Shown here: in pieces, positions 1-64,000 of the stretch
How the letters are laid out: every line of letters starts with the position of its first letter
Numbering within the stretch: the stretch's first letter is position 1
Assembly (NCBI GenBank): GCA_017303835.1
Contig: JAFLBI010000001.1
Coordinates: 1,736,001 to 1,800,000 of the forward strand
DNA length: 64,000 nucleotides
Direction: 5' to 3'
DNA from: Chitinophagales bacterium
GTDB lineage: Bacteria > Bacteroidota > Bacteroidia > Chitinophagales > Chitinophagaceae
The notes under the pieces: generated by a model
What the model saw: the letters and a program-made list of their open reading frames with translations, nothing else
What the model was told of the DNA's origin: nothing
Databases searched by the model: none
Translations under genes and position numbers: made by a program

Positions 1-501
1 CATGTTATCACCTTTCAATAACAGGTTCATTTTCTGACCCTGATAAGATGAATTCACCAGTTGCATCCATTCTACTAACTCATTCTGGGTGCTGTCTTTA
101 CAGGGGATACCTGGGAGGTTTCCGCCTTTACGCTGCTCTTCTGGAAGAGAGAGAAACTGTGCCAAACCGCTGAAAGGAGCACCGAAGAAACCAGCTTTCT
201 TGAAAGCCTGTACATTCAGGTTAAGTCCTTTTGTTTGGTTCAGGGTGTTGGCGATAAATTCCTTTTTCTCTTCGTCGTCCATCGTCAGGAATACCTTACC
301 ATCTTTATCGATAGTGATCAACACGAGGTCCTTTTCAGGGGCTACTTTGGCCGCAACAGAGTTGGGCGTAGTAACCGCGATTGCTTCAGCCGGCTTGAAC
401 TTGGTTGTCAAGATAAAGAATGACAACAGCAGGAAAGCCACGTCGCACATCGCCGTCATGTCGATATTGGTACTCTTGCGAGGTAGTTGCGCTCTACCCA
501 T
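1..501 (-). CDS. exbD: ExbD/TolR-family proton-channel subunit (3' end cut by the window)
   Basis: Inner-membrane ExbD subunit that, with ExbB, converts proton motive force into TonB movement for outer-membrane transport. The frame opens at the ATG on 499-501 and stays open to base 1, so the C-terminus lies outside the window (167 codons visible). The start is basic (MGRAQLPRKS), followed by one membrane segment at about residues 17-33 with the ExbD pattern of an Asp (residue 19, then Asp 24) leading into a hydrophobic run, and then a periplasmic domain. It lies 65 bases downstream of exbB on the same strand, which fits one operon. Bacteroidota clusters often carry two exbD genes, so another copy may follow outside the window. 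Confidence 0.9.
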   Translation of the reverse strand, partial: MGRAQLPRKSTNIDMTAMCDVAFLLLSFFILTTKFKPAEAIAVTTPNSVAAKVAPEKDLVLITIDKDGKVFLTMDDEEKKEFIANTLNQTKGLNLNVQAFKKAGFFGAPFSGLAQFLSLPEEQRKGGNLPGIPCKDSTQNELVEWMQLVNSSYQGQKMNLLLKGDNM

Positions 502-566
502 TATTGTTCGTTTTAGATTTCATTAATTAGATTCAGATTCTGCTTAATTCCACAAAAAGCCTTGGC

Positions 567-1439
567 TTATTTGTAGTTAGCAGCGAAGCTCTGAGTCAAA
601 GTGAAACCTGATTCATCAATACCGTAAGTGATTTCGTCGATACGAGTAGTGAACACGTTGTACATGATGATCGCAACAGCAGAAGTACCGATACCCAAAG
701 CTGTGTTATACAGGGCTTCAGAGATACCTTTTGATAATTCACGTGCTGCTTCACCACCGCCTTCGTCACCGAGTTTAGAGAATGAACGAATCATACCCAA
801 TACGGTACCGAACAGACCCAACAGGGTTGCTACTGAAGCGATAGTAGACAGGAACACCAGGTTCTTCTGCAGCATAGGCAGTTCAAGCGCTGTTGCTTCT
901 TCTACTTCTTTTTGAATATTCAATACTTTTTGTTCTGTAGTCAGTTCTGTGTTAGAGATCATCTCTTTGTACTTACGCAGACCGCTCTTCATTACATTAC
1001 CTACAGAGCCACGCTGCTTATCGCACTCAGCAATTGCTTTCTCTACATCCTTGTTAGCAAGGTGGAATTGTACTTTGCGGATGAACTCAGCATTGTTGCC
1101 TTTACCGGCAGCTTTTGAAATGGTGAGGATACGCTCAATTACGAAAGTTACTACTACCAGGAAGTTGGCAATCAATACAGGTACAACGATACCACCTTCA
1201 TACATCTTGTTGAATGCACCTTTAGGACCCTGGTGGTTAGGCCAAAAACCGCCTTTAGGATCAGGATTCGTAAATTCAGCAGGATTACCCAGCACAAATC
1301 TCCAGATTACATAGCCTAATACGATACAGGCAATCGGGGCAATCGTAGCAATCAGGTTACTGCTCTTCTTAGGTTGAGCGTGTGCAGAAGAAGCACTCTT
1401 GGTTGCAGCTGCAGGAGCAGTTGGTTTTGTTTCAGCCAT
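567..1439 (-). CDS. exbB: ExbB/MotA/TolQ-family proton channel protein
   Basis: Inner-membrane ExbB subunit of the TonB energising complex, 290 aa. It has an Ala/Lys/Pro-rich cytoplasmic start, a membrane segment at about residues 27-47, a second at about 83-105, a long cytoplasmic stretch, and the conserved MotA/TolQ/ExbB block near residues 195-270 with its paired C-terminal helices (the TVLGMI and ALYNTALGIGTSAV regions). The extended N-terminus with an extra helix is usual for the Bacteroidota type. exbD follows 65 bases downstream. The matching TonB gene is probably the one at 23047-23856, on the far side of the nuo operon. Confidence 0.92.
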   Translation of the reverse strand: MAETKPTAPAAATKSASSAHAQPKKSSNLIATIAPIACIVLGYVIWRFVLGNPAEFTNPDPKGGFWPNHQGPKGAFNKMYEGGIVVPVLIANFLVVVTFVIERILTISKAAGKGNNAEFIRKVQFHLANKDVEKAIAECDKQRGSVGNVMKSGLRKYKEMISNTELTTEQKVLNIQKEVEEATALELPMLQKNLVFLSTIASVATLLGLFGTVLGMIRSFSKLGDEGGGEAARELSKGISEALYNTALGIGTSAVAIIMYNVFTTRIDEITYGIDESGFTLTQSFAANYK

Positions 1440-1785
1440 TTCAGTTGATTTTAGTTTTTAAAATTCTGAGTGTTTAAAAAATAAAGTCCGCAATTCTACT
1501 GAAAAAAACAATCTGGAAACACAGTCTGCCAAACGAATTTTTCCATCGAAAGGGGCTCCCAAATTAGGTATTTTCCTGAAAGCAGCAAATTTGATTTGAT
1601 GATTTGATTGATATCAAATCGCTTTAGCGGAAATTTCAGGCAAACAGCTTAATTTCAAACGTTTGCAAGGTGGGATAGCCTTTAGCTATTTACCGTTTAT
1701 CAAAAGATGGGATAAGCACAACCTTTAAGGGACTGACCTGTTTATCTTTATCCAATTCATCACATTCAAAAAAATAAAACTGCGT
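1440..1785. other. Divergent intergenic region, exbB / metalloprotease, with nested inverted repeats
   Basis: This 346-base gap must hold the promoters of exbB (leftward) and the metalloprotease (rightward). I see no open gene in it. Visible structure is an 8-bp inverted repeat GATTTGAT-TGAT-ATCAAATC (1601-1620), preceded by a direct copy of GATTTGAT (1593-1600); a small hairpin CGCTTTAGCG (1620-1629); and an outer pair CCTGAAA (1575-1581) / TTTCAGG (1634-1640). A weak -7-like box TATCTTTA is at 1743-1750, 35 bases before the metalloprotease ATG. No clear box was found for exbB. Confidence 0.5.
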
Positions 1786-4374
1786 ATGAAAAAGATGCTT
1801 GTAGCAGCTGCGATGGCCGTTTCTGCCTACGCTTTTGCTCAACAGCCTCCTAGAAACCCTCAGCCACAAACGCCAGCACCAGCTCCAGCCGGAGGTGCTA
1901 ACGGCGCTCCAAACCTGAGCAATTTTGCCAATATGCTGGGCGGTCAAAGATCAGCAAGCCCAAGACCTTTCAAAGAGGTAATTACAGATAAGGCAAAGAC
2001 ACAAAAGGGACTTTTTACAGTCCATAAGGTTGACGATAAATTTTATTTTGAAATTGCTGACTCATTGCTCGGCAGAGAAGTACTTGCAGTAACACGTTTT
2101 GCCAAAGTACCAACTGGTGCAGGTTATGGCGGTGAACTGGCTAATCAGCAAACCATCACTTTCGAGAAAGGTCCAAGCAACAACATCTTCATGCGTGTGG
2201 TAACACTGGTGAATGTTGCAGAAGAAGATCAGCAAATTTTCAAAGCAGTTTCTAACTCTAACGTTAATGCAATTGCTGCTGCATTCCCTATTGCTGCTTT
2301 CGGTAAGGATTCAACAAGTACAGTTATTGATGTTACTGAATTTTTCAAAAGCGATAACCAGGCTGTCAGCATTAACCCTCGTGCCAAGCGTAACTATAGC
2401 TTGAACGCTATTGCACAAGACAGATCGTATATCTCCAAAATTTCTACCTACCCCATCAATACAGAAATCCGTACAGTGAAGACCTATACTTCTTCACCTT
2501 CTATCGGCGGCATCAGTATTCCTGGCTTACCTGGTGGCCCTGGTGGTGCCAGCTTGCCTGCAGCAAATGATGCAGGTGCTGTAACGATGGAAATCAATAC
2601 TTCACTGTTATTATTGCCTAAGAAGCCAATGGAGCGCCGTATCTACGATCGTCGTGTTGGTTTCTTTGCTGATGATTTCACACGCTTCAGTGATGAGCAG
2701 CAGAAAGTTGAACGCGTTCAATTTGCTGTTCGTTGGAGACTAGAGCCTAAAGATGGTGAGTGGGACAAATGGACAAGAGGTGAATTGGTAGAACCTAAGA
2801 AGCCAATCATTTATTATATCGATCCTGCTACACCTAAGCAGTGGCGCAAGCACCTGATTGCTGGTATCAATGACTGGCAAGCAGCTTTCGAAAAAGCTGG
2901 TTTCAAAAATGCCATCATGGGTAAAGAGTGGCCAGAGAACGACAGCACCATGAGCATGGAAGATGCACGTTATTCTGTGGTTCGCTATTTCGCTTCTGAT
3001 ATTGAGAACGCTTACGGTCCTAACGTACACGATCCACGCAGTGGTGAAATTCTGGAAAGCCATATTGGTTGGTACCACAACGTTATGAAACTGGTACACG
3101 ACTGGTATATGGTACAGACTGCAGCAGTTGACCCAGGTGCACGTAAAATGAAATATGATGATGAACTGATGGGCGATTTGATTCGCTTTGTATCCTCACA
3201 TGAAGTTGGCCATACTTTAGGTTTGGCACACAACATGGGTAACAGCTCTAAGACACCTGTTGAAAAACTGCGTGACAAAGCTTGGGTTGAAGCCAATGGT
3301 CATACTGGTTCTATCATGGACTATGCACGTTTCAACTATGTAGCACAACCTGAAGATAATATCAGCCGTAAAGGTTTGTATCCACGCATTGGCGACTACG
3401 ATAAGTGGGCCATTAAGTGGGGCTATGGTTATATCCCGGGTAGCAACGAAGAAGAGACTGAAAAGAACAGCAGCAAAATGGTGACTGCAGCACTGAAAGA
3501 AAATCCACGTCATTGGTTTGGTACTTATGAGCGTGGTAACAGAGCTGATCCACGTAGCCAGAGCGAAGACCTGTCTGATAATGCAGTAAAAGCTAGCGAG
3601 TATGGTATCAAGAACTTGCAGCGTATTATCAAAGGTTTACCTGAGTGGACTAAAGAAGAAGCTGATCAGTATGAGAACCTGGGTACTATGTATGTTCAGT
3701 TGCTCGGTCAGTTCCGTCGCTATGTTGGCCACGTAACTGCTAACGTAGGTGGTGTGTATGAAACATTCAAGACAGCTGATGAAAACGAAGCAGTATATGA
3801 AATCACACCTAAGAGCAGACAAAAAGAAGCTGTTGCATTCCTGAATAAGCAGGTGTTTGAAACACCAACTTGGTTGATTGATAAGAATATCTGGAATAAA
3901 ATCAACAACCCAATTGCCAACGATCCTGTTGTTGGTTTGCAGGAAGGCGCAATGTCTGGCTTAGTAAGTGCAGACAGATTAAATCGTATGCAAATCAGTG
4001 CTGAGCGTTTCGGTCTTGACAAAGGTTATACACCAATGGAAATGCTGAACGATGTTGAGAAAGGTATCTTCAGTGAACTGAGCAGCAAGAAGCCAATCGA
4101 CTTCTACCGCCGTTTAGTACAGAAGAGCTATGTAGACAAGCTGGTTAACATCCTTACTCCTGCTGCTGCTCAAACTGTTTCAGTACCTGGTTTTGGTACC
4201 TTAACAGTGGGCACAGATACCCGTAAGAGTGATGTACCTGCAATCGTACGTGCTCAACTGGTAGGCCTGCGCAACCAAATCAACGCAGCTGCTGCCGGCA
4301 CAACAGATAAGATGAGCAAAGTGCATCTGCAAGACCTGTCTGAGAAAATCAAGCAGGCTTTGGATCCTAAATAA
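1786..4374 (+). CDS. Exported zinc-dependent metalloprotease (DUF5117/DUF4953 type)
   Basis: Predicted secreted or surface peptidase of 862 aa. It begins with a signal peptide (MKKMLVAAAMAVSAYAFAQ), then a low-complexity Pro/Ala/Gln stretch (residues 20-40). The N-terminal half resembles the DUF5118/DUF5117 domains of Bacteroidota zinc metalloproteases. The catalytic motif HEVGHTLGLAHN lies near residue 472, the extended metzincin form HExxHxxGxxH, followed by a Met-turn-like SIMDYARF about 30 residues on. A strong terminator follows at 4394-4425. A second family member lies at 42404-44806. Substrate unknown. The family assignment is firm; the physiological role is not. Confidence 0.88.
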   Translation: MKKMLVAAAMAVSAYAFAQQPPRNPQPQTPAPAPAGGANGAPNLSNFANMLGGQRSASPRPFKEVITDKAKTQKGLFTVHKVDDKFYFEIADSLLGREVLAVTRFAKVPTGAGYGGELANQQTITFEKGPSNNIFMRVVTLVNVAEEDQQIFKAVSNSNVNAIAAAFPIAAFGKDSTSTVIDVTEFFKSDNQAVSINPRAKRNYSLNAIAQDRSYISKISTYPINTEIRTVKTYTSSPSIGGISIPGLPGGPGGASLPAANDAGAVTMEINTSLLLLPKKPMERRIYDRRVGFFADDFTRFSDEQQKVERVQFAVRWRLEPKDGEWDKWTRGELVEPKKPIIYYIDPATPKQWRKHLIAGINDWQAAFEKAGFKNAIMGKEWPENDSTMSMEDARYSVVRYFASDIENAYGPNVHDPRSGEILESHIGWYHNVMKLVHDWYMVQTAAVDPGARKMKYDDELMGDLIRFVSSHEVGHTLGLAHNMGNSSKTPVEKLRDKAWVEANGHTGSIMDYARFNYVAQPEDNISRKGLYPRIGDYDKWAIKWGYGYIPGSNEEETEKNSSKMVTAALKENPRHWFGTYERGNRADPRSQSEDLSDNAVKASEYGIKNLQRIIKGLPEWTKEEADQYENLGTMYVQLLGQFRRYVGHVTANVGGVYETFKTADENEAVYEITPKSRQKEAVAFLNKQVFETPTWLIDKNIWNKINNPIANDPVVGLQEGAMSGLVSADRLNRMQISAERFGLDKGYTPMEMLNDVEKGIFSELSSKKPIDFYRRLVQKSYVDKLVNILTPAAAQTVSVPGFGTLTVGTDTRKSDVPAIVRAQLVGLRNQINAAAAGTTDKMSKVHLQDLSEKIKQALDPK

Positions 4375-4393
4375 ATTCATCGGTTGAATTGTT

Positions 4394-4425
4394 AAAAAGC
4401 TCCGGTTTCTTGCCGGAGCTTTTTT
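4394..4425 (+). terminator. Rho-independent terminator after the metalloprotease
   Basis: Twelve-base stem AAAAAGCTCCGG (4394-4405) pairing with CCGGAGCTTTTT (4413-4424), loop TTTCTTG, ending in a T run. It sits 20 bases after the stop codon. Confidence 0.9.
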
Positions 4426-4455
4426 ATTGATGCATCTTGCAATAGCAATTGTACT

Positions 4456-5169
4456 ATGAGAAAATACCTACTTCTATCCCTTTTGATATTTGTCTGTATT
4501 ACAGGCAATACACAAGCCAGAATTATTTACGGTTATCTGAAAGACAGCCTTAGTGGAAAGCCTGTTGCACTAGCCAGTATCACCAATACGGTAACCAAAC
4601 AAACTGTGGTAAGTAATCAGGATGGTAAATTCCGCATCAATGCAAGTGCAGGACATATACTTTCATTCGCAGCGGTTGGCTATGGATTTGACACAACCTT
4701 ACTGGGCTTAGATTTTAAAGACACGATTTATGTTCGGATGCAAACCTTGGGCAGACAATTGGCTGATGTAACTGTTGTAGCCAATAAAAAATGGAGCCGC
4801 TATCAATTAGACAGCATACAACGCAGGGCAGAATTTTTGCAAGCTGTAGGTGGTGATTATAAGATTCCCACTTTTGCTTTATCGAATTCCGGCGCAGGTC
4901 TGGGTTTTAATCTCGATCGATTTTCTAAACATGAAAAGCGGAAGCGAAAAGCATTTGAATTCTTTGAAGACCAAGAACAGGAAGCGTATATCAACTACTA
5001 TTTCACAAAGGAAATTGTACAACAATACACGGGACTAACAGACGAGAAATTACATGCATTTATGCAAACACACAGACCCTCGTATAAGTGGTTAAGAAAA
5101 TTTCATACAGAGGAAGATCTCAAGTATTACCTGAATGATCAGCTGAAAATATTCTTCGGCAGAAAATAA
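4456..5169 (+). CDS. Exported protein with CarboxypepD_reg-like domain
   Basis: Protein of 237 aa with a signal peptide (about residues 1-21, ending NTQA) and a carboxypeptidase-regulatory-like beta-sandwich at about residues 24-110 (pattern GYLKDSLSGKPVALASI ... SNQDGKFRI ... FAAVGY), the fold also found at the N-terminus of SusC-type receptors. The remaining ~125 residues are charged and I do not recognise them. There is no barrel or plug, so this is not a truncated receptor. Its stop codon directly abuts that of the convergent permease gene, with no intergenic base. Function unknown. Confidence 0.75.
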   Translation: MRKYLLLSLLIFVCITGNTQARIIYGYLKDSLSGKPVALASITNTVTKQTVVSNQDGKFRINASAGHILSFAAVGYGFDTTLLGLDFKDTIYVRMQTLGRQLADVTVVANKKWSRYQLDSIQRRAEFLQAVGGDYKIPTFALSNSGAGLGFNLDRFSKHEKRKRKAFEFFEDQEQEAYINYYFTKEIVQQYTGLTDEKLHAFMQTHRPSYKWLRKFHTEEDLKYYLNDQLKIFFGRK

Positions 5170-6462
5170 TTATTCGTAACGCAGGGCTACAATCGGATTG
5201 AGCTTAGCCGCTTTCATTGCAGGATATAGACCAGCCAGCAAACCTACAACCGTACAGATGATAATACCAGTTACTACCCATCCCCAAGGGATAAGGAAGC
5301 CCGTACCTAATACTATACCAAAGAGATTGCCGACCAATACACCGAGAATGATACCAAAAATTGCACCCAGCAAACTAATGATCATACTCTCGAATAAGAA
5401 TTGCTGACGCACATTACTGCGCTTGCCACCAATAGCTTTAATCAACCCTACTTCTTTGGTTCTTTCATTTACCGCTACAAGCATGATATTCATCAAACCG
5501 ATAGCTGCACCAATCAAAGTAATCAAACCAATCGCACCTGCAGAACCCGTAATACTGCTTAAAAAGCCAATAAAGAGTTCAGCGAACTTATCACTCTTCT
5601 CTATTACGAAATTATCATCATCAATTGGTTGCAATTTGCGCACTGCTCTGAACGCCGCAGTAGCTTCACCAATAGCAGGCTCTAATTCATTCACATTCGC
5701 CACCATCACACCCATCATATAGCTTGGCGATGATCTGGCTAGTCTGTTTACATTTCTGTACGAAGTAATCACCACATCATCCTGACGCAACATCGCGCTA
5801 GATCCTTTAGCCTTCAATAAGCCTACTACGCGATAAGGAATGCTACCTATTCGAATGACTCTATCTAAACAACGTGACTTATCTGCCCCAAATAATTTAC
5901 CGGCTACATTATCTCCCAATAAGCAGACGTTTCTACCACTATTCACATCCAGCTTATTCAAAGGACGACCTTCCTGAATACTGTAACCACTTACGGCTAG
6001 ATAATTTTCATCGCCACCCCAAACTGTAATCTGAGGATTGGTTTTCTTGTCTTCATAACGCAATTCCTGCGCACCCGGACCTCTTCTGTAAATGCTGACT
6101 GTTGATGGAAAATTGTAATTCTCCTGAAACATTTCTGCTTCTTCCTGGCGAATGGGTTTGCCCAAATTAGACTTCTTCTCCTTTTTGCCTTTCTTCTGCT
6201 TCTGCACATCAGACCCATTACCACCAAAACGTACACGTGACTCCTTAAAACGAATATTAAAGGCATTAGCACCCATGGAGGAGAAACTCTCTTTCAGACT
6301 TTGGTTCATTGCCTCAATGGCTGTAATAATGCCAATTAGTGCCATGATACCAAAAGCAATAATCGCTACTGTAATACCTGTACGTAGCTTATTGCTGCGC
6401 ACGGTACGCCATGCGAGCAGAAAAGAGTCACCAACACTCATCTGATTCTTTGCCATTGGCAT
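5170..6462 (-). CDS. ABC transporter permease, MacB/FtsX family
   Basis: Inner-membrane permease of 430 aa. Topology is typical of MacB: one membrane helix near residues 27-50, a large periplasmic MacB_PCD domain (about 50-300), then three C-terminal helices (about 308-425) forming the FtsX domain, including the conserved cytoplasmic stretch NERTKEVGLIKAIGGKR. It ends in LNPIVALRYE, the usual MacB-type C-terminus. A Lys/Gly-rich insertion is present at about residues 85-100. No ATPase gene is adjacent, so the nucleotide-binding partner is encoded elsewhere. It lies 78 bases downstream of nuoN on the same strand and shares a zero-base tail-to-tail junction with the gene at 4456. Confidence 0.88.
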   Translation of the reverse strand: MPMAKNQMSVGDSFLLAWRTVRSNKLRTGITVAIIAFGIMALIGIITAIEAMNQSLKESFSSMGANAFNIRFKESRVRFGGNGSDVQKQKKGKKEKKSNLGKPIRQEEAEMFQENYNFPSTVSIYRRGPGAQELRYEDKKTNPQITVWGGDENYLAVSGYSIQEGRPLNKLDVNSGRNVCLLGDNVAGKLFGADKSRCLDRVIRIGSIPYRVVGLLKAKGSSAMLRQDDVVITSYRNVNRLARSSPSYMMGVMVANVNELEPAIGEATAAFRAVRKLQPIDDDNFVIEKSDKFAELFIGFLSSITGSAGAIGLITLIGAAIGLMNIMLVAVNERTKEVGLIKAIGGKRSNVRQQFLFESMIISLLGAIFGIILGVLVGNLFGIVLGTGFLIPWGWVVTGIIICTVVGLLAGLYPAMKAAKLNPIVALRYE

Positions 6463-6480
6463 AAAGATAGCAGAGATTAG

Positions 6481-6521
6481 CCGCCAAAAGGCGGAAGATT
6501 GTGAGGAGCGGTCTGAACCGC
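6481..6521 (-). other. Two small hairpins between nuoN and the permease gene
   Basis: CCGCC-AAAA-GGCGG (6481-6494) and GCGGT-CTGA-ACCGC (6508-6521) are perfect five-base-pair stems with four-base loops. Neither has a T run, so they are not standard terminators. They may be mRNA-processing or stability elements at the end of the nuo message. Confidence 0.5.
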
Positions 6522-6540
6522 GGCAATTACGGTAAACAGC

Positions 6541-7920
6541 TTAGAAATAGAACCAGCCCAAAACGGTTGATGGCGCTACACCTACCAGTATTACCAATGC
6601 CGCCATAAGGCCCAACATGAATTTGAAACCGCCGCTGAGCGGGGCTGTTTCAGGCTGTCCTTCTTTGAAGTACATGGATTGGATAACACGGAAATAGTAG
6701 TAAACACTTACAGCCGCAAACAATACTGCTACCACCACCAGCCAGATAGCGCCGCCGGCTTTTACCACAGAAGCCAGCATAAAGTATTTCGCAAAGAAAC
6801 CAGCTGTGAGGGGAATACCAGCTAAAGAAAGCAGGAATATGGTTGCTGCCAATGCTACCAGAGGTTCGGCTTTTGCAAGTCCGTTAAAGCCATCAAAAGT
6901 ATAGTCTTTCATCTTGATGAGCACTGCAAAAATGCCAACTGTAGCAAGGCTATATGCAACTGCATATAGGATCAAGCCTTCTTTGGCCATATCGTTCATA
7001 CTCCACAAAGCAAAGAGCATAAAACCTGCTTGCGCGATTGAAGAGTAAGCCAGCATACGCTTCACGCTTTGCTGGAATACAGCGGTGATATTTCCAATAA
7101 GTAAAGTAGCAATGATGACGATGGATAAAACAATCTTCCAGGTTGGGCCAAAAACATCAGCGCGTTCCAGGAAGATGCGCAAGAATGCAAAGAAGCCCGC
7201 AGCTTTTACAACAGTAGCCATAAAGGAGGTGAACACACTTGGTGCACCATCATACACATCTGGCGTCCAGAAATGGAAAGGTGCAGCAGATACTTTGAAA
7301 GCCATGGCCACAAAGATCAGGAGCATACCACCGATTTCAAGGAAGGATGCTTTACCGCCCAGATAAGAAGCCCTTACAGGTACAAGGTTGAAATTACCAT
7401 TGGCACCATACACCAATGCAATACCCATCAATAAGATACCTGTTGAGAATGAACCCATCAGGAAATATTTCAGCGCGGCTTCATTACTTTTCAGGTTACG
7501 CTTATCAGAACCGGTAAGGATAAACAATGGAATTGTCATGATCTCTACACCAAGGAAGAGCATGAGCAATGAGTTGAAAGAAGTAAGGATAGATACACCG
7601 GTCAGTACAAAGAAAATCAACGCGTGGTAATCCGCAGTGTTATTACCTACTTGCTCCATATCTCTCGCGCTCAACAACACATACAACAAGGTTGCAACAA
7701 AACAGATGGTATTAAAGAACAAACCAAAACGCTCAAAGCTCAATAAACCCTTTACCTCTACAGGGATGGTGTAGAAGCCATAGGTCTGCATAAGGTTGGC
7801 TGTAATCAGTAGCAGCAGCCCTGCTATAGAAAGCAGGCGCAGGGTTGATTTATTCTGAAACAGGATGCCGCCAAACATCATGACTACACCCATTAAAGCT
7901 GAAACAATTATTGCATTCAT
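6541..7920 (-). CDS. nuoN: NADH-quinone oxidoreductase subunit N
   Basis: Proton-pumping, antiporter-like membrane subunit of respiratory complex I, 459 aa with about 13-14 helices. It has the Proton_antipo_M domain with the family lysines in membrane context (for example KYFLMGS and FKVSAAPFHFWTPDVYDGAP) and the discontinuous-helix motif YSSIAQAGF. Last gene of the 14-gene nuo operon, 18 bases after nuoM. Length is in the normal range. Confidence 0.95.
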   Translation of the reverse strand: MNAIIVSALMGVVMMFGGILFQNKSTLRLLSIAGLLLLITANLMQTYGFYTIPVEVKGLLSFERFGLFFNTICFVATLLYVLLSARDMEQVGNNTADYHALIFFVLTGVSILTSFNSLLMLFLGVEIMTIPLFILTGSDKRNLKSNEAALKYFLMGSFSTGILLMGIALVYGANGNFNLVPVRASYLGGKASFLEIGGMLLIFVAMAFKVSAAPFHFWTPDVYDGAPSVFTSFMATVVKAAGFFAFLRIFLERADVFGPTWKIVLSIVIIATLLIGNITAVFQQSVKRMLAYSSIAQAGFMLFALWSMNDMAKEGLILYAVAYSLATVGIFAVLIKMKDYTFDGFNGLAKAEPLVALAATIFLLSLAGIPLTAGFFAKYFMLASVVKAGGAIWLVVVAVLFAAVSVYYYFRVIQSMYFKEGQPETAPLSGGFKFMLGLMAALVILVGVAPSTVLGWFYF

Positions 7921-7938
7921 ATCAATCTGCGCTATTAA

Positions 7939-9369
7939 TTATTTAATGGCCAATACAGCCTGAACAGAATCTTTTGTTAACTCAATCATTGGCTGTGGAT
8001 ATACACCAAAAGCAATGATCATAATCACCAACACTACCAACATCCATTGTGCATTGGCTGAAATATCAGTGGCCGCATCTGTTCTTTCGTTGCTGGCACC
8101 ATACAGTACTTTCTGCACCATATTCAGTGTATACACAGCAGCAAGAATAATGCTAATACCAGCAACTGCCGCAATGATGACATTGTATCTGAACAGTCCG
8201 TTAAACATGAGGAATTCACCAATAAAGGCATTGGTTAATGGCAGGGCCACATTGGCTAAAGCCATTACAACCAGCAGAATCGCCATTACCGGTGCTTTCT
8301 TCGCCAGTCCACCCAATTCGCTGAACTTGCGCGTACCCAGTTGTTGCTCAATCACATCCGCTACAATCCACAAGCCCAACACGTTTACACCGTGGTTGAA
8401 CATTTGGATCATTACCCCTTCCATTCCAGCTTGATTCTTGGTGAAGATGGCTGCACACATCAAACCAATGTGGGCAATAGAAGAGTAAGCAATCAAGCGC
8501 TTGATATCATCCTGACGAATCGCAATCAATGAAGCATACAACATACCTATCACGGCTGCGATGATGATGATTTGATCATACTGTGCAACTGCTGCAGGGA
8601 AGATGGGTACTAACCATCTGATTACTGCATAAATACCCATTTTCACCATCACACCACTTAAGATCATGGTAACAGCCGTTGGTGATTGTTCGTATGTATC
8701 AGGCTGCCAGGTATGGAATGGGAATACCGGCATCTTAATCGCAAATGCGATGAAGATGAGCCAGAAAGTCCAGCCCTGCTGAGCAGCAGATAATTTCAAT
8801 TTGTAGAATGATTGGATGGCGAAGCTGTGATCCGGTGTTTGGAAATAGAGATACAACAATGCCACCAGCATCAACAGTGAACCAACAAATGTGTAGATGA
8901 AAAATTTAAACGTAACTGCAATTCTGCGTTCACCACCCCACTGCGAACAGAGGAAGTAAACAGGAATCAGCGCCAGTTCCCAGAAGAAGTAAAACAACAA
9001 ACCATCGGCAGCTACAAACACACCCACTAAGCCAGCTTGTGTCAAAGACATCAACGCAAAAAACTGATTGGGTGATGCATAATTATTTTTCGCAGTAGAT
9101 ACATAGACTACCGGAAAAGCAATAGCAGTTAAGAGTACCAACATCTTGGCCATACCATCCATCTGCACATCAAAGCTGCTGCCCAATGAAGGCAACCAGG
9201 CAGCATGATGTTGCAACTGCGCCTGTGGTGCACTCAGTGCCCACAATGCCAGTGCCAAAGATGCCAATGCGCTCAGCGTTACCAATGTGCGGCTGCTGTT
9301 TCCTGCACGCAGGAAAAAACTGAGCAAGCCGGCGGCCAGTGGAATGGCTATGAGTAAAACAGGAATCAT
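7939..9369 (-). CDS. nuoM: NADH-quinone oxidoreductase subunit M
   Basis: Antiporter-like proton-channel subunit of complex I, 476 aa and polytopic. Diagnostic features are the FFWELALIPVYFL region carrying the essential membrane Glu, the PVFPFHTWQPDTYEQSP motif, and the helix break YSSIAHIGL. It lies 20 bases after nuoL and 18 bases before nuoN, consistent with one transcript. Confidence 0.95.
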   Translation of the reverse strand: MIPVLLIAIPLAAGLLSFFLRAGNSSRTLVTLSALASLALALWALSAPQAQLQHHAAWLPSLGSSFDVQMDGMAKMLVLLTAIAFPVVYVSTAKNNYASPNQFFALMSLTQAGLVGVFVAADGLLFYFFWELALIPVYFLCSQWGGERRIAVTFKFFIYTFVGSLLMLVALLYLYFQTPDHSFAIQSFYKLKLSAAQQGWTFWLIFIAFAIKMPVFPFHTWQPDTYEQSPTAVTMILSGVMVKMGIYAVIRWLVPIFPAAVAQYDQIIIIAAVIGMLYASLIAIRQDDIKRLIAYSSIAHIGLMCAAIFTKNQAGMEGVMIQMFNHGVNVLGLWIVADVIEQQLGTRKFSELGGLAKKAPVMAILLVVMALANVALPLTNAFIGEFLMFNGLFRYNVIIAAVAGISIILAAVYTLNMVQKVLYGASNERTDAATDISANAQWMLVVLVIMIIAFGVYPQPMIELTKDSVQAVLAIK

Positions 9370-9389
9370 AATCGCTTTCTCCGAGTCTG

Positions 9390-11309
9390 TTATTTAACAA
9401 TTTTATTCAGCAGGTTCATGATGGTACCATCATTGAACCATACCAACATAAATACCACAATCGATAATATCATCGCCAGGAGGTATGCACCTATCTGACC
9501 ACTTTGCAACAAACGCAATTGTCTGGATCCGTAATGCACCAGCTTACCGGTACCATTCACCAGACCATCAATACCACTACGCTCAACTACATTCTTCAAT
9601 ACCACACTCAAACCATGCAGGGGCTTCACCACTACTGCATCATAGAGTTCATCTACATACCACTTATTCGCCAGCACATTGCCCAATCCGGCAGGTTCGC
9701 CCAATTCAGGCTTCTTGCTGAATTTGTTGATGGCAAAGAGAATCGCGATTGCAGCAATCGCAACTGAAATACCCATTAACATGTATTCAGTGCTGTGCTC
9801 CATCGTATGCGCCTGTTCTGTTACCAATACTGGCGACAAGAAATGGTGCAATGCATGTGCATCTTTTGCAAATACTTCAGGAATACCAATAAAGCCACCC
9901 ACCACACTCAACAAAGCCAACACCATCAAAGGAATGGTCATCGCACTAGGGCTTTCATGTACATGGTGTTCCTGCTCATGTGTACCACGGAACTCACCGA
10001 GGAAAGTGGTGGCATACAAACGGAACATATAGAAAGCTGTCATAGCAGCACCTGCTACACCCAACCCCCAATAGATTGGATTGTGCGCATAGGCAGCAGC
10101 TAAAATTTCATCTTTAGAGAAGAAACCACTGAAAGGTGGCATACCAGCAATGGCAATACAACCTAACAAGAAAGTAAGATGCGTAATGGGGAGTTTCTTT
10201 TTGAGGCCGCCCATCTTACGAATATCCTGCTCATGGTGCATGGCATGAATCACCGAGCCTGCGCCAAGGAATAGCAAAGCTTTGAAGAAAGCGTGTGTCA
10301 TTACGTGGAATACAGCGCCGGTGTAAGCACCCACACCCAAGCCTAAAAACATATAGCCCAGCTGACTCACCGTTGAATAAGCCAACACTTTCTTGATATC
10401 GTTTTGCTTAATGGCAATGGTTGCAGCAAACAAAGCTGTGGCCAAACCAACAATCGCTACTAAATGCTGTGCTACTTCGCTCAAGCTGTACAACACATTG
10501 CTACGTGCAATCATGTAGATACCAGCTGTTACCATCGTTGCTGCGTGGATCAGAGCTGATACTGGTGTTGGACCCGCCATCGCATCAGGCAACCAGGTGT
10601 ACAAAGGAATTTGTGCACTCTTACCCATTGCACCTACGAAAAGTAGAATCGCTATGATTGTAGCATCGGCAGTTGTTAATTCAGCTGCCTGACTAAATAC
10701 CGCACCATAAGAAACTGTACCCAGCTTGGCAAGCATCCAGAAAATCGCCAGCAGAAAACCCAGATCACCAATTCGGTTCATCACAAAAGCTTTCTTGGCT
10801 GCATAGTTATATGCATCATTACCAAACCAATATCCAATCAATAAATATGAACAAAGACCTACACCTTCCCAACCAATAAACATTACCACATAGTTGGCGC
10901 CCATTACGAGCAGCAACATAGAGAACACGAAGAGGTTAAGGTATGCAAAGAAGCGTGCGAAATGTGCACTGTTTTCTTCATGCATATAAGCAGTAGAATA
11001 CAAATGAATCAGGAAACCAATACCGGTGATAATCAGCAAGAATAAGGAAGACAGCTGATCAATCTGAAAGGCAAAAGGAATCTTGAAATCAGCTGAGTTG
11101 ATAAAAGGAAAATACTCAGCCACATAAGTATTGCCACCCTTCACCTGCAGGAATATCCAAACACTCACCAGAAAAGAGAGCAGTACAGCACCGCTACCCA
11201 CAACACCTACTGCAGATTTAGACAGTTTGTTCCTACCCAACCCATTCACTAGAAAACCCAGCAAAGGGAAGAAAGGAACCAGCCATGCAAAATGTAATAC
11301 GTTGTTCAT
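9390..11309 (-). CDS. nuoL: NADH-quinone oxidoreductase subunit L
   Basis: Largest antiporter-like subunit of complex I, 639 aa. It has the Proton_antipo_N segment (MGANYVVMFIGWEGVGLCSYLLIG), the Proton_antipo_M core (AQIPLYTWLPDAMAGPTPVSALIHAATMV region) and a C-terminal extension that in this family forms the lateral amphipathic helix and a terminal membrane anchor (about residues 530-630). Length is typical. It sits between nuoK (28 bases upstream) and nuoM (20 bases downstream). Confidence 0.96.
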   Translation of the reverse strand: MNNVLHFAWLVPFFPLLGFLVNGLGRNKLSKSAVGVVGSGAVLLSFLVSVWIFLQVKGGNTYVAEYFPFINSADFKIPFAFQIDQLSSLFLLIITGIGFLIHLYSTAYMHEENSAHFARFFAYLNLFVFSMLLLVMGANYVVMFIGWEGVGLCSYLLIGYWFGNDAYNYAAKKAFVMNRIGDLGFLLAIFWMLAKLGTVSYGAVFSQAAELTTADATIIAILLFVGAMGKSAQIPLYTWLPDAMAGPTPVSALIHAATMVTAGIYMIARSNVLYSLSEVAQHLVAIVGLATALFAATIAIKQNDIKKVLAYSTVSQLGYMFLGLGVGAYTGAVFHVMTHAFFKALLFLGAGSVIHAMHHEQDIRKMGGLKKKLPITHLTFLLGCIAIAGMPPFSGFFSKDEILAAAYAHNPIYWGLGVAGAAMTAFYMFRLYATTFLGEFRGTHEQEHHVHESPSAMTIPLMVLALLSVVGGFIGIPEVFAKDAHALHHFLSPVLVTEQAHTMEHSTEYMLMGISVAIAAIAILFAINKFSKKPELGEPAGLGNVLANKWYVDELYDAVVVKPLHGLSVVLKNVVERSGIDGLVNGTGKLVHYGSRQLRLLQSGQIGAYLLAMILSIVVFMLVWFNDGTIMNLLNKIVK

Positions 11310-11337
11310 ATAATCTGTCCGGACAAGCCGGTATGCT

Positions 11338-11673
11338 TTAATTCTTCAATCGGTTCAGGAAATTGATATCTACTGAGTGTACATTTCTGTACATCATCAC
11401 AATAATGGCCAGGCCCACACTCACTTCCGCTGCTGCCACTACCATGATGAAAAACACAAAGAGCTGTCCGTCTACACCCACCTGACTGGCCGCATCTGCT
11501 GCTACAGCAGCACCATGATGCATTTTAGAGAAAGCTACCAGCAAGAGGTTCACAGCATTCAACATCAACTCTATGCACATGAAAATGATGATCGCGTTTC
11601 TGCGGGTGAGTACACCTATCACCCCAATGCTGAACAGCGCCATCGCCAGAAATATGTAATAATTAATCGGCAT
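11338..11673 (-). CDS. nuoK: NADH-quinone oxidoreductase subunit K
   Basis: Small membrane subunit of complex I, 111 aa with three helices. It carries the two membrane glutamates of the family ([13 protein letters not shown], and the second in [13 protein letters not shown]), which form part of the proton path between NuoH and NuoN. It has about ten extra residues compared with the shortest family members. It lies 28 bases after nuoJ and 28 bases before nuoL. Confidence 0.95.
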
Positions 11674-11701
11674 AATCTATATTCTTAAGGCTTTGCCTTG
11701 T

Positions 11702-12205
11702 TTACGCTTTTTTACCAATCACTACTGCACCAACCATCGCACTCAGGAACAACACACTACTGATTTCAAACGGCACCACATAATCACTGAACAGGGCTTT
11801 ACCCAGGTTCTTGATCAACCCAATATTGCCGTCTGTTACTTGTGCAGTCTTGGCCTGCATATCACCTGCCTGACGTACCAGTGATACAAACATCATCATG
11901 AAACAACCACCCGCTACCGCACCGGTTAATTTCAACCAAAGATTCTTCTGCGGCTCAGTGGTGGTATTCAAGTTCATTAACATAATCACGAAAAGGAACA
12001 ACACCATGATGGCACCTGCATAAACAATCAGGTTCACAATGGCGAGGAACTGCGCATTCAATAAAATGTAATGACCAGAGATGGCAAAAAATACCATGAT
12101 CAGCCACAATACACTATGCACAGGGTTCTTGCTCAGTAAGACCATGATGGCGCTAATCAGTGCAACTGCACTCAGCACCCAGAATAATATTTGTGTAATA
12201 CCCAT
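11702..12205 (-). CDS. nuoJ: NADH-quinone oxidoreductase subunit J
   Basis: Membrane subunit of complex I, 167 aa with five predicted helices. The conserved block LNAQFLAIVNLIVYAGAIMVLFLFVIML (about residues 49-76, which includes the pi-bulge helix of the family) is clear. Position between nuoI and nuoK matches the canonical order. Confidence 0.95.
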   Translation of the reverse strand: MGITQILFWVLSAVALISAIMVLLSKNPVHSVLWLIMVFFAISGHYILLNAQFLAIVNLIVYAGAIMVLFLFVIMLMNLNTTTEPQKNLWLKLTGAVAGGCFMMMFVSLVRQAGDMQAKTAQVTDGNIGLIKNLGKALFSDYVVPFEISSVLFLSAMVGAVVIGKKA

Positions 12206-12227
12206 GTTGGTTAACGCTTCTTTTCTT

Positions 12228-12767
12228 TTATGCTTCTGCCAATCCTTTTGCTTTTGCGAAATCTGCCGGTGCCTGCTTTGGATCAGGAATCAACAAATCA
12301 TCTTTACCATAGATAAATCCTTTTCTCGTATAGTTAGATGGTGCAAAAGTTTCACTTAAGTAAATGGCATCTTTCGGACAAGCTTCTTCACACAATCCGC
12401 AGAAAATGCAACGCAGCATATTGATCTCATACTTGGCTGCATATTTCTCTTCACGATACAAGTTCTCTTCTCCCGGCAGTCTTTCCGCAGCTTCCATGGT
12501 AATGGCTTCTGCCGGACAAGCAACAGCGCACAAACCACAAGCCGTACAACGCTCACGACCTTCTTCATCGCGGTTCAACACATGCAGTCCACGAAACACC
12601 GGACTGAATGGACGTTTCTGCTCAGGATAATTGATCGTTGGTTTCTTCTTGAAAATATGACTGAACGTAATGGCCATCCCCTTGATGATATTCCAGAGAT
12701 AAATGCTCTCCAGCCATGTCATCGGGCGGCGTTCTACCGGTTTCGCTCTGTTCGTTAAAGCCTGCAT
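12228..12767 (-). CDS. nuoI: NADH-quinone oxidoreductase subunit I
   Basis: Peripheral-arm ferredoxin-like subunit of complex I, 179 aa. It carries two CxxCxxCxxxCP motifs (CTACGLCAVACP and CIFCGLCEEACP), which bind clusters N6a and N6b on the path from NuoG to NuoB. The N-terminal ~40 residues form the amphipathic membrane-contacting part. The start at 12767 gives a plausible length; Met 16 is an alternative. A 130-base gap, unusually wide for this operon, separates it from nuoH and contains a good -7 box (12816-12823), so nuoI-N may have its own promoter. Confidence 0.95.
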   Translation of the reverse strand: MQALTNRAKPVERRPMTWLESIYLWNIIKGMAITFSHIFKKKPTINYPEQKRPFSPVFRGLHVLNRDEEGRERCTACGLCAVACPAEAITMEAAERLPGEENLYREEKYAAKYEINMLRCIFCGLCEEACPKDAIYLSETFAPSNYTRKGFIYGKDDLLIPDPKQAPADFAKAKGLAEA

Positions 12768-12897
12768 ATCTATTTCGTTTTAGCGTAAGCCTTGCTGGCT
12801 GCTGCTAAGGGTTTGCAAATATATTTTTTTCACCAAATGTTGTGCTCTGCTCAGCGTTCCTTGTGTCACTCACTGCAACGCCTGCAAATCACCCAGC
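12768..12897 (-). promoter_or_regulatory. Candidate internal nuo promoter between nuoH and nuoI
   Basis: This is a 130-base non-coding gap inside an operon whose other gaps are mostly under 50 bases. Reading the minus strand, TATATTTG (12816-12823), followed by C, matches the Bacteroidota -7 consensus TAnnTTTG exactly and predicts a start near 12811, about 44 bases before nuoI. A convincing -33 TTG at the usual distance was not found. Confidence 0.45.
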
Positions 12898-13941
12898 TTA
12901 TTTTCCCAACCACAGAATCACTGCGCCTGTCAGCAACATATTGGCCAAAGCCAATGGAATCATCTTCTTCCAGCCGAGATTCATCAGCTGATCATAACGG
13001 AAGCGCGGAATGGTCCAGCGAATCCACATGAATACAAAGAGGAAGATCACAATCTTGGTAAGCAAGGTTGCCACACCAATAATAGCTGCAATATTTACAG
13101 GTAAAGTTGATTCGTCTAAGAAAGGCAGATCATAACCACCAAAGAACAAGGTTGCCATTACCGCACTGCTGATGATCATGTTTACATACTCTGCGAAGAG
13201 ATAGAAACCCATCTTCATAGAAGAGTATTCCTGGTGGTAACCAAAGTTCAATTCGTTTTCTGCTTCAGGTAAATCGAAAGGTGTTCTGTTACACTCAGCC
13301 AATGCACAAATGAAGAAAATCAAAAAGCCCAGTGGCTGATACACAATGTTCCACTGACCGCTCATTTGTTGCTTCACAATATCACCTAACTGCAATGTGC
13401 CTGTGATCATCAATACTGCAATCAATGATAAGCCCATCGCCAGTTCATAACTAATGGCCTGAGATGCACCACGCAGTGCTGCAATCAAAGAGAATTTGTT
13501 GTTGGATGCCCAACCACCAATCATGATACCGTACACACCCAAACTCACAACAGCAAATACATAGAGAATACCAATGTTGACATCAGCAATCTGCAGGGTA
13601 ACTGTTCTGCCAAAAACTTCTGCCTTATCACCCCAGGGAACTACCGCGCAAGTCATCAATGCAGCTGTCATCGCCAAAGCCGGACCAAGAATGAACAGAA
13701 ACTTATTCGAGTTATTGGGAATCAGGTCTTCTTTGAAAAACAATTTCAAACCATCTGCCAACGGCTGTAGCAAACCAAAAGGACCAGCACGGTTAGGACC
13801 GCGTCTGTCCTGCAGAATCGCTGCCACTTTACGCTCAGCAAAAGTGGTATAGAGGGCAATACCCAGACTGGCGAGAATGATTACTGCAATCAGTATCAGT
13901 TTCTCTACAGCCAGCATCCAGTCAAAACTTAACAATATCAT
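12898..13941 (-). CDS. nuoH: NADH-quinone oxidoreductase subunit H
   Basis: Membrane subunit that forms the quinone chamber and joins the two arms of complex I, 347 aa with eight helices. Family signatures are the first matrix-facing loop (AERKVAAILQDRRGPNR), the acidic loop (CNRTPFDLPEAENELNFGYHQEYS) and the MWIRWTIPRFRYDQLM stretch near the C-terminus. It lies 19 bases after nuoG. Confidence 0.96.
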   Translation of the reverse strand: MILLSFDWMLAVEKLILIAVIILASLGIALYTTFAERKVAAILQDRRGPNRAGPFGLLQPLADGLKLFFKEDLIPNNSNKFLFILGPALAMTAALMTCAVVPWGDKAEVFGRTVTLQIADVNIGILYVFAVVSLGVYGIMIGGWASNNKFSLIAALRGASQAISYELAMGLSLIAVLMITGTLQLGDIVKQQMSGQWNIVYQPLGFLIFFICALAECNRTPFDLPEAENELNFGYHQEYSSMKMGFYLFAEYVNMIISSAVMATLFFGGYDLPFLDESTLPVNIAAIIGVATLLTKIVIFLFVFMWIRWTIPRFRYDQLMNLGWKKMIPLALANMLLTGAVILWLGK

Positions 13942-13960
13942 CTTCAGTGATTATCGGGTC

Positions 13961-15058
13961 TTATTGATTGAAATCAGTTGAATGCGCAGGCCTGTCGAGC
14001 TTGCTCAATTCAATATTGGGTTTGTTCACTTCACTTACTGAATGGATATCCATCAGCAATTTCGGTGAACGACCATCCATTACTTTCGACATGGTTTCTT
14101 CAGGCTTTTGCAAACCCACATAATGTCCTTGAGAAATCACGGAGTGGCGATTCACTTTGGTTGGGCCTTCAATTACCCAATCGCTCACTTGCTTTTTCTC
14201 AAAGCGACAAGTATTACAAATCCAGCCGGTACCACCTTTTGTACTCTCCTTCACTTCACCCCACTCATCTTTACGCGCAGTAACGCGGAACACTTCATCA
14301 CCACGCATCCACAGTTGTACTTCACCACAGCAAGTATCGCAATCACGATGTGCATCTACCGGCTTGGTAAACCATACACGATTCTTGAAACGGAAAGTCT
14401 TATCAGTTAAAGCACCTACAGGGCACACATCGATCACGTTACCGATGAAATCGTTCTGCAAGTTCTTCTCAATAAATGTTGCAATCTCTGCGTGATCGCC
14501 TCTGTCTAATACACCATGCTCACGTGTCTTCGTCAGCTGATCAGCAGTAAACACACAACGGTAGCAAAGAATGCAACGCGTCATGTGCAGTTGAATATAA
14601 TCACCCAGATCATGCTTCTTGAAAGTTCTGCGCTGGAATTCATAACGTGTGCCTGCTGCTCCATGCTCATAGCTCAGATCCTGCAAGTGACATTCACCAG
14701 CCTGGTCGCACACTGGGCAATCCAATGGGTGGTTGATCAACAGAAATTCAACCACACCTTTTCTCGCATCCAATACGCGATCGCTGGTAATATTCTTCAC
14801 TTCCATACCATCCATAATCGTGGTACGACAAGAAGCCACCAACTTAGGCATGGGACGTGGATCTTTTTCACTACCCTTGGATACTTCTACCAGACAGGTA
14901 CGGCACTTACCACCACTACCCTGCAGTTTGCTGTAGTAGCACATGGCAGGAGGTGCCACATCGCCACCAATCTTACGGGCAGCCTGTAGAATGGTTGTTC
15001 CAGCAGGTACTTCTACCGTAATGTTGTCGATGGTAACTTTCAAAAGCTGTTCAGACAT
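13961..15058 (-). CDS. nuoG: NADH-quinone oxidoreductase subunit G, short form
   Basis: Iron-sulfur subunit of complex I, 365 aa. The N-terminal ferredoxin-like domain with its Cys set (about residues 38-85) holds the N1b 2Fe-2S site. Next come the HPLDCPVCDQAGEC motif (N5-type His/Cys ligands), the RCILCYRC...CPVGAL set (N4), and a Cys pair region DCDTCC ... CNTC at about residues 238-285. The chain stops there, whereas classical NuoG proteins continue for several hundred residues with a molybdopterin-oxidoreductase-like domain. The gene is intact with clean neighbours, so this is a genuinely short subunit rather than a frameshift. Short forms are, to my knowledge, common in Bacteroidota. 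Confidence 0.93.
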   Translation of the reverse strand: MSEQLLKVTIDNITVEVPAGTTILQAARKIGGDVAPPAMCYYSKLQGSGGKCRTCLVEVSKGSEKDPRPMPKLVASCRTTIMDGMEVKNITSDRVLDARKGVVEFLLINHPLDCPVCDQAGECHLQDLSYEHGAAGTRYEFQRRTFKKHDLGDYIQLHMTRCILCYRCVFTADQLTKTREHGVLDRGDHAEIATFIEKNLQNDFIGNVIDVCPVGALTDKTFRFKNRVWFTKPVDAHRDCDTCCGEVQLWMRGDEVFRVTARKDEWGEVKESTKGGTGWICNTCRFEKKQVSDWVIEGPTKVNRHSVISQGHYVGLQKPEETMSKVMDGRSPKLLMDIHSVSEVNKPNIELSKLDRPAHSTDFNQ

Positions 15059-15101
15059 AGAATGTCAAATATTATAAGTTCAAGCCTAGGCTTTCAATCA
15101 A

Positions 15102-16454
15102 TTAAGCAGGTACGTAAATCGGATCCGCATAATGCGCCAAACCATAATTGCGCTTGGTACATTCATCCGGATTATTCACGTGCCATTCAAACTCATCTCT
15201 GAAGTGACGAATTGCAGCAGCAACAGGCCATGCAGCAGCATCGCCCAAAGGACAAATCGTATTGCCCTCAATCTTGCGCTGAATATCCCACAACAAATCA
15301 ATATCACTCATCTTACCTCTGCCCTGTTCAATGTTCAAAAGAATCTTCTCCATCCAACCAGTTCCCTCACGGCAAGGTGAACACTGACCGCAACTTTCGT
15401 GGCGATAGAAACGAGCGAGTGTATAGGTATTCTTCACTACGCACTGGTCTTCATCCAATACAATGAAACCACCACTACCCATCATAGAACCTGTAGCAAA
15501 ACCACCATCACTCAAACTTTCATAGTTCATGTAACGGGTTTCACCTTTTGCTGTCTTCAACAACAAGTTAGCCGGTAAAATAGGCACTGATGATCCACCA
15601 GGAATACAAGCTTTCAGACGTTTGCCATTCGCAATACCACCACAATATTCATCGCTATAGATAAACTCTTCAACAGAGATGGTCATATCAATTTCATAAA
15701 CACCTGGCTTATTGATATTACCACAAGCTGAAATCAATTTTGTACCTGTTGATTTACCTACACCAATCTTGGCATACTCCTCACCACCATCATTCACAAT
15801 AGGCACTACTGCTGCAATGGTTTCTACGTTGTTCACCACTGTTGGGCAATCCCATAAACCTTTGATCGCAGGGAATGGTGGTTTGATACGTGGGTTACCA
15901 CGCTTACCTTCCAAGCTTTCAATCAAAGCAGTTTCTTCACCGCAGATATACGCACCAGCACCGCGCTGTACATACAATTCCAAATCGTAGCCACTACCCA
16001 GGATATTCTTACCTAACCAACCATTGGCTTTAGCTTCTTCAATAGCCTGCTCCAGAATATCAGTAATCCACGCATACTCGCCACGGATATAGATATAGGA
16101 ACGGTTAGAACCCAATGCGAAAGATGATACAATCATCCCTTCGATCAACAGGTGTGGAATAAACTCCATCAGATAGCGGTCTTTGAAAGTACCGGGCTCT
16201 GATTCATCTGCATTACAAACGAGGTAACGGGGAACACCTTCCGGCTTGGCCAGAAAGCTCCACTTCATACCTGTGGGAAAGCCCGCACCACCACGACCAC
16301 GGAGGCCACTCTTCTTCACTTCTTCTACGATGGCATCGGGACTCATGCTTTTGAGTGCTTTCTCTACACTACGATAACCACCTTCACGGCGATACACTTC
16401 GTAGGTACGAATGCCTTCCACATGTGCTTTTTCTAATAATAATTTTCTGCCCAT
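15102..16454 (-). CDS. nuoF: NADH-quinone oxidoreductase subunit F
   Basis: NADH- and FMN-binding subunit of complex I, 450 aa. The NADH-site loop GLRGRGGAGFPTGMKW (about residues 49-64), the FMN-binding block CNADESEPGTFKDR, GAGAYICGEETALIESLEG, and the C-terminal N3 4Fe-4S motif ESCGQCSPCREG with a later Cys (TICPLGD) are all present. It passes electrons to NuoE (N1a) and NuoG. It lies 31 bases after nuoE. Confidence 0.96.
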   Translation of the reverse strand: MGRKLLLEKAHVEGIRTYEVYRREGGYRSVEKALKSMSPDAIVEEVKKSGLRGRGGAGFPTGMKWSFLAKPEGVPRYLVCNADESEPGTFKDRYLMEFIPHLLIEGMIVSSFALGSNRSYIYIRGEYAWITDILEQAIEEAKANGWLGKNILGSGYDLELYVQRGAGAYICGEETALIESLEGKRGNPRIKPPFPAIKGLWDCPTVVNNVETIAAVVPIVNDGGEEYAKIGVGKSTGTKLISACGNINKPGVYEIDMTISVEEFIYSDEYCGGIANGKRLKACIPGGSSVPILPANLLLKTAKGETRYMNYESLSDGGFATGSMMGSGGFIVLDEDQCVVKNTYTLARFYRHESCGQCSPCREGTGWMEKILLNIEQGRGKMSDIDLLWDIQRKIEGNTICPLGDAAAWPVAAAIRHFRDEFEWHVNNPDECTKRNYGLAHYADPIYVPA

Positions 16455-16485
16455 AGTTCAGATCCCTCTCGGGAAATCTTGTTCA

Positions 16486-16986
16486 TCAATTATTTGCTGC
16501 AGCGTTTCTTCTGCATTCTTCAATGATCTGGTCTACTTTCTCTTTCGTCAGGTGTTCACGATAGAACTTACCCAACTGCATCATCGGCGCATAACCACAA
16601 GCACCTAAACATTCTACTGTCTTCAAAGTAAACATGCCATCTTCTGTTGTCTGGCCCGGCTTGATGCCCAACTTCTCACCAATGTATGCGATGATATCAT
16701 CACTGCCGCGCAACATACAAGGACCTGTCTGGCAAACTTCAAACAAATATTTACCAATCGGCTTCAGGTTGTACATGGTGTAGAAAGTAGCTACTTCATA
16801 CACTTCAATGGGTTTGATGCTGAGGCGGTCTGCCACATAATCCATCACTTCACTACTCAGCCAGCCACCAAAACTATCCTGTGCCAGATGCAATACAGGC
16901 AGGAGTGCACTTTTCTGTTTGCCCTCCGGATAGCGGCTCACCAGTCGCTGAAACTCGGCTTCCTGTTTGTCGTTAAATCTGATCAT
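16486..16986 (-). CDS. nuoE: NADH-quinone oxidoreductase subunit E
   Basis: 2Fe-2S (N1a) subunit of the NADH-oxidising module, 166 aa from the start chosen here. The thioredoxin-like fold has the four cluster ligands in CQTGPCMLRG and CLGACGYAP. The frame opens upstream with a GTG at 17028 and an ATG at 17001, but family members begin close to the MIRFNDKQEAEF sequence, and a perfect hairpin (17005-17022) covers the region just upstream, so I prefer the ATG at 16984-16986. The ATG at 17001 is the main alternative. Confidence 0.88.
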   Translation of the reverse strand: MIRFNDKQEAEFQRLVSRYPEGKQKSALLPVLHLAQDSFGGWLSSEVMDYVADRLSIKPIEVYEVATFYTMYNLKPIGKYLFEVCQTGPCMLRGSDDIIAYIGEKLGIKPGQTTEDGMFTLKTVECLGACGYAPMMQLGKFYREHLTKEKVDQIIEECRRNAAANN

Positions 16987-17004
16987 AGTCGTCAATATCA
17001 TTTC

Positions 17005-17022
17005 GTCTGTGCTTGCACAGAC
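17005..17022 (-). promoter_or_regulatory. Perfect hairpin at the nuoD/nuoE junction
   Basis: GTCTGTGC-TT-GCACAGAC is a perfect 8-base inverted repeat, foldable as a 7-bp stem with a tetraloop, lying between the nuoD stop (17034) and the preferred nuoE start (16986). It is the only strong hairpin I noticed at an internal nuo junction. It could adjust nuoE translation or mark an mRNA cleavage site. Confidence 0.5.
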
Positions 17023-17033
17023 AGTCACGTTAA

Positions 17034-18263
17034 TTAAGCATCCATTTCTCCTGCAATCAGGTTCAAGCTACTCATGGTGATGATGGCATCACTCAGCATG
17101 GCACCCTTCACAATCTCTTCATACGCCTGATAGTACACGAAACATGGTCTTCTGAAATGTAGTCTGTATGGGGTTCTGCCGCCATCGCTGATGAGGTAGA
17201 AACCCAATTCACCATTGGCACCTTCCACTGCATGATAAACTTCACCCGCAGGGATAGCTGTTTCACCCATGATGATTTTGAAATGCCAGATCAAAGCTTC
17301 CATCTTGGTATACACATCTTCCTTCTTAGGCAGATAGTATTCAGGTACTTCAGCATGATACACTTCTGCTGCTTCGCCTTTGAGCGATTGAATTTTGCGA
17401 TAAGCTTGTTCAATAATGCTCAAGCTCTCCCACATTTCTGCGTTGCGCACCAAGAATCGATCGTAGTTATCTCCAGTTGTACCAGTAGGTACAGTGAAAT
17501 CAAATTCTTCGTAGCTGCAGTAAGGACTATGTACACGTACATCATAATCCACACCCGCAGCACGTAGGTTAGGACCGGTAAAGCCGTAATTCAATGCACG
17601 TTCTGCACTGATGGCACCGGTAGCGATGGTACGGTCCATAAAGATTCTGTTGCGTGTAAAAAGGTTTTCAAACTCTTTCAACACTTCAGGATATTCTTTC
17701 AGGAATTTTTCGAGTTTCTCAAATGCTGTATTTGAGAAATTCCTTTCAAAACCGCCAATACGCCCAATATTAGTAGTAAGGCGGGACCCACATACTTCTT
17801 CATAAATCTCATAGATTAATTCGCGATACTGCATCACATACAAGAAGCCTGTATACGCACCACTATCCACACCCACGATGGAGTTACAGATCAGGTGGTC
17901 TGCAATACGTGCCAATTCCATGATGATGATGCGCAGGTAATCAACACGCTTTGGTGTTTGAACGCCCAACAATTTCTCACAGGTCATGTGCCAACCCATA
18001 TTATTGATGGGTGAAGAACAATAGTTCAATCGATCTGTGATAGGCGTGATCTGGTACAGTGGTCTGCGTTCAGCCAGCTTTTCAAAAGCTCGGTGAATAT
18101 AACCCACAGTAGATTCTGCACTCACGATGCGTTCACCATCCAGCTCAACAATATTCTGGAACACACCATGCGTAGCCGGGTGTGTTGGACCCAGGTTCAG
18201 CGTGGTTGTCTGCTTGGCGATACTGCCTTCCTGCAGGGTGATGTGATGATGTTGCTCTGTCAT
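17034..18263 (-). CDS. nuoD: NADH-quinone oxidoreductase subunit D
   Basis: 49-kDa-type subunit of complex I, 409 aa, related to [NiFe]-hydrogenase large subunits, forming the quinone site with NuoB and NuoH. Family signatures are LGPTHPATHGVF near the start (quinone-site His and loop), the TVGYIHRAFEKLAE block, TPKRVDYLR, and the Arg-Pro-rich C-terminal part (TPYRLHFRRPCF). NuoC and NuoD are separate genes here rather than fused. Confidence 0.96.
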   Translation of the reverse strand: MTEQHHHITLQEGSIAKQTTTLNLGPTHPATHGVFQNIVELDGERIVSAESTVGYIHRAFEKLAERRPLYQITPITDRLNYCSSPINNMGWHMTCEKLLGVQTPKRVDYLRIIIMELARIADHLICNSIVGVDSGAYTGFLYVMQYRELIYEIYEEVCGSRLTTNIGRIGGFERNFSNTAFEKLEKFLKEYPEVLKEFENLFTRNRIFMDRTIATGAISAERALNYGFTGPNLRAAGVDYDVRVHSPYCSYEEFDFTVPTGTTGDNYDRFLVRNAEMWESLSIIEQAYRKIQSLKGEAAEVYHAEVPEYYLPKKEDVYTKMEALIWHFKIIMGETAIPAGEVYHAVEGANGELGFYLISDGGRTPYRLHFRRPCFVYYQAYEEIVKGAMLSDAIITMSSLNLIAGEMDA

Positions 18264-18311
18264 ATGATCTTCTCCTTGCGGAGCGGATTTTTGCTTTTAC
18301 AATTAAGTACA

Positions 18312-18830
18312 CTAGATGATGCTGCCACCGCGGCCAAACATTTCATCGTCTTTGTCCACACGTGTCTGATCTTCCAGCGGAAACTCCTTACGCATGGGGA
18401 AATAATCCATCTCGTCTACGTTCAGGATGCGCTTAAGATTAGGATGACCTACGAAGTTGATACCAAAGAAGTCATAGGTCTCGCGCTCCATCCAGTTGGC
18501 GGAAGAAAATATTTTGGTGGCAGTAAACACATCTGTGTTTGCTACTGAAGTAAATACTTTGAAACGGATGCGGTGATTCTCACGCAGATTGTGGAGATGA
18601 TACACCACAGCCAGTTCGCGGCCAACTTGCTCAGGATAATGCACAGCCGTGATATCGGTGAGAAACTGATAACTCAGTGCAGGCTCATCATACAGGAACT
18701 GCAACACTTTCAGGTTCATTTCCTTGGGTGCTTCAAAACTGAGCATACCATAGGGCGTTTCGAAACCAGTTAACTGGTCGCCGAATTTTTCCTGCAGTTT
18801 CTGTTGTACTATTTCGTTTGTCAGACTCAT
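18312..18830 (-). CDS. nuoC: NADH-quinone oxidoreductase subunit C
   Basis: 30-kDa-type peripheral-arm subunit of complex I, 172 aa. The signature WMERETYDFFGINFVGHPNLKRIL (about residues 112-135) followed by FPMRKEFPLED is diagnostic. It packs on NuoD and has no cofactor. It lies 24 bases after nuoB and 48 bases before nuoD. Confidence 0.95.
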   Translation of the reverse strand: MSLTNEIVQQKLQEKFGDQLTGFETPYGMLSFEAPKEMNLKVLQFLYDEPALSYQFLTDITAVHYPEQVGRELAVVYHLHNLRENHRIRFKVFTSVANTDVFTATKIFSSANWMERETYDFFGINFVGHPNLKRILNVDEMDYFPMRKEFPLEDQTRVDKDDEMFGRGGSII

Positions 18831-18854
18831 ATGCTTACCGCTTTCGCGGGAAAT

Positions 18855-19457
18855 TTATTCAATGCCATAGGCATTCATCAATGCCTTATACTGTTCGCTG
18901 TTTCTTCTGCGCAGGCTTTCGTTGTGAATCAGATCCTGCACTTTCAATACACCATCAATGATGGCTTCCGGTCTTGGCGGACAACCGGGCACGTACACGT
19001 CTACCGGAATTACCTGATCAATACCTTGTAATACGCTGTAAGTATCGAAAATACCGCCAGAGGATGCGCAGGCACCAACGGCAATCACCCAGCGTGGCTC
19101 TGCCATCTGGAGATACACCTGACGCAATACCGGACCCATTTTCTTGGCGATGGTACCCATCACCATCAGCAAATCGCACTGACGGGGTGAGAAACCTACA
19201 CGCTCACTACCAAAACGTGCTAGATCATAGTGAGAGGCCATGGTTGCCATAAACTCGATACCACAGCAAGAAGTGGCAAAAGGCAGTGGCCAAATAGAGT
19301 TTTTACGAGCCAAGCCCACCACTTTCTCGAAAGAAGTGGCAAAATAGCCTTCGCCCTGAAGTCCTTCAGGCATTTCAGCCACCTGTTGGGGTGCTGCAAG
19401 CAGACTATCAGTAATCTTAGCCTCTTTTGGATGAATATTGAATCTTACCGGACGCAT
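18855..19457 (-). CDS. nuoB: NADH-quinone oxidoreductase subunit B
   Basis: PSST-type subunit carrying the terminal N2 4Fe-4S cluster next to the quinone site, 200 aa. The tandem cysteines are in [10 protein letters not shown], and the further ligands follow in the GACASSGG and [10 protein letters not shown] motifs. The N-terminal ~40 residues are an extension before the conserved core. It lies 77 bases after nuoA. Confidence 0.96.
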
Positions 19458-19534
19458 ATTTTTATAATTTCTTCTTAATCAGTATCAATAACAGCACATT
19501 GTGGTAAGGGTTCGGGTCCTAGCCGAATCTTCCT

Positions 19535-19936
19535 TTAATCTTCCCAGGTTAAAGCACCTTTCTTGATGATGTAGATAAATCCAGCCAGGAAAAAACCTAC
19601 AAACATCACGACAGCCGTGAAGCCAGCCCAACCTAAGTCTCTGAAATTCACCGCATAAGGATAGAAGAAGATCACTTCCACATCGAATAACACGAAGAGG
19701 ATGGCTACCAGAAAGTATTTCACCGACATCGGCTGTCGGGCATTACCAACGGCATCAATACCACTCTCGAAGTTTTCCAGCTTATCGGAAGTATTCCGCT
19801 TGGGACCAATAAAACTGGACAGGAAAATCATGGTTGCCACAAAGCCGGCAGCAAAGATCAGCTGCAACGCAATAGGGAAATAATTGGTGGCATTATTGGA
19901 AGTCGTACTGTCTAATAAGAAATGTAGCCAGTCCAT
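19535..19936 (-). CDS. nuoA: NADH-quinone oxidoreductase subunit A
   Basis: Small membrane subunit of complex I and first gene of the operon, 133 aa with three helices. The conserved loop KLENFESGIDAVGNAR and the acidic helix LFVLFDVEVIFFYPYAV (about residues 80-96) identify it. The start at 19936 lies about 15 bases after the predicted transcription start of a well-formed promoter (19956-19984). Confidence 0.95.
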   Translation of the reverse strand: MDWLHFLLDSTTSNNATNYFPIALQLIFAAGFVATMIFLSSFIGPKRNTSDKLENFESGIDAVGNARQPMSVKYFLVAILFVLFDVEVIFFYPYAVNFRDLGWAGFTAVVMFVGFFLAGFIYIIKKGALTWED

Positions 19937-19955
19937 GGGGTAAATTTAGTGGGGG

Positions 19956-19984
19956 CAAAAATAAGCCGTGGAATGGATATACAA
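19956..19984 (-). promoter_or_regulatory. Predicted nuo operon promoter
   Basis: On the minus strand there is a TTG (19982-19984), an 18-base spacer, and then TATTTTTG (19956-19963), an exact match to the Bacteroidota -33 / -7 architecture. The predicted start is near 19951. The -33 element directly abuts the terminator of the preceding gene. Confidence 0.7.
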
Positions 19985-19985
19985 T

Positions 19986-20012
19986 AAAAACTCCCCATAG
20001 CGGGGAGTTTTT
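19986..20012 (-). terminator. Terminator of the TonB-PstS-TPR operon
   Basis: AAAAACTCCCC (19986-19996) and GGGGAGTTTTT flank a short ATAGC loop. Read on the minus strand it is a GC-rich stem followed by T residues, 10 bases after the TPR gene stop, and it insulates nuo from the upstream operon. Confidence 0.88.
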
Positions 20013-20022
20013 ATTTTCAGAT

Positions 20023-21822
20023 TTATTTGGGGTTACCGCTTTGTTTTGCGGCAGGCGCCCCTCCTTTGCCCTGAGGCTTGGAGTAATATTCGATGTTTTT
20101 CATGATCGCCGCCTTGTTCTCATTGGCGAATTTATTGTTGTCATCGTTTGGATCAGGGTAGAGCTGGATCATCTTATCCGCTACTTCTACCGCTTTCTGA
20201 CAGGTAGCCAGGAATTCGTCCACTACCGCAGTACGTGTACCATCAGATTTTACCTTGAAATCAGGGCTTTTCTTCAGGTTGTTAAACTTAGACACATAGT
20301 AGTTAAGCTTGAAATAGCTGTTCAGGAAGATATCTTTCTTGTATTTCTCCAGATTAACCGCTGCATACACGGAATCCAGATAGTTCAGCTGCTCAACAAT
20401 TACAGAAGAGTCTGTGCTGATTTGCATCGCAGCACGCTTGTAGAAGCTGTATGGCTGGGGCTTATCAGGGAAGGCAGCCATATAACCCTTGGCCAAATCC
20501 AATGTCTGTGCGAAATCTTTGGCAGAAAGGGCAGCGTTGGTCATACCGAAATACTCACCTTCAGAAGGCGAACCACCTCTCATTTTTACGACGGTTTGCA
20601 ACCACTTCAACTGCTCAGTGTATTTCTTGGCCTTACGGAAACTTTCAGCAGCTTTTGAAGCAATAGCCAACTTGGCAGCAGGCAAAGTCTCCATTTCCAT
20701 TGCTTTTTCAACAAAAGCAGAAGCTTCTTTTTCTTCACCGGCAATCTTACCGAAAACTGAAGCTGCAAATTCATATTGCTGTGCAGACAGTTTATCTACA
20801 GGCGCTGCAGCAAAAAAGCTTTTCAGGTAATCTCTTGCTGCGATAGAATCTCCCAGACGATCTGAGTTATATGCAAAGAGCAGATCTGTTGCATAGAAAT
20901 CTTTACAAGCGCCAGACTTCATTTCCTTTGCCTTATCTAAACTCTCTTGGTATTTACCGGCACGGAAAAGATATTCAGCATAGAAATAATCATTGCTGCA
21001 ATCCTTATCTGAATTGGCCAGGTATTTTTCAATGTATTCTTTGGCAATGTTTACATTCTTGTCAGAATAGTAGTTATAAAACTTCAGGTAAACAGGTGCA
21101 TAGCCGGGATCAGCCATGATTGCATCACCAAACCATTTTTCATACAGTTCTTTGTTTTGCTGACTGTAATAAATGCTACCGATACGGTACATCGCACGTG
21201 CATTCTTAGGATCGCGGGTAAGCGCTTCTGTAAATGCTTTTACAGCTTCACCACCATATTCACCACCCATACGCAGGTAGCAAATACCCATATTGATGTA
21301 GATATCCGGATTGGTTAAATCGAAACCTGCAGCCTGCTTCAGTTTTTCGATACCATACAATGGATCAGACTGCTTTGCAGGAAATTCAGATACTGCATGA
21401 CCGATGGCATTCAGGATTTCTGGATTGATACGGCCTTTGTTCTTACCCTTGGCTTCAGTGCTGAGCGTAATTGCTTGCTCGAAAGCCTGCTTGGCAGCAT
21501 TGAAATCGCCACCATTGGCAACATCCACATGCGCTTTCAGCACCATAAACAATGGATCGTTTGGTGCAGCCTGTAATGCTTTTTCAGCGATGGATTTTGC
21601 CTCTGCGTTTTTCTTGTCTTCCATCAGTGCCTGAGCATACCAGTATACTGCTTTAGGATCAGAAGGATTGCTGTTGTACGCTTTTTGTAAAGTTTCCATT
21701 GCACTCTTCTGACGAGTAGATTCATAACTGAGGAACTTCACACCATCTGCAACAGATTGTGCCGAAACACCCTGTGCAAACGACCCTGCCATCAGCATCA
21801 CTAAGAAAACGATCTTCTTCAT
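20023..21822 (-). CDS. Exported tetratricopeptide-repeat protein
   Basis: Protein of 599 aa with a signal peptide (about residues 1-21, ending SAQS) and a chain of TPR-like helical hairpins through most of its length; clear units lie near residues 45-120 and 180-250 (for example DPKNARAMYRIGSIYY). It ends in a Gly/Ala/Lys tail. It is last in a four-gene operon with TonB, a small membrane protein and a PstS-like lipoprotein. In related bacteria this grouping accompanies ExbB/ExbD. A periplasmic scaffold role for the TonB machinery is inference; the biochemical function is unknown. Confidence 0.82.
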   Translation of the reverse strand: MKKIVFLVMLMAGSFAQGVSAQSVADGVKFLSYESTRQKSAMETLQKAYNSNPSDPKAVYWYAQALMEDKKNAEAKSIAEKALQAAPNDPLFMVLKAHVDVANGGDFNAAKQAFEQAITLSTEAKGKNKGRINPEILNAIGHAVSEFPAKQSDPLYGIEKLKQAAGFDLTNPDIYINMGICYLRMGGEYGGEAVKAFTEALTRDPKNARAMYRIGSIYYSQQNKELYEKWFGDAIMADPGYAPVYLKFYNYYSDKNVNIAKEYIEKYLANSDKDCSNDYFYAEYLFRAGKYQESLDKAKEMKSGACKDFYATDLLFAYNSDRLGDSIAARDYLKSFFAAAPVDKLSAQQYEFAASVFGKIAGEEKEASAFVEKAMEMETLPAAKLAIASKAAESFRKAKKYTEQLKWLQTVVKMRGGSPSEGEYFGMTNAALSAKDFAQTLDLAKGYMAAFPDKPQPYSFYKRAAMQISTDSSVIVEQLNYLDSVYAAVNLEKYKKDIFLNSYFKLNYYVSKFNNLKKSPDFKVKSDGTRTAVVDEFLATCQKAVEVADKMIQLYPDPNDDNNKFANENKAAIMKNIEYYSKPQGKGGAPAAKQSGNPK

Positions 21823-21845
21823 TGTTCGGTTTTTATAGTTGTTGT

Positions 21846-22769
21846 TTATTCAGACTCTTTTATTTTTCCTGATCTGCGGGAAAGATTCATTTTAGCTGGC
21901 GCTAAAAATGATCTCCTGAAAATCAGCTGACCTCTTTCCAGACTCATGAAATTCATAAAGCCTGTTCCAAGACCAGTGGCATTCTCCTTTAGTATATAAC
22001 ACAAGGGGCGTGCCAAAGGGTATTGACCGTAGGTAATGGTAGACTGACTTGGCTTCGCAAACACTTCTTTCTCAGGGCATAACACACATTCTACCAGTGC
22101 CAGCCTGATACTTTTACGATAGACCGCCTGCTTGGGATCGTAATTGTCACCAATCCAGCCCAAGCCAACAAAACCAACCACATCTGCTCTTTTGGAAACA
22201 ATGTCTACAACTTCCTGACTATTGGCAGCTGCCACTACGTTTTTACCAAAATTGGCGCCACGTAGTACACTGTCTTTCAAAAAGCGAACAGTACCGGTTG
22301 CATTCTTCCCATCCATTACCGCAGTTTTATCCTGCTTACCGCTCAATATGTCTTTTATCGACTGCATGGTGAAGACACTATCTGGTGCAGCTTTATTCAC
22401 TATCACTGCCACGGCATCATACGCCAAAATCCCATACACTGGTTTGTAAGAGAGTTGCTGCTGGTAGTATTCAGCCTCCTGTTGATTCAGCCCTCTGGCA
22501 ACAATAACCATGCGAGTGCTGTCTTTCTGGAGATCGCGCATACAATCCACTTCAGGCTTATATGCCGCAACAATATGCGTTCCGGGATAAGAAGCTTCAT
22601 ACACTTTAATCTGCTCCTCTATCACGGGACGGAAACTCTCTTCCACACTAATGTAGATGGTACCCTTATTGGGCGTATCTCTTGTGTCTTCTGCCTGTTC
22701 CTGCTGTCCGCAAGCAACAATCAGCATCGATAAATAAAGAACTTTGATCAATCTGTTCATCTGCTTCAT
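21846..22769 (-). CDS. PstS-like substrate-binding lipoprotein
   Basis: Lipoprotein of 307 aa with lipobox LIVAC (Cys near residue 20) and a periplasmic phosphate-binding-protein-like fold (PBP_like). The chain has the GTIYISVEESFRPVIEE start and the later ILSGKQDKTAVMDG and KNATGTVRFLKD stretches seen in PstS relatives. No pstCAB genes are present, so it is unlikely to be an ordinary phosphate ABC transporter component. Its operon with tonB suggests a role alongside TonB-dependent uptake. It is preceded by an unusually good Shine-Dalgarno (22777-22782). Confidence 0.8.
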   Translation of the reverse strand: MKQMNRLIKVLYLSMLIVACGQQEQAEDTRDTPNKGTIYISVEESFRPVIEEQIKVYEASYPGTHIVAAYKPEVDCMRDLQKDSTRMVIVARGLNQQEAEYYQQQLSYKPVYGILAYDAVAVIVNKAAPDSVFTMQSIKDILSGKQDKTAVMDGKNATGTVRFLKDSVLRGANFGKNVVAAANSQEVVDIVSKRADVVGFVGLGWIGDNYDPKQAVYRKSIRLALVECVLCPEKEVFAKPSQSTITYGQYPLARPLCYILKENATGLGTGFMNFMSLERGQLIFRRSFLAPAKMNLSRRSGKIKESE

Positions 22770-22770
22770 C

Positions 22771-23004
22771 TCATATCTCCTTCTTCACACCCCGGTAAAA
22801 CCGAAAGCCACCATACAGCAAACACAAAGCGCCGAAAAGATACCGAAACGATACATCAGCATCAGCGATTTGCGCAAGATTTAATGTTTCCGCAAAGAAC
22901 ATGACCCCACCCATGGCTAAAATCAACAAGCCCATTGAGATATTGTAAATCATCTTCAAATTGGCAAAACTCCGCTGCTCTTTCTCTCTGAAATCCTGTT
23001 GCAT
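22771..23004 (-). CDS. Small two-helix membrane protein in the tonB operon
   Basis: Protein of 77 aa with a charged, Gln/Arg-rich start and two hydrophobic helices (about residues 20-40 and 52-68), ending RGVKKEI. I do not recognise the family. Its place between tonB and the PstS-like gene, one base from the latter's start, suggests an accessory of the TonB system. Translation is probably coupled to the next gene. Confidence 0.7.
   Translation of the reverse strand: MQQDFREKEQRSFANLKMIYNISMGLLILAMGGVMFFAETLNLAQIADADVSFRYLFGALCLLYGGFRFYRGVKKEI
22777..22782 (-). promoter_or_regulatory. Strong Shine-Dalgarno before the PstS-like gene
   Basis: AAGGAG on the minus strand, 7 bases before the ATG at 22767-22769 and overlapping the end of the preceding gene. 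Bacteroidota genes usually lack such sites, and most starts in this window have none, so this one is notable and supports the chosen start. Confidence 0.6.
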
Positions 23005-23046
23005 AGCTCATAGTTTTATGCGGGACGGGCAATTTAGAAAATAATT

Positions 23047-23856
23047 TTATTCGTTTGATACAAATGTTACTGGCAAACGGAAATACACAGGCACAGAACG
23101 ACCATTTTGCATGCCCGGTTTCCATCTGGGCATTTTTCCGATGGCACTAATCACCGCTTGATCTAAATCCTTCCTTCCGGAGTTTTCTATTTCAATATTT
23201 ATAATATGTCCGTCTGCGTCCACCACAAACCTGGCCAATACAGCCAGCTTCTCACCTTCTGCAATATCATCCGGCTGGGGCAGATTCCGCATCAGAAAGC
23301 GGATCATGGCCTCTTTACCTCCAGGAAACTCGGGCATTTGCGCTGCTTTCTCCAAAATCATGGGTATGTCCTCTACAGGTGCAGCCGAATTAACTATAGT
23401 ACCTCCATCTCCTTCAACAGGTGGCATGATTAGGTTTTCATCGACGGTATCTCCGGCCACAGTTTTTGTGCTGATGATGGCATTTTCCAACAGGCTGATG
23501 TCTGGCACTGTCTCTTTCACCTGATTATCTGGTGTGATTACAGGTGTAACATGTTGTTGCTGGGCTAATTGCTTTGGCTTAACCAAATCTGTTTTCTTGA
23601 TTTCCTTTTCCAATGGAACTGTTACCAATCGGATGGTATCTGCCCACAACGCTCCCGCTTGTACATGCCCGATTCTTTTGGGCACTTTCCAACTTTGAAC
23701 AAGGGCAAACAAACACACAAGGAGTGTAGTACTGAGCACAGCACGGCTTAATCGTTGATGATAGGCTTTACGTAAAACATAAGCCCCATAAGCTTTGTGG
23801 CGATTTTCGAAAAGGATGTCCAAGACATCACTCTTCAGGATTTCTTCGGGTTTCAT
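23047..23856 (-). CDS. tonB: TonB-family energy transducer
   Basis: Inner-membrane-anchored TonB protein of 269 aa from the start used here. It has a short cytoplasmic part (MKPEEILKSDVLDILFENRHKAYGAYVLRK, about residues 1-30), one membrane helix (about 38-56), a periplasmic linker, and a C-terminal TonB domain (about 180-265) with a PGG motif followed by the RFVVDADGHI ... MPRWKPGMQNG ... PVTF pattern. The frame is open 25 codons further upstream, but that extension overlaps the divergent gene's leader and the Met at 23856 matches family starts. First gene of the tonB operon. Confidence 0.9.
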   Translation of the reverse strand: MKPEEILKSDVLDILFENRHKAYGAYVLRKAYHQRLSRAVLSTTLLVCLFALVQSWKVPKRIGHVQAGALWADTIRLVTVPLEKEIKKTDLVKPKQLAQQQHVTPVITPDNQVKETVPDISLLENAIISTKTVAGDTVDENLIMPPVEGDGGTIVNSAAPVEDIPMILEKAAQMPEFPGGKEAMIRFLMRNLPQPDDIAEGEKLAVLARFVVDADGHIINIEIENSGRKDLDQAVISAIGKMPRWKPGMQNGRSVPVYFRLPVTFVSNE

Positions 23857-23956
23857 AACAGAGTTTTTAGTGATGATGAATGAAAACCCAGCGCGCTGTA
23901 TGGTTAAGATGCATAGCCTGTATTTTTCCATAATATGTGTAGTGTTAAGCCGCTGT

Positions 23957-23964
23957 TATCTTTG
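23957..23964 (+). promoter_or_regulatory. -7 box for the phosphatase gene, leaderless geometry
   Basis: TATCTTTG matches TAnnTTTG exactly and ends 4 bases before the ATG at 23969, so transcription should begin at or next to the start codon. Confidence 0.6.
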
Positions 23965-23968
23965 CCGC

Positions 23969-24436
23969 ATGAAGATTTTAATGGTTTGTCTAGGGAATAT
24001 TTGTCGCAGCCCACTTGCAGAGGGCATTATGCAAACTGTTGCTGCAGAAGCAGGATTGGATTGGACTGTAGACAGTGCCGGCACAGCGAATTATCATGTA
24101 GGCGAACCGCCGCATCGACTTTCCCAAAAGGTTTCCAAAATAAACGGTATTGACATCAGTCAGCAGCGATGCAGACAGTTTCGTGCCAAGGACATGTTGG
24201 AGTACGATCGCATTTATGTGATGGACACCAACAACTATGCAGACGTACAACGCATGAGCGGACAATACTGGGCACCCGAAAAAACATCCTTATTACTCGA
24301 TGCACTCTGGCCCGGACAAAACAAATCAGTTCCAGACCCATGGTATGGCGAGGAAGATGGCTATCATGATGTTTTTGCCTTGATTAAGCGGGCATGCGGA
24401 AAAATTGTAGCAGATTATCAGGCTAGTACCCTGTAA
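23969..24436 (+). CDS. Low-molecular-weight protein-tyrosine-phosphatase
   Basis: Cytoplasmic phosphatase of 155 aa. The P-loop CLGNICRS sits at residues 7-14 (nucleophile Cys 7, Arg 13) and the general-acid loop DPWYGEEDGY is near residue 121, both diagnostic of the LMW-PTP family. The open frame extends 58 codons upstream, but the catalytic loop must lie near the N-terminus and the -7 box at 23957-23964 excludes a longer product. It is divergent from tonB. Some family members dephosphorylate tyrosine kinases of polysaccharide export, but no such kinase is in the window. Confidence 0.92.
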   Translation: MKILMVCLGNICRSPLAEGIMQTVAAEAGLDWTVDSAGTANYHVGEPPHRLSQKVSKINGIDISQQRCRQFRAKDMLEYDRIYVMDTNNYADVQRMSGQYWAPEKTSLLLDALWPGQNKSVPDPWYGEEDGYHDVFALIKRACGKIVADYQASTL

Positions 24437-24469
24437 TTGATTCAATGGCCTTTCTGGCGCAATGAATTG

Positions 24470-24477
24470 TACTTTTG
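24470..24477 (+). promoter_or_regulatory. -7 box of hisS, immediately before the heptamer array
   Basis: TACTTTTG, followed by C, matches TAnnTTTG exactly. The predicted transcription start (about 24482) is right at the edge of the heptamer array, so the whole hisS leader would consist of the repeat. No convincing -33 TTG at the usual spacing is seen. Confidence 0.55.
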
Positions 24478-24483
24478 CACGCC

Positions 24484-24609
24484 AGACCATAGACCATAGA
24501 CCATAGACCATAGACCATAGACCATAGACCATAGACCATAGACCATAGACCATAGACCATAGACCATAGACCATAGACCATAGACCATAGACCATAGACC
24601 ATAGACCAT
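24484..24609. repeat. Heptanucleotide tandem array, 18 perfect copies of AGACCAT
   Basis: 126 bases made of 18 identical copies of AGACCAT with no interruption, ending at the base before the hisS ATG (24610-24612). Because 7 is not a multiple of 3, every plus-strand frame meets TAG within each 21 bases, so the array cannot extend hisS; the minus strand is open in all three frames and would encode repeating MVYGLWS. Perfect identity suggests recent or continuing slippage. It occupies the place of the ribosome-binding region. Confidence 0.97.
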
Positions 24610-25971
24610 ATGTCCAAACCTTCTATACCACAAGGCACCAGAGATTTTAGCGCAGCAGTTGTACGCAAGCGTCAATATATTTTTCAAACCATCCGCACCG
24701 TGTTTGAAACCTATGGCTTTCAGCCATTGGAAACACCAGCCATGGAAAACCTGGATACCCTCATGGGTAAATATGGCGAGGAAGGTGATAAACTGATTTT
24801 CAAAATCCTCAATAACGGACTTGACAATCCCGCCAAGTTGGAACAAATCAAAGCCGACTTTGATAAAGTACTGGAAGGAAAGAACACCAAAGGAATTACA
24901 GAACGTGCTCTGCGTTATGACCTCACCATTCCATTTGCCCGTTATGTAGCAATGAATTTAGGTCAGCTTACGCTACCATTCAAACGTTATCAAATACAGC
25001 CTGTATGGCGTGCCGACAGACCACAGAAGGGTCGTTACCGCGAATTCTATCAGTGTGATGCAGATGTAGTAGGCAGCAATAGTTTATTGAATGAAGTAGA
25101 GCTGACGCATATCTATCAAACAGTTTTCAATCAACTGAAAGTACCTGTTGAGATTCGTATCAACAGCAGAAAAATCTTAGCTGCATTAGCAGAAGTTTGT
25201 GGCGGTGCGGATAAACTTACAGACATTACGGTTGCTATTGATAAGCTGGATAAGATTGGCCTAGAAAAAGTAAAAGAAGAACTTACACAACGTGGTTTAA
25301 GTGATCAACAGATTGGCACGATTCAACAATACTTACAAATCAGCGGCAGCAATAAGGAAAAACTAGCCACACTCACACAACTGATTGGTCATACTACGAT
25401 TGGTGCACAAGGCATTGCTGAAGTACAACACCTGCTGAATTATGCTACCAATATTGATGCATTGGTTGCTGATTTTACACTGGCCCGCGGACTTAATTAT
25501 TACACCGGCATCATCTTCGAAGTAAAAGCTACTACGGTACAAATGGGCAGCATTGGAGGCGGTGGCCGATATGATGATTTAACTGGATTGTTTGGCGTAC
25601 CTAATGTACCGGGCGTAGGTATTTCCTTTGGCGTAGACCGCATCTACGATGTGATGGAAGAACTGCAGGTATTTCCTGATGAAGTACAAACAGGTACACA
25701 AGTATTGTTTTTCAATCTCGGTGAAGCAGAGAGCCGTAATGCCTTTACATTAATGCAACAATTACGCGAAGTAGGTATCCGCTGTGAACTCTTCCATGAG
25801 CAAGCTAAGTTTGACAAGCAATTCAAATATGCAGAGAAGAAAGCCATTCCTTATGTAGTCATTATCGGCACTCAGGAAATGGAACAAGCCACTTGCACTT
25901 TAAAAAATATTGCCACTGGTGAGCAACAGACATTGGCACAAGCTGCCTTGCGCGCAGCAATTCAATCCTGA
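24610..25971 (+). CDS. hisS: Histidyl-tRNA synthetase
   Basis: Class II aminoacyl-tRNA synthetase charging tRNA-His, 453 aa. It has the N-terminal motif PQGTRDF, motif 2 around RADRPQKGRYREFYQCDAD (near residue 140), the histidine-specific loops ARGLNYYTG (near residue 295) and GGGGRYDDL, motif 3 (GVGISFGVDRI), and a C-terminal anticodon-binding domain (about 365-450). The start lies exactly at the end of the heptamer array, and no in-frame upstream alternative survives the TAG codons in the repeat. Length is normal. Confidence 0.96.
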   Translation: MSKPSIPQGTRDFSAAVVRKRQYIFQTIRTVFETYGFQPLETPAMENLDTLMGKYGEEGDKLIFKILNNGLDNPAKLEQIKADFDKVLEGKNTKGITERALRYDLTIPFARYVAMNLGQLTLPFKRYQIQPVWRADRPQKGRYREFYQCDADVVGSNSLLNEVELTHIYQTVFNQLKVPVEIRINSRKILAALAEVCGGADKLTDITVAIDKLDKIGLEKVKEELTQRGLSDQQIGTIQQYLQISGSNKEKLATLTQLIGHTTIGAQGIAEVQHLLNYATNIDALVADFTLARGLNYYTGIIFEVKATTVQMGSIGGGGRYDDLTGLFGVPNVPGVGISFGVDRIYDVMEELQVFPDEVQTGTQVLFFNLGEAESRNAFTLMQQLREVGIRCELFHEQAKFDKQFKYAEKKAIPYVVIIGTQEMEQATCTLKNIATGEQQTLAQAALRAAIQS

Positions 25972-26017
25972 CAACTGCAGGTGATAAGCACTAGCTTATT
26001 CTTCTGTTTTTAGCAGC

Positions 26018-26025
26018 TAACTTTC
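26018..26025 (+). promoter_or_regulatory. -7-like box for the PagL-like gene, leaderless geometry
   Basis: TAACTTTC (one change from TAnnTTTG) ends 4 bases before the ATG at 26030, the same spacing as at five other plus-strand genes in this window. Confidence 0.45.
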
Positions 26026-26029
26026 TGCA

Positions 26030-27115
26030 ATGATTCGTCAAGTCATTTGGCTGTTACTCTTTTGTCCTTTGCTCACGCTGGCACAGGAAAAAGAGCTTGC
26101 ATATGATCTTGCCCTGACACAAGGCAGTATCTATGCCCACACCAAGGATGTGGAGAATACAAAAGGTGCACGACCAATTGGCATTGAATGGAGCTTTGTC
26201 TGGCGCAAGACAGATAGCACCACCTACCGTAAGTTCTATGGATTTCCTTCTCAGGGCATTAGTGTGCAGTGGACGAATTTTGATAATGCTATTCTGGGCC
26301 GTGGATTCACTGCTGCTTATTTCATTGAGCCGGATATACATTTTGGTCAAGATGCCGGAATGGGCATCCGTGCTGCTGCCGGCATGGCCTTTCTGAATAA
26401 CCCACATGACCCACAAAAGAATCCAACCAACAGCTCTTACAGTACCCGATTAAACAGCTATCTGGCATTGGGACTTAGGCCCTATTGGCAAATCAGTTCG
26501 CAATGGCAAGCCTTTGGCATGCTTTCTTACCGGCATACTTCCAATGGTGGAGTTTCCTTACCCAATAAAGGCGTGAACTGGATAACCATGGATGCAGGCC
26601 TTCGCTATTATCCCAACAAAAAACAAGATCTACGCGAACGCATTCAACGATGGAAGCAACTGGGCTATCAAAAAACAACTCGCTGGGACATTGGTATGTT
26701 CTATGCATCCAGAAGTATCGATAATACTTCAGCAGAAAGATTTGGTGTACTGGGCCTTTCGCTATTGGTATCCAAACAAACCGGACGCACGCATGCTTTC
26801 ACGCTTGGTGCAGAACTGTATCAGGACAATGCGCTTCGCGAACAATTAAAAGCAGATACACTTCAGGCTTCAGCAATCAAATCAGGCTTACTACTGGGCC
26901 ATGAATTTCTGTGGGGCAGATTTATTTTTAGTCAGCAAATAGGTATGTATCTCTTTGATCAAAGTCCCTACTACCCAGTCTGGTATCATCGTTGGGGATT
27001 ATTGTATCGCGTTCGGGAAAGATGGCTATTAGGCTTTCAGCTGAAAGCACACAAGCATATAGCCTTATTCCCTGATCTCCGGATTCAGTATAGTTTCAAA
27101 AAGCGCAGCAATTAA
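26030..27115 (+). CDS. PagL-like lipid A deacylase / acyloxyacyl hydrolase
   Basis: Outer-membrane beta-barrel protein of 361 aa with a signal peptide (about residues 1-18, ending TLAQ). The segment SYRHTSNGGVSLPNKGVNW (about residues 165-183) carries the His-x-Ser-Asn-Gly pattern of the PagL active site. In PagL enzymes this removes the 3-O-acyl chain of lipid A; Bacteroidota homologues are often named acyloxyacyl hydrolase. Alternating hydrophobic strands fill the rest, and the chain is about twice the length of classical PagL. Its stop overlaps that of the convergent transporter gene by the four bases TTAA. Confidence 0.72.
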   Translation: MIRQVIWLLLFCPLLTLAQEKELAYDLALTQGSIYAHTKDVENTKGARPIGIEWSFVWRKTDSTTYRKFYGFPSQGISVQWTNFDNAILGRGFTAAYFIEPDIHFGQDAGMGIRAAAGMAFLNNPHDPQKNPTNSSYSTRLNSYLALGLRPYWQISSQWQAFGMLSYRHTSNGGVSLPNKGVNWITMDAGLRYYPNKKQDLRERIQRWKQLGYQKTTRWDIGMFYASRSIDNTSAERFGVLGLSLLVSKQTGRTHAFTLGAELYQDNALREQLKADTLQASAIKSGLLLGHEFLWGRFIFSQQIGMYLFDQSPYYPVWYHRWGLLYRVRERWLLGFQLKAHKHIALFPDLRIQYSFKKRSN

Positions 27116-28062
27116 TTGGCTGCTTCTGTTGGTGCAGTGCGCTGAATTTTTCTGCCAATCAATAAAACACCGGTAATCACGAATGCAGTGCCAATACCCT
27201 GCATCCAGCCAAAAGACTCACCCAAAAAATAAGATGCCATAAAGATGGTAGCCAGTGGCCCAACAGCAGAAACAATGGCCACATTACTGCTACCAATCCG
27301 CTTCAAACCAGATGCAATCAACAGTACTGGAATCACCGTTGTGAATATGGCCATGATCAACATATAACCATACACTTTCCATGGCAGGCGGAAGAATTCA
27401 GTAAGATCGTTTCCTGCCACAATAAAATGCAGTATCACCAATACGGTTGCACTTTGCATGGCCAGTCCCGAAAAATAAGCAGAGCCCACTTTTGGTATGA
27501 TGCGTGCACTCCAGATTACATAAAATGCATAGGTGAATGCACAACCAAAAATCAATAGACTGCCAATAGTTGTCGCGCGCGCATCGCCTGTTTGAATATC
27601 ACTGAAATAAGCAACACCGACACCCAAATAAGTAAGTACAAGCGCTAAAAGTTGCGTGCCATTTACATGCGCTTTATAGATCCATGCAGAGACCAGCACC
27701 ACAATAGCTGGATAGGTAAATAATATGATTCGCTCCAGACCGGCGCTGATGTATTGCAAACCCCAGAAATCGAAATAGCTACTGATATAATAACCTAACA
27801 CGCCGATACCGAGTATCCGCCATTTTACCGACCAAGGCTCGGGTACTTGTTTCTTCGCGGTTTCTCTAAACAATAAATAGAGAAAGAAAGGCAGAGAGAA
27901 GCCCATGCGCATCACCAATAAGGCAGATACACTGAGCGGATATTCCAGGTAAACAAGCTTGGCCAAAATGGCTTTGCCAGAAAAAGCAATTGCACCCAAG
28001 AGTACAAAGAACACACCTTGCAATTGATAAGAAACTCTGGGCGCTTGCTTCATGAAATGCAA
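27112..28062 (-). CDS. EamA/DMT-family transporter
   Basis: Inner-membrane protein of 316 aa with ten predicted helices in two EamA repeats (about residues 10-150 and 165-305), the drug/metabolite transporter architecture. The signature AKLVYLEYPLSVSALLVMRMG is in repeat 1 and the Pro-rich helix TTVIPVLLIASGLKRIGSS in repeat 2. Substrate cannot be predicted. Met 4 (28053) is an alternative start. The stop overlaps the PagL-like gene by TTAA. Confidence 0.88.
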   Translation of the reverse strand: MHFMKQAPRVSYQLQGVFFVLLGAIAFSGKAILAKLVYLEYPLSVSALLVMRMGFSLPFFLYLLFRETAKKQVPEPWSVKWRILGIGVLGYYISSYFDFWGLQYISAGLERIILFTYPAIVVLVSAWIYKAHVNGTQLLALVLTYLGVGVAYFSDIQTGDARATTIGSLLIFGCAFTYAFYVIWSARIIPKVGSAYFSGLAMQSATVLVILHFIVAGNDLTEFFRLPWKVYGYMLIMAIFTTVIPVLLIASGLKRIGSSNVAIVSAVGPLATIFMASYFLGESFGWMQGIGTAFVITGVLLIGRKIQRTAPTEAAN

Positions 28063-28095
28063 AGGTAATTGAATAGCACAGCAAGCAATACAAAC

Positions 28096-28122
28096 AAAAA
28101 TCCCCCGCTGAAAGCGAGGGAT
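28096..28122 (-). terminator. Terminator after the small exported protein gene
   Basis: On the minus strand ATCCCTCGCT pairs with AGCGGGGGAT (one mismatch) around a short loop and is followed by five T residues, a few bases beyond the stop at 28130. Confidence 0.8.
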
Positions 28123-28129
28123 ATAACAC

Positions 28130-28507
28130 TTATTTGCGGAATAATCTTTTTTGATCGCTCAACCTAACCCAAACTGCGGCTGCTTGTTCCTTAGTGCCTT
28201 CCAGATGATAGCCCATAGCATCAATCACTACACCAATCACTTTTTTGGCATCATTGCGCTTAAACGCTGCTGTGCCCTGAAAAGCTACAATAGTGTACAC
28301 ATCTTCATTTTGCTTCACCAATTCAGATGAGCCCGCAGAAGTATTCATGATAATGGCACCGTTCTCATTGCTAACAGTTGCATCAGGTACGATGCTGCCT
28401 TCAGGAAATTTGTATTTACCCAGGATAGCGCTAGCAGTGGTGTCTTGTTGCGCCGAAGCCGCAAATGCAAAAAGCATACAAAAAGCCAGAAAAAGAATTT
28501 GTTTCAT
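28130..28507 (-). CDS. Small exported protein of unknown function
   Basis: Protein of 125 aa with a signal peptide (MKQILFLAFCMLFAFAASAQ). The mature part is about 105 residues and beta-rich by pattern (ILGKYKFPEGSIVPDATV ... YTIVAFQG), with a resemblance to the small beta domains appended to some Bacteroidota beta-lactamase-like proteins (DUF3471-like); this is only a suggestion. The frame is open 11 codons upstream, but the Met at 28507 gives the proper signal peptide. A terminator follows. Confidence 0.65.
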   Translation of the reverse strand: MKQILFLAFCMLFAFAASAQQDTTASAILGKYKFPEGSIVPDATVSNENGAIIMNTSAGSSELVKQNEDVYTIVAFQGTAAFKRNDAKKVIGVVIDAMGYHLEGTKEQAAAVWVRLSDQKRLFRK

Positions 28508-28647
28508 AAACAGGTTTTGAGGTAGACGAATATGGAGCAAAAAAGTTACGAAACAAACTAAATATTTCTACAATCCATTTCTTCTAACACTTGAACCTGA
28601 ATAATGGCATCCGCTACAGACAAGACTATCACTAGCATTTTGGGCTA

Positions 28648-29706
28648 CTATTTTATCACAAGCCTGTACGCATAGCCACTGTAGCCGCTTGTCATAGGTA
28701 GTTCCACAAGGATGCCATTTTTCCAGTAAACAGATTTTGCACTGTTTTGTGTTGCATCAGGCATACTACCAATCACATATACATCATTACCATCTACACC
28801 AACACCAAATACACTCACGGTACCTTGTGTAGTCCGATTACTCAAAACAGTCTGGCTACCATTCTTCCAAATGGATGCGTTATAGACATTCGCGCCAGTA
28901 GATACCGAACCGGCTGTGAAAACATCTGTACCATTTACCGCGAGCCCATAAGACCAGCCGTTGGCTGTACTCAAATTGGTGGATGAACCATTTTTCCAAT
29001 AATTAGGTTTACCCTCAGATTCACCGGAACAGTGAACATCACTACCAGCTACCACAATACGGTGTACTGCTGAGTTTATACCTGCTGTTGCACTTAAAGT
29101 AACCGCCTGTCCATTTTTCCAATACTTCGGTAAACGGTTAAAAGGACTGGTTGACATTGTCTCATATCCGGCTAAATACACATCGCTACCTGAAACAACC
29201 ATATCATAGACACGGGCTTCTGTGGCATTTGCACCGGTATTAGATGTTAGCTCAGTGACTGTACCATTTTTCCATAGAATTACTTTTGGTACACCACTTG
29301 AAGGAAAATCCACACCGGCCAGATAAATATCAGTACCGCTCACTGCCAAACAATTGTAATAGATGTTACCGGCGACTGAAAAAGACTGGAATTCAGTGCC
29401 ATTCTTATAAATCACCACACTATAAGCGCCTCCTGAACTGGGCTGTCTCAAAGCCAGTACATACACATCTGTTCCTGATACTTCCAGATCTTCACCATAT
29501 ATCTTGTGAGTATTGGGATCGCCCAAAGTCGTTGCTACATCATTCACAAAATATTTGGCAAATGCCGCATTGGTAACGCTATTATACTCATTAGAAAGTA
29601 TGTAGCGTTTTTTTGCATTGGTCGTAGTTCCATTTTCTTTTTTACAGGAACTAAAGAGCAGACCAGCCATCAATACAAGGATCAAATTCAGGGTTAATTT
29701 TTTCAT
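28648..29706 (-). CDS. Repeat-built lipoprotein, probable beta-propeller
   Basis: Lipoprotein of 352 aa with lipobox LLFSSC (Cys near residue 21). The mature chain is made of about six imperfect repeats of 45-50 residues, each with a core like VSGTDVYLAG followed 15-25 residues later by YWKNG or IWKNG. This spacing and the aromatic-Lys-Asn-Gly turn suggest a six-bladed beta-propeller. I do not recognise a named family, and no catalytic residues are apparent. It stands alone, with long non-coding stretches upstream. Surface display is possible. Confidence 0.7.
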   Translation of the reverse strand: MKKLTLNLILVLMAGLLFSSCKKENGTTTNAKKRYILSNEYNSVTNAAFAKYFVNDVATTLGDPNTHKIYGEDLEVSGTDVYVLALRQPSSGGAYSVVIYKNGTEFQSFSVAGNIYYNCLAVSGTDIYLAGVDFPSSGVPKVILWKNGTVTELTSNTGANATEARVYDMVVSGSDVYLAGYETMSTSPFNRLPKYWKNGQAVTLSATAGINSAVHRIVVAGSDVHCSGESEGKPNYWKNGSSTNLSTANGWSYGLAVNGTDVFTAGSVSTGANVYNASIWKNGSQTVLSNRTTQGTVSVFGVGVDGNDVYVIGSMPDATQNSAKSVYWKNGILVELPMTSGYSGYAYRLVIK

Positions 29707-30082
29707 GTTGTTATTTTTACTGTTGTGTCGTTGAACAAGGTCTGATCATGATACCGCTTCACTTCTGCAAAAAATGATTGGTAATGATTTCTGTCAATAC
29801 AACAGACAGCTGATATAGCTTCAGCTCAGGTCTTTATCAGACGATCGTTACAGTAAAAATATCTTCATGCATTACGGCGTAGTTCAATGCTTAACCATTG
29901 CATGATCATAATTACCAAATACCGTATTTGGTTTAATAAATGATTAGCAGCAAACTTGGAATCTAATAAATGGAAACATACAATTGCGAACAAAGCGCAT
30001 TGTGCATTGATATACACAACAATCGTATACTTCAGGCTATACTCCTGAACTTGGTTGATGCTTTTTATTGTACAGTAAAAGC
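29707..30082. other. 376-base intergenic region with several inverted repeats
   Basis: No gene is seen here. It should contain the end of the thiolase transcript and the promoter of the propeller-like lipoprotein gene, both on the minus strand. Visible elements are AGCTGA-TATAGCT-TCAGCT (29808-29826), the 19-base palindrome ACCAAATAC-C-GTATTTGGT (29914-29932), and TTCAGG-CTATACT-CCTGAA (30031-30049). None is followed by a T run, so no classical terminator is evident, and I found no clear -7 box for the lipoprotein. Confidence 0.5.
29914..29932. promoter_or_regulatory. 19-base palindrome, candidate operator
   Basis: ACCAAATAC and GTATTTGGT form a perfect 9-base inverted repeat around a single C. 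It lies 208 bases upstream of the lipoprotein start. The short centre and full symmetry are more like a dimeric regulator site than a terminator. The regulator is unknown. Confidence 0.4.
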
Positions 30083-31279
30083 TTACGACAATCCTTCATA
30101 CACAATAGCAGCACCCTGCCCCACCCCTACACACATAGTAGCCAATCCGTAGCGGGATTTGCTTCTGCGCATTTCATGGAGTAAAGTAGCAGTGATTCTA
30201 CTACCACTGCATCCCAAAGGATGACCCAGTGCAATAGCACCACCATTCACATTCACTTTGGATGGATCTAATTGCAGATCACGCATACAAGCCAAAGCCT
30301 GTGCAGCAAAAGCCTCATTCAATTCTACTTGATCTAGCTGATTAACGTTTAAGCCAGCACGTTGTAATGCTTTCTGCGATGCAGGTACCGGACCAATACC
30401 CATTATCGAAGGGTCAACTCCGGCAATACCCATGCCCGCTACTCTCGCAAGGGGTTTAAGGTTAAATAATTTAACGGCTTCTTCACTGGCTAATAAAACA
30501 GCCGCAGCACCATCATTGATACCACTTGAATTACCAGCCGTTACAGAACCATCTTTTGCGAATGCAGGTTTTAATGCTGCCAGCTTTTCCAGACTGGTCT
30601 GGCGCGGATGCTCATCTATATCTATAATGGTTGGCTCCTTGTTTTCGGTAATCTCTACAGGAATCAGTTCATCCGCCCACTTACCAGCAGCTAAGGCAGC
30701 AGCATATTTTTCCTGTGATTGCATGGCAAACATATCCTGATCAGCCCGACTAATATTCCACTGACGAGCAACATTCTCTGCTGTTTCACCCATACTATAA
30801 GGATGGTACAACTCAGCTAATTTCTTATTGGTAAAACGCCAGCCAATTGTGGTATCATAGGTCTCGACCTTTCGGCTCCAGGCACCATCACTTTTGGCCG
30901 TTACGAAAGGTGCACGCGTCATACTTTCCACGCCACCTGCTATATAAAACATGCCTTCTCCGCATTGAATGGCTCTTGCTGCATCCATAATGGCCTGCAG
31001 TCCACTAGCGCACAAACGATTCACCGTATTACCACCCACTGTTACCGGTAAGCCGGCCAATAAAGCGGCCATACGCGCCACATCACGGTTATCCTCACCA
31101 GCCTGGTTGGCTGCGCCGGCAATCACATCTTCAATCTGATGCACATCAACATTGGGATTACGCTTCACCAAAGCACTGATCATCAAGGCTAACATATCAT
31201 CGGGACGAACAGAGTTTAAACGGCCACCATAGCGACCAATTGGTGTTCTTACGGCATCAATGATGTAGGCAGTTTTCAT
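30083..31279 (-). CDS. Thiolase, 3-oxoadipyl-CoA thiolase type
   Basis: Thiolase of 398 aa. The nucleophile Cys is in [14 protein letters not shown] (near residue 90), and the C-terminal [10 protein letters not shown] and CVGVGQGAA motifs complete the active site. The sequence is close to PaaJ/PcaF proteins in [24 protein letters not shown] and TTIGWRF, which points to 3-oxoadipyl-CoA thiolase, cleaving to succinyl-CoA and acetyl-CoA, rather than a biosynthetic acetyltransferase. No other paa or pca genes lie nearby, so substrate remains open. The Met at 31279 is preferred over the longer frame because family members start at [13 protein letters not shown]. Confidence 0.85.
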
Positions 31280-31343
31280 ACGCAAATCTTGAGCGCGCAA
31301 GATAGTTCTTGCCAAGCAAATAGGCTGCCCAGCCCACTAAGCT

Positions 31344-31351
31344 TATCTTTG
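31344..31351 (+). promoter_or_regulatory. -7 box for rlmN, leaderless geometry
   Basis: TATCTTTG, an exact TAnnTTTG match, ends 4 bases before the rlmN ATG at 31356, so the message is predicted to begin at the start codon. Confidence 0.6.
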
Positions 31352-31355
31352 CCCC

Positions 31356-32399
31356 ATGGCAAAGCAGAATATTCGACATTTAAGTTATGATGATATTGAA
31401 ACCTATTTTCTAGAACAAGGCGAGCCAAAGTTCCGTGCAAAGCAGGTTTATGAGTGGTTATGGCAGAAAAAAGCCGGCAGTTTTGAGGATATGTCGAACC
31501 TGAGCAAAGTACTGCGTGCCAAGCTGCAGGAAGAATTTGATTTACCGGCCCTGAAAGTGGATGCCACCCAATACAGCAGCGATGGCACAATTAAAAGTCG
31601 ATTTATCACGCATGATGGTCATAAAGTTGAGGGTGTGCTCATTCCAACTGAAGAAAGAAAGACCGCTTGTGTGTCTTCCCAAATTGGTTGCAGCCTCAGC
31701 TGTAAGTTCTGCGCAACAGGTTATATGGAGCGCAAGCGTAACCTCAGCTTTGATGAAATCTACGATGAAGTCGTGCTCATCAACCAGCAGAGTGAACGTG
31801 TGTATGAAAAGAAACTAAGCAATATCGTATTCATGGGTATGGGTGAACCCCTGCTCAACTATAGCAATGTATTAAGAGCCATTGAACGCATTACTGCTGA
31901 AGATGGATTGGGTATGAGCCCAAGAAGAATTACGGTTTCCACTGCAGGTGTTGCCAAGCAAATCAAAAAGCTGGGCGATGATGGTGTAAGATTTAAGTTG
32001 GCGCTTTCTTTACACGCTGCCAATGATGTGAAGCGAAATGAGATCATGCCCATCAATGAAACCAATAATATCCGGGTACTAATTGATGCCTTGAATTATT
32101 TCTATAAAAAGACCGGTAACGAAATCACTTTTGAATACATCCTCTTTAAAGATTTCAATGATTCACTGAAAGACGCTGAAGAGTTGGTGAAGATTTATCG
32201 CCAAGTGCCTGCAGATTTGGTGAATATCATTGAATACAATCCCATCGACTTCTTCAACTATACCAAACCAGATGAAGAAGGTATTGAACGCTTTATGAGC
32301 TACTTGGAAAAGAATCGAGTGAATGCCAGATTGCGCAGAAGCAGGGGTAAAGACATTGACGCAGCCTGCGGACAGTTAGCCAATAAGGACCGACTTTAA
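31356..32399 (+). CDS. rlmN: Dual-specificity 23S rRNA / tRNA adenine C2-methyltransferase RlmN
   Basis: Radical-SAM enzyme methylating A2503 of 23S rRNA and A37 of some tRNAs, 347 aa. The radical-SAM cluster ligands are Cys 112, 116 and 119 in CSLSCKFC, followed by GMGEPLLNY (SAM region) and RRITVSTAGV. The C-terminal catalytic cysteine that forms the methyl-protein intermediate is in the DIDAACGQL stretch near residue 340. Length and all motifs are normal. It is divergent from the thiolase gene, with only 76 bases between the two starts. Confidence 0.96.
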   Translation: MAKQNIRHLSYDDIETYFLEQGEPKFRAKQVYEWLWQKKAGSFEDMSNLSKVLRAKLQEEFDLPALKVDATQYSSDGTIKSRFITHDGHKVEGVLIPTEERKTACVSSQIGCSLSCKFCATGYMERKRNLSFDEIYDEVVLINQQSERVYEKKLSNIVFMGMGEPLLNYSNVLRAIERITAEDGLGMSPRRITVSTAGVAKQIKKLGDDGVRFKLALSLHAANDVKRNEIMPINETNNIRVLIDALNYFYKKTGNEITFEYILFKDFNDSLKDAEELVKIYRQVPADLVNIIEYNPIDFFNYTKPDEEGIERFMSYLEKNRVNARLRRSRGKDIDAACGQLANKDRL

Positions 32400-32467
32400 G
32401 TTTCTCCTAACATGTTGCATTAAACTACTTAGGCCAAAGCAGGTCTATCTAGTATTAAACACGCAAC

Positions 32468-33100
32468 ATGAAAAAGTTACTCTCATTCGTAAGCATGATA
32501 GCTTTGGGTAGTTCACTATTGATTGCCCAACCACCTGCTGGTGCCGGTCGTATGCAACATGGTCAAATGCATGGCAAGCAAATGATGGCAGGTAAAATGG
32601 CGAAAGACCTTAACCTGACTGAAGATCAAAAAGCGCAATTAAAGAAAGTGCATCAGGAATATGGTGCAAAGATTAAAGCCATCAAAGACAACGATCAGCT
32701 AACACAAGGTGATGCACGTAAGCAAATAGCCGCATTACATGAGGCGCAAAAAGCTGCATCAGAAAAAGTATTTACCGAAGCGCAGAAAGCAAAGTTGAAA
32801 GACATGCAGGAGCAGCGTCGCGGAAGGATGAAAGAAGAAGCCGCAGCCAATGTTGCAAGAATGCAGGTAAGGCTTGGGCTAACAGAAGCACAGGTAGCCA
32901 AGGTAAAAGCAGAACAAGCCGGTATGCAAAGTAAAATGCAAGCATTACGCAACAACAAAGACCTAAGTAAAGAACAGAAAAAAGAGCAAATTCAGGCTTT
33001 AATGAAAGCCCATAAAACAAATATGGCGAGCATACTCACCCCTGAACAGCAGCAGAAAATGCAGCAAGGCAGACGCTGGGGTAAAGGTGAAGCCAGATAA
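32468..33100 (+). CDS. Exported Spy/CpxP-like helical protein
   Basis: Periplasmic protein of 210 aa with a signal peptide (about residues 1-20, ending LIAQ), a His/Met/Gly-rich segment (MQHGQMHGKQMMAGKM), and two repeats of an LTxxQ-type helical motif (LTEDQKAQLKKVHQEY near residue 52 and LTEAQVAKVKAEQ near residue 138). This is the Spy/CpxP pattern of ATP-independent envelope chaperones or metal/stress sensors. The Met/His cluster might bind metal. No two-component genes are adjacent. It is followed by a terminator at 33126-33157. Confidence 0.78.
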   Translation: MKKLLSFVSMIALGSSLLIAQPPAGAGRMQHGQMHGKQMMAGKMAKDLNLTEDQKAQLKKVHQEYGAKIKAIKDNDQLTQGDARKQIAALHEAQKAASEKVFTEAQKAKLKDMQEQRRGRMKEEAAANVARMQVRLGLTEAQVAKVKAEQAGMQSKMQALRNNKDLSKEQKKEQIQALMKAHKTNMASILTPEQQQKMQQGRRWGKGEAR

Positions 33101-33125
33101 TAGTTAATTGATTGAGCAGCAACAG

Positions 33126-33157
33126 AAACGAGGCCTTGAAAAGGGCTTCGTTTTTTT
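33126..33157 (+). terminator. Terminator after the Spy-like gene
   Basis: AAACGAGGCCTT (33126-33137) pairs with AGGGCTTCGTTT (33142-33153) around a GAAA tetraloop, with two G-T pairs, followed by T residues. It overlaps the open frame extending upstream of the next gene, supporting the later start there. Confidence 0.85.
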
Positions 33158-33162
33158 ATGCC

Positions 33163-33170
33163 TACCTTCG
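33163..33170 (+). promoter_or_regulatory. -7 box of the rluB-like gene
   Basis: TACCTTCG (TAnnTTyG form, the same box as pyrD) lies just after the terminator and 33 bases before the ATG at 33204, predicting a leader of about 29 bases. Confidence 0.5.
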
Positions 33171-33203
33171 CACGACCTGTTGAAAAACAGCAAATACAAT
33201 TTT

Positions 33204-34235
33204 ATGGGACAACAAGGATTCCGCAAGTTCATGAAAGAAGAACTGAGCGGCGCAAAAAAGAAAGAAGCATTCCGTCAGGAAAAGCGTAAAGTAAAAGCAG
33301 AAAGAAAGGCGGCAGGCGATGAAGCCAGAAAACGCAAGTTTGAACAACAAACCGGCCAAGCTGCACCAAAACCTACTTGGAATAAGAACCCAAAATCTGC
33401 GGCACCTAAGAAAGGACCAGCCAAATACGCGAAAGCCAAACCACAACAACAAGAACAACCCACCAAGTTCACCATCGTCAAGAAAGCAGATGCATCTATG
33501 ATGCCGCTGAACAAGTTTATTGCACATGCTGGTGTTTGTGGCAGACGTGAAGCCGCTGAGTTGGTGAAATTGGGTCATGTAACCGTAAACGGTGATAAAG
33601 TATTTGAGCCCGGATTTAAAGTGTCTGAAAAAGATACTGTGACCATGAAGGGTAAGAAAATATTCTTGCAACAGAACCTGGTATACATCCTCCTCAATAA
33701 ACCAAAAGATTATATCACAACGGCCAATGATCCACAGGGCAGAAAAACTGTACTGGATTTGATCAAAGGTGTAACTGCTGAGCGGGTATATCCGGTAGGC
33801 AGGCTCGATAGAAACACCACCGGGGTTTTGTTACTCACCAATGATGGTGAACTGGCACAGAAGCTCACCCACCCTTCATTCGAAATCAAGAAGATTTATG
33901 AAGTGAAGCTGGATAAGCCAGTGGTGAAAAAAGACATGGAAGCCATTGCTGCAGGTGTTACACTGGAAGATGGCTTTGTAGCTGCTGATGCTGTAGGTTA
34001 TGTGGACAGTAAAGACAAATCAGTGATTGGTATTGAATTGCATAGCGGCCGAAACCGAATTGTACGCAGGATATTTGAACACCTCGGTTATGATGTGAAG
34101 AATCTGGATCGTGTAATGTTTGCCAACCTCACCAAGAAGAATGTAGAGAGAGGCAAATGGCGTTACCTGAATGAAAAAGAAGTACGCTTACTGAAATACA
34201 TGAACCAATCATTCGTCAAAAAACAGCAGTCCTGA
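33204..34235 (+). CDS. Ribosomal pseudouridine synthase, RsuA/RluB family
   Basis: Protein of 343 aa that isomerises uridine in 23S rRNA (RluB/RluF type). It has a ~100-residue N-terminal extension rich in Lys, Ala and Gln, then an S4 RNA-binding domain (MPLNKFIAHAGVCGRREAAELV, near residue 103), then the catalytic domain with GRLDRNTTGVLLLTNDG (catalytic Asp) and the C-terminal HSGRNRIVRRIFEHLGY motif. The open frame begins at 33108, but that stretch contains a terminator and a -7 box, so I start at MGQQGFRKF (33204). The basic extension is common in Bacteroidota members. One base separates it from the next gene. Confidence 0.88.
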   Translation: MGQQGFRKFMKEELSGAKKKEAFRQEKRKVKAERKAAGDEARKRKFEQQTGQAAPKPTWNKNPKSAAPKKGPAKYAKAKPQQQEQPTKFTIVKKADASMMPLNKFIAHAGVCGRREAAELVKLGHVTVNGDKVFEPGFKVSEKDTVTMKGKKIFLQQNLVYILLNKPKDYITTANDPQGRKTVLDLIKGVTAERVYPVGRLDRNTTGVLLLTNDGELAQKLTHPSFEIKKIYEVKLDKPVVKKDMEAIAAGVTLEDGFVAADAVGYVDSKDKSVIGIELHSGRNRIVRRIFEHLGYDVKNLDRVMFANLTKKNVERGKWRYLNEKEVRLLKYMNQSFVKKQQS

Positions 34236-34236
34236 T

Positions 34237-34959
34237 ATGGTATTGCCGAAGCCTGAAATCATTTTTTCCAACGAGGATTTTATTGCTGTCAACAAACCTT
34301 CTGGTCTTTTATCCATTCCGGATCGATTAGGACAAGAGGTTTCGCTGAAAATATTGCTGGAAGCCAGCTATGGCAAAATCTATACCGTTCATAGACTGGA
34401 TAAGGATACCAGCGGACTGATTTTATTTGCTTTAAACGAGCAAGCGCATAAAACACTTTCAGCATTATTTGAAGGAAGAACCATCAATAAACAATATCTA
34501 GGCTTGGTTACCGGACGCCTGATGCATACTTCCGGCAGTATTGATGCACCCATTATGGAGCATCCTGCACAGAACGGCACCATGATCACACATCAGAAAG
34601 GCAAGCCATCCTTAACAGATTATACGCTGCTAGAGCAATTCCAACAGTATGCATGGGTACAGTTTCGCATCCATACTGGAAGAACCCATCAGATCCGTGT
34701 GCATATGAAGCATATCGGTCATAGTATTGTTGGTGATGCCTTGTACGGCGACGGTAAGTTCTTATACTTATCACAACTCAAAAAGAATTTCAAGCTTTCC
34801 AAAAAGGAATTGGATGAGCGTCCCATTTTAGGAAGACTTGGCTTACATGCATTTAGTATCAGCTTCACATACAAAGATCAATTGCTACAATTAGAGGCAC
34901 CTTTGCCGAAAGATTTACATGCATCGCTTCAGCAATTGCGTAAGTTGCAGAAGAAGTAA
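34237..34959 (+). CDS. RluA-family pseudouridine synthase
   Basis: Pseudouridine synthase of 240 aa without an S4 domain. The catalytic motif HRLDKDTSGLILFALN lies near residue 52, followed by KQYLGLVTG and the substrate-binding RIHTGRTHQIRVHMKHIGHSIVGD block (near residue 145). Target RNA is unknown; single-domain members act on 23S rRNA or tRNA. It starts one base after the stop of the RsuA-family gene, so the two rRNA/tRNA modification enzymes are an operon. Confidence 0.9.
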   Translation: MVLPKPEIIFSNEDFIAVNKPSGLLSIPDRLGQEVSLKILLEASYGKIYTVHRLDKDTSGLILFALNEQAHKTLSALFEGRTINKQYLGLVTGRLMHTSGSIDAPIMEHPAQNGTMITHQKGKPSLTDYTLLEQFQQYAWVQFRIHTGRTHQIRVHMKHIGHSIVGDALYGDGKFLYLSQLKKNFKLSKKELDERPILGRLGLHAFSISFTYKDQLLQLEAPLPKDLHASLQQLRKLQKK

Positions 34960-35011
34960 CGAACAACATAAAGTACTGAAGCTTTTTGTGTAACTTCATG
35001 ATGCCTGTTAT

Positions 35012-36148
35012 ATGAAGCTGAGAAAACAACTATTCACAGATCATTGGGAAACCTTAACTGAACAAGCAGGTTTCGATTCACAAAAAGCTCAATTGGTATT
35101 GGCATTTGGTGACACAGCTAAAATTGTGCTTCCTGAACAATTGGCATACTTACGCGAATCCTACCCAAATGCAGCCATTGCATTTGCCTCTACTTCCGGT
35201 GAAATTGCATCAAACAATGTGTACGATCACTCGATTGTTGCATTAGCCATCTGGTTAGAAAAATCCAATGTGGTTACTGTTGAAACAGATGTACGCGAAC
35301 ATGAGAGCAGTTTTGAAGCAGGTATTTTCCTAAGAAATGCCTTTCCTGAAAAAAACCTGAAGAACATCTTTGTACTGAGTGATGGTACATTAGTGAATGG
35401 AAGCGAGCTGGTCCAGGGACTCAATCATCCCGGAGCAAATGAAGTACTGATTACTGGCGGACTAGCGGGCGATGCAGACAGATTTGAACAAACATTTACA
35501 GGCTTAAACGCCATTCCACAGGCAGGAAAGATTGTCGCCATTGGATTTTATGGCGATGCACTGGAAGTTAGCAGCGGCTCTTTGGGTGGCTGGGATGAAT
35601 TTGGACCAGAACGCATCATTACTGGCTCAGATAAAAACGTACTGCATTCTATCGATCATAAAAATGCATTAGAGTTATACAAAGAATATCTGGGCCCATT
35701 CAAAAATGAACTACCTGGTTCAGCCTTATTGTTTCCCCTGAGCATCTCGGGAGAAAATCAGGAGCAAAAACTCGTCAGAACCATACTAAGCATTGATGAA
35801 GTATTGGGCACAATGACTTTCGCAGGCAATATGCCTGTAGGCAGTAAAGTGCGTTTGATGAAAGCCAACTTCGATAAAATCATTGATGCATCTGCCAGTG
35901 TTGCTAAACGAATTTTAGACAAAAAAAGCTCCCCAGAGCTAGCTATACTCATCAGTTGTGTAGGCAGAAAACTCATCCTGCGCGACAGAGCTTACGAGGA
36001 AATTGTTGCGGCCAAACATATATTGGGTGAAAATGTACTGATTACAGGCTTCTATTCCTACGGAGAGATATCTCCCGCCACGGACATTACACTTGCCTGT
36101 GAATTGCATAATCAAACCATGACCATTACCACATTCAGAGAAGTATAG
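35012..36148 (+). CDS. FIST-domain signal-sensing protein
   Basis: Cytoplasmic protein of 378 aa with FIST_N (about residues 30-220) and FIST_C (about 225-365). Recognisable parts are LVLAFGDTA, the GGLAGDADRFEQTF block and the C-terminal LISCVGRKLILRDRAYEE...GFYSYGEISP stretch. FIST domains are predicted small-ligand (possibly amino-acid) sensors linked to signalling proteins. The stop codon TAG shares one base with the GTG start of the downstream hybrid kinase, so the two are translationally coupled and very probably act as a sensor-kinase pair. Confidence 0.88.
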   Translation: MKLRKQLFTDHWETLTEQAGFDSQKAQLVLAFGDTAKIVLPEQLAYLRESYPNAAIAFASTSGEIASNNVYDHSIVALAIWLEKSNVVTVETDVREHESSFEAGIFLRNAFPEKNLKNIFVLSDGTLVNGSELVQGLNHPGANEVLITGGLAGDADRFEQTFTGLNAIPQAGKIVAIGFYGDALEVSSGSLGGWDEFGPERIITGSDKNVLHSIDHKNALELYKEYLGPFKNELPGSALLFPLSISGENQEQKLVRTILSIDEVLGTMTFAGNMPVGSKVRLMKANFDKIIDASASVAKRILDKKSSPELAILISCVGRKLILRDRAYEEIVAAKHILGENVLITGFYSYGEISPATDITLACELHNQTMTITTFREV

Positions 36149-37677
36149 TGGGTAAGCCAGCCAACATATTACATGCGTTATTAGAGCGACAAATCAAGAA
36201 ACATTTTCCGGCCGGCATTCCTGATGCACGATTAGAAAAGCTGCTAGCAGAAATCAGCGAAACATATCGATGGTATGAAAGAGATAAAGCATTATCAGAT
36301 CATGCTTATGCTATTTCTGAAAAAGAGTACCAAGTTGTTCTAAAGAATCTGCAGTCAAAAAATGAATTGATTACACAGTCAATTCAGCAATTAAAAGAAC
36401 ACATCTTACAGATTGACCCACATGCCGCTATCAACTCTTTTTCTGAAAGCGATTCTATTCTAGCTACTATTGAATACTTGGGCGCGCTGATTGATCAACA
36501 GAAACAACTGGAAGAAGAAAATCGTCTGGCCAAAGAAGCTGCAGAAAGTGCAGCGAAAGTGAAGAGTGAGTTCTTATCCGTGATGAGTCATGAAATCAAG
36601 ACGCCACTCAATGCCATCATTGGCTTATCACATTTATTGATGCAGCAAAGCTTTACACCTGAACAAGCTAAAAACATTCAAACACTTCATACAGCAGCAG
36701 AAAACCTACTGAATTTAATCAACGATATCCTCGATTACGGGAAAATAGAGAGTGGTAAAATCAACCTCAACTTTAAGCCAACTGATATCAGAAACCTGCT
36801 TACCCATGTGCGCAATACGCATTTGTTCAAAGCACAAGAAAAGCAGAACAATATTAAATTACTGATTGATCAGGACTTACCAGAATGGGTATTGTGCGAT
36901 GAAGTTCGCTTGAATCAAATCATGCACAACCTTGTTTCAAATGCGGTGAAATTTACTTCACAAGGCAATATCACCATTAGCGCTACTGTTGAACGTGAAA
37001 CAGATACCTCTGTGTGCATTGCCTTCTCCGTGAAAGATACCGGCATTGGTATTCCTGAAGATAAGCAAGGCATCATCTTTGAGCGCTTTACACAAGCAGA
37101 AGCCGATACAACCAGAAGATTTGGCGGATCAGGATTGGGGTTATCTATCGTAAGAAGTATACTAGAACTCTTCAATAGTAACATTCACCTGAAAAGCACA
37201 GCTGATAAAGGTTCTGAATTTTATTTCTCCCTCAATTTGGAAAAAGATCTTGCCAGCACACCCAAGCAAGCCACAGGGTTTAGTGCACAGAACACGTTAG
37301 ACCTTACTGGCGTACATGTGTTAATCGTAGATGATATTGCTTTCAACACGATGGTTGCTGAACAAATGCTGGCGAATGCCAATGCCACAAGCGATAGCGC
37401 CATAAACGGCGCTGAAGCAATTGAAAAAATTAAGCAAGAACAGTATGATTTGGTATTGATGGATATCCAAATGCCCATAATGGATGGACTGGAAGCCACA
37501 CAACAGATCAGACAATTCAATCAAACCATACCCATCATTGCACTAACAGCCTCATCCGAACCGGAAGTTGTGACTGAAACCAAAGACAGTGGGATGAATG
37601 ATTTCCTGATGAAACCATTCAATCCTAATGATTTTTATGCGTTGATTTATGAGTATACGAAAGGCAGCAAGAATTAA
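36148..37677 (+). CDS. Soluble hybrid histidine kinase with receiver domain
   Basis: Cytoplasmic signalling kinase of 509 aa with no membrane segment. The N-terminal ~125 residues are helical and coiled-coil-like, probably the contact for the FIST protein. HisKA has phospho-acceptor His 148 in SVMSHEIKTPLNAI. HATPase_c (about 255-365) has an N-box LVSNAVKF, G-boxes DTGIGIP and GGSGLGLSIV. The C-terminal receiver (about 390-505) has Asp 439 in LVLMDIQMP. There is no DNA-binding output, so phosphate should pass to another protein. The start is GTG, overlapping the FIST stop. Its end overlaps the convergent amidohydrolase by TTAA. Confidence 0.92.
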   Translation: MGKPANILHALLERQIKKHFPAGIPDARLEKLLAEISETYRWYERDKALSDHAYAISEKEYQVVLKNLQSKNELITQSIQQLKEHILQIDPHAAINSFSESDSILATIEYLGALIDQQKQLEEENRLAKEAAESAAKVKSEFLSVMSHEIKTPLNAIIGLSHLLMQQSFTPEQAKNIQTLHTAAENLLNLINDILDYGKIESGKINLNFKPTDIRNLLTHVRNTHLFKAQEKQNNIKLLIDQDLPEWVLCDEVRLNQIMHNLVSNAVKFTSQGNITISATVERETDTSVCIAFSVKDTGIGIPEDKQGIIFERFTQAEADTTRRFGGSGLGLSIVRSILELFNSNIHLKSTADKGSEFYFSLNLEKDLASTPKQATGFSAQNTLDLTGVHVLIVDDIAFNTMVAEQMLANANATSDSAINGAEAIEKIKQEQYDLVLMDIQMPIMDGLEATQQIRQFNQTIPIIALTASSEPEVVTETKDSGMNDFLMKPFNPNDFYALIYEYTKGSKN

Positions 37678-38945
37678 CGTTTATACACCTGCCCTTCTTT
37701 CATCACAAACTTCATATTTGCCATTGCTTTAGGGTCATTGATCGGATCGCCTTCAACAGCTACGATATCTGCCAACTTCCCTTTTTCAATCACGCCAATC
37801 TGATCAGCACCTAATAAATCTGCTGCAGACAAAGTTGCCGCACGAATCGCCTCTATCATCGGCATACCTGCTTCATGCATATACACAAACTCCATCCAGT
37901 TCTTTCCATGAGAGAATACACCCGCATCCGTACCGAAGGCAATCTTCACGCCCGCTTTATACGCTTTCGAAAAAGTGCCCTGAATGAAATTGCCCACCAC
38001 CAATGCCTTAGCAGCAACAATCTCCGGATAATAACCGGGCTTTTTTGCTGAGTCAGCTGTGGATTTTCCTGCAGTAATAGTAGGAACCAGATAAGTGCCT
38101 TTCTGCTTCATCAAGCCCATCACTTCTTCAGTCATGTAAGTACCATGCTCAATAGAGTTTACACCACCCAATACCGCACGCTTCATGGCTTCAGCTCCAT
38201 GGCAATGCGCAGCTACTTTAAATCCATAATCCTTTGCTGTAGCCACAATTGCCTCAATTTCTTCCTGCGTGAATTGTGGGTTTTCTCCGCTCTTCGCCAT
38301 ACTCAATACGCCGCCACTTGCAGTAATCTTGATACAATCGCTACCATCTTTATATCGCTGGCGCACTGCTTTTCTACAATCATCCACACCATTCACTACC
38401 CCATTGGCCGGACCAGGATCACCCATCAAATCTTTGCGATAATTATTCGTAGGATCTGCATGACCACCCGTTGTACCAATAGCTTTACCTGCAGTAAAAA
38501 CCCTTGGGCCTTTGATCATGCCTTTGGCAATGGCATTACGTAAGGAGATATTCACGCCACTACCACCCAGATCACGTACAGAAGTAAAGCCTGCCATTAA
38601 GGTGCGTTCTGCAAAGACTACCGATTTGAATGCGTAATCAGCAGGGTTCAAGGTAAATCCATCAATGTATTTGGTAGGACTGGTTTCATCTTCCATATGC
38701 ACATGCATATCAATCAAACCGGGCATTACAGTTCTTTGTTTCAGGTCTATCACCTGATCGCCCTGCTGAGCAGCAGTAAATCCTTTCTGCACATCCACAA
38801 TCTGTTTGCCTTGCACTACAATGGTCATTTCTTTTAACACTGACAATTGCTTTACATCCACGAGCTGACCACAGTGAATGAGTGTACGCTGGGCATAATT
38901 GTAGCTAACCATGAGGAGCATCAGCCCCAAAAGGAGTTTTTTCAT
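37674..38945 (-). CDS. Exported imidazolonepropionase-like amidohydrolase
   Basis: Metal-dependent amidohydrolase of 423 aa with a signal peptide (MKKLLLGLMLLMVSYNYAQ). The TIM-barrel metal site has HVH in GLIDMHVHMED (near residue 75), later His residues in AAHCHGAEA and SIEHGTY, and the Asp in FGTDAGV. The family includes exported Xaa-Pro dipeptidases and other hydrolases of cyclic amides, so the substrate is not predictable. The frame is open 16 codons further upstream, but the Met at 38945 starts a proper signal peptide. Confidence 0.88.
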   Translation of the reverse strand: MKKLLLGLMLLMVSYNYAQRTLIHCGQLVDVKQLSVLKEMTIVVQGKQIVDVQKGFTAAQQGDQVIDLKQRTVMPGLIDMHVHMEDETSPTKYIDGFTLNPADYAFKSVVFAERTLMAGFTSVRDLGGSGVNISLRNAIAKGMIKGPRVFTAGKAIGTTGGHADPTNNYRKDLMGDPGPANGVVNGVDDCRKAVRQRYKDGSDCIKITASGGVLSMAKSGENPQFTQEEIEAIVATAKDYGFKVAAHCHGAEAMKRAVLGGVNSIEHGTYMTEEVMGLMKQKGTYLVPTITAGKSTADSAKKPGYYPEIVAAKALVVGNFIQGTFSKAYKAGVKIAFGTDAGVFSHGKNWMEFVYMHEAGMPMIEAIRAATLSAADLLGADQIGVIEKGKLADIVAVEGDPINDPKAMANMKFVMKEGQVYKR

Positions 38946-38980
38946 GTGCGGTTGTTTGCTGTAAGATACAGATTCAAAAG

Positions 38981-39008
38981 AAAAAGTCCCCACAGTACTG
39001 TGGGGACT
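38981..39008 (-). terminator. Terminator of the peroxiredoxin gene
   Basis: AGTCCCCACAG-TA-CTGTGGGGACT (38985-39008) is a perfect inverted repeat followed, on the minus strand, by five T residues. It lies 27 bases after the peroxiredoxin stop. Confidence 0.9.
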
Positions 39009-39034
39009 ATCGGCTCACTTGCTTGCTCATAGCA

Positions 39035-39673
39035 CTAGCCTTTATTTGGCTGTGGTGTATACCGCAAATAGGGTTTCACCACCTTCACCCCCTTCGGAAA
39101 TTTTTGAATCGCATCTTCGGTACTTACAGCTGGTACAACAATCACATCTTCGCCATCTTTCCAATCGGCTGGCGTAGCCACACTGTAATTCGCCGTCAGT
39201 TGTAAAGAATCAATCACGCGCAGCACTTCATAAAAGTTTCTGCCGGTAGATGCCGGATAAGTGATGATCAACTTTACTTTCTTATCGGGACCGATGATAA
39301 ATAAGGAACGAACAGTGAAAGTTTCAGAAGCATTGGGATGGATCATATCATACAAACCAGCCACAATGCGGTTTTCATCTGCGATGATGGGAAAATCAAC
39401 AGACACATGCTGTGTTTCGTTGATATCATGAATCCAGCCATGGTGCTTATCCAAACCATCCACACTTACAGCCAGCACTTTTACATTTCTTCTGGCAAAC
39501 TCTTCCTGCAGCAGCGCCGTTTTACCCAATTCTGTAGTACACACAGGCGTATAGTCGGCAGGATGCGAAAACAACACACCCCAACCATTACCGAGGTATT
39601 CATAAAAATCAATGGGACCAGCTGTTGTCTGCGCCTGAAAATTCGGCGCGATATCGCCTAATCGTAAACTCAT
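39035..39673 (-). CDS. 1-Cys peroxiredoxin (Prx6 type)
   Basis: Thiol peroxidase of 212 aa that reduces hydrogen peroxide and alkyl hydroperoxides. The peroxidatic cysteine is Cys 45 in DYTPVCTTELG, and the long C-terminal domain (about residues 160-212, with DWKDGEDVIV) marks the Prx6 group. No resolving Cys is evident. It is divergent from an Rrf2 regulator gene across a 116-base gap containing a 21-base palindrome, which suggests redox-linked control. Confidence 0.92.
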   Translation of the reverse strand: MSLRLGDIAPNFQAQTTAGPIDFYEYLGNGWGVLFSHPADYTPVCTTELGKTALLQEEFARRNVKVLAVSVDGLDKHHGWIHDINETQHVSVDFPIIADENRIVAGLYDMIHPNASETFTVRSLFIIGPDKKVKLIITYPASTGRNFYEVLRVIDSLQLTANYSVATPADWKDGEDVIVVPAVSTEDAIQKFPKGVKVVKPYLRYTPQPNKG

Positions 39674-39708
39674 GATTGCTTTTGCAACAAAAAAAGAGAT
39701 AAAATATT

Positions 39709-39729
39709 AGTCTACCAAATAAGTAGACT
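39709..39729. promoter_or_regulatory. Palindrome between peroxiredoxin and Rrf2 genes, candidate operator
   Basis: AGTCTAC-CAAATAA-GTAGACT is a perfect 7-base inverted repeat with a 7-base centre, 35 bases from the peroxiredoxin start and 60 bases from the rrf2 start. Its size and AT-rich centre suit a dimeric winged-helix regulator such as the adjacent Rrf2 protein. Confidence 0.5.
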
Positions 39730-39789
39730 GAAAATTAACATTTACTCACCTCCTTCAGGAATATCCATCTTTGTTATCTTGCTGCTGCA

Positions 39790-40203
39790 ATGCTTTCCAA
39801 GAAAACACAATACGCCCTCAAAGCACTAAGCTATCTGGCTGAGCATTACGCCGAGGGGCCTGTCCTGATTGCAGATATTGCTGCACACAAACAAATTCCA
39901 TTAAAGTTTTTAGAAAGCATTCTCCTCAACCTGAAACACCATGATTTGCTGGATAGCAAAAAGGGTAAGGGTGGTGGATACTTTTTAAAGCAAGCACCCA
40001 AGAAGATCAGTGTGGCCAAAGCCATTCGTGCGGTGGAAGGTCCGATAGCCCTACTACCCTGCGTGAGTCTGAACTTTTATGAAAAATGTGCCGACTGTGA
40101 TGAGAAAACCTGTGGAGTCAATAAAGTAATGGCGCTTACGCGCGATGCAACATTAGCGGTGTTGGAAAAAAAGACACTTGCGGATTTAATGGACAGGCAT
40201 TAA
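39790..40203 (+). CDS. Rrf2-family transcriptional regulator
   Basis: DNA-binding regulator of 137 aa. The winged helix-turn-helix (about residues 1-80) includes the family pattern TQYALKALSYLAEHY ... IPLKFLESILLNLK ... GKGGGYFL, and the C-terminal part carries four cysteines (CVSLNFYEKCADCDEKTCG, about residues 94-112). In Rrf2 proteins such as IscR and NsrR a Cys cluster binds Fe-S and senses iron, nitric oxide or redox; other members use the domain differently. The divergent peroxiredoxin and the palindrome at 39709-39729 suggest direct control of that pair. Confidence 0.88.
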   Translation: MLSKKTQYALKALSYLAEHYAEGPVLIADIAAHKQIPLKFLESILLNLKHHDLLDSKKGKGGGYFLKQAPKKISVAKAIRAVEGPIALLPCVSLNFYEKCADCDEKTCGVNKVMALTRDATLAVLEKKTLADLMDRH

Positions 40204-40207
40204 ATAA

Positions 40208-41356
40208 TCAATCAGCAGAACCTCTCTTCAGGGCTGATTTCCCAAATTTATTCTTCACCTCATCGATGGCTTTGTATAAGCCTTTCTTCTTACCCGAATC
40301 CTGAAACAGATTGCCCTGTGTAGCTTGGGTTGAGAAATCGCTGAGTCTAACCCCCAGCAAACGAACCGGTTGTCCTTTGCGGTACAAATCATGAAACAAT
40401 TGTTTCGCTATAGGAATCAACTCGTCATCACTAAACGTATGCGGAATGGATAACTGCTTGGAAGTGGTTTCAAAATCCGGATAACGGATTTTAACTGCAA
40501 TACAACCGGCCATCTGCCCATCCTGCCTCAATTCAAAAGCAACTTTCTCCGTCATCTTCACCAAGTGTTTCAGCAATTGGGTTGTGTCTTTGATATTCTC
40601 AGAAAAAGTCTGTTCAGTTGAAACTGATTTGGCCTCATGGTAGGGATGTACTTCACTATGGTGTATGCCCTGCGCTTTCTGCCAAAGCTCTGTGCCCCAT
40701 TTACCCAATTGCTTTTCTAATAGCGTTTGAGGCTGCAAAAGAATATCACCAATCGCACGAATACCCATTTGCTGAAGCTTGATATGGGTGTGTTCGCCTA
40801 CACCGGGTATTTTATTCACCGGCAAGGGGGCTAGAAAAGCCTGTTCCATGCCGGGCTGCACAAAGAGATAACCATTGGGCTTGGCTTCATCGGTAGCAAT
40901 TTTCGCCACGAGTTTGTTGGCTGCCAGTCCGAATGAAATGGGTAAACCGGTTTGATCAATAATTTCCTGACGCAGGTCAATGGTCCACCGATAAGGATCA
41001 TGGAATTTATCCATTCCCGTGAGATCAATATAAAACTCATCGATGGATGCTTTCTCGAATAACGGTGCTTTGGCTGCAATGATATCGGTAACCCAGCGGC
41101 TGTACCGACCGTACTCGCCTCGTGTACCTTTGAGCACAATCACTTGCGGGCATAGCTTCAGCACCTGCTTCATCGGCATCGCACTGCGCACACCATATTT
41201 TCTGGCTTCATAACTGGCTGCAGATACCACACCTCGCTCTCGACTACCCCCAACTACCACCGGCTTTCCTTTCAAAGAAGGATCATTCAGTAATTCCACA
41301 CTCACAAAAAAGGAGTCCAGATCCAGATGGGCAATATAGCGTTGCGGTTGCATCAT
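40208..41356 (-). CDS. dinB: DNA polymerase IV (Y-family)
   Basis: Translesion DNA polymerase of 382 aa. It has the catalytic Asp motif LDLDSFFVSVE (residues 11-21), the PMKQVLKLCP block, the second catalytic pair in EKASIDEFYIDLTGMD (near residue 103), HhH-like NKIPGVGEHT, and a C-terminal little-finger domain (about 235-345). The C-terminal NLFQD stretch (QGNLFQD, near residue 362) resembles a beta-clamp-binding motif. Met 1 or Met 2 could be the start. It follows the CoA-binding protein gene by 6 bases. Confidence 0.94.
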   Translation of the reverse strand: MMQPQRYIAHLDLDSFFVSVELLNDPSLKGKPVVVGGSRERGVVSAASYEARKYGVRSAMPMKQVLKLCPQVIVLKGTRGEYGRYSRWVTDIIAAKAPLFEKASIDEFYIDLTGMDKFHDPYRWTIDLRQEIIDQTGLPISFGLAANKLVAKIATDEAKPNGYLFVQPGMEQAFLAPLPVNKIPGVGEHTHIKLQQMGIRAIGDILLQPQTLLEKQLGKWGTELWQKAQGIHHSEVHPYHEAKSVSTEQTFSENIKDTTQLLKHLVKMTEKVAFELRQDGQMAGCIAVKIRYPDFETTSKQLSIPHTFSDDELIPIAKQLFHDLYRKGQPVRLLGVRLSDFSTQATQGNLFQDSGKKKGLYKAIDEVKNKFGKSALKRGSAD

Positions 41357-41362
41357 GCGCTA

Positions 41363-41728
41363 TCAATACTGACCTGTATTCAGCAGCACCAGTGTACAAG
41401 CTTCCACGGGTTGAATGCCATTGGTCAGTGCCAGATCTTCTAATGCTTCGTTTTCTGTACCGGGATTGAAAATGATGCGTTTGGGTTTCAAAGCAATCAA
41501 ATAATCGTAGTAAGCTTTTTGATGATCCGGGTTCAGGTATAAGGTAATGGTATCAATATCCTGCAATTCCGGTCTTCCGGTATCAATGATGGTATCGCCT
41601 ACTTGTCCGGCTTTCTTTCCAAGCGCAACAACGGGATGTCCTTTGGCGCGCAGCAACTGAACCGCCATATGACTGTAGCGACCCGGATTTTCTGATGCAC
41701 CCAGCACCAGGGTTTTCTTTTGTTCCAT
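41363..41728 (-). CDS. CoA-binding domain protein (YccU-like)
   Basis: Small Rossmann-fold protein of 121 aa. VLGASENPGRYSHMA near the N-terminus and the GHPVVALGKKAG and IFNPGTENEALE stretches match the stand-alone CoA_binding family. Biological role not established. The frame is open 30 codons further upstream, but MEQKKTLVLGAS at 41728 matches family starts. It is in an operon with dinB, 6 bases upstream of it. Confidence 0.82.
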   Translation of the reverse strand: MEQKKTLVLGASENPGRYSHMAVQLLRAKGHPVVALGKKAGQVGDTIIDTGRPELQDIDTITLYLNPDHQKAYYDYLIALKPKRIIFNPGTENEALEDLALTNGIQPVEACTLVLLNTGQY

Positions 41729-41872
41729 ACTGCAAATTAGTTCTATTCTTTTTGAAGCTTGTGCACACTTGCAGCAAAATGATTTGAATAATTTTTTAAA
41801 AAAATTTGTAGTGTACAAAAGATAATCTCTAACTTAACAGGCAACAATTTCACACCTCAAACTAATACCATC

Positions 41873-42319
41873 ATGGCAAAAGCAAAGAAGAAGGCTGCCA
41901 AGAAAGTTGTAAAGAAAGCAGCCCCAAAGAAAAAAGCTCCGGCTAAGAAAAAAGTAGCAAAGAAAGCTGCGAAAAAAGCTGCTCCAAAGAAAAAGGCGCC
42001 TGCTAAAAAAGCTGCCAAAAAAGCTGTGAAAAAAGCAGCTCCAAAGAAGAAAGTAGCAAAGAAAGCTGCGAAGAAAGCCGCACCAAAAAAGAAAGCACCA
42101 GCTAAGAAAAAAGTAGCGAAAAAAGCTGCTGCTAAGAAGCCAGCCGCTAAAAAACCTGCAGCCAAAAAGCCTGCGGCAAAAAAACCAGCTGCTAAAGCAA
42201 AAAAGCCTGCTGCGAAAAAAGCGCCTAAACCCGCACCAGCACCCGCTCCTGCTCCTGCACCAGTTGAAGCACCTGCGGCACCAGTAGCTGAAAGCACTGA
42301 TACACCTGCTGCTTCTTAA
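41873..42319 (+). CDS. Histone H1-like Lys/Ala/Pro-rich protein
   Basis: Very basic low-complexity protein of 148 aa. Residues 1-115 are made of Lys/Ala/Pro repeats such as KKAAPKKKAPAKK and AAKKPAAKKP, the eukaryotic histone H1 tail-like composition also found in bacterial Hc1/AlgP-type proteins. It ends in an acidic, Pro/Ala-rich tail (about residues 118-148). Proteins of this kind bind DNA nonspecifically and may condense the nucleoid, but its role here is inference. The repeats make the antisense strand fully open, so antisense frames are artefacts. A good terminator follows. Confidence 0.82.
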   Translation: MAKAKKKAAKKVVKKAAPKKKAPAKKKVAKKAAKKAAPKKKAPAKKAAKKAVKKAAPKKKVAKKAAKKAAPKKKAPAKKKVAKKAAAKKPAAKKPAAKKPAAKKPAAKAKKPAAKKAPKPAPAPAPAPAPVEAPAAPVAESTDTPAAS

Positions 42320-42339
42320 GCGCAAAAAACTATATGATT

Positions 42340-42365
42340 AAAGCCAGCCATGCGCTGGCTTTTTT
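42340..42365 (+). terminator. Terminator after the histone-like gene
   Basis: AAAGCCAGC (42340-42348) pairs with GCTGGCTTT (42354-42362) around CATGC and is followed by T residues. Confidence 0.9.
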
Positions 42366-42403
42366 ATGCAGTCTCCAACCAATTCAACCCATAACCTCTC
42401 CAC

Positions 42404-44806
42404 ATGAAAAAATTTATGCTGCTGCTCAGTTTTATCTGTAGCATACTGCTTACGCAGGCACAATCACCTATTCAAAACAAAACCAAAGACTGGAAACGGT
42501 ATGATGGCTATTTTACTTTCTGGTGGGATGCCACTAATGGTAAAATATGGATGCAGGTTGATCAGTGGAATAAGGAGTTTCTCTATGTAAACTCACTCCC
42601 GGCAGGTTTGGGTTCTAATGATATTGGTTTGGACAGAGGCCAGCTCGATGAAACACGCATCGTCTATTTCACCAAAGTGGGTAAGAAAGTCTTGTTGATT
42701 CAACCCAATTATGCCTATCGCGCCAGCAGCAAAGACCCCAGAGAGCAAAAAGCAGTAAGAGAATCCTTTGCGCAATCTGCCATATTCAGTTTCACGGCAG
42801 ATACTGAAGAGGGAGATAAAGTATTGGTGGATGCCACAGCATTTTTCTTGCGTGATGCACATGGTGTAGCCGATAAAATCAGGATGATGCGTCAAGGCAC
42901 TTATGCTTTCAATGAAGCTAGATCGGCTATGTATTTACCCAATACCCGCAACTTTCCATTGAACAGTGAGTTTGAAGCAACCATCACTTTCACAGGTGGT
43001 AGTGATGCAGGCAGGTTTGTAACCAGTGTAACGCCTTCGGCTGATGCTATTACATTACGCATGCACCACTCTTTTGTGCAATTACCCGATGAAGCATACA
43101 GCCCACGCGCTTATGATATCCGCAGTGGGTATTTCGGCATCAGCTATTTTGATTATAGTTCTGATTTCACCATGCCGATTGAACAGTTGCTTATTGCCAG
43201 ACACCGATTAAAGAAAAAAGATCCTACAGCTGCCAAAAGCGAACCCGTAAAACCCATCATTTATTATTTGGATAACGGTACACCCGAGCCAATTCGTTCT
43301 GCATTACTGGATGGTGCCCGTTGGTGGAACCAGGCTTTTGAAGCAGCAGGATACATCAATGCATTCAGGGTAGAAGTATTACCAGACTCTGCTGATCCGA
43401 TGGATATCCGCTATAACATGATTAACTGGGTACACCGTTCTACCCGTGGTTGGAGCTATGGCGCTTCCGTTACTGACCCCAGAACAGGAGAAATTATTAA
43501 AGGACAGGTAACTCTGGGTTCTTTAAGGGTGAGACAAGACTACCTGATCTTTACCGGACTATTATCACCCTATGAAACTGGTAAGCCTGTGCCCGAGACC
43601 ATGCGTCAGGCAGCTTTGCAACGTTTGCGTCAGCTCTCTGCACATGAAGTAGGCCATACACTTGGCTTAATGCACAATTATGCATCCAGCTATAATAACC
43701 GGGCATCCGTTATGGATTACCCGCATCCGAATGTAACATTGAATGCAAAAGGCGAAATCGATTTCAGTGAAGTCTATACCAATGAAATAGGTGAATGGGA
43801 TAAACGCGCCATTATCTATGGCTATCAAGATTTCCCTCCTGGTACCAATGAGTCAGCCGCTTTGCGCAACCTGCTGGAAGAAAACACCAAAATGGGGCTA
43901 CGCTATATTGCAGATGCAGATGCGAGAGCAGCAAGTGGTTTTCATCCCTATGCGCATCTATGGGATAATGGCAAAGACCCTGTTGTGGAATTGAACAATG
44001 TTTTGCAGGTGAGAAAAAAGGCTTTGGCACAATTCTCAGAAAAAGCCATCAGACCCAATACCCCTGAAAGCAGACTGGAAGAAGTTTTGGTACCTGTGTA
44101 TAATTATCATCGCTATCAGGTAGAAGCTGTTACCAAATTGATTGGTGGTATGTACTATGATTACAGTGTGCGCGGAGGTAATCAGGAAAAACCCAAACCA
44201 CTCGAAACAGCTTTACAACAAAGAGCCCTAGATGCAGCATTGTATTGTCTTTCACCAGATGTGCTCACCATACCGCCTCAAATTGCAGCGATGATTCCAC
44301 CAAGACCGCCTATGTATTACAATGTGGGGGAACTCTTTCCAAAAAGAACCGGTATGAGCTTCGATGGACTTGCTGCCGCGGAAGCATTAACAGATTATAC
44401 CTTAAGATTCTTGTTTAATACTGAAAGAGCTAACCGACTGGTACAATTGAAAGCCCAATACAATACGCCGGGCTGGGATGATGTATTGGATGCAATTATT
44501 GCACAAACCTGGCAAAGACCTTGGCAAAAAGGAATTCAGGGAGAAGTGCAGATGCAGACAGCGCAGATGGTTCTGACATGGACACTGGGTTTAAGTCAGG
44601 CAGAAAACAGCAATTATGCTGTTAAAGCAATCTGCTTTGATCGTCTGGAAAAATTGAAAGCACTCTGTAACAAGCAGTTAAACAGCGATCCAAGCAGGAA
44701 ACACTTGTATCGCTATGCAATTGAAAGAATCGAAAAACCAAAGGAGATACAATTACCACAACATAGAGAATTGCCCCCTGGTGCACCTATTGGCTGCGAG
44801 TTTTAA
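42404..44806 (+). CDS. Exported zinc-dependent metalloprotease, second copy
   Basis: Peptidase of 800 aa with a signal peptide (about residues 1-19, ending LTQA). It has the DUF5117/DUF4953 arrangement of the 1786-4374 protein, with the motif HEVGHTLGLMHN near residue 413 and a Met-turn-like SVMDYPHP about 25 residues later. Shared blocks such as KPIIYYLDNGTPEP and YGASVTDPRTGEI correspond to KPIIYYIDPATPKQ and YGPNVHDPRSGEI in the first copy. It lacks the Pro/Ala/Gln stretch after the signal peptide. Substrate unknown. Confidence 0.88.
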   Translation: MKKFMLLLSFICSILLTQAQSPIQNKTKDWKRYDGYFTFWWDATNGKIWMQVDQWNKEFLYVNSLPAGLGSNDIGLDRGQLDETRIVYFTKVGKKVLLIQPNYAYRASSKDPREQKAVRESFAQSAIFSFTADTEEGDKVLVDATAFFLRDAHGVADKIRMMRQGTYAFNEARSAMYLPNTRNFPLNSEFEATITFTGGSDAGRFVTSVTPSADAITLRMHHSFVQLPDEAYSPRAYDIRSGYFGISYFDYSSDFTMPIEQLLIARHRLKKKDPTAAKSEPVKPIIYYLDNGTPEPIRSALLDGARWWNQAFEAAGYINAFRVEVLPDSADPMDIRYNMINWVHRSTRGWSYGASVTDPRTGEIIKGQVTLGSLRVRQDYLIFTGLLSPYETGKPVPETMRQAALQRLRQLSAHEVGHTLGLMHNYASSYNNRASVMDYPHPNVTLNAKGEIDFSEVYTNEIGEWDKRAIIYGYQDFPPGTNESAALRNLLEENTKMGLRYIADADARAASGFHPYAHLWDNGKDPVVELNNVLQVRKKALAQFSEKAIRPNTPESRLEEVLVPVYNYHRYQVEAVTKLIGGMYYDYSVRGGNQEKPKPLETALQQRALDAALYCLSPDVLTIPPQIAAMIPPRPPMYYNVGELFPKRTGMSFDGLAAAEALTDYTLRFLFNTERANRLVQLKAQYNTPGWDDVLDAIIAQTWQRPWQKGIQGEVQMQTAQMVLTWTLGLSQAENSNYAVKAICFDRLEKLKALCNKQLNSDPSRKHLYRYAIERIEKPKEIQLPQHRELPPGAPIGCEF

Positions 44807-44905
44807 GCCCTGGTACACTACATGGCATAGTTATCTGACTACATTGAAAACCCTGAAATAAGTCATATTTTCAGTAGGACAATTTGTGCAACTTAGACTT
44901 TCATT

Positions 44906-47900
44906 ATGAAGGCTCCCTACTTCAAATGGATAACGTTTGCCATATTCTGTGTGGTAGTGATGTCGTTTCTGTTTATTTACGTTACAGCCAGCAACAAACT
45001 CAAGAAGAACTACGAGAAAAGTCTCACGCATCAGAATCTCTTATTGATCATGCGCGACTTATCAGATATCAAAGAATCTGTGCATGCTAATGACATCGTT
45101 ATCCGTAAAGCTCTACTACCTGATACTAAAAGCGATAGCTTAATTCTGGAGGTAGCGAGCTTACAAAATAAGAACAGGGTTAGCGTCATAAAAATTGATT
45201 CCCTCCTACTAACAATACCAATAGCACTTGAATTATCTGGTATTGACAGCTTAGCAAACGATCTGCACAAACAAGCCATTCGCATAATACAAATTCGAAA
45301 GGCTAAGCAACCCGAAACAAACGCTTTAGAAAATTGGCTAAACACGGAATTAGCACTTAACAATCATGTAATGTCGATTGAGAACACGATACGCAACTTA
45401 CTCTACGAAAATCATGACTCAGAGAGTAGCTTGTACAACAATACCGTTCGTGAAGTCAGGAATATTGGTATTTTCTCATTAGCCATTCTATTAATTCTGC
45501 TCGTTTATCTCTTCTTTAATATCAGAAGCTTACAAGACAATATTGGAAGAAATAAATACCTCGCTACTGTTACCAGTAATAGCAATGAAGCCATTTTTGG
45601 AGCGGATCCATCATTTAAAATCAACTTATGGAATAAAACCGCCGAAGAATGGTATGGCCCATCAGAACTGGAAATGCTGGGCACAAATATCTTTGAACTG
45701 ATCAGCAGATTTACAGTAGATGCGGGAGGACTAAAAGAGTATTTATTAGAGGAGAATAAAACAAAAAATAAAATCAGCTTTCAAACAACTGATTATAAAA
45801 AAGATGGTACCATTTTCTATACCCTGAACACAATTACTAAGCTATTTAACGCTGATGGGCAATTAGAGAATTATGTATGTACTTCGAAAGACATAACAGA
45901 TATTGTTAAGCTGCAACACCAGTTAGAGCAGGCCAATGAGCAACTGATGACAGAACTATTGCTCAGAAAGAAAGAACTGCTGGAATACAATGAGCGCATC
46001 ACAGATGGTATTATCTCCCTCGATAATAATTTTGAAATCACCTATGCGAATCAATATGCAAAGAATTTATTGGGCGGGGATGATGTAATCGGCAAGAAGC
46101 CTTGGTATAGATCGAATGACGAAGGACTTATAGAAAGATTAGAGTCCTTAGTAAAACGAGTTTTTGATCAAAAACGGAATATCACTTTCGATTACTACCT
46201 GAATGGTTTTGATAAATGGATGCAATTCAATGCTTATCCTTCCGAAAACGGTATATCGTTTTTCTTCAAAGACACAACCAAACAAAAAGAAGCAGAACTC
46301 GCGCTAAAGCAAAGCGAAGAAAAATACAGATCACTGATTGAAAATAGTCCGGACATCATTGCCGTAACAGATGAAAATGGCTATATCTGGGATTGTAATG
46401 GTGCTGTTGAAAAATCAACCGGCTATACGCCTCAGCAAGCCATCGGAAAACATCTGTACGATTTCATGTTGCCAGAGGACGTACAATATTATCCACTGCA
46501 ATATCATGAAGTACCTGAGACTGGCTTTTTATTTTCACAAAGAAGGGGCGTAAGAAAAGACGGTACAGTAGTTCACTTTGAAATCAGGGTATCGAGAATG
46601 GCTGATAAAAAATTATTAGCCATCTTGACAGATATCTCCTACAGGGAAATGCTGCAGAAGAACTTAACTGAAAATAATGCACGACTGGATTTCTTATACA
46701 TGAATACACCTTCCTATATCGTTTCGCTGGATAAAGAAGGCAACATATTGGATCTGAATAAGAATATTGATGTATTCCAAAGAGAGCATGTAATCGGCAA
46801 AAACCTCTTAGGCATTCTGCCCGAAAATATGCAGCAGGAAACAAAAGAAACGCTTCAAGAAGTAATTGAAACCAGGGCAACTGTTTATAGACAATTTAGT
46901 TATATCAGCAGTACCGGTCAGAAATTCTGGTTCAGCAGTATTCTGAAACCAATTATTAAGGATGATACTGTTACCGGTATCATTACCAATACATCTGATA
47001 TCACTACCATCAAGGAACAAGAAAAAGAATTGTCTAAAACCAAACAAAGACTGGAGAAAATTCTCGAAAGTGTTCCTGCGTTTATTGCTGAGCTGGATGA
47101 ATTTGGCAATATCATTACCATTAACAAGAGCAGAACAGGCAAAACACCTGAAAGCCTGATAGGCCACCCACTGGCAGAATGTGTAGAATTTGCAGACGAT
47201 GGCAAAATCAATATAGCAGTTAAACAATGTTTGGAAAAGCAGGAAACAATAGAGCTTGAACTGACAGTTAATTTATCTGACAGCGAATTACCAATCATCT
47301 ATCTCTGTAATTTTCTACCGCTGGTAAACAATGGGAAAAACAACCATCAGACTGTTTTGCTTACCGCATTTGATATATCGGAAAGTCGCCGTAAAGAAGC
47401 TGAAGTAAGAAGGTTGGATGACATCATCAAAGCCAGTCCGGCATGGGCGGCTATTGCAGATGTATCCGGGAAACTTGTTTTCATGAACAACGCCATGCGC
47501 AATGCATTAGAAATCCCTCTTGACGAAGACATCAGCAATATGACTATTGGAGATGCGCATGATTCGGTAGAGTACGAGAAAATAAAAAAATATATCGCCT
47601 CTATAACAAATAACACTACTATTCAATTTGAAACTGTACATACAAGTAGGTCTGGAAAACAAATTCCTACTATGGCGGTAGTCATGAAACACTATGATAA
47701 TACCAGTGGTGAGATTCACTACTCCATGAAAGCACTTGACCTAACTGAAATCAATAAAAAAACTGAAGAAGTTAAAAGATTGGCAGATATCATCGACAAC
47801 ACTGAAGCCATTGTTGGCATTGGTGATCTTGAAGGTGGTATCATCTTTTTAAACAGATCAGGAAGAAGGATTCTTGGATTTGGCGAAAATGAAGACCTCA

Positions 47901-48805
47901 CAAAAATGAATATCAGAGATCTTCACTCAGATGTGATGAAGGAAAGATTAGAAGCTATTGCCTTACAAGAAGCCATGAAGCATGGTAGCTGGACAGGCGA
48001 AAGTGTTATCGTTGACAAATCAGGCGTTGAAATACCCATCAAACAGGTAATAGTTTTACACAAGGATAAGCATGGCAAACCCACCTATCTGTCAACAACA
48101 GCTATTGATATCCGGGAAGAAAAAGAAGCAGCCGCAAAACTGGCTACAGCAAATGAGGATCTGCGCAATCTGGCAACACACTTACAGGAAATCAGGGAAG
48201 AAGAAAGAGTGGAAATAGCCAAGGAAATACATGATGAACTGGGCCAGAAACTGGCAGTGCTCAAAATGGAATCAGCATTCACCGAGAAGAAATTGGTTAA
48301 AGAACACCAGATTCAAAAACACGCTTTTCAAAGTATCAATACATTAATTGACGACACAATTCAAATATCCAGAGAATTATACAATAACCTTCGCCCAACT
48401 ATGTTGAATGAGCTTGGCCTGGTTGCAACAATTACCTGGATGAAAAACACTTTGCTTAAACGCAGCGGTATCAACATAGAACTTGATCTGGCCATACCAG
48501 ACGATCGTCAGTTTTCTGAAAACATTACGATTGGCTTATTCCGTATCATTCAGGAATCAACCAATAATATCTCCAAACACGCACAAGCCAAGAATATTTA
48601 TATAGCCTTGCATGAAACAGATAATACCATCCGACTTTCTATACAAGATGATGGTATCGGTTTTGTTCCTGACACCATTGATACCAAAATGCACCATGGT
48701 GTTTTAGGTATGCGCGAAAGATCGCTTGCTATGGGTGGAAGCTTTTTACTGGATACCGCACCGGGCAAGGGCACACATATTGAAGTAGTTGTACCTTTAT
48801 CTTAA
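44906..48805 (+). CDS. Multi-PAS sensor histidine kinase (HisKA_3 / NarX type)
   Basis: Membrane sensor kinase of 1299 aa. Two membrane helices (about residues 8-30 and 188-207) bracket a ~155-residue periplasmic domain. Seven PAS-like units follow, starting near residues 220, 365, 475, 595, 715, 835 and 950. The kinase core is of the HisKA_3 group, with the phospho-acceptor His in EIAKEIHDELGQKLAVLKME (near residue 1109), an HATPase N-box ESTNNISKHAQAKN (near 1213) and G-box DDGIGFVP. Kinases of this group normally pair with LuxR-type response regulators, but none lies next to it. Input signals are unknown. Confidence 0.92.
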   Translation: MKAPYFKWITFAIFCVVVMSFLFIYVTASNKLKKNYEKSLTHQNLLLIMRDLSDIKESVHANDIVIRKALLPDTKSDSLILEVASLQNKNRVSVIKIDSLLLTIPIALELSGIDSLANDLHKQAIRIIQIRKAKQPETNALENWLNTELALNNHVMSIENTIRNLLYENHDSESSLYNNTVREVRNIGIFSLAILLILLVYLFFNIRSLQDNIGRNKYLATVTSNSNEAIFGADPSFKINLWNKTAEEWYGPSELEMLGTNIFELISRFTVDAGGLKEYLLEENKTKNKISFQTTDYKKDGTIFYTLNTITKLFNADGQLENYVCTSKDITDIVKLQHQLEQANEQLMTELLLRKKELLEYNERITDGIISLDNNFEITYANQYAKNLLGGDDVIGKKPWYRSNDEGLIERLESLVKRVFDQKRNITFDYYLNGFDKWMQFNAYPSENGISFFFKDTTKQKEAELALKQSEEKYRSLIENSPDIIAVTDENGYIWDCNGAVEKSTGYTPQQAIGKHLYDFMLPEDVQYYPLQYHEVPETGFLFSQRRGVRKDGTVVHFEIRVSRMADKKLLAILTDISYREMLQKNLTENNARLDFLYMNTPSYIVSLDKEGNILDLNKNIDVFQREHVIGKNLLGILPENMQQETKETLQEVIETRATVYRQFSYISSTGQKFWFSSILKPIIKDDTVTGIITNTSDITTIKEQEKELSKTKQRLEKILESVPAFIAELDEFGNIITINKSRTGKTPESLIGHPLAECVEFADDGKINIAVKQCLEKQETIELELTVNLSDSELPIIYLCNFLPLVNNGKNNHQTVLLTAFDISESRRKEAEVRRLDDIIKASPAWAAIADVSGKLVFMNNAMRNALEIPLDEDISNMTIGDAHDSVEYEKIKKYIASITNNTTIQFETVHTSRSGKQIPTMAVVMKHYDNTSGEIHYSMKALDLTEINKKTEEVKRLADIIDNTEAIVGIGDLEGGIIFLNRSGRRILGFGENEDLTKMNIRDLHSDVMKERLEAIALQEAMKHGSWTGESVIVDKSGVEIPIKQVIVLHKDKHGKPTYLSTTAIDIREEKEAAAKLATANEDLRNLATHLQEIREEERVEIAKEIHDELGQKLAVLKMESAFTEKKLVKEHQIQKHAFQSINTLIDDTIQISRELYNNLRPTMLNELGLVATITWMKNTLLKRSGINIELDLAIPDDRQFSENITIGLFRIIQESTNNISKHAQAKNIYIALHETDNTIRLSIQDDGIGFVPDTIDTKMHHGVLGMRERSLAMGGSFLLDTAPGKGTHIEVVVPLS

Positions 48806-48815
48806 ATCGTTTACC

Positions 48816-49373
48816 ATGTTCAAGAAGCTTTTGCTGGGATTAATTTCCGGACTACTCGTGTATAGTTGCACACCCGTTATTAAAGTGGTGGCTGAAACCA
48901 GCCCCGGCGCTAACCTTAGTCAATACAAAAGTTTTGCTTTCTACCAACTCTCTGCTCAAGGTGATACCATCAGCAAGGGTTTTACAGAAAGGGTAGAATT
49001 GTTTAAACAAGCGATCACAAAAGAACTCAATAACAGGGGTCTGACAGTAAAACAATCGCAGGCCGATTTATTGGTGAACATTGGTATTGCCATTGAAGAA
49101 AAAATACAAACCAGACAAACCAATTTCATGCAAGATGGCGCACCCTATTATGTTGGTCAGCGCAACTACAAATGGAAAAGCCAGAATATTGAAGTAGGCA
49201 GGTATCGGGATGGTACAGTAACCATACACCTGGTTGATGCCAAAGCCAATGAAATGGTTTGGCAGTCTACTGCCGAAGGTGTGCTGCCAGGTAATAATGC
49301 AAAATTGCCGGAAGCCATTCAAAAAGCCGCTACTGCCCTATTCAGTAAATATCCCGTTGCACCTAAATCATAA
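48816..49373 (+). CDS. DUF4136 lipoprotein
   Basis: Lipoprotein of 185 aa with lipobox LLVYSC (Cys near residue 18). The mature part fits DUF4136: a TSPGANLSQYKSFAFY start, NNRGLTVKQSQADLLVNIGIAIEEK in the middle, and VDAKANEMVWQSTAEGVLPG near the end. Function is unknown; members are envelope lipoproteins. The frame is open 9 codons upstream into the kinase gene, but the Met at 48816 gives the proper lipoprotein signal. It starts 10 bases after the kinase stop, so the two may be cotranscribed. Confidence 0.85.
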   Translation: MFKKLLLGLISGLLVYSCTPVIKVVAETSPGANLSQYKSFAFYQLSAQGDTISKGFTERVELFKQAITKELNNRGLTVKQSQADLLVNIGIAIEEKIQTRQTNFMQDGAPYYVGQRNYKWKSQNIEVGRYRDGTVTIHLVDAKANEMVWQSTAEGVLPGNNAKLPEAIQKAATALFSKYPVAPKS

Positions 49374-49407
49374 AAAAATCCCCCTGCGATACCGTAGGGG
49401 GATTTTT
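49374..49407. terminator. Bidirectional terminator
   Basis: AATCCCCCT (49377-49385) pairs with AGGGGGATT (49396-49404), with an A run on the left and a T run on the right. It serves both the DUF4136 gene and the convergent PDH E2 gene. Confidence 0.88.
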
Positions 49408-49422
49408 CTTTCAGTGTATTCT

Positions 49423-51066
49423 TTACACCAGCATACGCAGTGGCTCTTCCAGCAAAGACTTTAAAGTCTGCAGGAAAGCAGCGCCTGTTGCACCATCCAC
49501 TACACGATGGTCGCAGCTCAGTGTTACTTTCATAATATTACCCGGTACAACAGCACCGTTCTTCACTACAGGTACTTGTGCAATACCACCTACCGCCAGA
49601 ATACATGCATCTGGTGGATTGATGATCGCAGTAAACTGATCAATACCAAACATACCCAGATTAGAAATGGTGAATGTGCTTCCTTCCCAATCTGCCGGTT
49701 GTAATTTCTTATCCTTTGTACGCTGTGCATAGTCTTTCACCTGTGTGGCAATCTGACTCAGGCTCAATGAATCTGCAAAACGAACCACAGGCACCAAAAG
49801 CCCTTCATCAACAGCAACTGCTACACCGATATTCACGTGATGGTTAATGCGAATGGTATCGCCCAACCAACTGCTGTTAACTTTAGGATGTTGCTTCAAC
49901 GCAACTGCTGTTGCTTTCAGCACCATATCATTAAAGCTGATCTTGGTCTTACTGGTTTCATTGATACGTGTTCTTGCAGCAACGCAAGCATCCATATCAA
50001 TGGTCATGGTGAGGTAGAAATGTGGCGCCGTAAACAGACTCTCACTCAGTCGACGCGCAATCGTCTTACGCATCTGACTTACAGGAACATCTTCAAATGA
50101 TACCTGACCAACTGCAGTTACTACTGGTGCTGCACTTACTGCAGGAGCCGTAGCAGTTGCAGGCGCAGCAGCTGGAGTATACTGTTCAATATCGGAACGC
50201 ACAATACGACCATGATCGCCTGTGCCTTTTACATAACGTAAGTCAATACCTTTTTCAGCAGCTAATTTTTTTGCTAATGGAGAAGCAAAGATTCTACCAT
50301 CATTCACCACTACTGGGGCAGCAGCAGGTGCAGGTGCTGGTGCTGCTGCAGGCGCACTTGCAGGAGCCGCACTTGGTGCAGGCGTTGCAGCAGGTGCAGC
50401 GCTACCACCAGATTTAGCGGCAGCTACAATAGCCGTAATATCCATACCTGCTTTACCAATGATGCACAACAAATCATTCACCTGAATTTTTTCACCAGGC
50501 CTAGCACCCTGATATAACAAGACACCATCCTTATAGCTTTCCAGCTCCATGGTGGCTTTATCAGTTTCAATTTCAGCCAACACTTCACCCTTCTTCACTG
50601 CATCACCCACTTGCTTTTGCCATGAAGCAATGACACCTTCTGTCATAGTATCGCTCAGGCGTGGCATCAACACCACTTCTTCCAAAGCGGAGATATCCAA
50701 ACCATTGCTTGCAGCTGGTGCTGCAACACGTTCAGCTGCAGGTGCAGCAGGCATGGTTACAGTAACTGCAGGAGCAGCTGCTGCCGCACCACCACTATGC
50801 TGTGCAACCAATGCGGATACATCTTCTCCGGCCTTTCCCAAAATAGCGAGCAGGTCATTCACCTGCAGTTTGCCATTCTTTTGGGTACCAATATGCAAGA
50901 GCACACCTTCCTGGTAGCTTTCCAGCTCCATGGTGGCTTTATCTGTTTCGATTTCTGCTAACAAATCTCCTTTCTTCACAGTATCGCCCACTTGTTTGTG
51001 CCAGGCAGCAATGACCCCTTCGGTCATCGTGTCGCTCAAACGGGGCATGAGAATCACTTCAGCCAT
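49423..51066 (-). CDS. Pyruvate dehydrogenase E2, dihydrolipoamide acetyltransferase
   Basis: E2 core of a 2-oxo-acid dehydrogenase complex, 547 aa. Two lipoyl domains carry the lipoylated Lys in ETDKATMELESY (near residues 43 and 172), joined by Ala/Pro-rich linkers; a peripheral-subunit-binding domain follows (SPLAKKLAAEKGIDL ... GDHGRIVRSDIEQ, near 265-300), then the acyltransferase domain ending in the catalytic DHRVVDGATGAAFL. The linker composition and two identical-type lipoyl domains favour the pyruvate complex. The E1 and E3 genes are not in the window. It is monocistronic, with a bidirectional terminator. Confidence 0.92.
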   Translation of the reverse strand: MAEVILMPRLSDTMTEGVIAAWHKQVGDTVKKGDLLAEIETDKATMELESYQEGVLLHIGTQKNGKLQVNDLLAILGKAGEDVSALVAQHSGGAAAAAPAVTVTMPAAPAAERVAAPAASNGLDISALEEVVLMPRLSDTMTEGVIASWQKQVGDAVKKGEVLAEIETDKATMELESYKDGVLLYQGARPGEKIQVNDLLCIIGKAGMDITAIVAAAKSGGSAAPAATPAPSAAPASAPAAAPAPAPAAAPVVVNDGRIFASPLAKKLAAEKGIDLRYVKGTGDHGRIVRSDIEQYTPAAAPATATAPAVSAAPVVTAVGQVSFEDVPVSQMRKTIARRLSESLFTAPHFYLTMTIDMDACVAARTRINETSKTKISFNDMVLKATAVALKQHPKVNSSWLGDTIRINHHVNIGVAVAVDEGLLVPVVRFADSLSLSQIATQVKDYAQRTKDKKLQPADWEGSTFTISNLGMFGIDQFTAIINPPDACILAVGGIAQVPVVKNGAVVPGNIMKVTLSCDHRVVDGATGAAFLQTLKSLLEEPLRMLV

Positions 51067-51176
51067 AACGATTGCTTCTTTGCTTTAAAATTGAGCCGTG
51101 AAATTAAGGTAAAATGGCATAGCGGGCAATGCAGGTGCTGATTTTGTGGATGATACGGCTAAAACCTTGAACATCA

Positions 51177-51208
51177 AACAAAAAGGGATGTCTGAGACAC
51201 CCCTTTTC
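51177..51208 (-). terminator. Terminator of the isocitrate dehydrogenase gene
   Basis: AAAAGGGATGTC (51181-51192) pairs with GACACCCCTTTT (51196-51207) with one mismatch and a TGA loop; on the minus strand it is followed by T residues. Confidence 0.82.
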
Positions 51209-51225
51209 CAGCATTATTTTCAGTC

Positions 51226-52680
51226 TTACTGACCCTGTGCCAAACTATAGGCTTTTTTACCACCCCACATATTCAGTACTTCTGTAGAACAGATCTTGAA
51301 ATCGGCCATGGTACGCTTATAGAGTTCCAGAATATCTACTTGGGTCAGCGGGGCATCACCCACACTCTCAAAACGGCAACGGTATTGGTTCACCAGATTG
51401 GTGAAAACAGAACCCTTGGGCCATACCTGGGTACCACGGTTACTGATGGTCACCAGCTTGAACAGATCACCACAATGTGCCAGCAGTTTTTCTGCTACGG
51501 CAGTAGGCTGCTCAAAGCTTTCGATGAATAAATCCACACCCACAATTACTTCATCCTCGGTTTCCTTGGTCATGATCAATGGGTTCTCTTCCAGTTTGAA
51601 CACGGTTGGTGTAACCGGTGCATCTGGCAATTCAGGTCTTGGATTGTGCGCAGGCTTTTTGCCAAAATTATCGATGATGGCCTGTGCAAATTCTGTTGTA
51701 TTCAAAGCGGGTTTCGACTTATCACCGAAATCACCTGTTCTGTAACCCTGCTCCAATGTGTACAACAAAGCATTCTCAATCATCGCAGCGCTCTGGCGTA
51801 AACCCAGGTGACGCAGCATACCGAAACCACTCAGCAACAAAGCTGTTGGGTTGGCAATATTTTTTCCGGCGATATCCGGTGCGGTACCGTGTACTGCTTC
51901 AAAGATGGAGATATGATCACCAATATTGGCTGAAGGCGCAAAACCCAATCCACCAACCAATCCGGCACACAAATCACTCACGATATCACCCTGCAAATTC
52001 GTCAACACCACCACATCAAATTCATTGGGGCGGCTCACCAATTTCATACAGAGATCATCCACAATCACATCATCTGCTTTCAGCTCGGGATAATCCTTGG
52101 CCACTTCATAAAACACTTCTAGGAAAAGGCCATCGGTAATCTTCATGATATTGGCCTTGTGCCCGCAGGTAATGCGCTTGGCACCTTTTTTCTTGGCCAT
52201 TTCAAATGCATACTTAATCACCTGCATGCTGCCGGGACGGGTAATGAAACGACGGCTCAGTGCCACATCATGCGTGAGCATGTGCTCAATACCACCATAA
52301 GTATCTTCAATGTTCTCACGAACAATGGTTACATCAATAGGAATACCTGCTTTGCTAAATACTGTGTCAACACCATGCAGGGTCTGGAAGCTGCGCTTAT
52401 TGGCATAAGTATTCCAGGTTTTACGAGCGGTTACATTCACGCTCTTCACACCCTTACCCTTAGGTGTTTCCATGGGCCCCTTGAACAAGATGCCAAGGCT
52501 CTCGATGGTCTGCTGCGCTTCAGGCGTCATACCATTGCTGTAGCCTTTGTCGAACACCCATTTACCCATTTCAACAAATTCATATTCGAGGGGCACTTTG
52601 GCCGCATCAAATATGTGCAACACAGCGTCCATGATTTCGGGACCGATTCCATCTCCTTTAGCAACAGCAATCTTCGTCAT
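51226..52680 (-). CDS. icd: Isocitrate dehydrogenase, NADP-dependent, Thermus-like form
   Basis: TCA-cycle enzyme of 484 aa converting isocitrate to 2-oxoglutarate and CO2. The isopropylmalate/isocitrate dehydrogenase signature is intact (NLQGDIVSDLCAGLVGGLGFAPSANIG), as are VRENIEDTYGGIEH and EAVHGTAPDIAGKN. The C-terminal ~140-residue extension (about residues 345-484) resembles the long IDH form known from Thermus rather than the E. coli form. Cofactor preference is from family knowledge. A matching promoter -7 box lies just upstream (52702-52709). Confidence 0.9.
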   Translation of the reverse strand: MTKIAVAKGDGIGPEIMDAVLHIFDAAKVPLEYEFVEMGKWVFDKGYSNGMTPEAQQTIESLGILFKGPMETPKGKGVKSVNVTARKTWNTYANKRSFQTLHGVDTVFSKAGIPIDVTIVRENIEDTYGGIEHMLTHDVALSRRFITRPGSMQVIKYAFEMAKKKGAKRITCGHKANIMKITDGLFLEVFYEVAKDYPELKADDVIVDDLCMKLVSRPNEFDVVVLTNLQGDIVSDLCAGLVGGLGFAPSANIGDHISIFEAVHGTAPDIAGKNIANPTALLLSGFGMLRHLGLRQSAAMIENALLYTLEQGYRTGDFGDKSKPALNTTEFAQAIIDNFGKKPAHNPRPELPDAPVTPTVFKLEENPLIMTKETEDEVIVGVDLFIESFEQPTAVAEKLLAHCGDLFKLVTISNRGTQVWPKGSVFTNLVNQYRCRFESVGDAPLTQVDILELYKRTMADFKICSTEVLNMWGGKKAYSLAQGQ

Positions 52681-52701
52681 ACAGCTTTATTTGAAGTGGT
52701 G

Positions 52702-52709
52702 CAAAATTA
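52702..52709 (-). promoter_or_regulatory. -7 box of icd
   Basis: TAATTTTG on the minus strand, followed by C, matches TAnnTTTG exactly, 21 bases before the icd ATG; predicted leader about 16 bases. Confidence 0.55.
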
Positions 52710-52865
52710 AGCCCGGACAGCACACGGCACCGTTAATTTGCCGGAAAATATCCAAACAGGCGGTTGTAATTTCGGCCAAAGCCCCCTGCTTTTACAACTT
52801 TCCTCGCCAAAGCTTGTTATAGACTTGTAGACGGCAACCCTTAATTTTAGCCTGCAATCAATTTC

Positions 52866-53252
52866 ATGGTATCCAAAATCTCCTCAGGTGTGGAAATAAC
52901 GGTAGAGACTTTCTACCAGAGCGATTATAGCAATCCGCTCAACCATGAATTCATGTTTGCCTACCGCATTACCATCGAAAACCACAACGGATTTGCTGTA
53001 AAACTGCTGCGCAGACATTGGTTTATTTTCGATTCCAATGGCGATAAACGCGAAGTAGAAGGCGAAGGCGTGGTTGGTGTGCAGCCAGTGCTGGAACCAA
53101 ATGAACGCTATCAATATGTAAGCGGCTGCAATCTTCGCTCAGAAATGGGTAAGATGTTTGGTAATTACCTGATGGAAAATCTGAACAACAAAACCACTTT
53201 TCAGGTAAAGATCCCCGCGTTTCAAATGATTGTTCCCTTCAAGGGCAATTAA
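52866..53252 (+). CDS. apaG: ApaG-domain protein
   Basis: Protein of 128 aa that is a complete ApaG domain (fibronectin-III-like fold): SGVEITVETFYQ, FAYRITIENHNGFAVKLLRRHWFI, VEGEGVVGVQPVLEPNERYQYVSG. Homologues affect cobalt and magnesium resistance or efflux in enterobacteria; the biochemical role is unclear. The stop codon overlaps that of gldB by the four bases TTAA. Divergent from icd. Confidence 0.93.
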   Translation: MVSKISSGVEITVETFYQSDYSNPLNHEFMFAYRITIENHNGFAVKLLRRHWFIFDSNGDKREVEGEGVVGVQPVLEPNERYQYVSGCNLRSEMGKMFGNYLMENLNNKTTFQVKIPAFQMIVPFKGN

Positions 53253-54256
53253 GGCTTGTACTTACTCTCCCGGAAAATTTTAGTGGCATCTGTCTGCATC
53301 ATGTCTTGCAAACTTGTTTCAGGATGTTTTTTCATCCACGTTTCTACGATACGCTTACCACAAAACAAACCAATGAAGCCCGGAGAATCCGGACCTAAAG
53401 CCGGTGTATTGGGCCCATCATTCATGTATGGGTTTACCAGATTGGGATCTGTTGCATACAACAAATCACTATTCATAAAGAAGGACCAGATATTGGCCTC
53501 ATTTTTCAAACAACCCTTCCACTGTTTTTCAGTATAGCCCAACTTCAACGTATCTGCTGTTTCCGGCAAAAGATAATCCAGCAATACAGCACGTTTACCC
53601 GCTTCCACCATTTGTTCTACCAGTGGCCTGCCAATACTGTTATTGGGATACAAATCATCCACCATATTGCGTACACAATTCACCGCCAGATAAGCTTTAT
53701 CAAATTTTCTGGAAATGAAATAAGGATACAAGACCTGCCCTTCTTCTGTGAGGTAAGCAGGATAATCCTTGCCCATGTACAATTGTAAACCCGCTGCTAA
53801 CCCATCCGCCGTAATAATATTACCGAAGCTATTGATCGGCCCCATGAAAACATACAATCGCGATGGCATACTATACTTCGGAAAATAATGCTTGAGGTAT
53901 TTCATGGCTTGCGACAAGTCGGTTAACTGTGGTTCCAAACTTGTCCATTGTTTGCGGCTATCGCGATACAGCGAAGCATAGGTGCGGATAAAACTGGTCA
54001 GGATTTTCTTGGTGCTATCAGGATGTGGCGGCGCACCAACAATATTGTAGAGATAATCTTTGGTGAAACCGGGATGCTGGCGATTCAACTGCTCCAGTCC
54101 CTGATCAAGTTGATTGGTATCCAGACTGAAGACCGCATCATCAAAACGCACAACCTGTATAGCTGCCTTGATCTTGGAAACATCGGGCCGCTTGGGTTTT
54201 GATTCACCACAAGCCATCAGCAATAAGAACAATCCAGGAATCCAACTGTATTTCAT
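53249..54256 (-). CDS. gldB: Gliding motility lipoprotein GldB
   Basis: Lipoprotein of 335 aa with lipobox LLLMAC (Cys near residue 16). Family features are RFDDAVFSLD near the N-terminus, the QHPGFTKDYLYNIVG region, and the C-terminal GRPLVEQMVEAGKRAVLLDYLLP and GPDSPGFIGLFCGKRIVETW blocks. In flavobacteria GldB is required for gliding motility and acts with the type IX secretion/gliding machinery, though many non-gliding Bacteroidota also keep it. The frame opens 16 codons upstream but the Met at 54256 starts the lipoprotein signal. gldC, its usual partner, is not adjacent. It is divergent from nadE. Confidence 0.87.
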   Translation of the reverse strand: MKYSWIPGLFLLLMACGESKPKRPDVSKIKAAIQVVRFDDAVFSLDTNQLDQGLEQLNRQHPGFTKDYLYNIVGAPPHPDSTKKILTSFIRTYASLYRDSRKQWTSLEPQLTDLSQAMKYLKHYFPKYSMPSRLYVFMGPINSFGNIITADGLAAGLQLYMGKDYPAYLTEEGQVLYPYFISRKFDKAYLAVNCVRNMVDDLYPNNSIGRPLVEQMVEAGKRAVLLDYLLPETADTLKLGYTEKQWKGCLKNEANIWSFFMNSDLLYATDPNLVNPYMNDGPNTPALGPDSPGFIGLFCGKRIVETWMKKHPETSLQDMMQTDATKIFRESKYKP

Positions 54257-54320
54257 ACTGCGAAAAAAGTGCATTGCCCGCAAGCATTTTGTTAAAGCAG
54301 GCAAATTCGCAATTAATCAT

Positions 54321-54328
54321 GAAATTTG
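54321..54328 (+). promoter_or_regulatory. -7-like box for nadE, leaderless geometry
   Basis: GAAATTTG (weaker first positions, intact TTTG) ends 4 bases before the nadE ATG at 54333, repeating the spacing seen at rlmN, pyrD and the phosphatase gene. Confidence 0.4.
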
Positions 54329-54332
54329 CCGC

Positions 54333-56015
54333 ATGAAGATTTTCCTTGCCCAGCAGAACTACCACATCGGCAATTTTGCCTATAACACAGATAAGATCAT
54401 TGCAGCCATTGAATCTGCCAAAGCAGCCGGCGGCGATTTGATTGTATTCAGTGAGATGAGTGTGTGCGGTTATCCGGCAAGAGACTTTGTAGAATTCAAA
54501 GATTTTATTGATCAATGCTATGCAGCTATCGACAAGATTCGTTTGCATGCAGATACCATTGGTGTGGTGATTGGTTCACCTGCGAGAAACCCGCGCAAAG
54601 AAGGCAAGGATTTATTCAACGCAGCTTTCTTTCTGTATGAACAACAAATCATTGCAGAAATTCATAAGACACTCTTACCTACTTACGATGTGTTTGATGA
54701 GTATCGCTATTTTGAACCAGCCGATACTTGGCAAGTAGTGCCCTTCAAAGGCAAGAAAATTGCCGTGTCCATTTGTGAAGACATTTGGAACCTGGGTGAT
54801 AATCCATTGTACAAGATTTGTCCCATGGATCAGTTGATGCAACAATCGCCCGACTTTATGGTGAACCTAAGTGCATCCCCTTTTGATTATACGCATGATG
54901 AAGACCGCAAAGCAACCATCAAAGCCAATGTGGTGAAATACAAACTGCCCATGTTCTATTGCAACGCTGTGGGCAGTCAGACAGAGATTGTATTCGATGG
55001 TGCTTCTTATGCTTTTGATAAAGCTGCCAATCTTTGTGGTGCTTTGCCAATGTTTACCGAATCAGTTCAAGGATTTGATTTGCATGAAGACGGCAGTATT
55101 GCACAAGCTATTTTGGAACCCGCTAGTCGCGTACCGGATAAAGAACTGAACCCAGTAACACTAGAAGCTGAATTGAATATTGCACAGGTCTATGATGCAC
55201 TGGTGCTGGGCATTCGCGATTATTTCGGTAAGATGGGTTTTACCAAAGCCATACTCGGTTCTTCCGGTGGAATAGATTCAGCAGTAACATTGGCGATTGC
55301 CTGTGATGCATTAGGTGCAGCCAATGTGCGTGCTGTATTGATGCCTTCGCCTTATTCAACAGAACATTCTGTGGATGATGCAGTAGCCTTGAGCAAGAAC
55401 CTGAACAATCCTTATGATATCATCCGCATCAATGATATCTATCAAGCTTTTCTGCAAACATTGGATCCACTGTTTCAAGGTTTACCTTTCTCATTGGCAG
55501 AGGAAAATATTCAAAGCAGAAGCAGAGGAAATTTATTGATGGCCATTGCCAATAAGTTTGGTTATGTATTGCTGAACACGAGTAATAAGAGTGAACTCTC
55601 AACCGGTTATGGCACTTTGTATGGTGATATGGCTGGCGGACTTGGTGTGCTAGGCGATTGCTACAAACTGCAGGTCTATGCGCTGGCGCGATACATCAAC
55701 CGTGAAAAAGAAATCATCCCCAACAATATCATCACCAAAGCACCGAGTGCAGAATTGAGACCCAACCAAAAGGATAGCGATAGCTTACCTGATTACGATA
55801 TCCTTGATAAGATTCTCTTCCAATATATAGAGCGCAGACAGAGTCCGGCAGAAATCAAAGCCATGGGTTTTGATGCTGCATTGGTTGACCGCATCCTCAA
55901 ATTGGTGAACACGAATGAATACAAGCGTAACCAGTTCTGCCCCATCATTCGCGTTAGCCCCAAAGCTTTTGGTGTGGGCCGTCGTGTACCCATTGTAGGC
56001 AAATACCTAAGCTGA
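54333..56015 (+). CDS. nadE: Glutamine-dependent NAD synthetase
   Basis: Last step of NAD synthesis, amidating deamido-NAD, 560 aa. The N-terminal nitrilase-type glutaminase (about residues 1-260) has the Glu in VFSEMSVCGYP, Lys in KTLLPTYDVF and Cys in VSICEDIW. The C-terminal synthetase (about 290-555) has the P-loop SSGGIDSAVTLAIA and the NTSNKSELSTGYGTLYGDMAGG block. The open frame begins 73 codons earlier, but family members start at MKIFLAQQNYHIG and a -7-like box sits just before it. Divergent from gldB, a pairing that I recall in other Bacteroidota. Confidence 0.95.
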   Translation: MKIFLAQQNYHIGNFAYNTDKIIAAIESAKAAGGDLIVFSEMSVCGYPARDFVEFKDFIDQCYAAIDKIRLHADTIGVVIGSPARNPRKEGKDLFNAAFFLYEQQIIAEIHKTLLPTYDVFDEYRYFEPADTWQVVPFKGKKIAVSICEDIWNLGDNPLYKICPMDQLMQQSPDFMVNLSASPFDYTHDEDRKATIKANVVKYKLPMFYCNAVGSQTEIVFDGASYAFDKAANLCGALPMFTESVQGFDLHEDGSIAQAILEPASRVPDKELNPVTLEAELNIAQVYDALVLGIRDYFGKMGFTKAILGSSGGIDSAVTLAIACDALGAANVRAVLMPSPYSTEHSVDDAVALSKNLNNPYDIIRINDIYQAFLQTLDPLFQGLPFSLAEENIQSRSRGNLLMAIANKFGYVLLNTSNKSELSTGYGTLYGDMAGGLGVLGDCYKLQVYALARYINREKEIIPNNIITKAPSAELRPNQKDSDSLPDYDILDKILFQYIERRQSPAEIKAMGFDAALVDRILKLVNTNEYKRNQFCPIIRVSPKAFGVGRRVPIVGKYLS

Positions 56016-56048
56016 TTGTTTTTGAATTAGTTAAGTATAGTAGAAATA

Positions 56049-56084
56049 ATTGTTTGTGTTTTGCCGCTTGTGTGGCCAAACAAT
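56049..56084. other. Hairpin-forming repeat downstream of nadE
   Basis: ATTGTTTG (56049-56056) and CAAACAAT (56077-56084) are a perfect 8-base inverted pair, with a short inner GCC/GGC pair. There is no T run; it may still help end the nadE message. Confidence 0.4.
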
Positions 56085-56122
56085 CTATTACGCACATGGT
56101 TATTGCATGAAAAGCGACGTTC

Positions 56123-56362
56123 ATGCGCAATTACCGTATCGCCACTATTCTTGTTACACTTTATCTGTTGGTCTATGTGATTTTACACCAATCAGGTGCT
56201 GAATTACGCGTGTTGGCCTGGATGTTTGTTTTCTCTCCTGCTCTGGTGATTTGGATGGTCTACACCATTTTGAAATATGGCATTTATGGCGGACCTGAAT
56301 TAGCCGAACAAGAAGAGTTTGGCTATCAGGACAAACAAAAAGAGGACCTTGGCACTTTTTAG
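56123..56362 (+). CDS. Small two-helix membrane protein
   Basis: Protein of 79 aa with hydrophobic helices at about residues 5-23 and 30-50 and an acidic C-terminal tail (AEQEEFGYQDKQKEDLGTF). I do not recognise a named family. It is preceded by a long 107-base gap after nadE and ends 34 bases before the convergent universal stress protein gene. Codon use resembles its neighbours, so I treat it as real. Confidence 0.6.
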   Translation: MRNYRIATILVTLYLLVYVILHQSGAELRVLAWMFVFSPALVIWMVYTILKYGIYGGPELAEQEEFGYQDKQKEDLGTF

Positions 56363-56396
56363 ACCAGATCCTCTTACAAGATTCAATTCAACAAAA

Positions 56397-57227
56397 CTAT
56401 CCGTGCATCACCACTACTGGCACTTCAGAATGAAAAGCCAATTCCTTGGTATGACTAGGATGCAATAAAGCATCAAACCAACCATGCTTTTTAGGGAAGG
56501 TGATGACCATATCTACTTCATGTTCTACTGCAAATTCATTGATGGCATCAGAAAAATCTTCACGCAGTGAGAATACATATTCATGCGGATAATCGCGCAT
56601 GATATTATCCAACAACATGCTTTCTACTTTACCCTCATCGGTATTGCGCCTGAACTCCGGATCGAAATTCATTACATACACTTTTGGCTGAATATCATCC
56701 AGCAGTTTACGTAAAGGCACTTCAGGTGTAGTAGTAGCGATGTCTTTCAGATCACTCATCATCATCACTTCATGAATGTTCTGATACTTCGCGTTAGCAG
56801 GTACAATAATCAATGGCACTTTGGTATGTTTTGATACAGCCAAAGTATTGCTACCAATCAGTGTTTCTTCTAATGCGCCACCACCGGTAATACCCATAAC
56901 AATGTAGTTAGCACCTACACGCTGACAGATTTCATCAATCTCCTGAACCAAGAAATGCATTTCGCAAACCAAGTCAACAGCAATATTGGCTGATGTAAGC
57001 GACAATAATCTGTCTCTTTCTGCAGCCAAGCCGTCTTCACCGGCTTTCTTCATGGTTTCAAAATCGGTAATGGTTACTGCCAGCAGCGGATCGCCAACTG
57101 CAGATGGTTGGTATGCGTGGTAGAGGACAATTTTATCTGCGCTGATCTGACGGGCAAAGCCCAAAGCATATTCTGCCGCATTCTTCGCCACGGGCGAGAA
57201 GTCGGTAGGAACGAGTATGGTTTTCAT
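56397..57227 (-). CDS. Universal stress protein, two UspA domains
   Basis: Cytoplasmic protein of 276 aa with two tandem Usp folds (about residues 1-145 and 150-276). Domain 1 has the start MKTILVPTDFSPVAKNAAEYAL and the ATP-binding signature GITGGGALEETLIGSNTLAV (GxxGx9-GS). Domain 2 lacks that signature and is probably structural. Bacteroidota often carry several such tandem proteins. Partner and trigger are unknown. Confidence 0.9.
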   Translation of the reverse strand: MKTILVPTDFSPVAKNAAEYALGFARQISADKIVLYHAYQPSAVGDPLLAVTITDFETMKKAGEDGLAAERDRLLSLTSANIAVDLVCEMHFLVQEIDEICQRVGANYIVMGITGGGALEETLIGSNTLAVSKHTKVPLIIVPANAKYQNIHEVMMMSDLKDIATTTPEVPLRKLLDDIQPKVYVMNFDPEFRRNTDEGKVESMLLDNIMRDYPHEYVFSLREDFSDAINEFAVEHEVDMVITFPKKHGWFDALLHPSHTKELAFHSEVPVVVMHG

Positions 57228-57292
57228 GACAAGCTATTTTAGCACATTAAAGCTACCAATAGCCCTGCCTCCTGCCTATGACGAATGTCATA

Positions 57293-58294
57293 TCAATCTG
57301 CTATCTGTAACACAATTTTGCCAAACTGCGCGGCTGTATCCATTTTACGAATCGCTTGCTCTGCCTGATCCATCGGATAGACACCGTCAATCACCGGCTG
57401 AATTTTGTGTTGCTCGAATAAGTGCACCATGGCGGCAAACTCATCTGGCGTACCCATCGTAGTACCGAGAATCTGTAAATGTTTCCAGAAAATCTTTTGC
57501 GGGTTTAAAGTAGTAATTGGCCCCTGTGTACCACCGAAGAAAACAATGCGCCCACCCAATTTGGCGAGGTCGATAAAATGCTTGAATCCATCACCTGCCG
57601 CACTATCGATGATCACATCAAAACCATCAGTAGCACTTTGAAACAATTTATGCCAACCACTGATGGTATAGTTGATGCCCATCTTGGCACCCAACTGTAT
57701 GGCTTTGTTGATTTTCTCATCGCTGGAACTGGTGACATATACTTCTGCACCAATAGCCACCGCCATTTGTAAGACCATCAAAGCCACACCACCACCAATA
57801 CCGGTGATCAAAACCTTACTTCCCTTTTTCACCTGGCCTTTTGTAAACAAAGCACGATAACCGGTTAATCCCGCAAGCGGGATGGCTGCCGCAGCAGTAT
57901 GCGATAGATACGCCGGTTTGGGATACAAGGCACTCGAAGGCACTTTCACATATTCTGCAAACGTGCCATCATCGGGTAAACCCAGGATCTTGAATGTGGA
58001 TGCATGAAAAGCAGGATCATTACCCCAGTGCATACCTGGATTGATGATGACTTCTTTACCCACCCAAAAACTATCTGCATGATCATGCACAGCGTGCACT
58101 ACACCACTACCATCACTACCGAGAATGATGGGATAGCGCAAGCCGGCATACATGCCTTTTTGTATCCACCAATCGCGGTGATTGAAAGCTGCTGCTTTGA
58201 TTTTTACCACTACTTCACCCGGACCAGCCTGAGGCATAGGCGCTTCTTGTACCGATAGTGCCTGCTCTTTATCCACGCATATAACCGCACGCAT
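57293..58294 (-). CDS. Quinone-oxidoreductase-like zinc-type dehydrogenase
   Basis: Medium-chain dehydrogenase/reductase of 333 aa. A GroES-like N-terminal domain (about residues 25-125) precedes a Rossmann domain with GIGGGVALMVLQMAVAIGA (near residue 165). At the position of the catalytic zinc Cys in alcohol dehydrogenases it has AAAFNHRDWW, an Asn, which is typical of zinc-free quinone oxidoreductases. It reduces quinones or enones with NADPH in related enzymes; the real substrate is unknown. Divergent from the lipoprotein gene at 58358. Confidence 0.88.
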   Translation of the reverse strand: MRAVICVDKEQALSVQEAPMPQAGPGEVVVKIKAAAFNHRDWWIQKGMYAGLRYPIILGSDGSGVVHAVHDHADSFWVGKEVIINPGMHWGNDPAFHASTFKILGLPDDGTFAEYVKVPSSALYPKPAYLSHTAAAAIPLAGLTGYRALFTKGQVKKGSKVLITGIGGGVALMVLQMAVAIGAEVYVTSSSDEKINKAIQLGAKMGINYTISGWHKLFQSATDGFDVIIDSAAGDGFKHFIDLAKLGGRIVFFGGTQGPITTLNPQKIFWKHLQILGTTMGTPDEFAAMVHLFEQHKIQPVIDGVYPMDQAEQAIRKMDTAAQFGKIVLQIAD

Positions 58295-58345
58295 AAACCA
58301 AATTTTATTGGTGTAAAGCTAGGCGCTTTCTACTTAGCTGCGGCG

Positions 58346-58353
58346 TAGTTTTA
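58346..58353 (+). promoter_or_regulatory. -7-like box for the lipoprotein gene, leaderless geometry
   Basis: TAGTTTTA (one change from TAnnTTTG) ends 4 bases before the ATG at 58358. Confidence 0.45.
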
Positions 58354-58357
58354 TGGT

Positions 58358-59026
58358 ATGAAAGGGATGAAACTGATTTTGATGACGATGCTCTGTGTGG
58401 CAGGCAGCTACAGTTGCAAATCTGTGCAAGTGGTGATGGAGAAAAAACCACCTGAAATACAATTATCGCTGAATACTGAAAAGATTGTACTAGTTGATCT
58501 CGCCAAAATACAAGCAAGAGGTTTGGTGATGACCAAACAGCGGGAAGAAGTGTTGCAGGAAATCAAGCAATTCTATTTCAAAGAAGGCAGTAAATACTTA
58601 GCAGATGCTTTGTCCATTTCTGTTGTAGTAGATACCACAACACATGCGGTGAAAACACCGGAAACTGTTGTGCAAGAAGTGCAGCAAACTTATGGACCTG
58701 CATTGGTGATACTCGTGAACAGTTTTGATGGGGGCTTTAATCAGGAAACGGTGAACCGCGAAAGAAATAATGATGGTTCTGTAAGTAAAACAGCTCAGTA
58801 CTCTGTGTATTGCACAACGGATGTCAGCATCTGGCACAATAACCAATTTTACCCCAAAAGAATAGAAGCTAGCAGACCACACTCTGAACGATCTGTCATG
58901 AGTGGTTTATTGGCAAGAGGCCCGGGCTATAGAGCCAATAAGCGCGATATTGAAGAAGCTGCCAAAGCGAATATGGTGATGATTGCAGACATATTCAGAG
59001 AAACAAGAAGACCAGTAATTAGATAA
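58358..59026 (+). CDS. Lipoprotein of unknown function
   Basis: Protein of 222 aa with a lipoprotein signal (lipobox GSYSC, Cys near residue 20). The mature part begins KSVQVVMEKKPPEIQL and includes GPALVILVNSFDGGF and a late EEAAKANMVMIADIFRETRRPV stretch. It resembles uncharacterised Bacteroidota lipoproteins (DUF6340-like is a guess). No catalytic motif. It marks the edge of the A+T-richer patch that follows. Confidence 0.65.
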   Translation: MKGMKLILMTMLCVAGSYSCKSVQVVMEKKPPEIQLSLNTEKIVLVDLAKIQARGLVMTKQREEVLQEIKQFYFKEGSKYLADALSISVVVDTTTHAVKTPETVVQEVQQTYGPALVILVNSFDGGFNQETVNRERNNDGSVSKTAQYSVYCTTDVSIWHNNQFYPKRIEASRPHSERSVMSGLLARGPGYRANKRDIEEAAKANMVMIADIFRETRRPVIR

Positions 59027-59036
59027 AGAAAAACAT

Positions 59037-59145
59037 CTTGGGCTTGCGTGCACGATTACCACAGCGTCTAAGGATTTGCGTGGGCTGAAAGAGCTCTGCT
59101 GATACTGGGAAGTCTAGTCAAAAAAACCTACAGTAGTAGCCCAAG
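59037..59145. repeat. 109-base segment bounded by an 8-base inverted repeat
   Basis: CTTGGGCT (59037-59044) and AGCCCAAG (59138-59145) are perfect inverted copies at the ends of a non-coding segment directly at the edge of the A+T-richer patch. The interior has no open frame. It could be a miniature inverted-repeat element or an RNA with a closing stem. I see no certain target-site duplication. Confidence 0.35.
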
Positions 59146-59190
59146 TACAAAACTTGACATTTGTCTGTGTAATATTATATGTAGTTTTCA

Positions 59191-59502
59191 CTAAGCTTTT
59201 TTAGGTGCCACTTTCTTTAGCGCCGCTTTTTTAGGTGCCACTTTCTTTAGCGCCGCTTTCTTAGGTGCCGCTTTTGGTTTGATATTTTTATATACAGGAA
59301 CAGGAATCCCATTTTCTATTTTGTAACCTGTTATAACTCTAGATTTTATTACAATCTTTTTTTGGGGTAATATGTCTTTAAACTTTTCGTACAGTCTTTT
59401 AATATCTTGTGGCTCTCTTTCGTAAATGTAAGAATACATTATAGGGTATTCAGTTGATTTTACTTCTATATTCTTAGTTGATGACATTATTAATTTTTTC
59501 AT
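59191..59502 (-). CDS. Small protein with Lys/Ala/Pro repeat tail
   Basis: Protein of 103 aa. Residues 1-75 form an ordinary compact stretch (STEYPIMYSYIYEREPQDIKRLYEKF region); residues about 76-103 are a repeat tail of KKAAP/KKVAP units encoded by 30-base tandem repeats. I do not recognise the N-terminal domain. Its ATG overlaps the stop of the zeta-toxin-like kinase gene by four bases, so the two are translationally coupled and probably work together. The tail resembles the histone-like protein at 41873. DNA or RNA binding by the tail is inference. Met 6 is an alternative start. Confidence 0.6.
   Translation of the reverse strand: MKKLIMSSTKNIEVKSTEYPIMYSYIYEREPQDIKRLYEKFKDILPQKKIVIKSRVITGYKIENGIPVPVYKNIKPKAAPKKAALKKVAPKKAALKKVAPKKA
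59195..59260. repeat. 30-base tandem repeat encoding the basic tail
   Basis: Two identical 30-base units (59195-59224 and 59225-59254) followed by a diverging partial copy. Each encodes ten residues, in frame, so copy-number change would lengthen or shorten the basic tail without shifting the frame. Confidence 0.8.
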
Positions 59503-60422
59503 GCTTTAAATAAATTTGCTGGATTATTAGTGTTGCTTTTCAAAATACATTTAGGCTCTTCACCTTCCTTAACGTCTGTACTAATGATGCCGTAACTTTC
59601 TATCAGATCTGCCCTATGTGTTATGGCTTTGTAGAAGGCGATTGTAGGATTATTTGCATATGTATCAAAAATTAAGCCTAAAGGAACATATCTGTCTGTT
59701 TTATCAAATCTAGTCAATGCCCTTTTTGTTGCTTTAACCCTATCTAATTCAACTAATGTCAAGTGGACTTTATAATTACTTTTCTTCAAAATTTCGATAA
59801 GCCCTAGTAAGCCATCAAAATTAGACCCAATCTTGGGTAGAATTATATTAGCACCCACTTCCTTACAATAATCGAATAAAGACTTAAATCTAGCAGGATT
59901 GTTTTCACCGAAAACTATTCGATCTGATTCTTCGTGAACTAGCGTTGCACCAAATGGCAATGCAGTGAATTCAGGCAACTTCCTTTTCGCATAATCTGAG
60001 TCGAGTATATAACCACCATATTTATCTGCAACTATATTGGATATTCCAGATTTACCAGAGGCAGGTAGCCCAGTAATTATATATGCGTTGAATTGAGTTT
60101 GCACTGTTGTTAAAGGAAAAGCTCCTCCTTTTCCAAGCTCAATATCCTCATCCTTTTCTAACCGCTTTTGAGTTAATAATTCTAAAACAATTGTTTCCCG
60201 AAGCTTTCGTCTGCTTTTTGCGCTACGGTATTTTGCTATTCTATAAGATTTACTACTTACACTTATTAATGTTTCATCGAAATTTTCAATATTAAGTTCA
60301 GTTGAAACAATCTTTGGAACAATTCCATACTTTTCATCTATATCAAAATCATAATTTAAGGCATTTTCCAAAAAATGTTCGACAAGTTCGAAATTGTTAA
60401 GTGGTCTGCTTGTTTTAGCCAT
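59499..60422 (-). CDS. Zeta-toxin-like P-loop kinase
   Basis: Protein of 307 aa. The N-terminal ~110 residues are unrecognised. The kinase part starts near 113 with Walker A GLPASGKS and the acidic DSDYAKRKLPEF motif typical of zeta toxins and related P-loop phosphotransferases, followed by ATLVHEESDRIV and ELDRVKATKRALTRFDKTDRYVPLGLI, a zeta-like C-terminal block. Zeta toxins phosphorylate UDP-N-acetylglucosamine, but related kinases modify other substrates. The neighbour at 59191 is not an obvious epsilon-type antitoxin. The gene is A+T-richer than its surroundings, suggesting transfer. Confidence 0.7.
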   Translation of the reverse strand: MAKTSRPLNNFELVEHFLENALNYDFDIDEKYGIVPKIVSTELNIENFDETLISVSSKSYRIAKYRSAKSRRKLRETIVLELLTQKRLEKDEDIELGKGGAFPLTTVQTQFNAYIITGLPASGKSGISNIVADKYGGYILDSDYAKRKLPEFTALPFGATLVHEESDRIVFGENNPARFKSLFDYCKEVGANIILPKIGSNFDGLLGLIEILKKSNYKVHLTLVELDRVKATKRALTRFDKTDRYVPLGLIFDTYANNPTIAFYKAITHRADLIESYGIISTDVKEGEEPKCILKSNTNNPANLFKA

Positions 60423-60501
60423 ATCTAAAGTTAAATAAATTTAGACTATTTTAAGTTTGCGCATAAAATTCTGGGCTTTGCAAAGGTCAGCAATAAATAT
60501 T

Positions 60502-60525
60502 CCATAGCCTTATTCTAAACTATGG
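60502..60525 (-). other. Hairpin-like repeat between the two accessory genes
   Basis: CCATAG (60502-60507) and CTATGG (60520-60525) flank a 12-base centre in the 206-base gap between the kinase and the 60629 gene. On the minus strand an AT-rich run follows, so it could be a weak terminator for the 60629 gene. Nothing else stands out in the gap. Confidence 0.35.
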
Positions 60526-60628
60526 CTTTATTGGTTAAAGTAAGAATAAAAATATTGATTAACCTATCAAAGCTGGATTGTTCATTACTTAAAAACCAAA
60601 TTGAACAAAGCCGTTTGCTAACAGTATT

Positions 60629-61261
60629 TTAAAGGTAGCTTTTTTTCTGATCGACCCAACCATTCGTTAAAATGATGATACCTTCTGTTATTTTATTCAT
60701 CCAAAATACAGAACCATGTTTTTCACTATCTGAGATAAAATTATCGTGTAAGCCAATTGTAAAATTTACATGCATTTCAGTTTGCTGTGGCTTCATAGAA
60801 GCAAATATAGTTTGATCACTAAAATGAATGAATGCGTTTCCTGTATCATAAACTTTTTGAACCCAGTCAAACCCACTTACTTGATTTAGTTTACTTACTA
60901 GATATGTATCAGTTAAGTTTTTATTTGATATATCTTTTATATTTCTAACAGGTGTGCCAGAAAAAACGAGTTTAGCAAATTCATCGACATTGAAATTAAT
61001 CAACTGCGGTGCATACAATCTTAATAATGTATCAACATGAACTCTTACTAATGGCGCCGCTGCTATAAAATTTTTACTGCGTATTAAATCTGAAAATCCT
61101 TTGATAATGTTTACAGATCGATTTAAGATTCCTATTGTATAGATATCAAACATGTAAAACCCTGGAGGTATTTCCAAGCATTCTTTTCCTAATTGGGTAA
61201 TTAGTTTTATTTGCAAATCAAGATTTTCCAATAACTCCTCAATACTACTGTTTGTTTCCAT
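60629..61261 (-). CDS. Unrecognised helical protein of the accessory patch
   Basis: Protein of 210 aa, mostly alpha-helical by pattern. It contains RVHVDTLLRLYAP (near residue 73) and YDTGNAFIHFSD (near residue 140), reminiscent of DUF5677/HEPN-like families that sense or cleave RNA, but I cannot confirm the diagnostic R-x4-6-H pair. It is A+T-rich like its neighbour and on the same strand as the zeta-like kinase, 206 bases upstream of it. It may belong to the same accessory module. Confidence 0.5.
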   Translation of the reverse strand: METNSSIEELLENLDLQIKLITQLGKECLEIPPGFYMFDIYTIGILNRSVNIIKGFSDLIRSKNFIAAAPLVRVHVDTLLRLYAPQLINFNVDEFAKLVFSGTPVRNIKDISNKNLTDTYLVSKLNQVSGFDWVQKVYDTGNAFIHFSDQTIFASMKPQQTEMHVNFTIGLHDNFISDSEKHGSVFWMNKITEGIIILTNGWVDQKKSYL

Positions 61262-61304
61262 AAAATAGTGACTAACTCTAAAATATAGGAAAGTTATGAG
61301 ATGA

Positions 61305-61331
61305 AAAAAGCAGGCTCTTGGCCTGCTTTTT
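61305..61331 (-). terminator. Terminator of the second thiolase gene
   Basis: AAAAAGCAGGC (61305-61315) pairs with GCCTGCTTTTT (61321-61331) around TCTTG. Read on the minus strand it ends in T residues. It separates the thiolase from the accessory patch. Confidence 0.88.
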
Positions 61332-61351
61332 AAATAACTATCTTAAGTCTA

Positions 61352-62527
61352 TTACAAGTTCTCAATAATTCCGGCAATGCCTTGTCCGCCGCCAACGCAT
61401 GCTGTAACCATGCCGTATTTTTTGTTCAGTCGCTTCATATCATTCAGTATCTGAATGGTGAGCTTGGCACCGGTACAACCCAATGGATGGCCTAAGGCTA
61501 TCGCCCCACCATTGATGTTCACAATATCCGGGTTCAATCCCGCTTCGCGGATGACTGCCAATGACTGAGAAGCAAATGCTTCGTTCAATTCAATCAAATC
61601 AATATCACCCAGGTTCATATTGGCTTGCTTCAATACTTTGGGTATCGCCGCCACAGGACCAATACCCATGATGCGCGGGTGCACACCGGCAGAAGCGCAA
61701 TTCACCAATCGGCCAATCGGCTTCAGTCCCAACTCATTCACCATACGCTCACTCATCACCAACACAAATGCAGAACCATCACTTGTTTGAGAACTATTGC
61801 CTGCAGTCACGCAGCCACCCACAGCAAATGCCGGCTTCAACTTGGCCAATGCTTCTACCGTGGTATCTGCACGTACCCCTTCATCCGTATCTACCACATA
61901 AGAACGTGTGGCTTTCTTACCCTTTTCGTTCAAGTAAGTTTCTTCTACGGTAATGGGGAGAATACCAGATTTAAAATGGCCGGCTTCAATAGCAGCTTTG
62001 GCTTTCTGGTGACTCTGATACGCAAACTGATCCTGGTCTTCTCTGTTTACATTGTATTCCTTGGCAACTGCTTCAGCCGTTAAGCCCATGCTCAAATAAT
62101 AATCGGGTTCATCTTTGGCAATGCTATAAGCAGGTACGGTTTTCCAACCTGCGGTTGGTACCAGACTCATGCTTTCTGTACCACCGGCAATGATACAATC
62201 TGCCATACCGGTACGAATGCGTGCAGTGGCCATGGCAATGGTTTCCAAACCACTGGCGCAATAACGGTTTACGGTTACACCCGGTGCATCAAAACCTACC
62301 GCACGTGCAGCAATGATTCTTGCCACCTGCAAACCTTGTTCTGCTTCGGGCACGGCATTACCCACAATCACATCATCCACACGCTTGGGATCTAGCTGTG
62401 GCACAGATGCCAACAAACCTTTGATCACATCAATGGCCAGATCATCGGGGCGTACAAAACGAAAACCGCCGCGCTTGCTCTTGGCTACTGCGGTTCTGAA
62501 ACCAGCTACGATATATGCTTCCTGCAT
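61352..62527 (-). CDS. Thiolase, acetyl-CoA acyltransferase type
   Basis: Thiolase of 391 aa. Catalytic features are the nucleophile Cys in [14 protein letters not shown] (near residue 91), [16 protein letters not shown] and CVGGGQG near the end. It resembles FadA/FadI-type beta-oxidation thiolases ([24 protein letters not shown]) and differs clearly from the thiolase at 30083. No fadB partner is in the window. The frame is open 39 codons upstream across the pyrD promoter region, but [14 protein letters not shown] at 62527 matches family starts. Confidence 0.88.
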
Positions 62528-62544
62528 GGCAAACAGATTTTCTC

Positions 62545-62552
62545 CAAATGTA
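62545..62552 (-). promoter_or_regulatory. -7 box of the second thiolase gene
   Basis: TACATTTG on the minus strand is an exact TAnnTTTG match 17 bases before the ATG at 62527; predicted leader about 12 bases. Confidence 0.5.
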
Positions 62553-62609
62553 GGGGAATTCACCAATAAAAGTTGTTTATGCAACCAATTTTCACAAACC
62601 GGGCTGTTG

Positions 62610-62617
62610 TACCTTCG
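62610..62617 (+). promoter_or_regulatory. -7 box of pyrD, leaderless geometry
   Basis: TACCTTCG (TAnnTTyG) ends 4 bases before the pyrD ATG at 62622, the same geometry as rlmN and the phosphatase gene. Confidence 0.55.
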
Positions 62618-62621
62618 CGCC

Positions 62622-63662
62622 ATGTTGTACCCCTTAATCCGCAACCTGCTGTTCCGCTTTGATCCTGAAGCAGTTCACCATTTTTCTATGAACCTGCTGC
62701 GCGGGGTCTGCGATTTTGGCCCGGGCAAAAGCCTGATCAGCGGGCTCTATCAATACCGCAAACAAAACCTGGCCAAAGAAGTGTTTGGGCTCAAGTTTAC
62801 CAATCCCGTTGGTTTGGGTGCCGGCTTTGATAAGAACGCCCTCTACCTGAGCGAACTGGAAGCTTTGGGTTTTGGCTTTGTGGAAATTGGTACGGTTACA
62901 CCCAAACCTCAGCCGGGTAATGAGCAACCCAGGTTGTTTCGCCTGCCGGCGGATAAGGCCCTGATTAACCGCATGGGCTTTAACAACAATGGTGTGGAAG
63001 CAGTGAAAGCCCGATTAGAAGCTTGGCGCAGACAACACCCCAATAGCCAAATGATTGTTGGCGGTAATATTGGCAAGAATAAAGTAACCGAGAACGAAGA
63101 TGCCTGGAAGGATTATGTGATTTGCTTCGACCGCTTGTTTGACACCGCCGATTATTTTGTGGTGAATGTGAGCAGTCCCAACACACCCGGCCTGCGCGCC
63201 TTGCAAGAAAAACCGGCTTTGGAAAAAATCTTCGGTGAACTGCAGCAAATCAATCAGGGTAAACCCAAACCAAAACCTTTGCTGCTGAAAATTGCTCCTG
63301 ATTTAACCAATGAACAATTGGATGATATCATTGCCTTAACCAAAGACATGCAACTCGCTGGTTTGGTGGCTACCAATACCACCATCAGCAGAGCCGGATT
63401 GCGCACAGCACCCGTAGCAGTGGAAGCCATTGGTATGGGCGGACTCAGCGGTAAGCCCGTACAACAAAAGAGCAATGAAGTTTTGCAATACTTGGTGAAA
63501 GGATTGGAGGGCAACACCCCTGTTATAGCGAGTGGTGGAATTTTCACCGGCGCAGATGCACAGGAAAAAATGGATCTTGGCGCATCATTGATTCAGGTTT
63601 GGACAGGCTTTGTGTACCAAGGCCCGGCCATCGCCAAAAATATTTGTAAGGAACTACGCTAA
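62622..63662 (+). CDS. pyrD: Dihydroorotate dehydrogenase (quinone), class 2
   Basis: Pyrimidine-synthesis enzyme of 346 aa, membrane-associated, oxidising dihydroorotate with quinone. The N-terminal ~45 residues form the amphipathic class-2 helix domain (MLYPLIRNLLFRFDPEAVHH). The FMN barrel has FTNPVGLGAGFDKN, RMGFNNNGVEA, the catalytic Ser in VVNVSSPNTPGLR, and IASGGIFTGADA. The open frame begins at 62313, but everything before 62622 overlaps the divergent thiolase, and a -7 box precedes this ATG. Confidence 0.96.
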   Translation: MLYPLIRNLLFRFDPEAVHHFSMNLLRGVCDFGPGKSLISGLYQYRKQNLAKEVFGLKFTNPVGLGAGFDKNALYLSELEALGFGFVEIGTVTPKPQPGNEQPRLFRLPADKALINRMGFNNNGVEAVKARLEAWRRQHPNSQMIVGGNIGKNKVTENEDAWKDYVICFDRLFDTADYFVVNVSSPNTPGLRALQEKPALEKIFGELQQINQGKPKPKPLLLKIAPDLTNEQLDDIIALTKDMQLAGLVATNTTISRAGLRTAPVAVEAIGMGGLSGKPVQQKSNEVLQYLVKGLEGNTPVIASGGIFTGADAQEKMDLGASLIQVWTGFVYQGPAIAKNICKELR

Positions 63663-63704
63663 ACAACTACTCATAATCGCATCACTGAAACAATAAGAAA
63701 TTTA

Positions 63705-64000
63705 TGGAGCACCTGCTTACATTAGACGCATTCGTTAGCTTACTCACCCTGGCTATTCTGGAAATTGTACTCGGCATTGATAATGTCATCTTCGTGTCCA
63801 TCATCATGGGCAAACTCAAAGATGCCAAAGACAAGGCCAAGGCCCGCCGCATCTGGATGTTTGCAGGTATTGCTGTGCGTATTGCTTTATTGATGGCATT
63901 AAGCTGGTTGGTACAGAATGGCAATAAGGAATTGTTTGGTTTCGATTGGAAAGATGCTCACTATGCATTCAACCTGCGCAACTGTATCATGTTGGCCGGT
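63705..64000 (+). CDS. TerC-family membrane protein (3' end cut by the window)
   Basis: N-terminal 98 codons of a TerC/Alx-type integral membrane protein. MEHLLTLDAFVSLLTLAILEIVLGIDNVIFVSI contains the acidic residues in the ExxLGIDN pattern diagnostic of the family, followed by a charged loop (KDAKDKAKARR) and a second helix (MFAGIAVRIALLMALSWLV). Family members affect tellurium resistance or manganese efflux. It begins 42 bases after the pyrD stop. Confidence 0.9.

What the first reader, a model, noticed from the sequence alone, without database searches (positions are those of the whole stretch)
59037..61261. A+T-rich accessory patch with a zeta-like kinase, a coupled basic-tail protein and an unknown helical protein
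The zeta-toxin-like kinase (59499-60422) overlaps the ATG of a small protein with a Lys/Ala/Pro tail (59191-59502) by four bases. A third, unrecognised protein, possibly HEPN-like (60629-61261), is on the same strand. The base composition is visibly A+T-richer than the flanking core genes. Classical zeta toxins pair with an epsilon antitoxin, which this small protein does not resemble. The pair could be a new toxin-partner or phage-defence arrangement, with the basic tail guiding it to nucleic acid or to its kinase.
Basis: partly seen in the sequence, partly recalled or inferred. Interest (0 to 1): 0.65.

Follow-up and report, generated by a model that had tools for sequence, protein, structure and literature searches.

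The report
Zeta-like kinase with unnamed downstream partner
A rare mobile pair of bacterial genes, a kinase of the zeta-toxin kind followed at once by a small protein of no known family, recurs as a two-gene unit in at least four bacterial phyla and is probably a toxin with a previously unnamed kind of antitoxin.

Summary
At 59499-60422 (-) lies a 307-aa kinase, overlapped (ATGA) by a 103-aa ORF directly downstream, in an A+T-rich insert (window 59069-61304) that is absent from, or replaced by other cargo in, two genomes of the same genus. The kinase is zeta-type: Pfam, profile and Foldseek comparisons lead to epsilon/zeta, PezT, gonococcal zeta1 and AvrRxo1 structures. Catalytic residues are invariant in 42 homologs, but the UDP-GlcNAc-binding residues are replaced. 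The main result is co-occurrence: of 48 related kinase loci (Bacteroidota, Bacillota, Pseudomonadota, Fusobacteriota), 47 have a short ORF at the kinase's 3' end. A held-out profile test ranks the window's partner first among 2,294 ORFs; 37 of 48 partner proteins fall in the top 1%. The conserved part is one amphipathic helix (IYxxExxDI) behind a basic N-terminus. The third protein (weakly DUF5677-like) is unlinked cargo. Most likely this is a toxin-first zeta-type toxin-antitoxin module with an undescribed antitoxin and a substrate other than UDP-GlcNAc; toxicity, neutralisation and substrate are untested.

The parts
59499..60422 (-). zeta-type kinase, 307 aa, first gene of the pair
   Evidence: PF06414 E 1.2e-10, over the curated cut-off; profile match to 1GVN/3Q8X E 3e-10; best Foldseek matches of two relatives' models are zeta, PezT and AvrRxo1 structures
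60114..60422 (-). N-terminal helical domain of the kinase, about residues 1-103, conserved in the family and without a known match
   Evidence: R6, R61, R71, L74, L82, G100 and P103 invariant in 42 homologs; three helices in the model of a relative; the match to the zeta structures starts at about residue 109
60048..60071 (-). Walker A motif GLPASGKS (residues 118-125); with D143, R238 and R244 the catalytic set
   Evidence: K124, S125, D143, R238 and R244 invariant in 42 of 42; equivalents of zeta K46, T47, D67, R158 and R171 (the R171 pairing rests on prior knowledge of zeta)
59191..59502 (-). partner protein, 103 aa, proposed antitoxin; start overlaps the kinase stop (ATGA)
   Evidence: held-out profile ranks it first of 2,294 ORFs, E 0.0026; 46% identical to the partner in L009; no Pfam, PADLOC or NCBIfam match of note
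59371..59451 (-). conserved helix of the partner, residues 18-44 (EYPIMYSYIYEREPQDIKRLYEKFKDI)
   Evidence: shared with L007, L008 and L009 and, as IYxxExxDI, with the wider family
59195..59284 (-). 15-bp tandem repeat, 5 copies, coding the Lys/Ala/Pro tail
   Evidence: absent from the closest partners
59069..61304 (.). insert boundaries, from loss of homology with the same-genus genome G001
60629..61261 (-). third protein, 210 aa, weakly DUF5677-like; separate accessory gene, not part of the module
60502..60525 (-). terminator-like hairpin between the third gene and the kinase
   Evidence: consensus match only

Best explanation
A two-gene toxin-antitoxin module of the zeta kind in toxin-first order. 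Shown: the first gene encodes a zeta-type kinase with an intact catalytic set and an extra N-terminal helical domain; the second encodes a small protein of a distinct family whose conserved part is one amphipathic helix behind a basic stretch; the two genes travel together. Inferred: the free kinase phosphorylates a small molecule or nucleotide other than UDP-GlcNAc and stops growth; the partner, translationally coupled to it, binds through its helix and blocks it; the module is held on mobile cargo as an addiction or phage-response element.
For: Zeta fold and catalytic residues. UDP-GlcNAc contacts E100, T118, R120, T121, T128 (listed in PMC4938570) are not conserved in the 42 homologs. Short ORF at the 3' end of the kinase in 47 of 48 related loci; of 45 measured (44 loci and the window) 37 start within 25 bp and 11 have the 4-base overlap. 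Held-out profile test: 26 of 48 partner proteins rank first of 2,294 ORFs, 37 in the top 1%, window rank 1. Fewer nonsynonymous than synonymous changes per site in all 8 partner pairs compared. Kinase broken but partner kept in L009 and L046. No other family recurs next to the kinase in more than 4 of 134 neighbours. Sporadic: none of the other 394 phylum genomes at E 1e-25, one close and one weak match among 100 relatives. The cargo site varies between siblings. Precedent: AvrRxo1-Arc1, a zeta-fold toxin with a downstream antitoxin validated in E. coli (PMC4938570).
Against: No toxicity, binding or neutralisation is shown. Docking of the partner is not established: the L017 read-through model (pTM 0.86, helix pLDDT 77-84) is compatible with it, the L020 model (pTM 0.74) does not support it, and no coordinates or interface scores were returned. 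Most TA modules put the antitoxin first. About a quarter of the partners fall outside the top 1% in the held-out test. No copies found on PLSDB plasmids with two queries. The kinase's own N-terminal domain could be the inhibitor instead, as in EzeT.
Confidence: 0.62

Rival explanations
1. Two-gene abortive-infection system: the kinase is the effector and the small protein is its sensor or activator rather than a simple antitoxin; it responds to phage infection.
For: Variable cargo site, sporadic distribution, copies on predicted viral contigs L087-L090, some neighbours matching defence models such as RmrA, PDC-S27 and CBASS E1-E2.
Against: Neighbours are mixed and mostly not defence genes; no PADLOC hit for kinase or partner; no data on phage.
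Confidence: 0.18
2. The N-terminal domain of the kinase is the inhibitor in cis (EzeT-like); the partner is a regulator or localiser, for example a nucleic-acid-binding protein through its basic N-terminus.
For: The N-terminal domain carries as many invariant residues as parts of the catalytic core; EzeT has an inhibiting N-terminal 82 residues (PMC4803016); partners are basic in the first half, median net charge +8.
Against: EzeT is described as a solitary toxin, whereas here the partner is nearly always present; a conserved helix and operon coupling suggest a protein-protein role. Homology of the two N-terminal domains was not tested.
Confidence: 0.12
3. Kinase and small protein form an RNA or DNA end-modifying or nucleotide-modifying enzyme, with the basic protein holding the nucleic acid.
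For: Polynucleotide kinases appear lower in the Foldseek lists; the partner N-terminus is basic.
Against: The 13 best matches of the L020 model and the 11 best of the L017 model are all zeta-type toxins; the set K124, D143, R238, R244 is that of zeta.
Confidence: 0.05
4. An ordinary metabolic kinase next to an unrelated chance ORF.
For: PF06414 itself is weakly specific: it rings in all 14 control genomes.
Against: Co-occurrence, held-out test, fold matches, sporadic distribution.
Confidence: 0.02

Closest known systems
AvrRxo1-Arc1 (Xanthomonas and environmental homologs)
   Same: Zeta-fold kinase with extra N-terminal sequence, short partner gene directly downstream, UDP-GlcNAc residues not conserved, low-G+C mobile module, kinase decays while the partner is kept
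   Different: Not among the 60 sequence matches shown in the PDB profile search, and only distant fold matches. Arc1 motif KExFD(x25-27)(Y/L)ExxYY absent from all 48 partners. AvrRxo1 is 414-450 aa in the table read, this family about 305. AvrRxo1 is a type III effector phosphorylating NAD (PMC5491322); secretion and substrate here are unknown
epsilon/zeta of pSM19035 and PezAT
   Same: Kinase fold, Walker A, catalytic Asp and the two Arg
   Different: Antitoxin upstream (prior knowledge) and unrelated in sequence; UDP-GlcNAc contacts replaced; extra N-terminal domain
EzeT of E. coli
   Same: Zeta kinase with an N-terminal extension of about 80-100 residues
   Different: EzeT is described as solitary and inhibited in cis; here a trans partner is nearly always present. 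Not compared by sequence
ng_zeta1 of Neisseria gonorrhoeae
   Same: Zeta fold (Foldseek hit 6eph)
   Different: Larger (about 400 aa) and with an epsilon-type antitoxin

Membership tests
Zeta toxin kinases (PF06414) | Match to the family profile over its curated cut-off | tested here: met
   41.7 bits against 22.3; 42 of 42 homologs match
Zeta toxin kinases (PF06414) | Zeta fold | tested here: met
   Best Foldseek matches 3q8x, 1gvn, 2p5t for two models of relatives; the window protein itself was not folded
Zeta toxin kinases (PF06414) | Catalytic Lys, Asp and Arg residues | tested here: met
   K124, D143, R238, R244 invariant
UDP-GlcNAc-phosphorylating zeta/PezT | Substrate residues E100, T118, R120, T121, T128 | tested here: not met
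   Commonest residues K/E/P, I, H/N, D/N and L at the aligned positions
epsilon/zeta TA module | epsilon or PezA antitoxin encoded upstream | tested here: not met
   Partner is downstream and matches no family or solved structure
AvrRxo1-Arc1 | Arc1 motif KExFD(x25-27)(Y/L)ExxYY in the partner | tested here: not met
   0 of 48 partners
AvrRxo1-Arc1 | Downstream small partner after a zeta-fold kinase | tested here: met
Type II toxin-antitoxin | Toxin arrests growth and the partner neutralises it by binding | not testable with these tools
   needs expression and pull-down
Anti-phage defence system | Match to a described defence model, or protection against phage | tested here: inconclusive
   No PADLOC hit; protection not testable
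EzeT-type self-inhibited zeta toxin | N-terminal domain that inhibits the kinase in cis | not testable with these tools
   A conserved N-terminal domain is present; its function and its kinship with EzeT are unknown
HEPN/DUF5677 (third protein) | Family profile match and nucleolytic R-x4-6-H motif | tested here: not met
   12.8 bits against a cut-off of 27.1; no R-x4-6-H in the sequence (read from the translation)

The most novel reading that the evidence does not exclude
A separate branch of zeta-type kinase toxins with a substrate different from both UDP-GlcNAc and NAD, neutralised by a new antitoxin family made of one helix with a disordered basic arm, spread over at least four phyla.
Probability: 0.4. 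Interest if true: 0.65.

Novelty: new variant of a known kind. Interest (0 to 1): 0.5.

Why it matters
Many zeta-like genes are filed as orphan toxins without antitoxins. Here a partner too divergent for single-sequence searches is made visible by gene position and a profile, which gives a set of 48 loci for testing what the kinase phosphorylates and how a minimal helix could silence a zeta-fold enzyme. The replaced substrate pocket predicts a target that is not the classical cell-wall precursor.

Tried and rejected
Single-protein searches found no family: the window kinase alone in genome contigs and plasmids, and in solved structures. Phage records gave only distant core matches in Bacteroides phages; a second query gave none. 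Viral contigs: of 67 hits only L087-L090 clearly match beyond the core; the rest are mostly core-only P-loop kinases and were not used. PF06414 as a search family was useless for counting because it rings in almost every genome and all controls. The first held-out script gave no result because of a wrong program option and was rerun. Rejected: third protein as a member of the system; Lys/Ala/Pro tail as the functional part; strong claims of kinase-partner docking from the two models; recent spread between phyla as an argument, because the kinase tree largely follows phyla, Pseudomonadota forming one well-supported group.

Full report
Observation. The kinase (59499-60422) comes first; its stop codon overlaps the start of the 103-aa ORF (59191-59502) as ATGA. 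The third ORF (60629-61261) lies upstream, separated by 206 bp and a terminator-like hairpin. G+C is 29-36% in the patch and about 40-50% around it.

The patch is an insert. G001, a genome of the same genus that is 93-95% identical in the flanks, loses homology at window positions 59069 and 61304. In that genome the thiolase flank is followed by other cargo: a 385-aa protein without a family and an IS3-type transposase pair. In G002 the thiolase lies next to the oxidoreductase gene with only a short gap and a hairpin between.

The kinase. It matches PF06414, but that family also rings in all 14 control genomes, so the match alone says little. A profile of 42 homologs finds the pSM19035 zeta structures at E 3e-10 over residues 109-243. 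AlphaFold models of two relatives (L017 and L020) match zeta, PezT, AvrRxo1 and gonococcal zeta1 structures ahead of metabolic kinases. Zeta's K46, T47, D67, R158 and R171 correspond to K124, S125, D143, R238 and R244, invariant in 42 of 42. Of the residues that hold UDP-GlcNAc in zeta (E100, T118, R120, T121, T128; PMC4938570) none is conserved; the family has its own N...PKIG signature there. That makes UDP-GlcNAc an unlikely substrate; this is inference. An N-terminal helical domain of about 103 residues is well conserved and has no match.

The partner. The search for related loci with a two-sequence alignment gave 48 loci in Bacteroidota, Bacillota, Pseudomonadota and Fusobacteriota (the selection favours the DSDxAKRK motif used as a search pattern). 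A short ORF sits at the 3' end of the kinase in 47 of them: 44 from the ORF script, L007 and L009 by tblastn, and L046 by the profile; L053 is cut by its contig end. Of 45 measured (44 loci and the window), lengths are 52-136 aa (median 84), 37 start within 25 bp of the kinase stop and 11 have the same 4-base overlap. Sequence identity is low, so I tested relatedness by leaving each of 48 partner proteins out of the profile and ranking it against 2,293 other ORFs of the same loci: 26 rank first and 37 fall in the top 1%; the window's partner ranks first, E 0.0026. Its closest relative, in L009, shares EYPvxYSYIYERExxDIxRL. Partners are basic in the first half (median +8) and neutral in the second. 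In 8 partner pairs nonsynonymous changes per site are fewer than synonymous ones, with synonymous sites near saturation. No partner family is known in Pfam, NCBIfam or PDB sequences, and the Arc1 motif is absent.

The Lys/Ala/Pro tail is coded by a 15-bp tandem repeat (59195-59284) that the nearest partners lack. In L009 the kinase has a frameshift and in L046 a stop, with the partner ORF kept. Two cases are few, and sequencing error is possible, but the direction is what a toxin-antitoxin pair predicts and what was reported for AvrRxo1-Arc1.

Mechanism. I commit to a zeta-type toxin-antitoxin module in toxin-first order, confidence 0.62. The complex itself is not shown. In the L017 read-through chain (natural stop read as a residue) the partner helix has pLDDT 77-84 and the chain pTM 0.86, which would be hard to reach with the helix unplaced; in the L020 chain pTM is 0.74, about what the kinase alone would give. 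I therefore count docking as open.

Distribution. At E 1e-25 none of the other 394 genomes sampled from the phylum has the kinase. Among 100 relatives one has a close copy (G014) and one a weak match. Neighbouring genes are mixed, with some integrases, transposases and defence-model hits. The kinase tree follows phyla to a large extent, so the family looks old and sparse rather than recently spread everywhere.

Third protein. It reaches only 12.8 bits against DUF5677 (cut-off 27.1), lacks the R-x4-6-H motif, occurs in other genomes and on plasmids, and is near none of the 48 related kinases.

Comparison. It works like AvrRxo1-Arc1 in gene order and in the changed substrate pocket, but is not a member by the partner motif. 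It is a zeta-family kinase by the sequence and fold tests made here, and not an epsilon/zeta module. A search of the open-access library found no description of this pair; subscription journals were not covered.

Noticed in passing
G001 C13 (locus L167:4685-7387): At the same chromosomal site after the thiolase a sibling genome carries other cargo: a 385-aa protein with no Pfam match, a 120-aa protein with a hydrophobic stretch and an IS3-type transposase pair. The site may be a hot spot.
   Followed up: partly
L036:5906-6193 and L036:6174-6452: Chitinophaga filiformis has two tandem partner genes behind one kinase.
   Followed up: no
L009:5001-5866; L046:4986-5924: Kinase broken by a frameshift or a stop while the partner ORF is open.
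   Followed up: partly
L043, L048, L050, L052: Kinases whose N-terminal domain is missing or too divergent to match, with a downstream ORF still present.
   Followed up: no
L087-L090: Four predicted viral contigs carry relatives of the kinase beyond the core; two appear to be the same loci as in the Veronia and Pygmaiobacter genomes, so probably prophages.
   Followed up: no
window 60629-61261: A 210-aa weakly DUF5677-like protein with relatives on plasmids of Bacteroides, Vibrio and Sphingopyxis; an uncharacterised accessory family.
   Followed up: partly
window 58358-59026: A 222-aa lipoprotein-like gene is present beside the oxidoreductase in G001 but missing from the thiolase-oxidoreductase junction in G002.
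   Followed up: no
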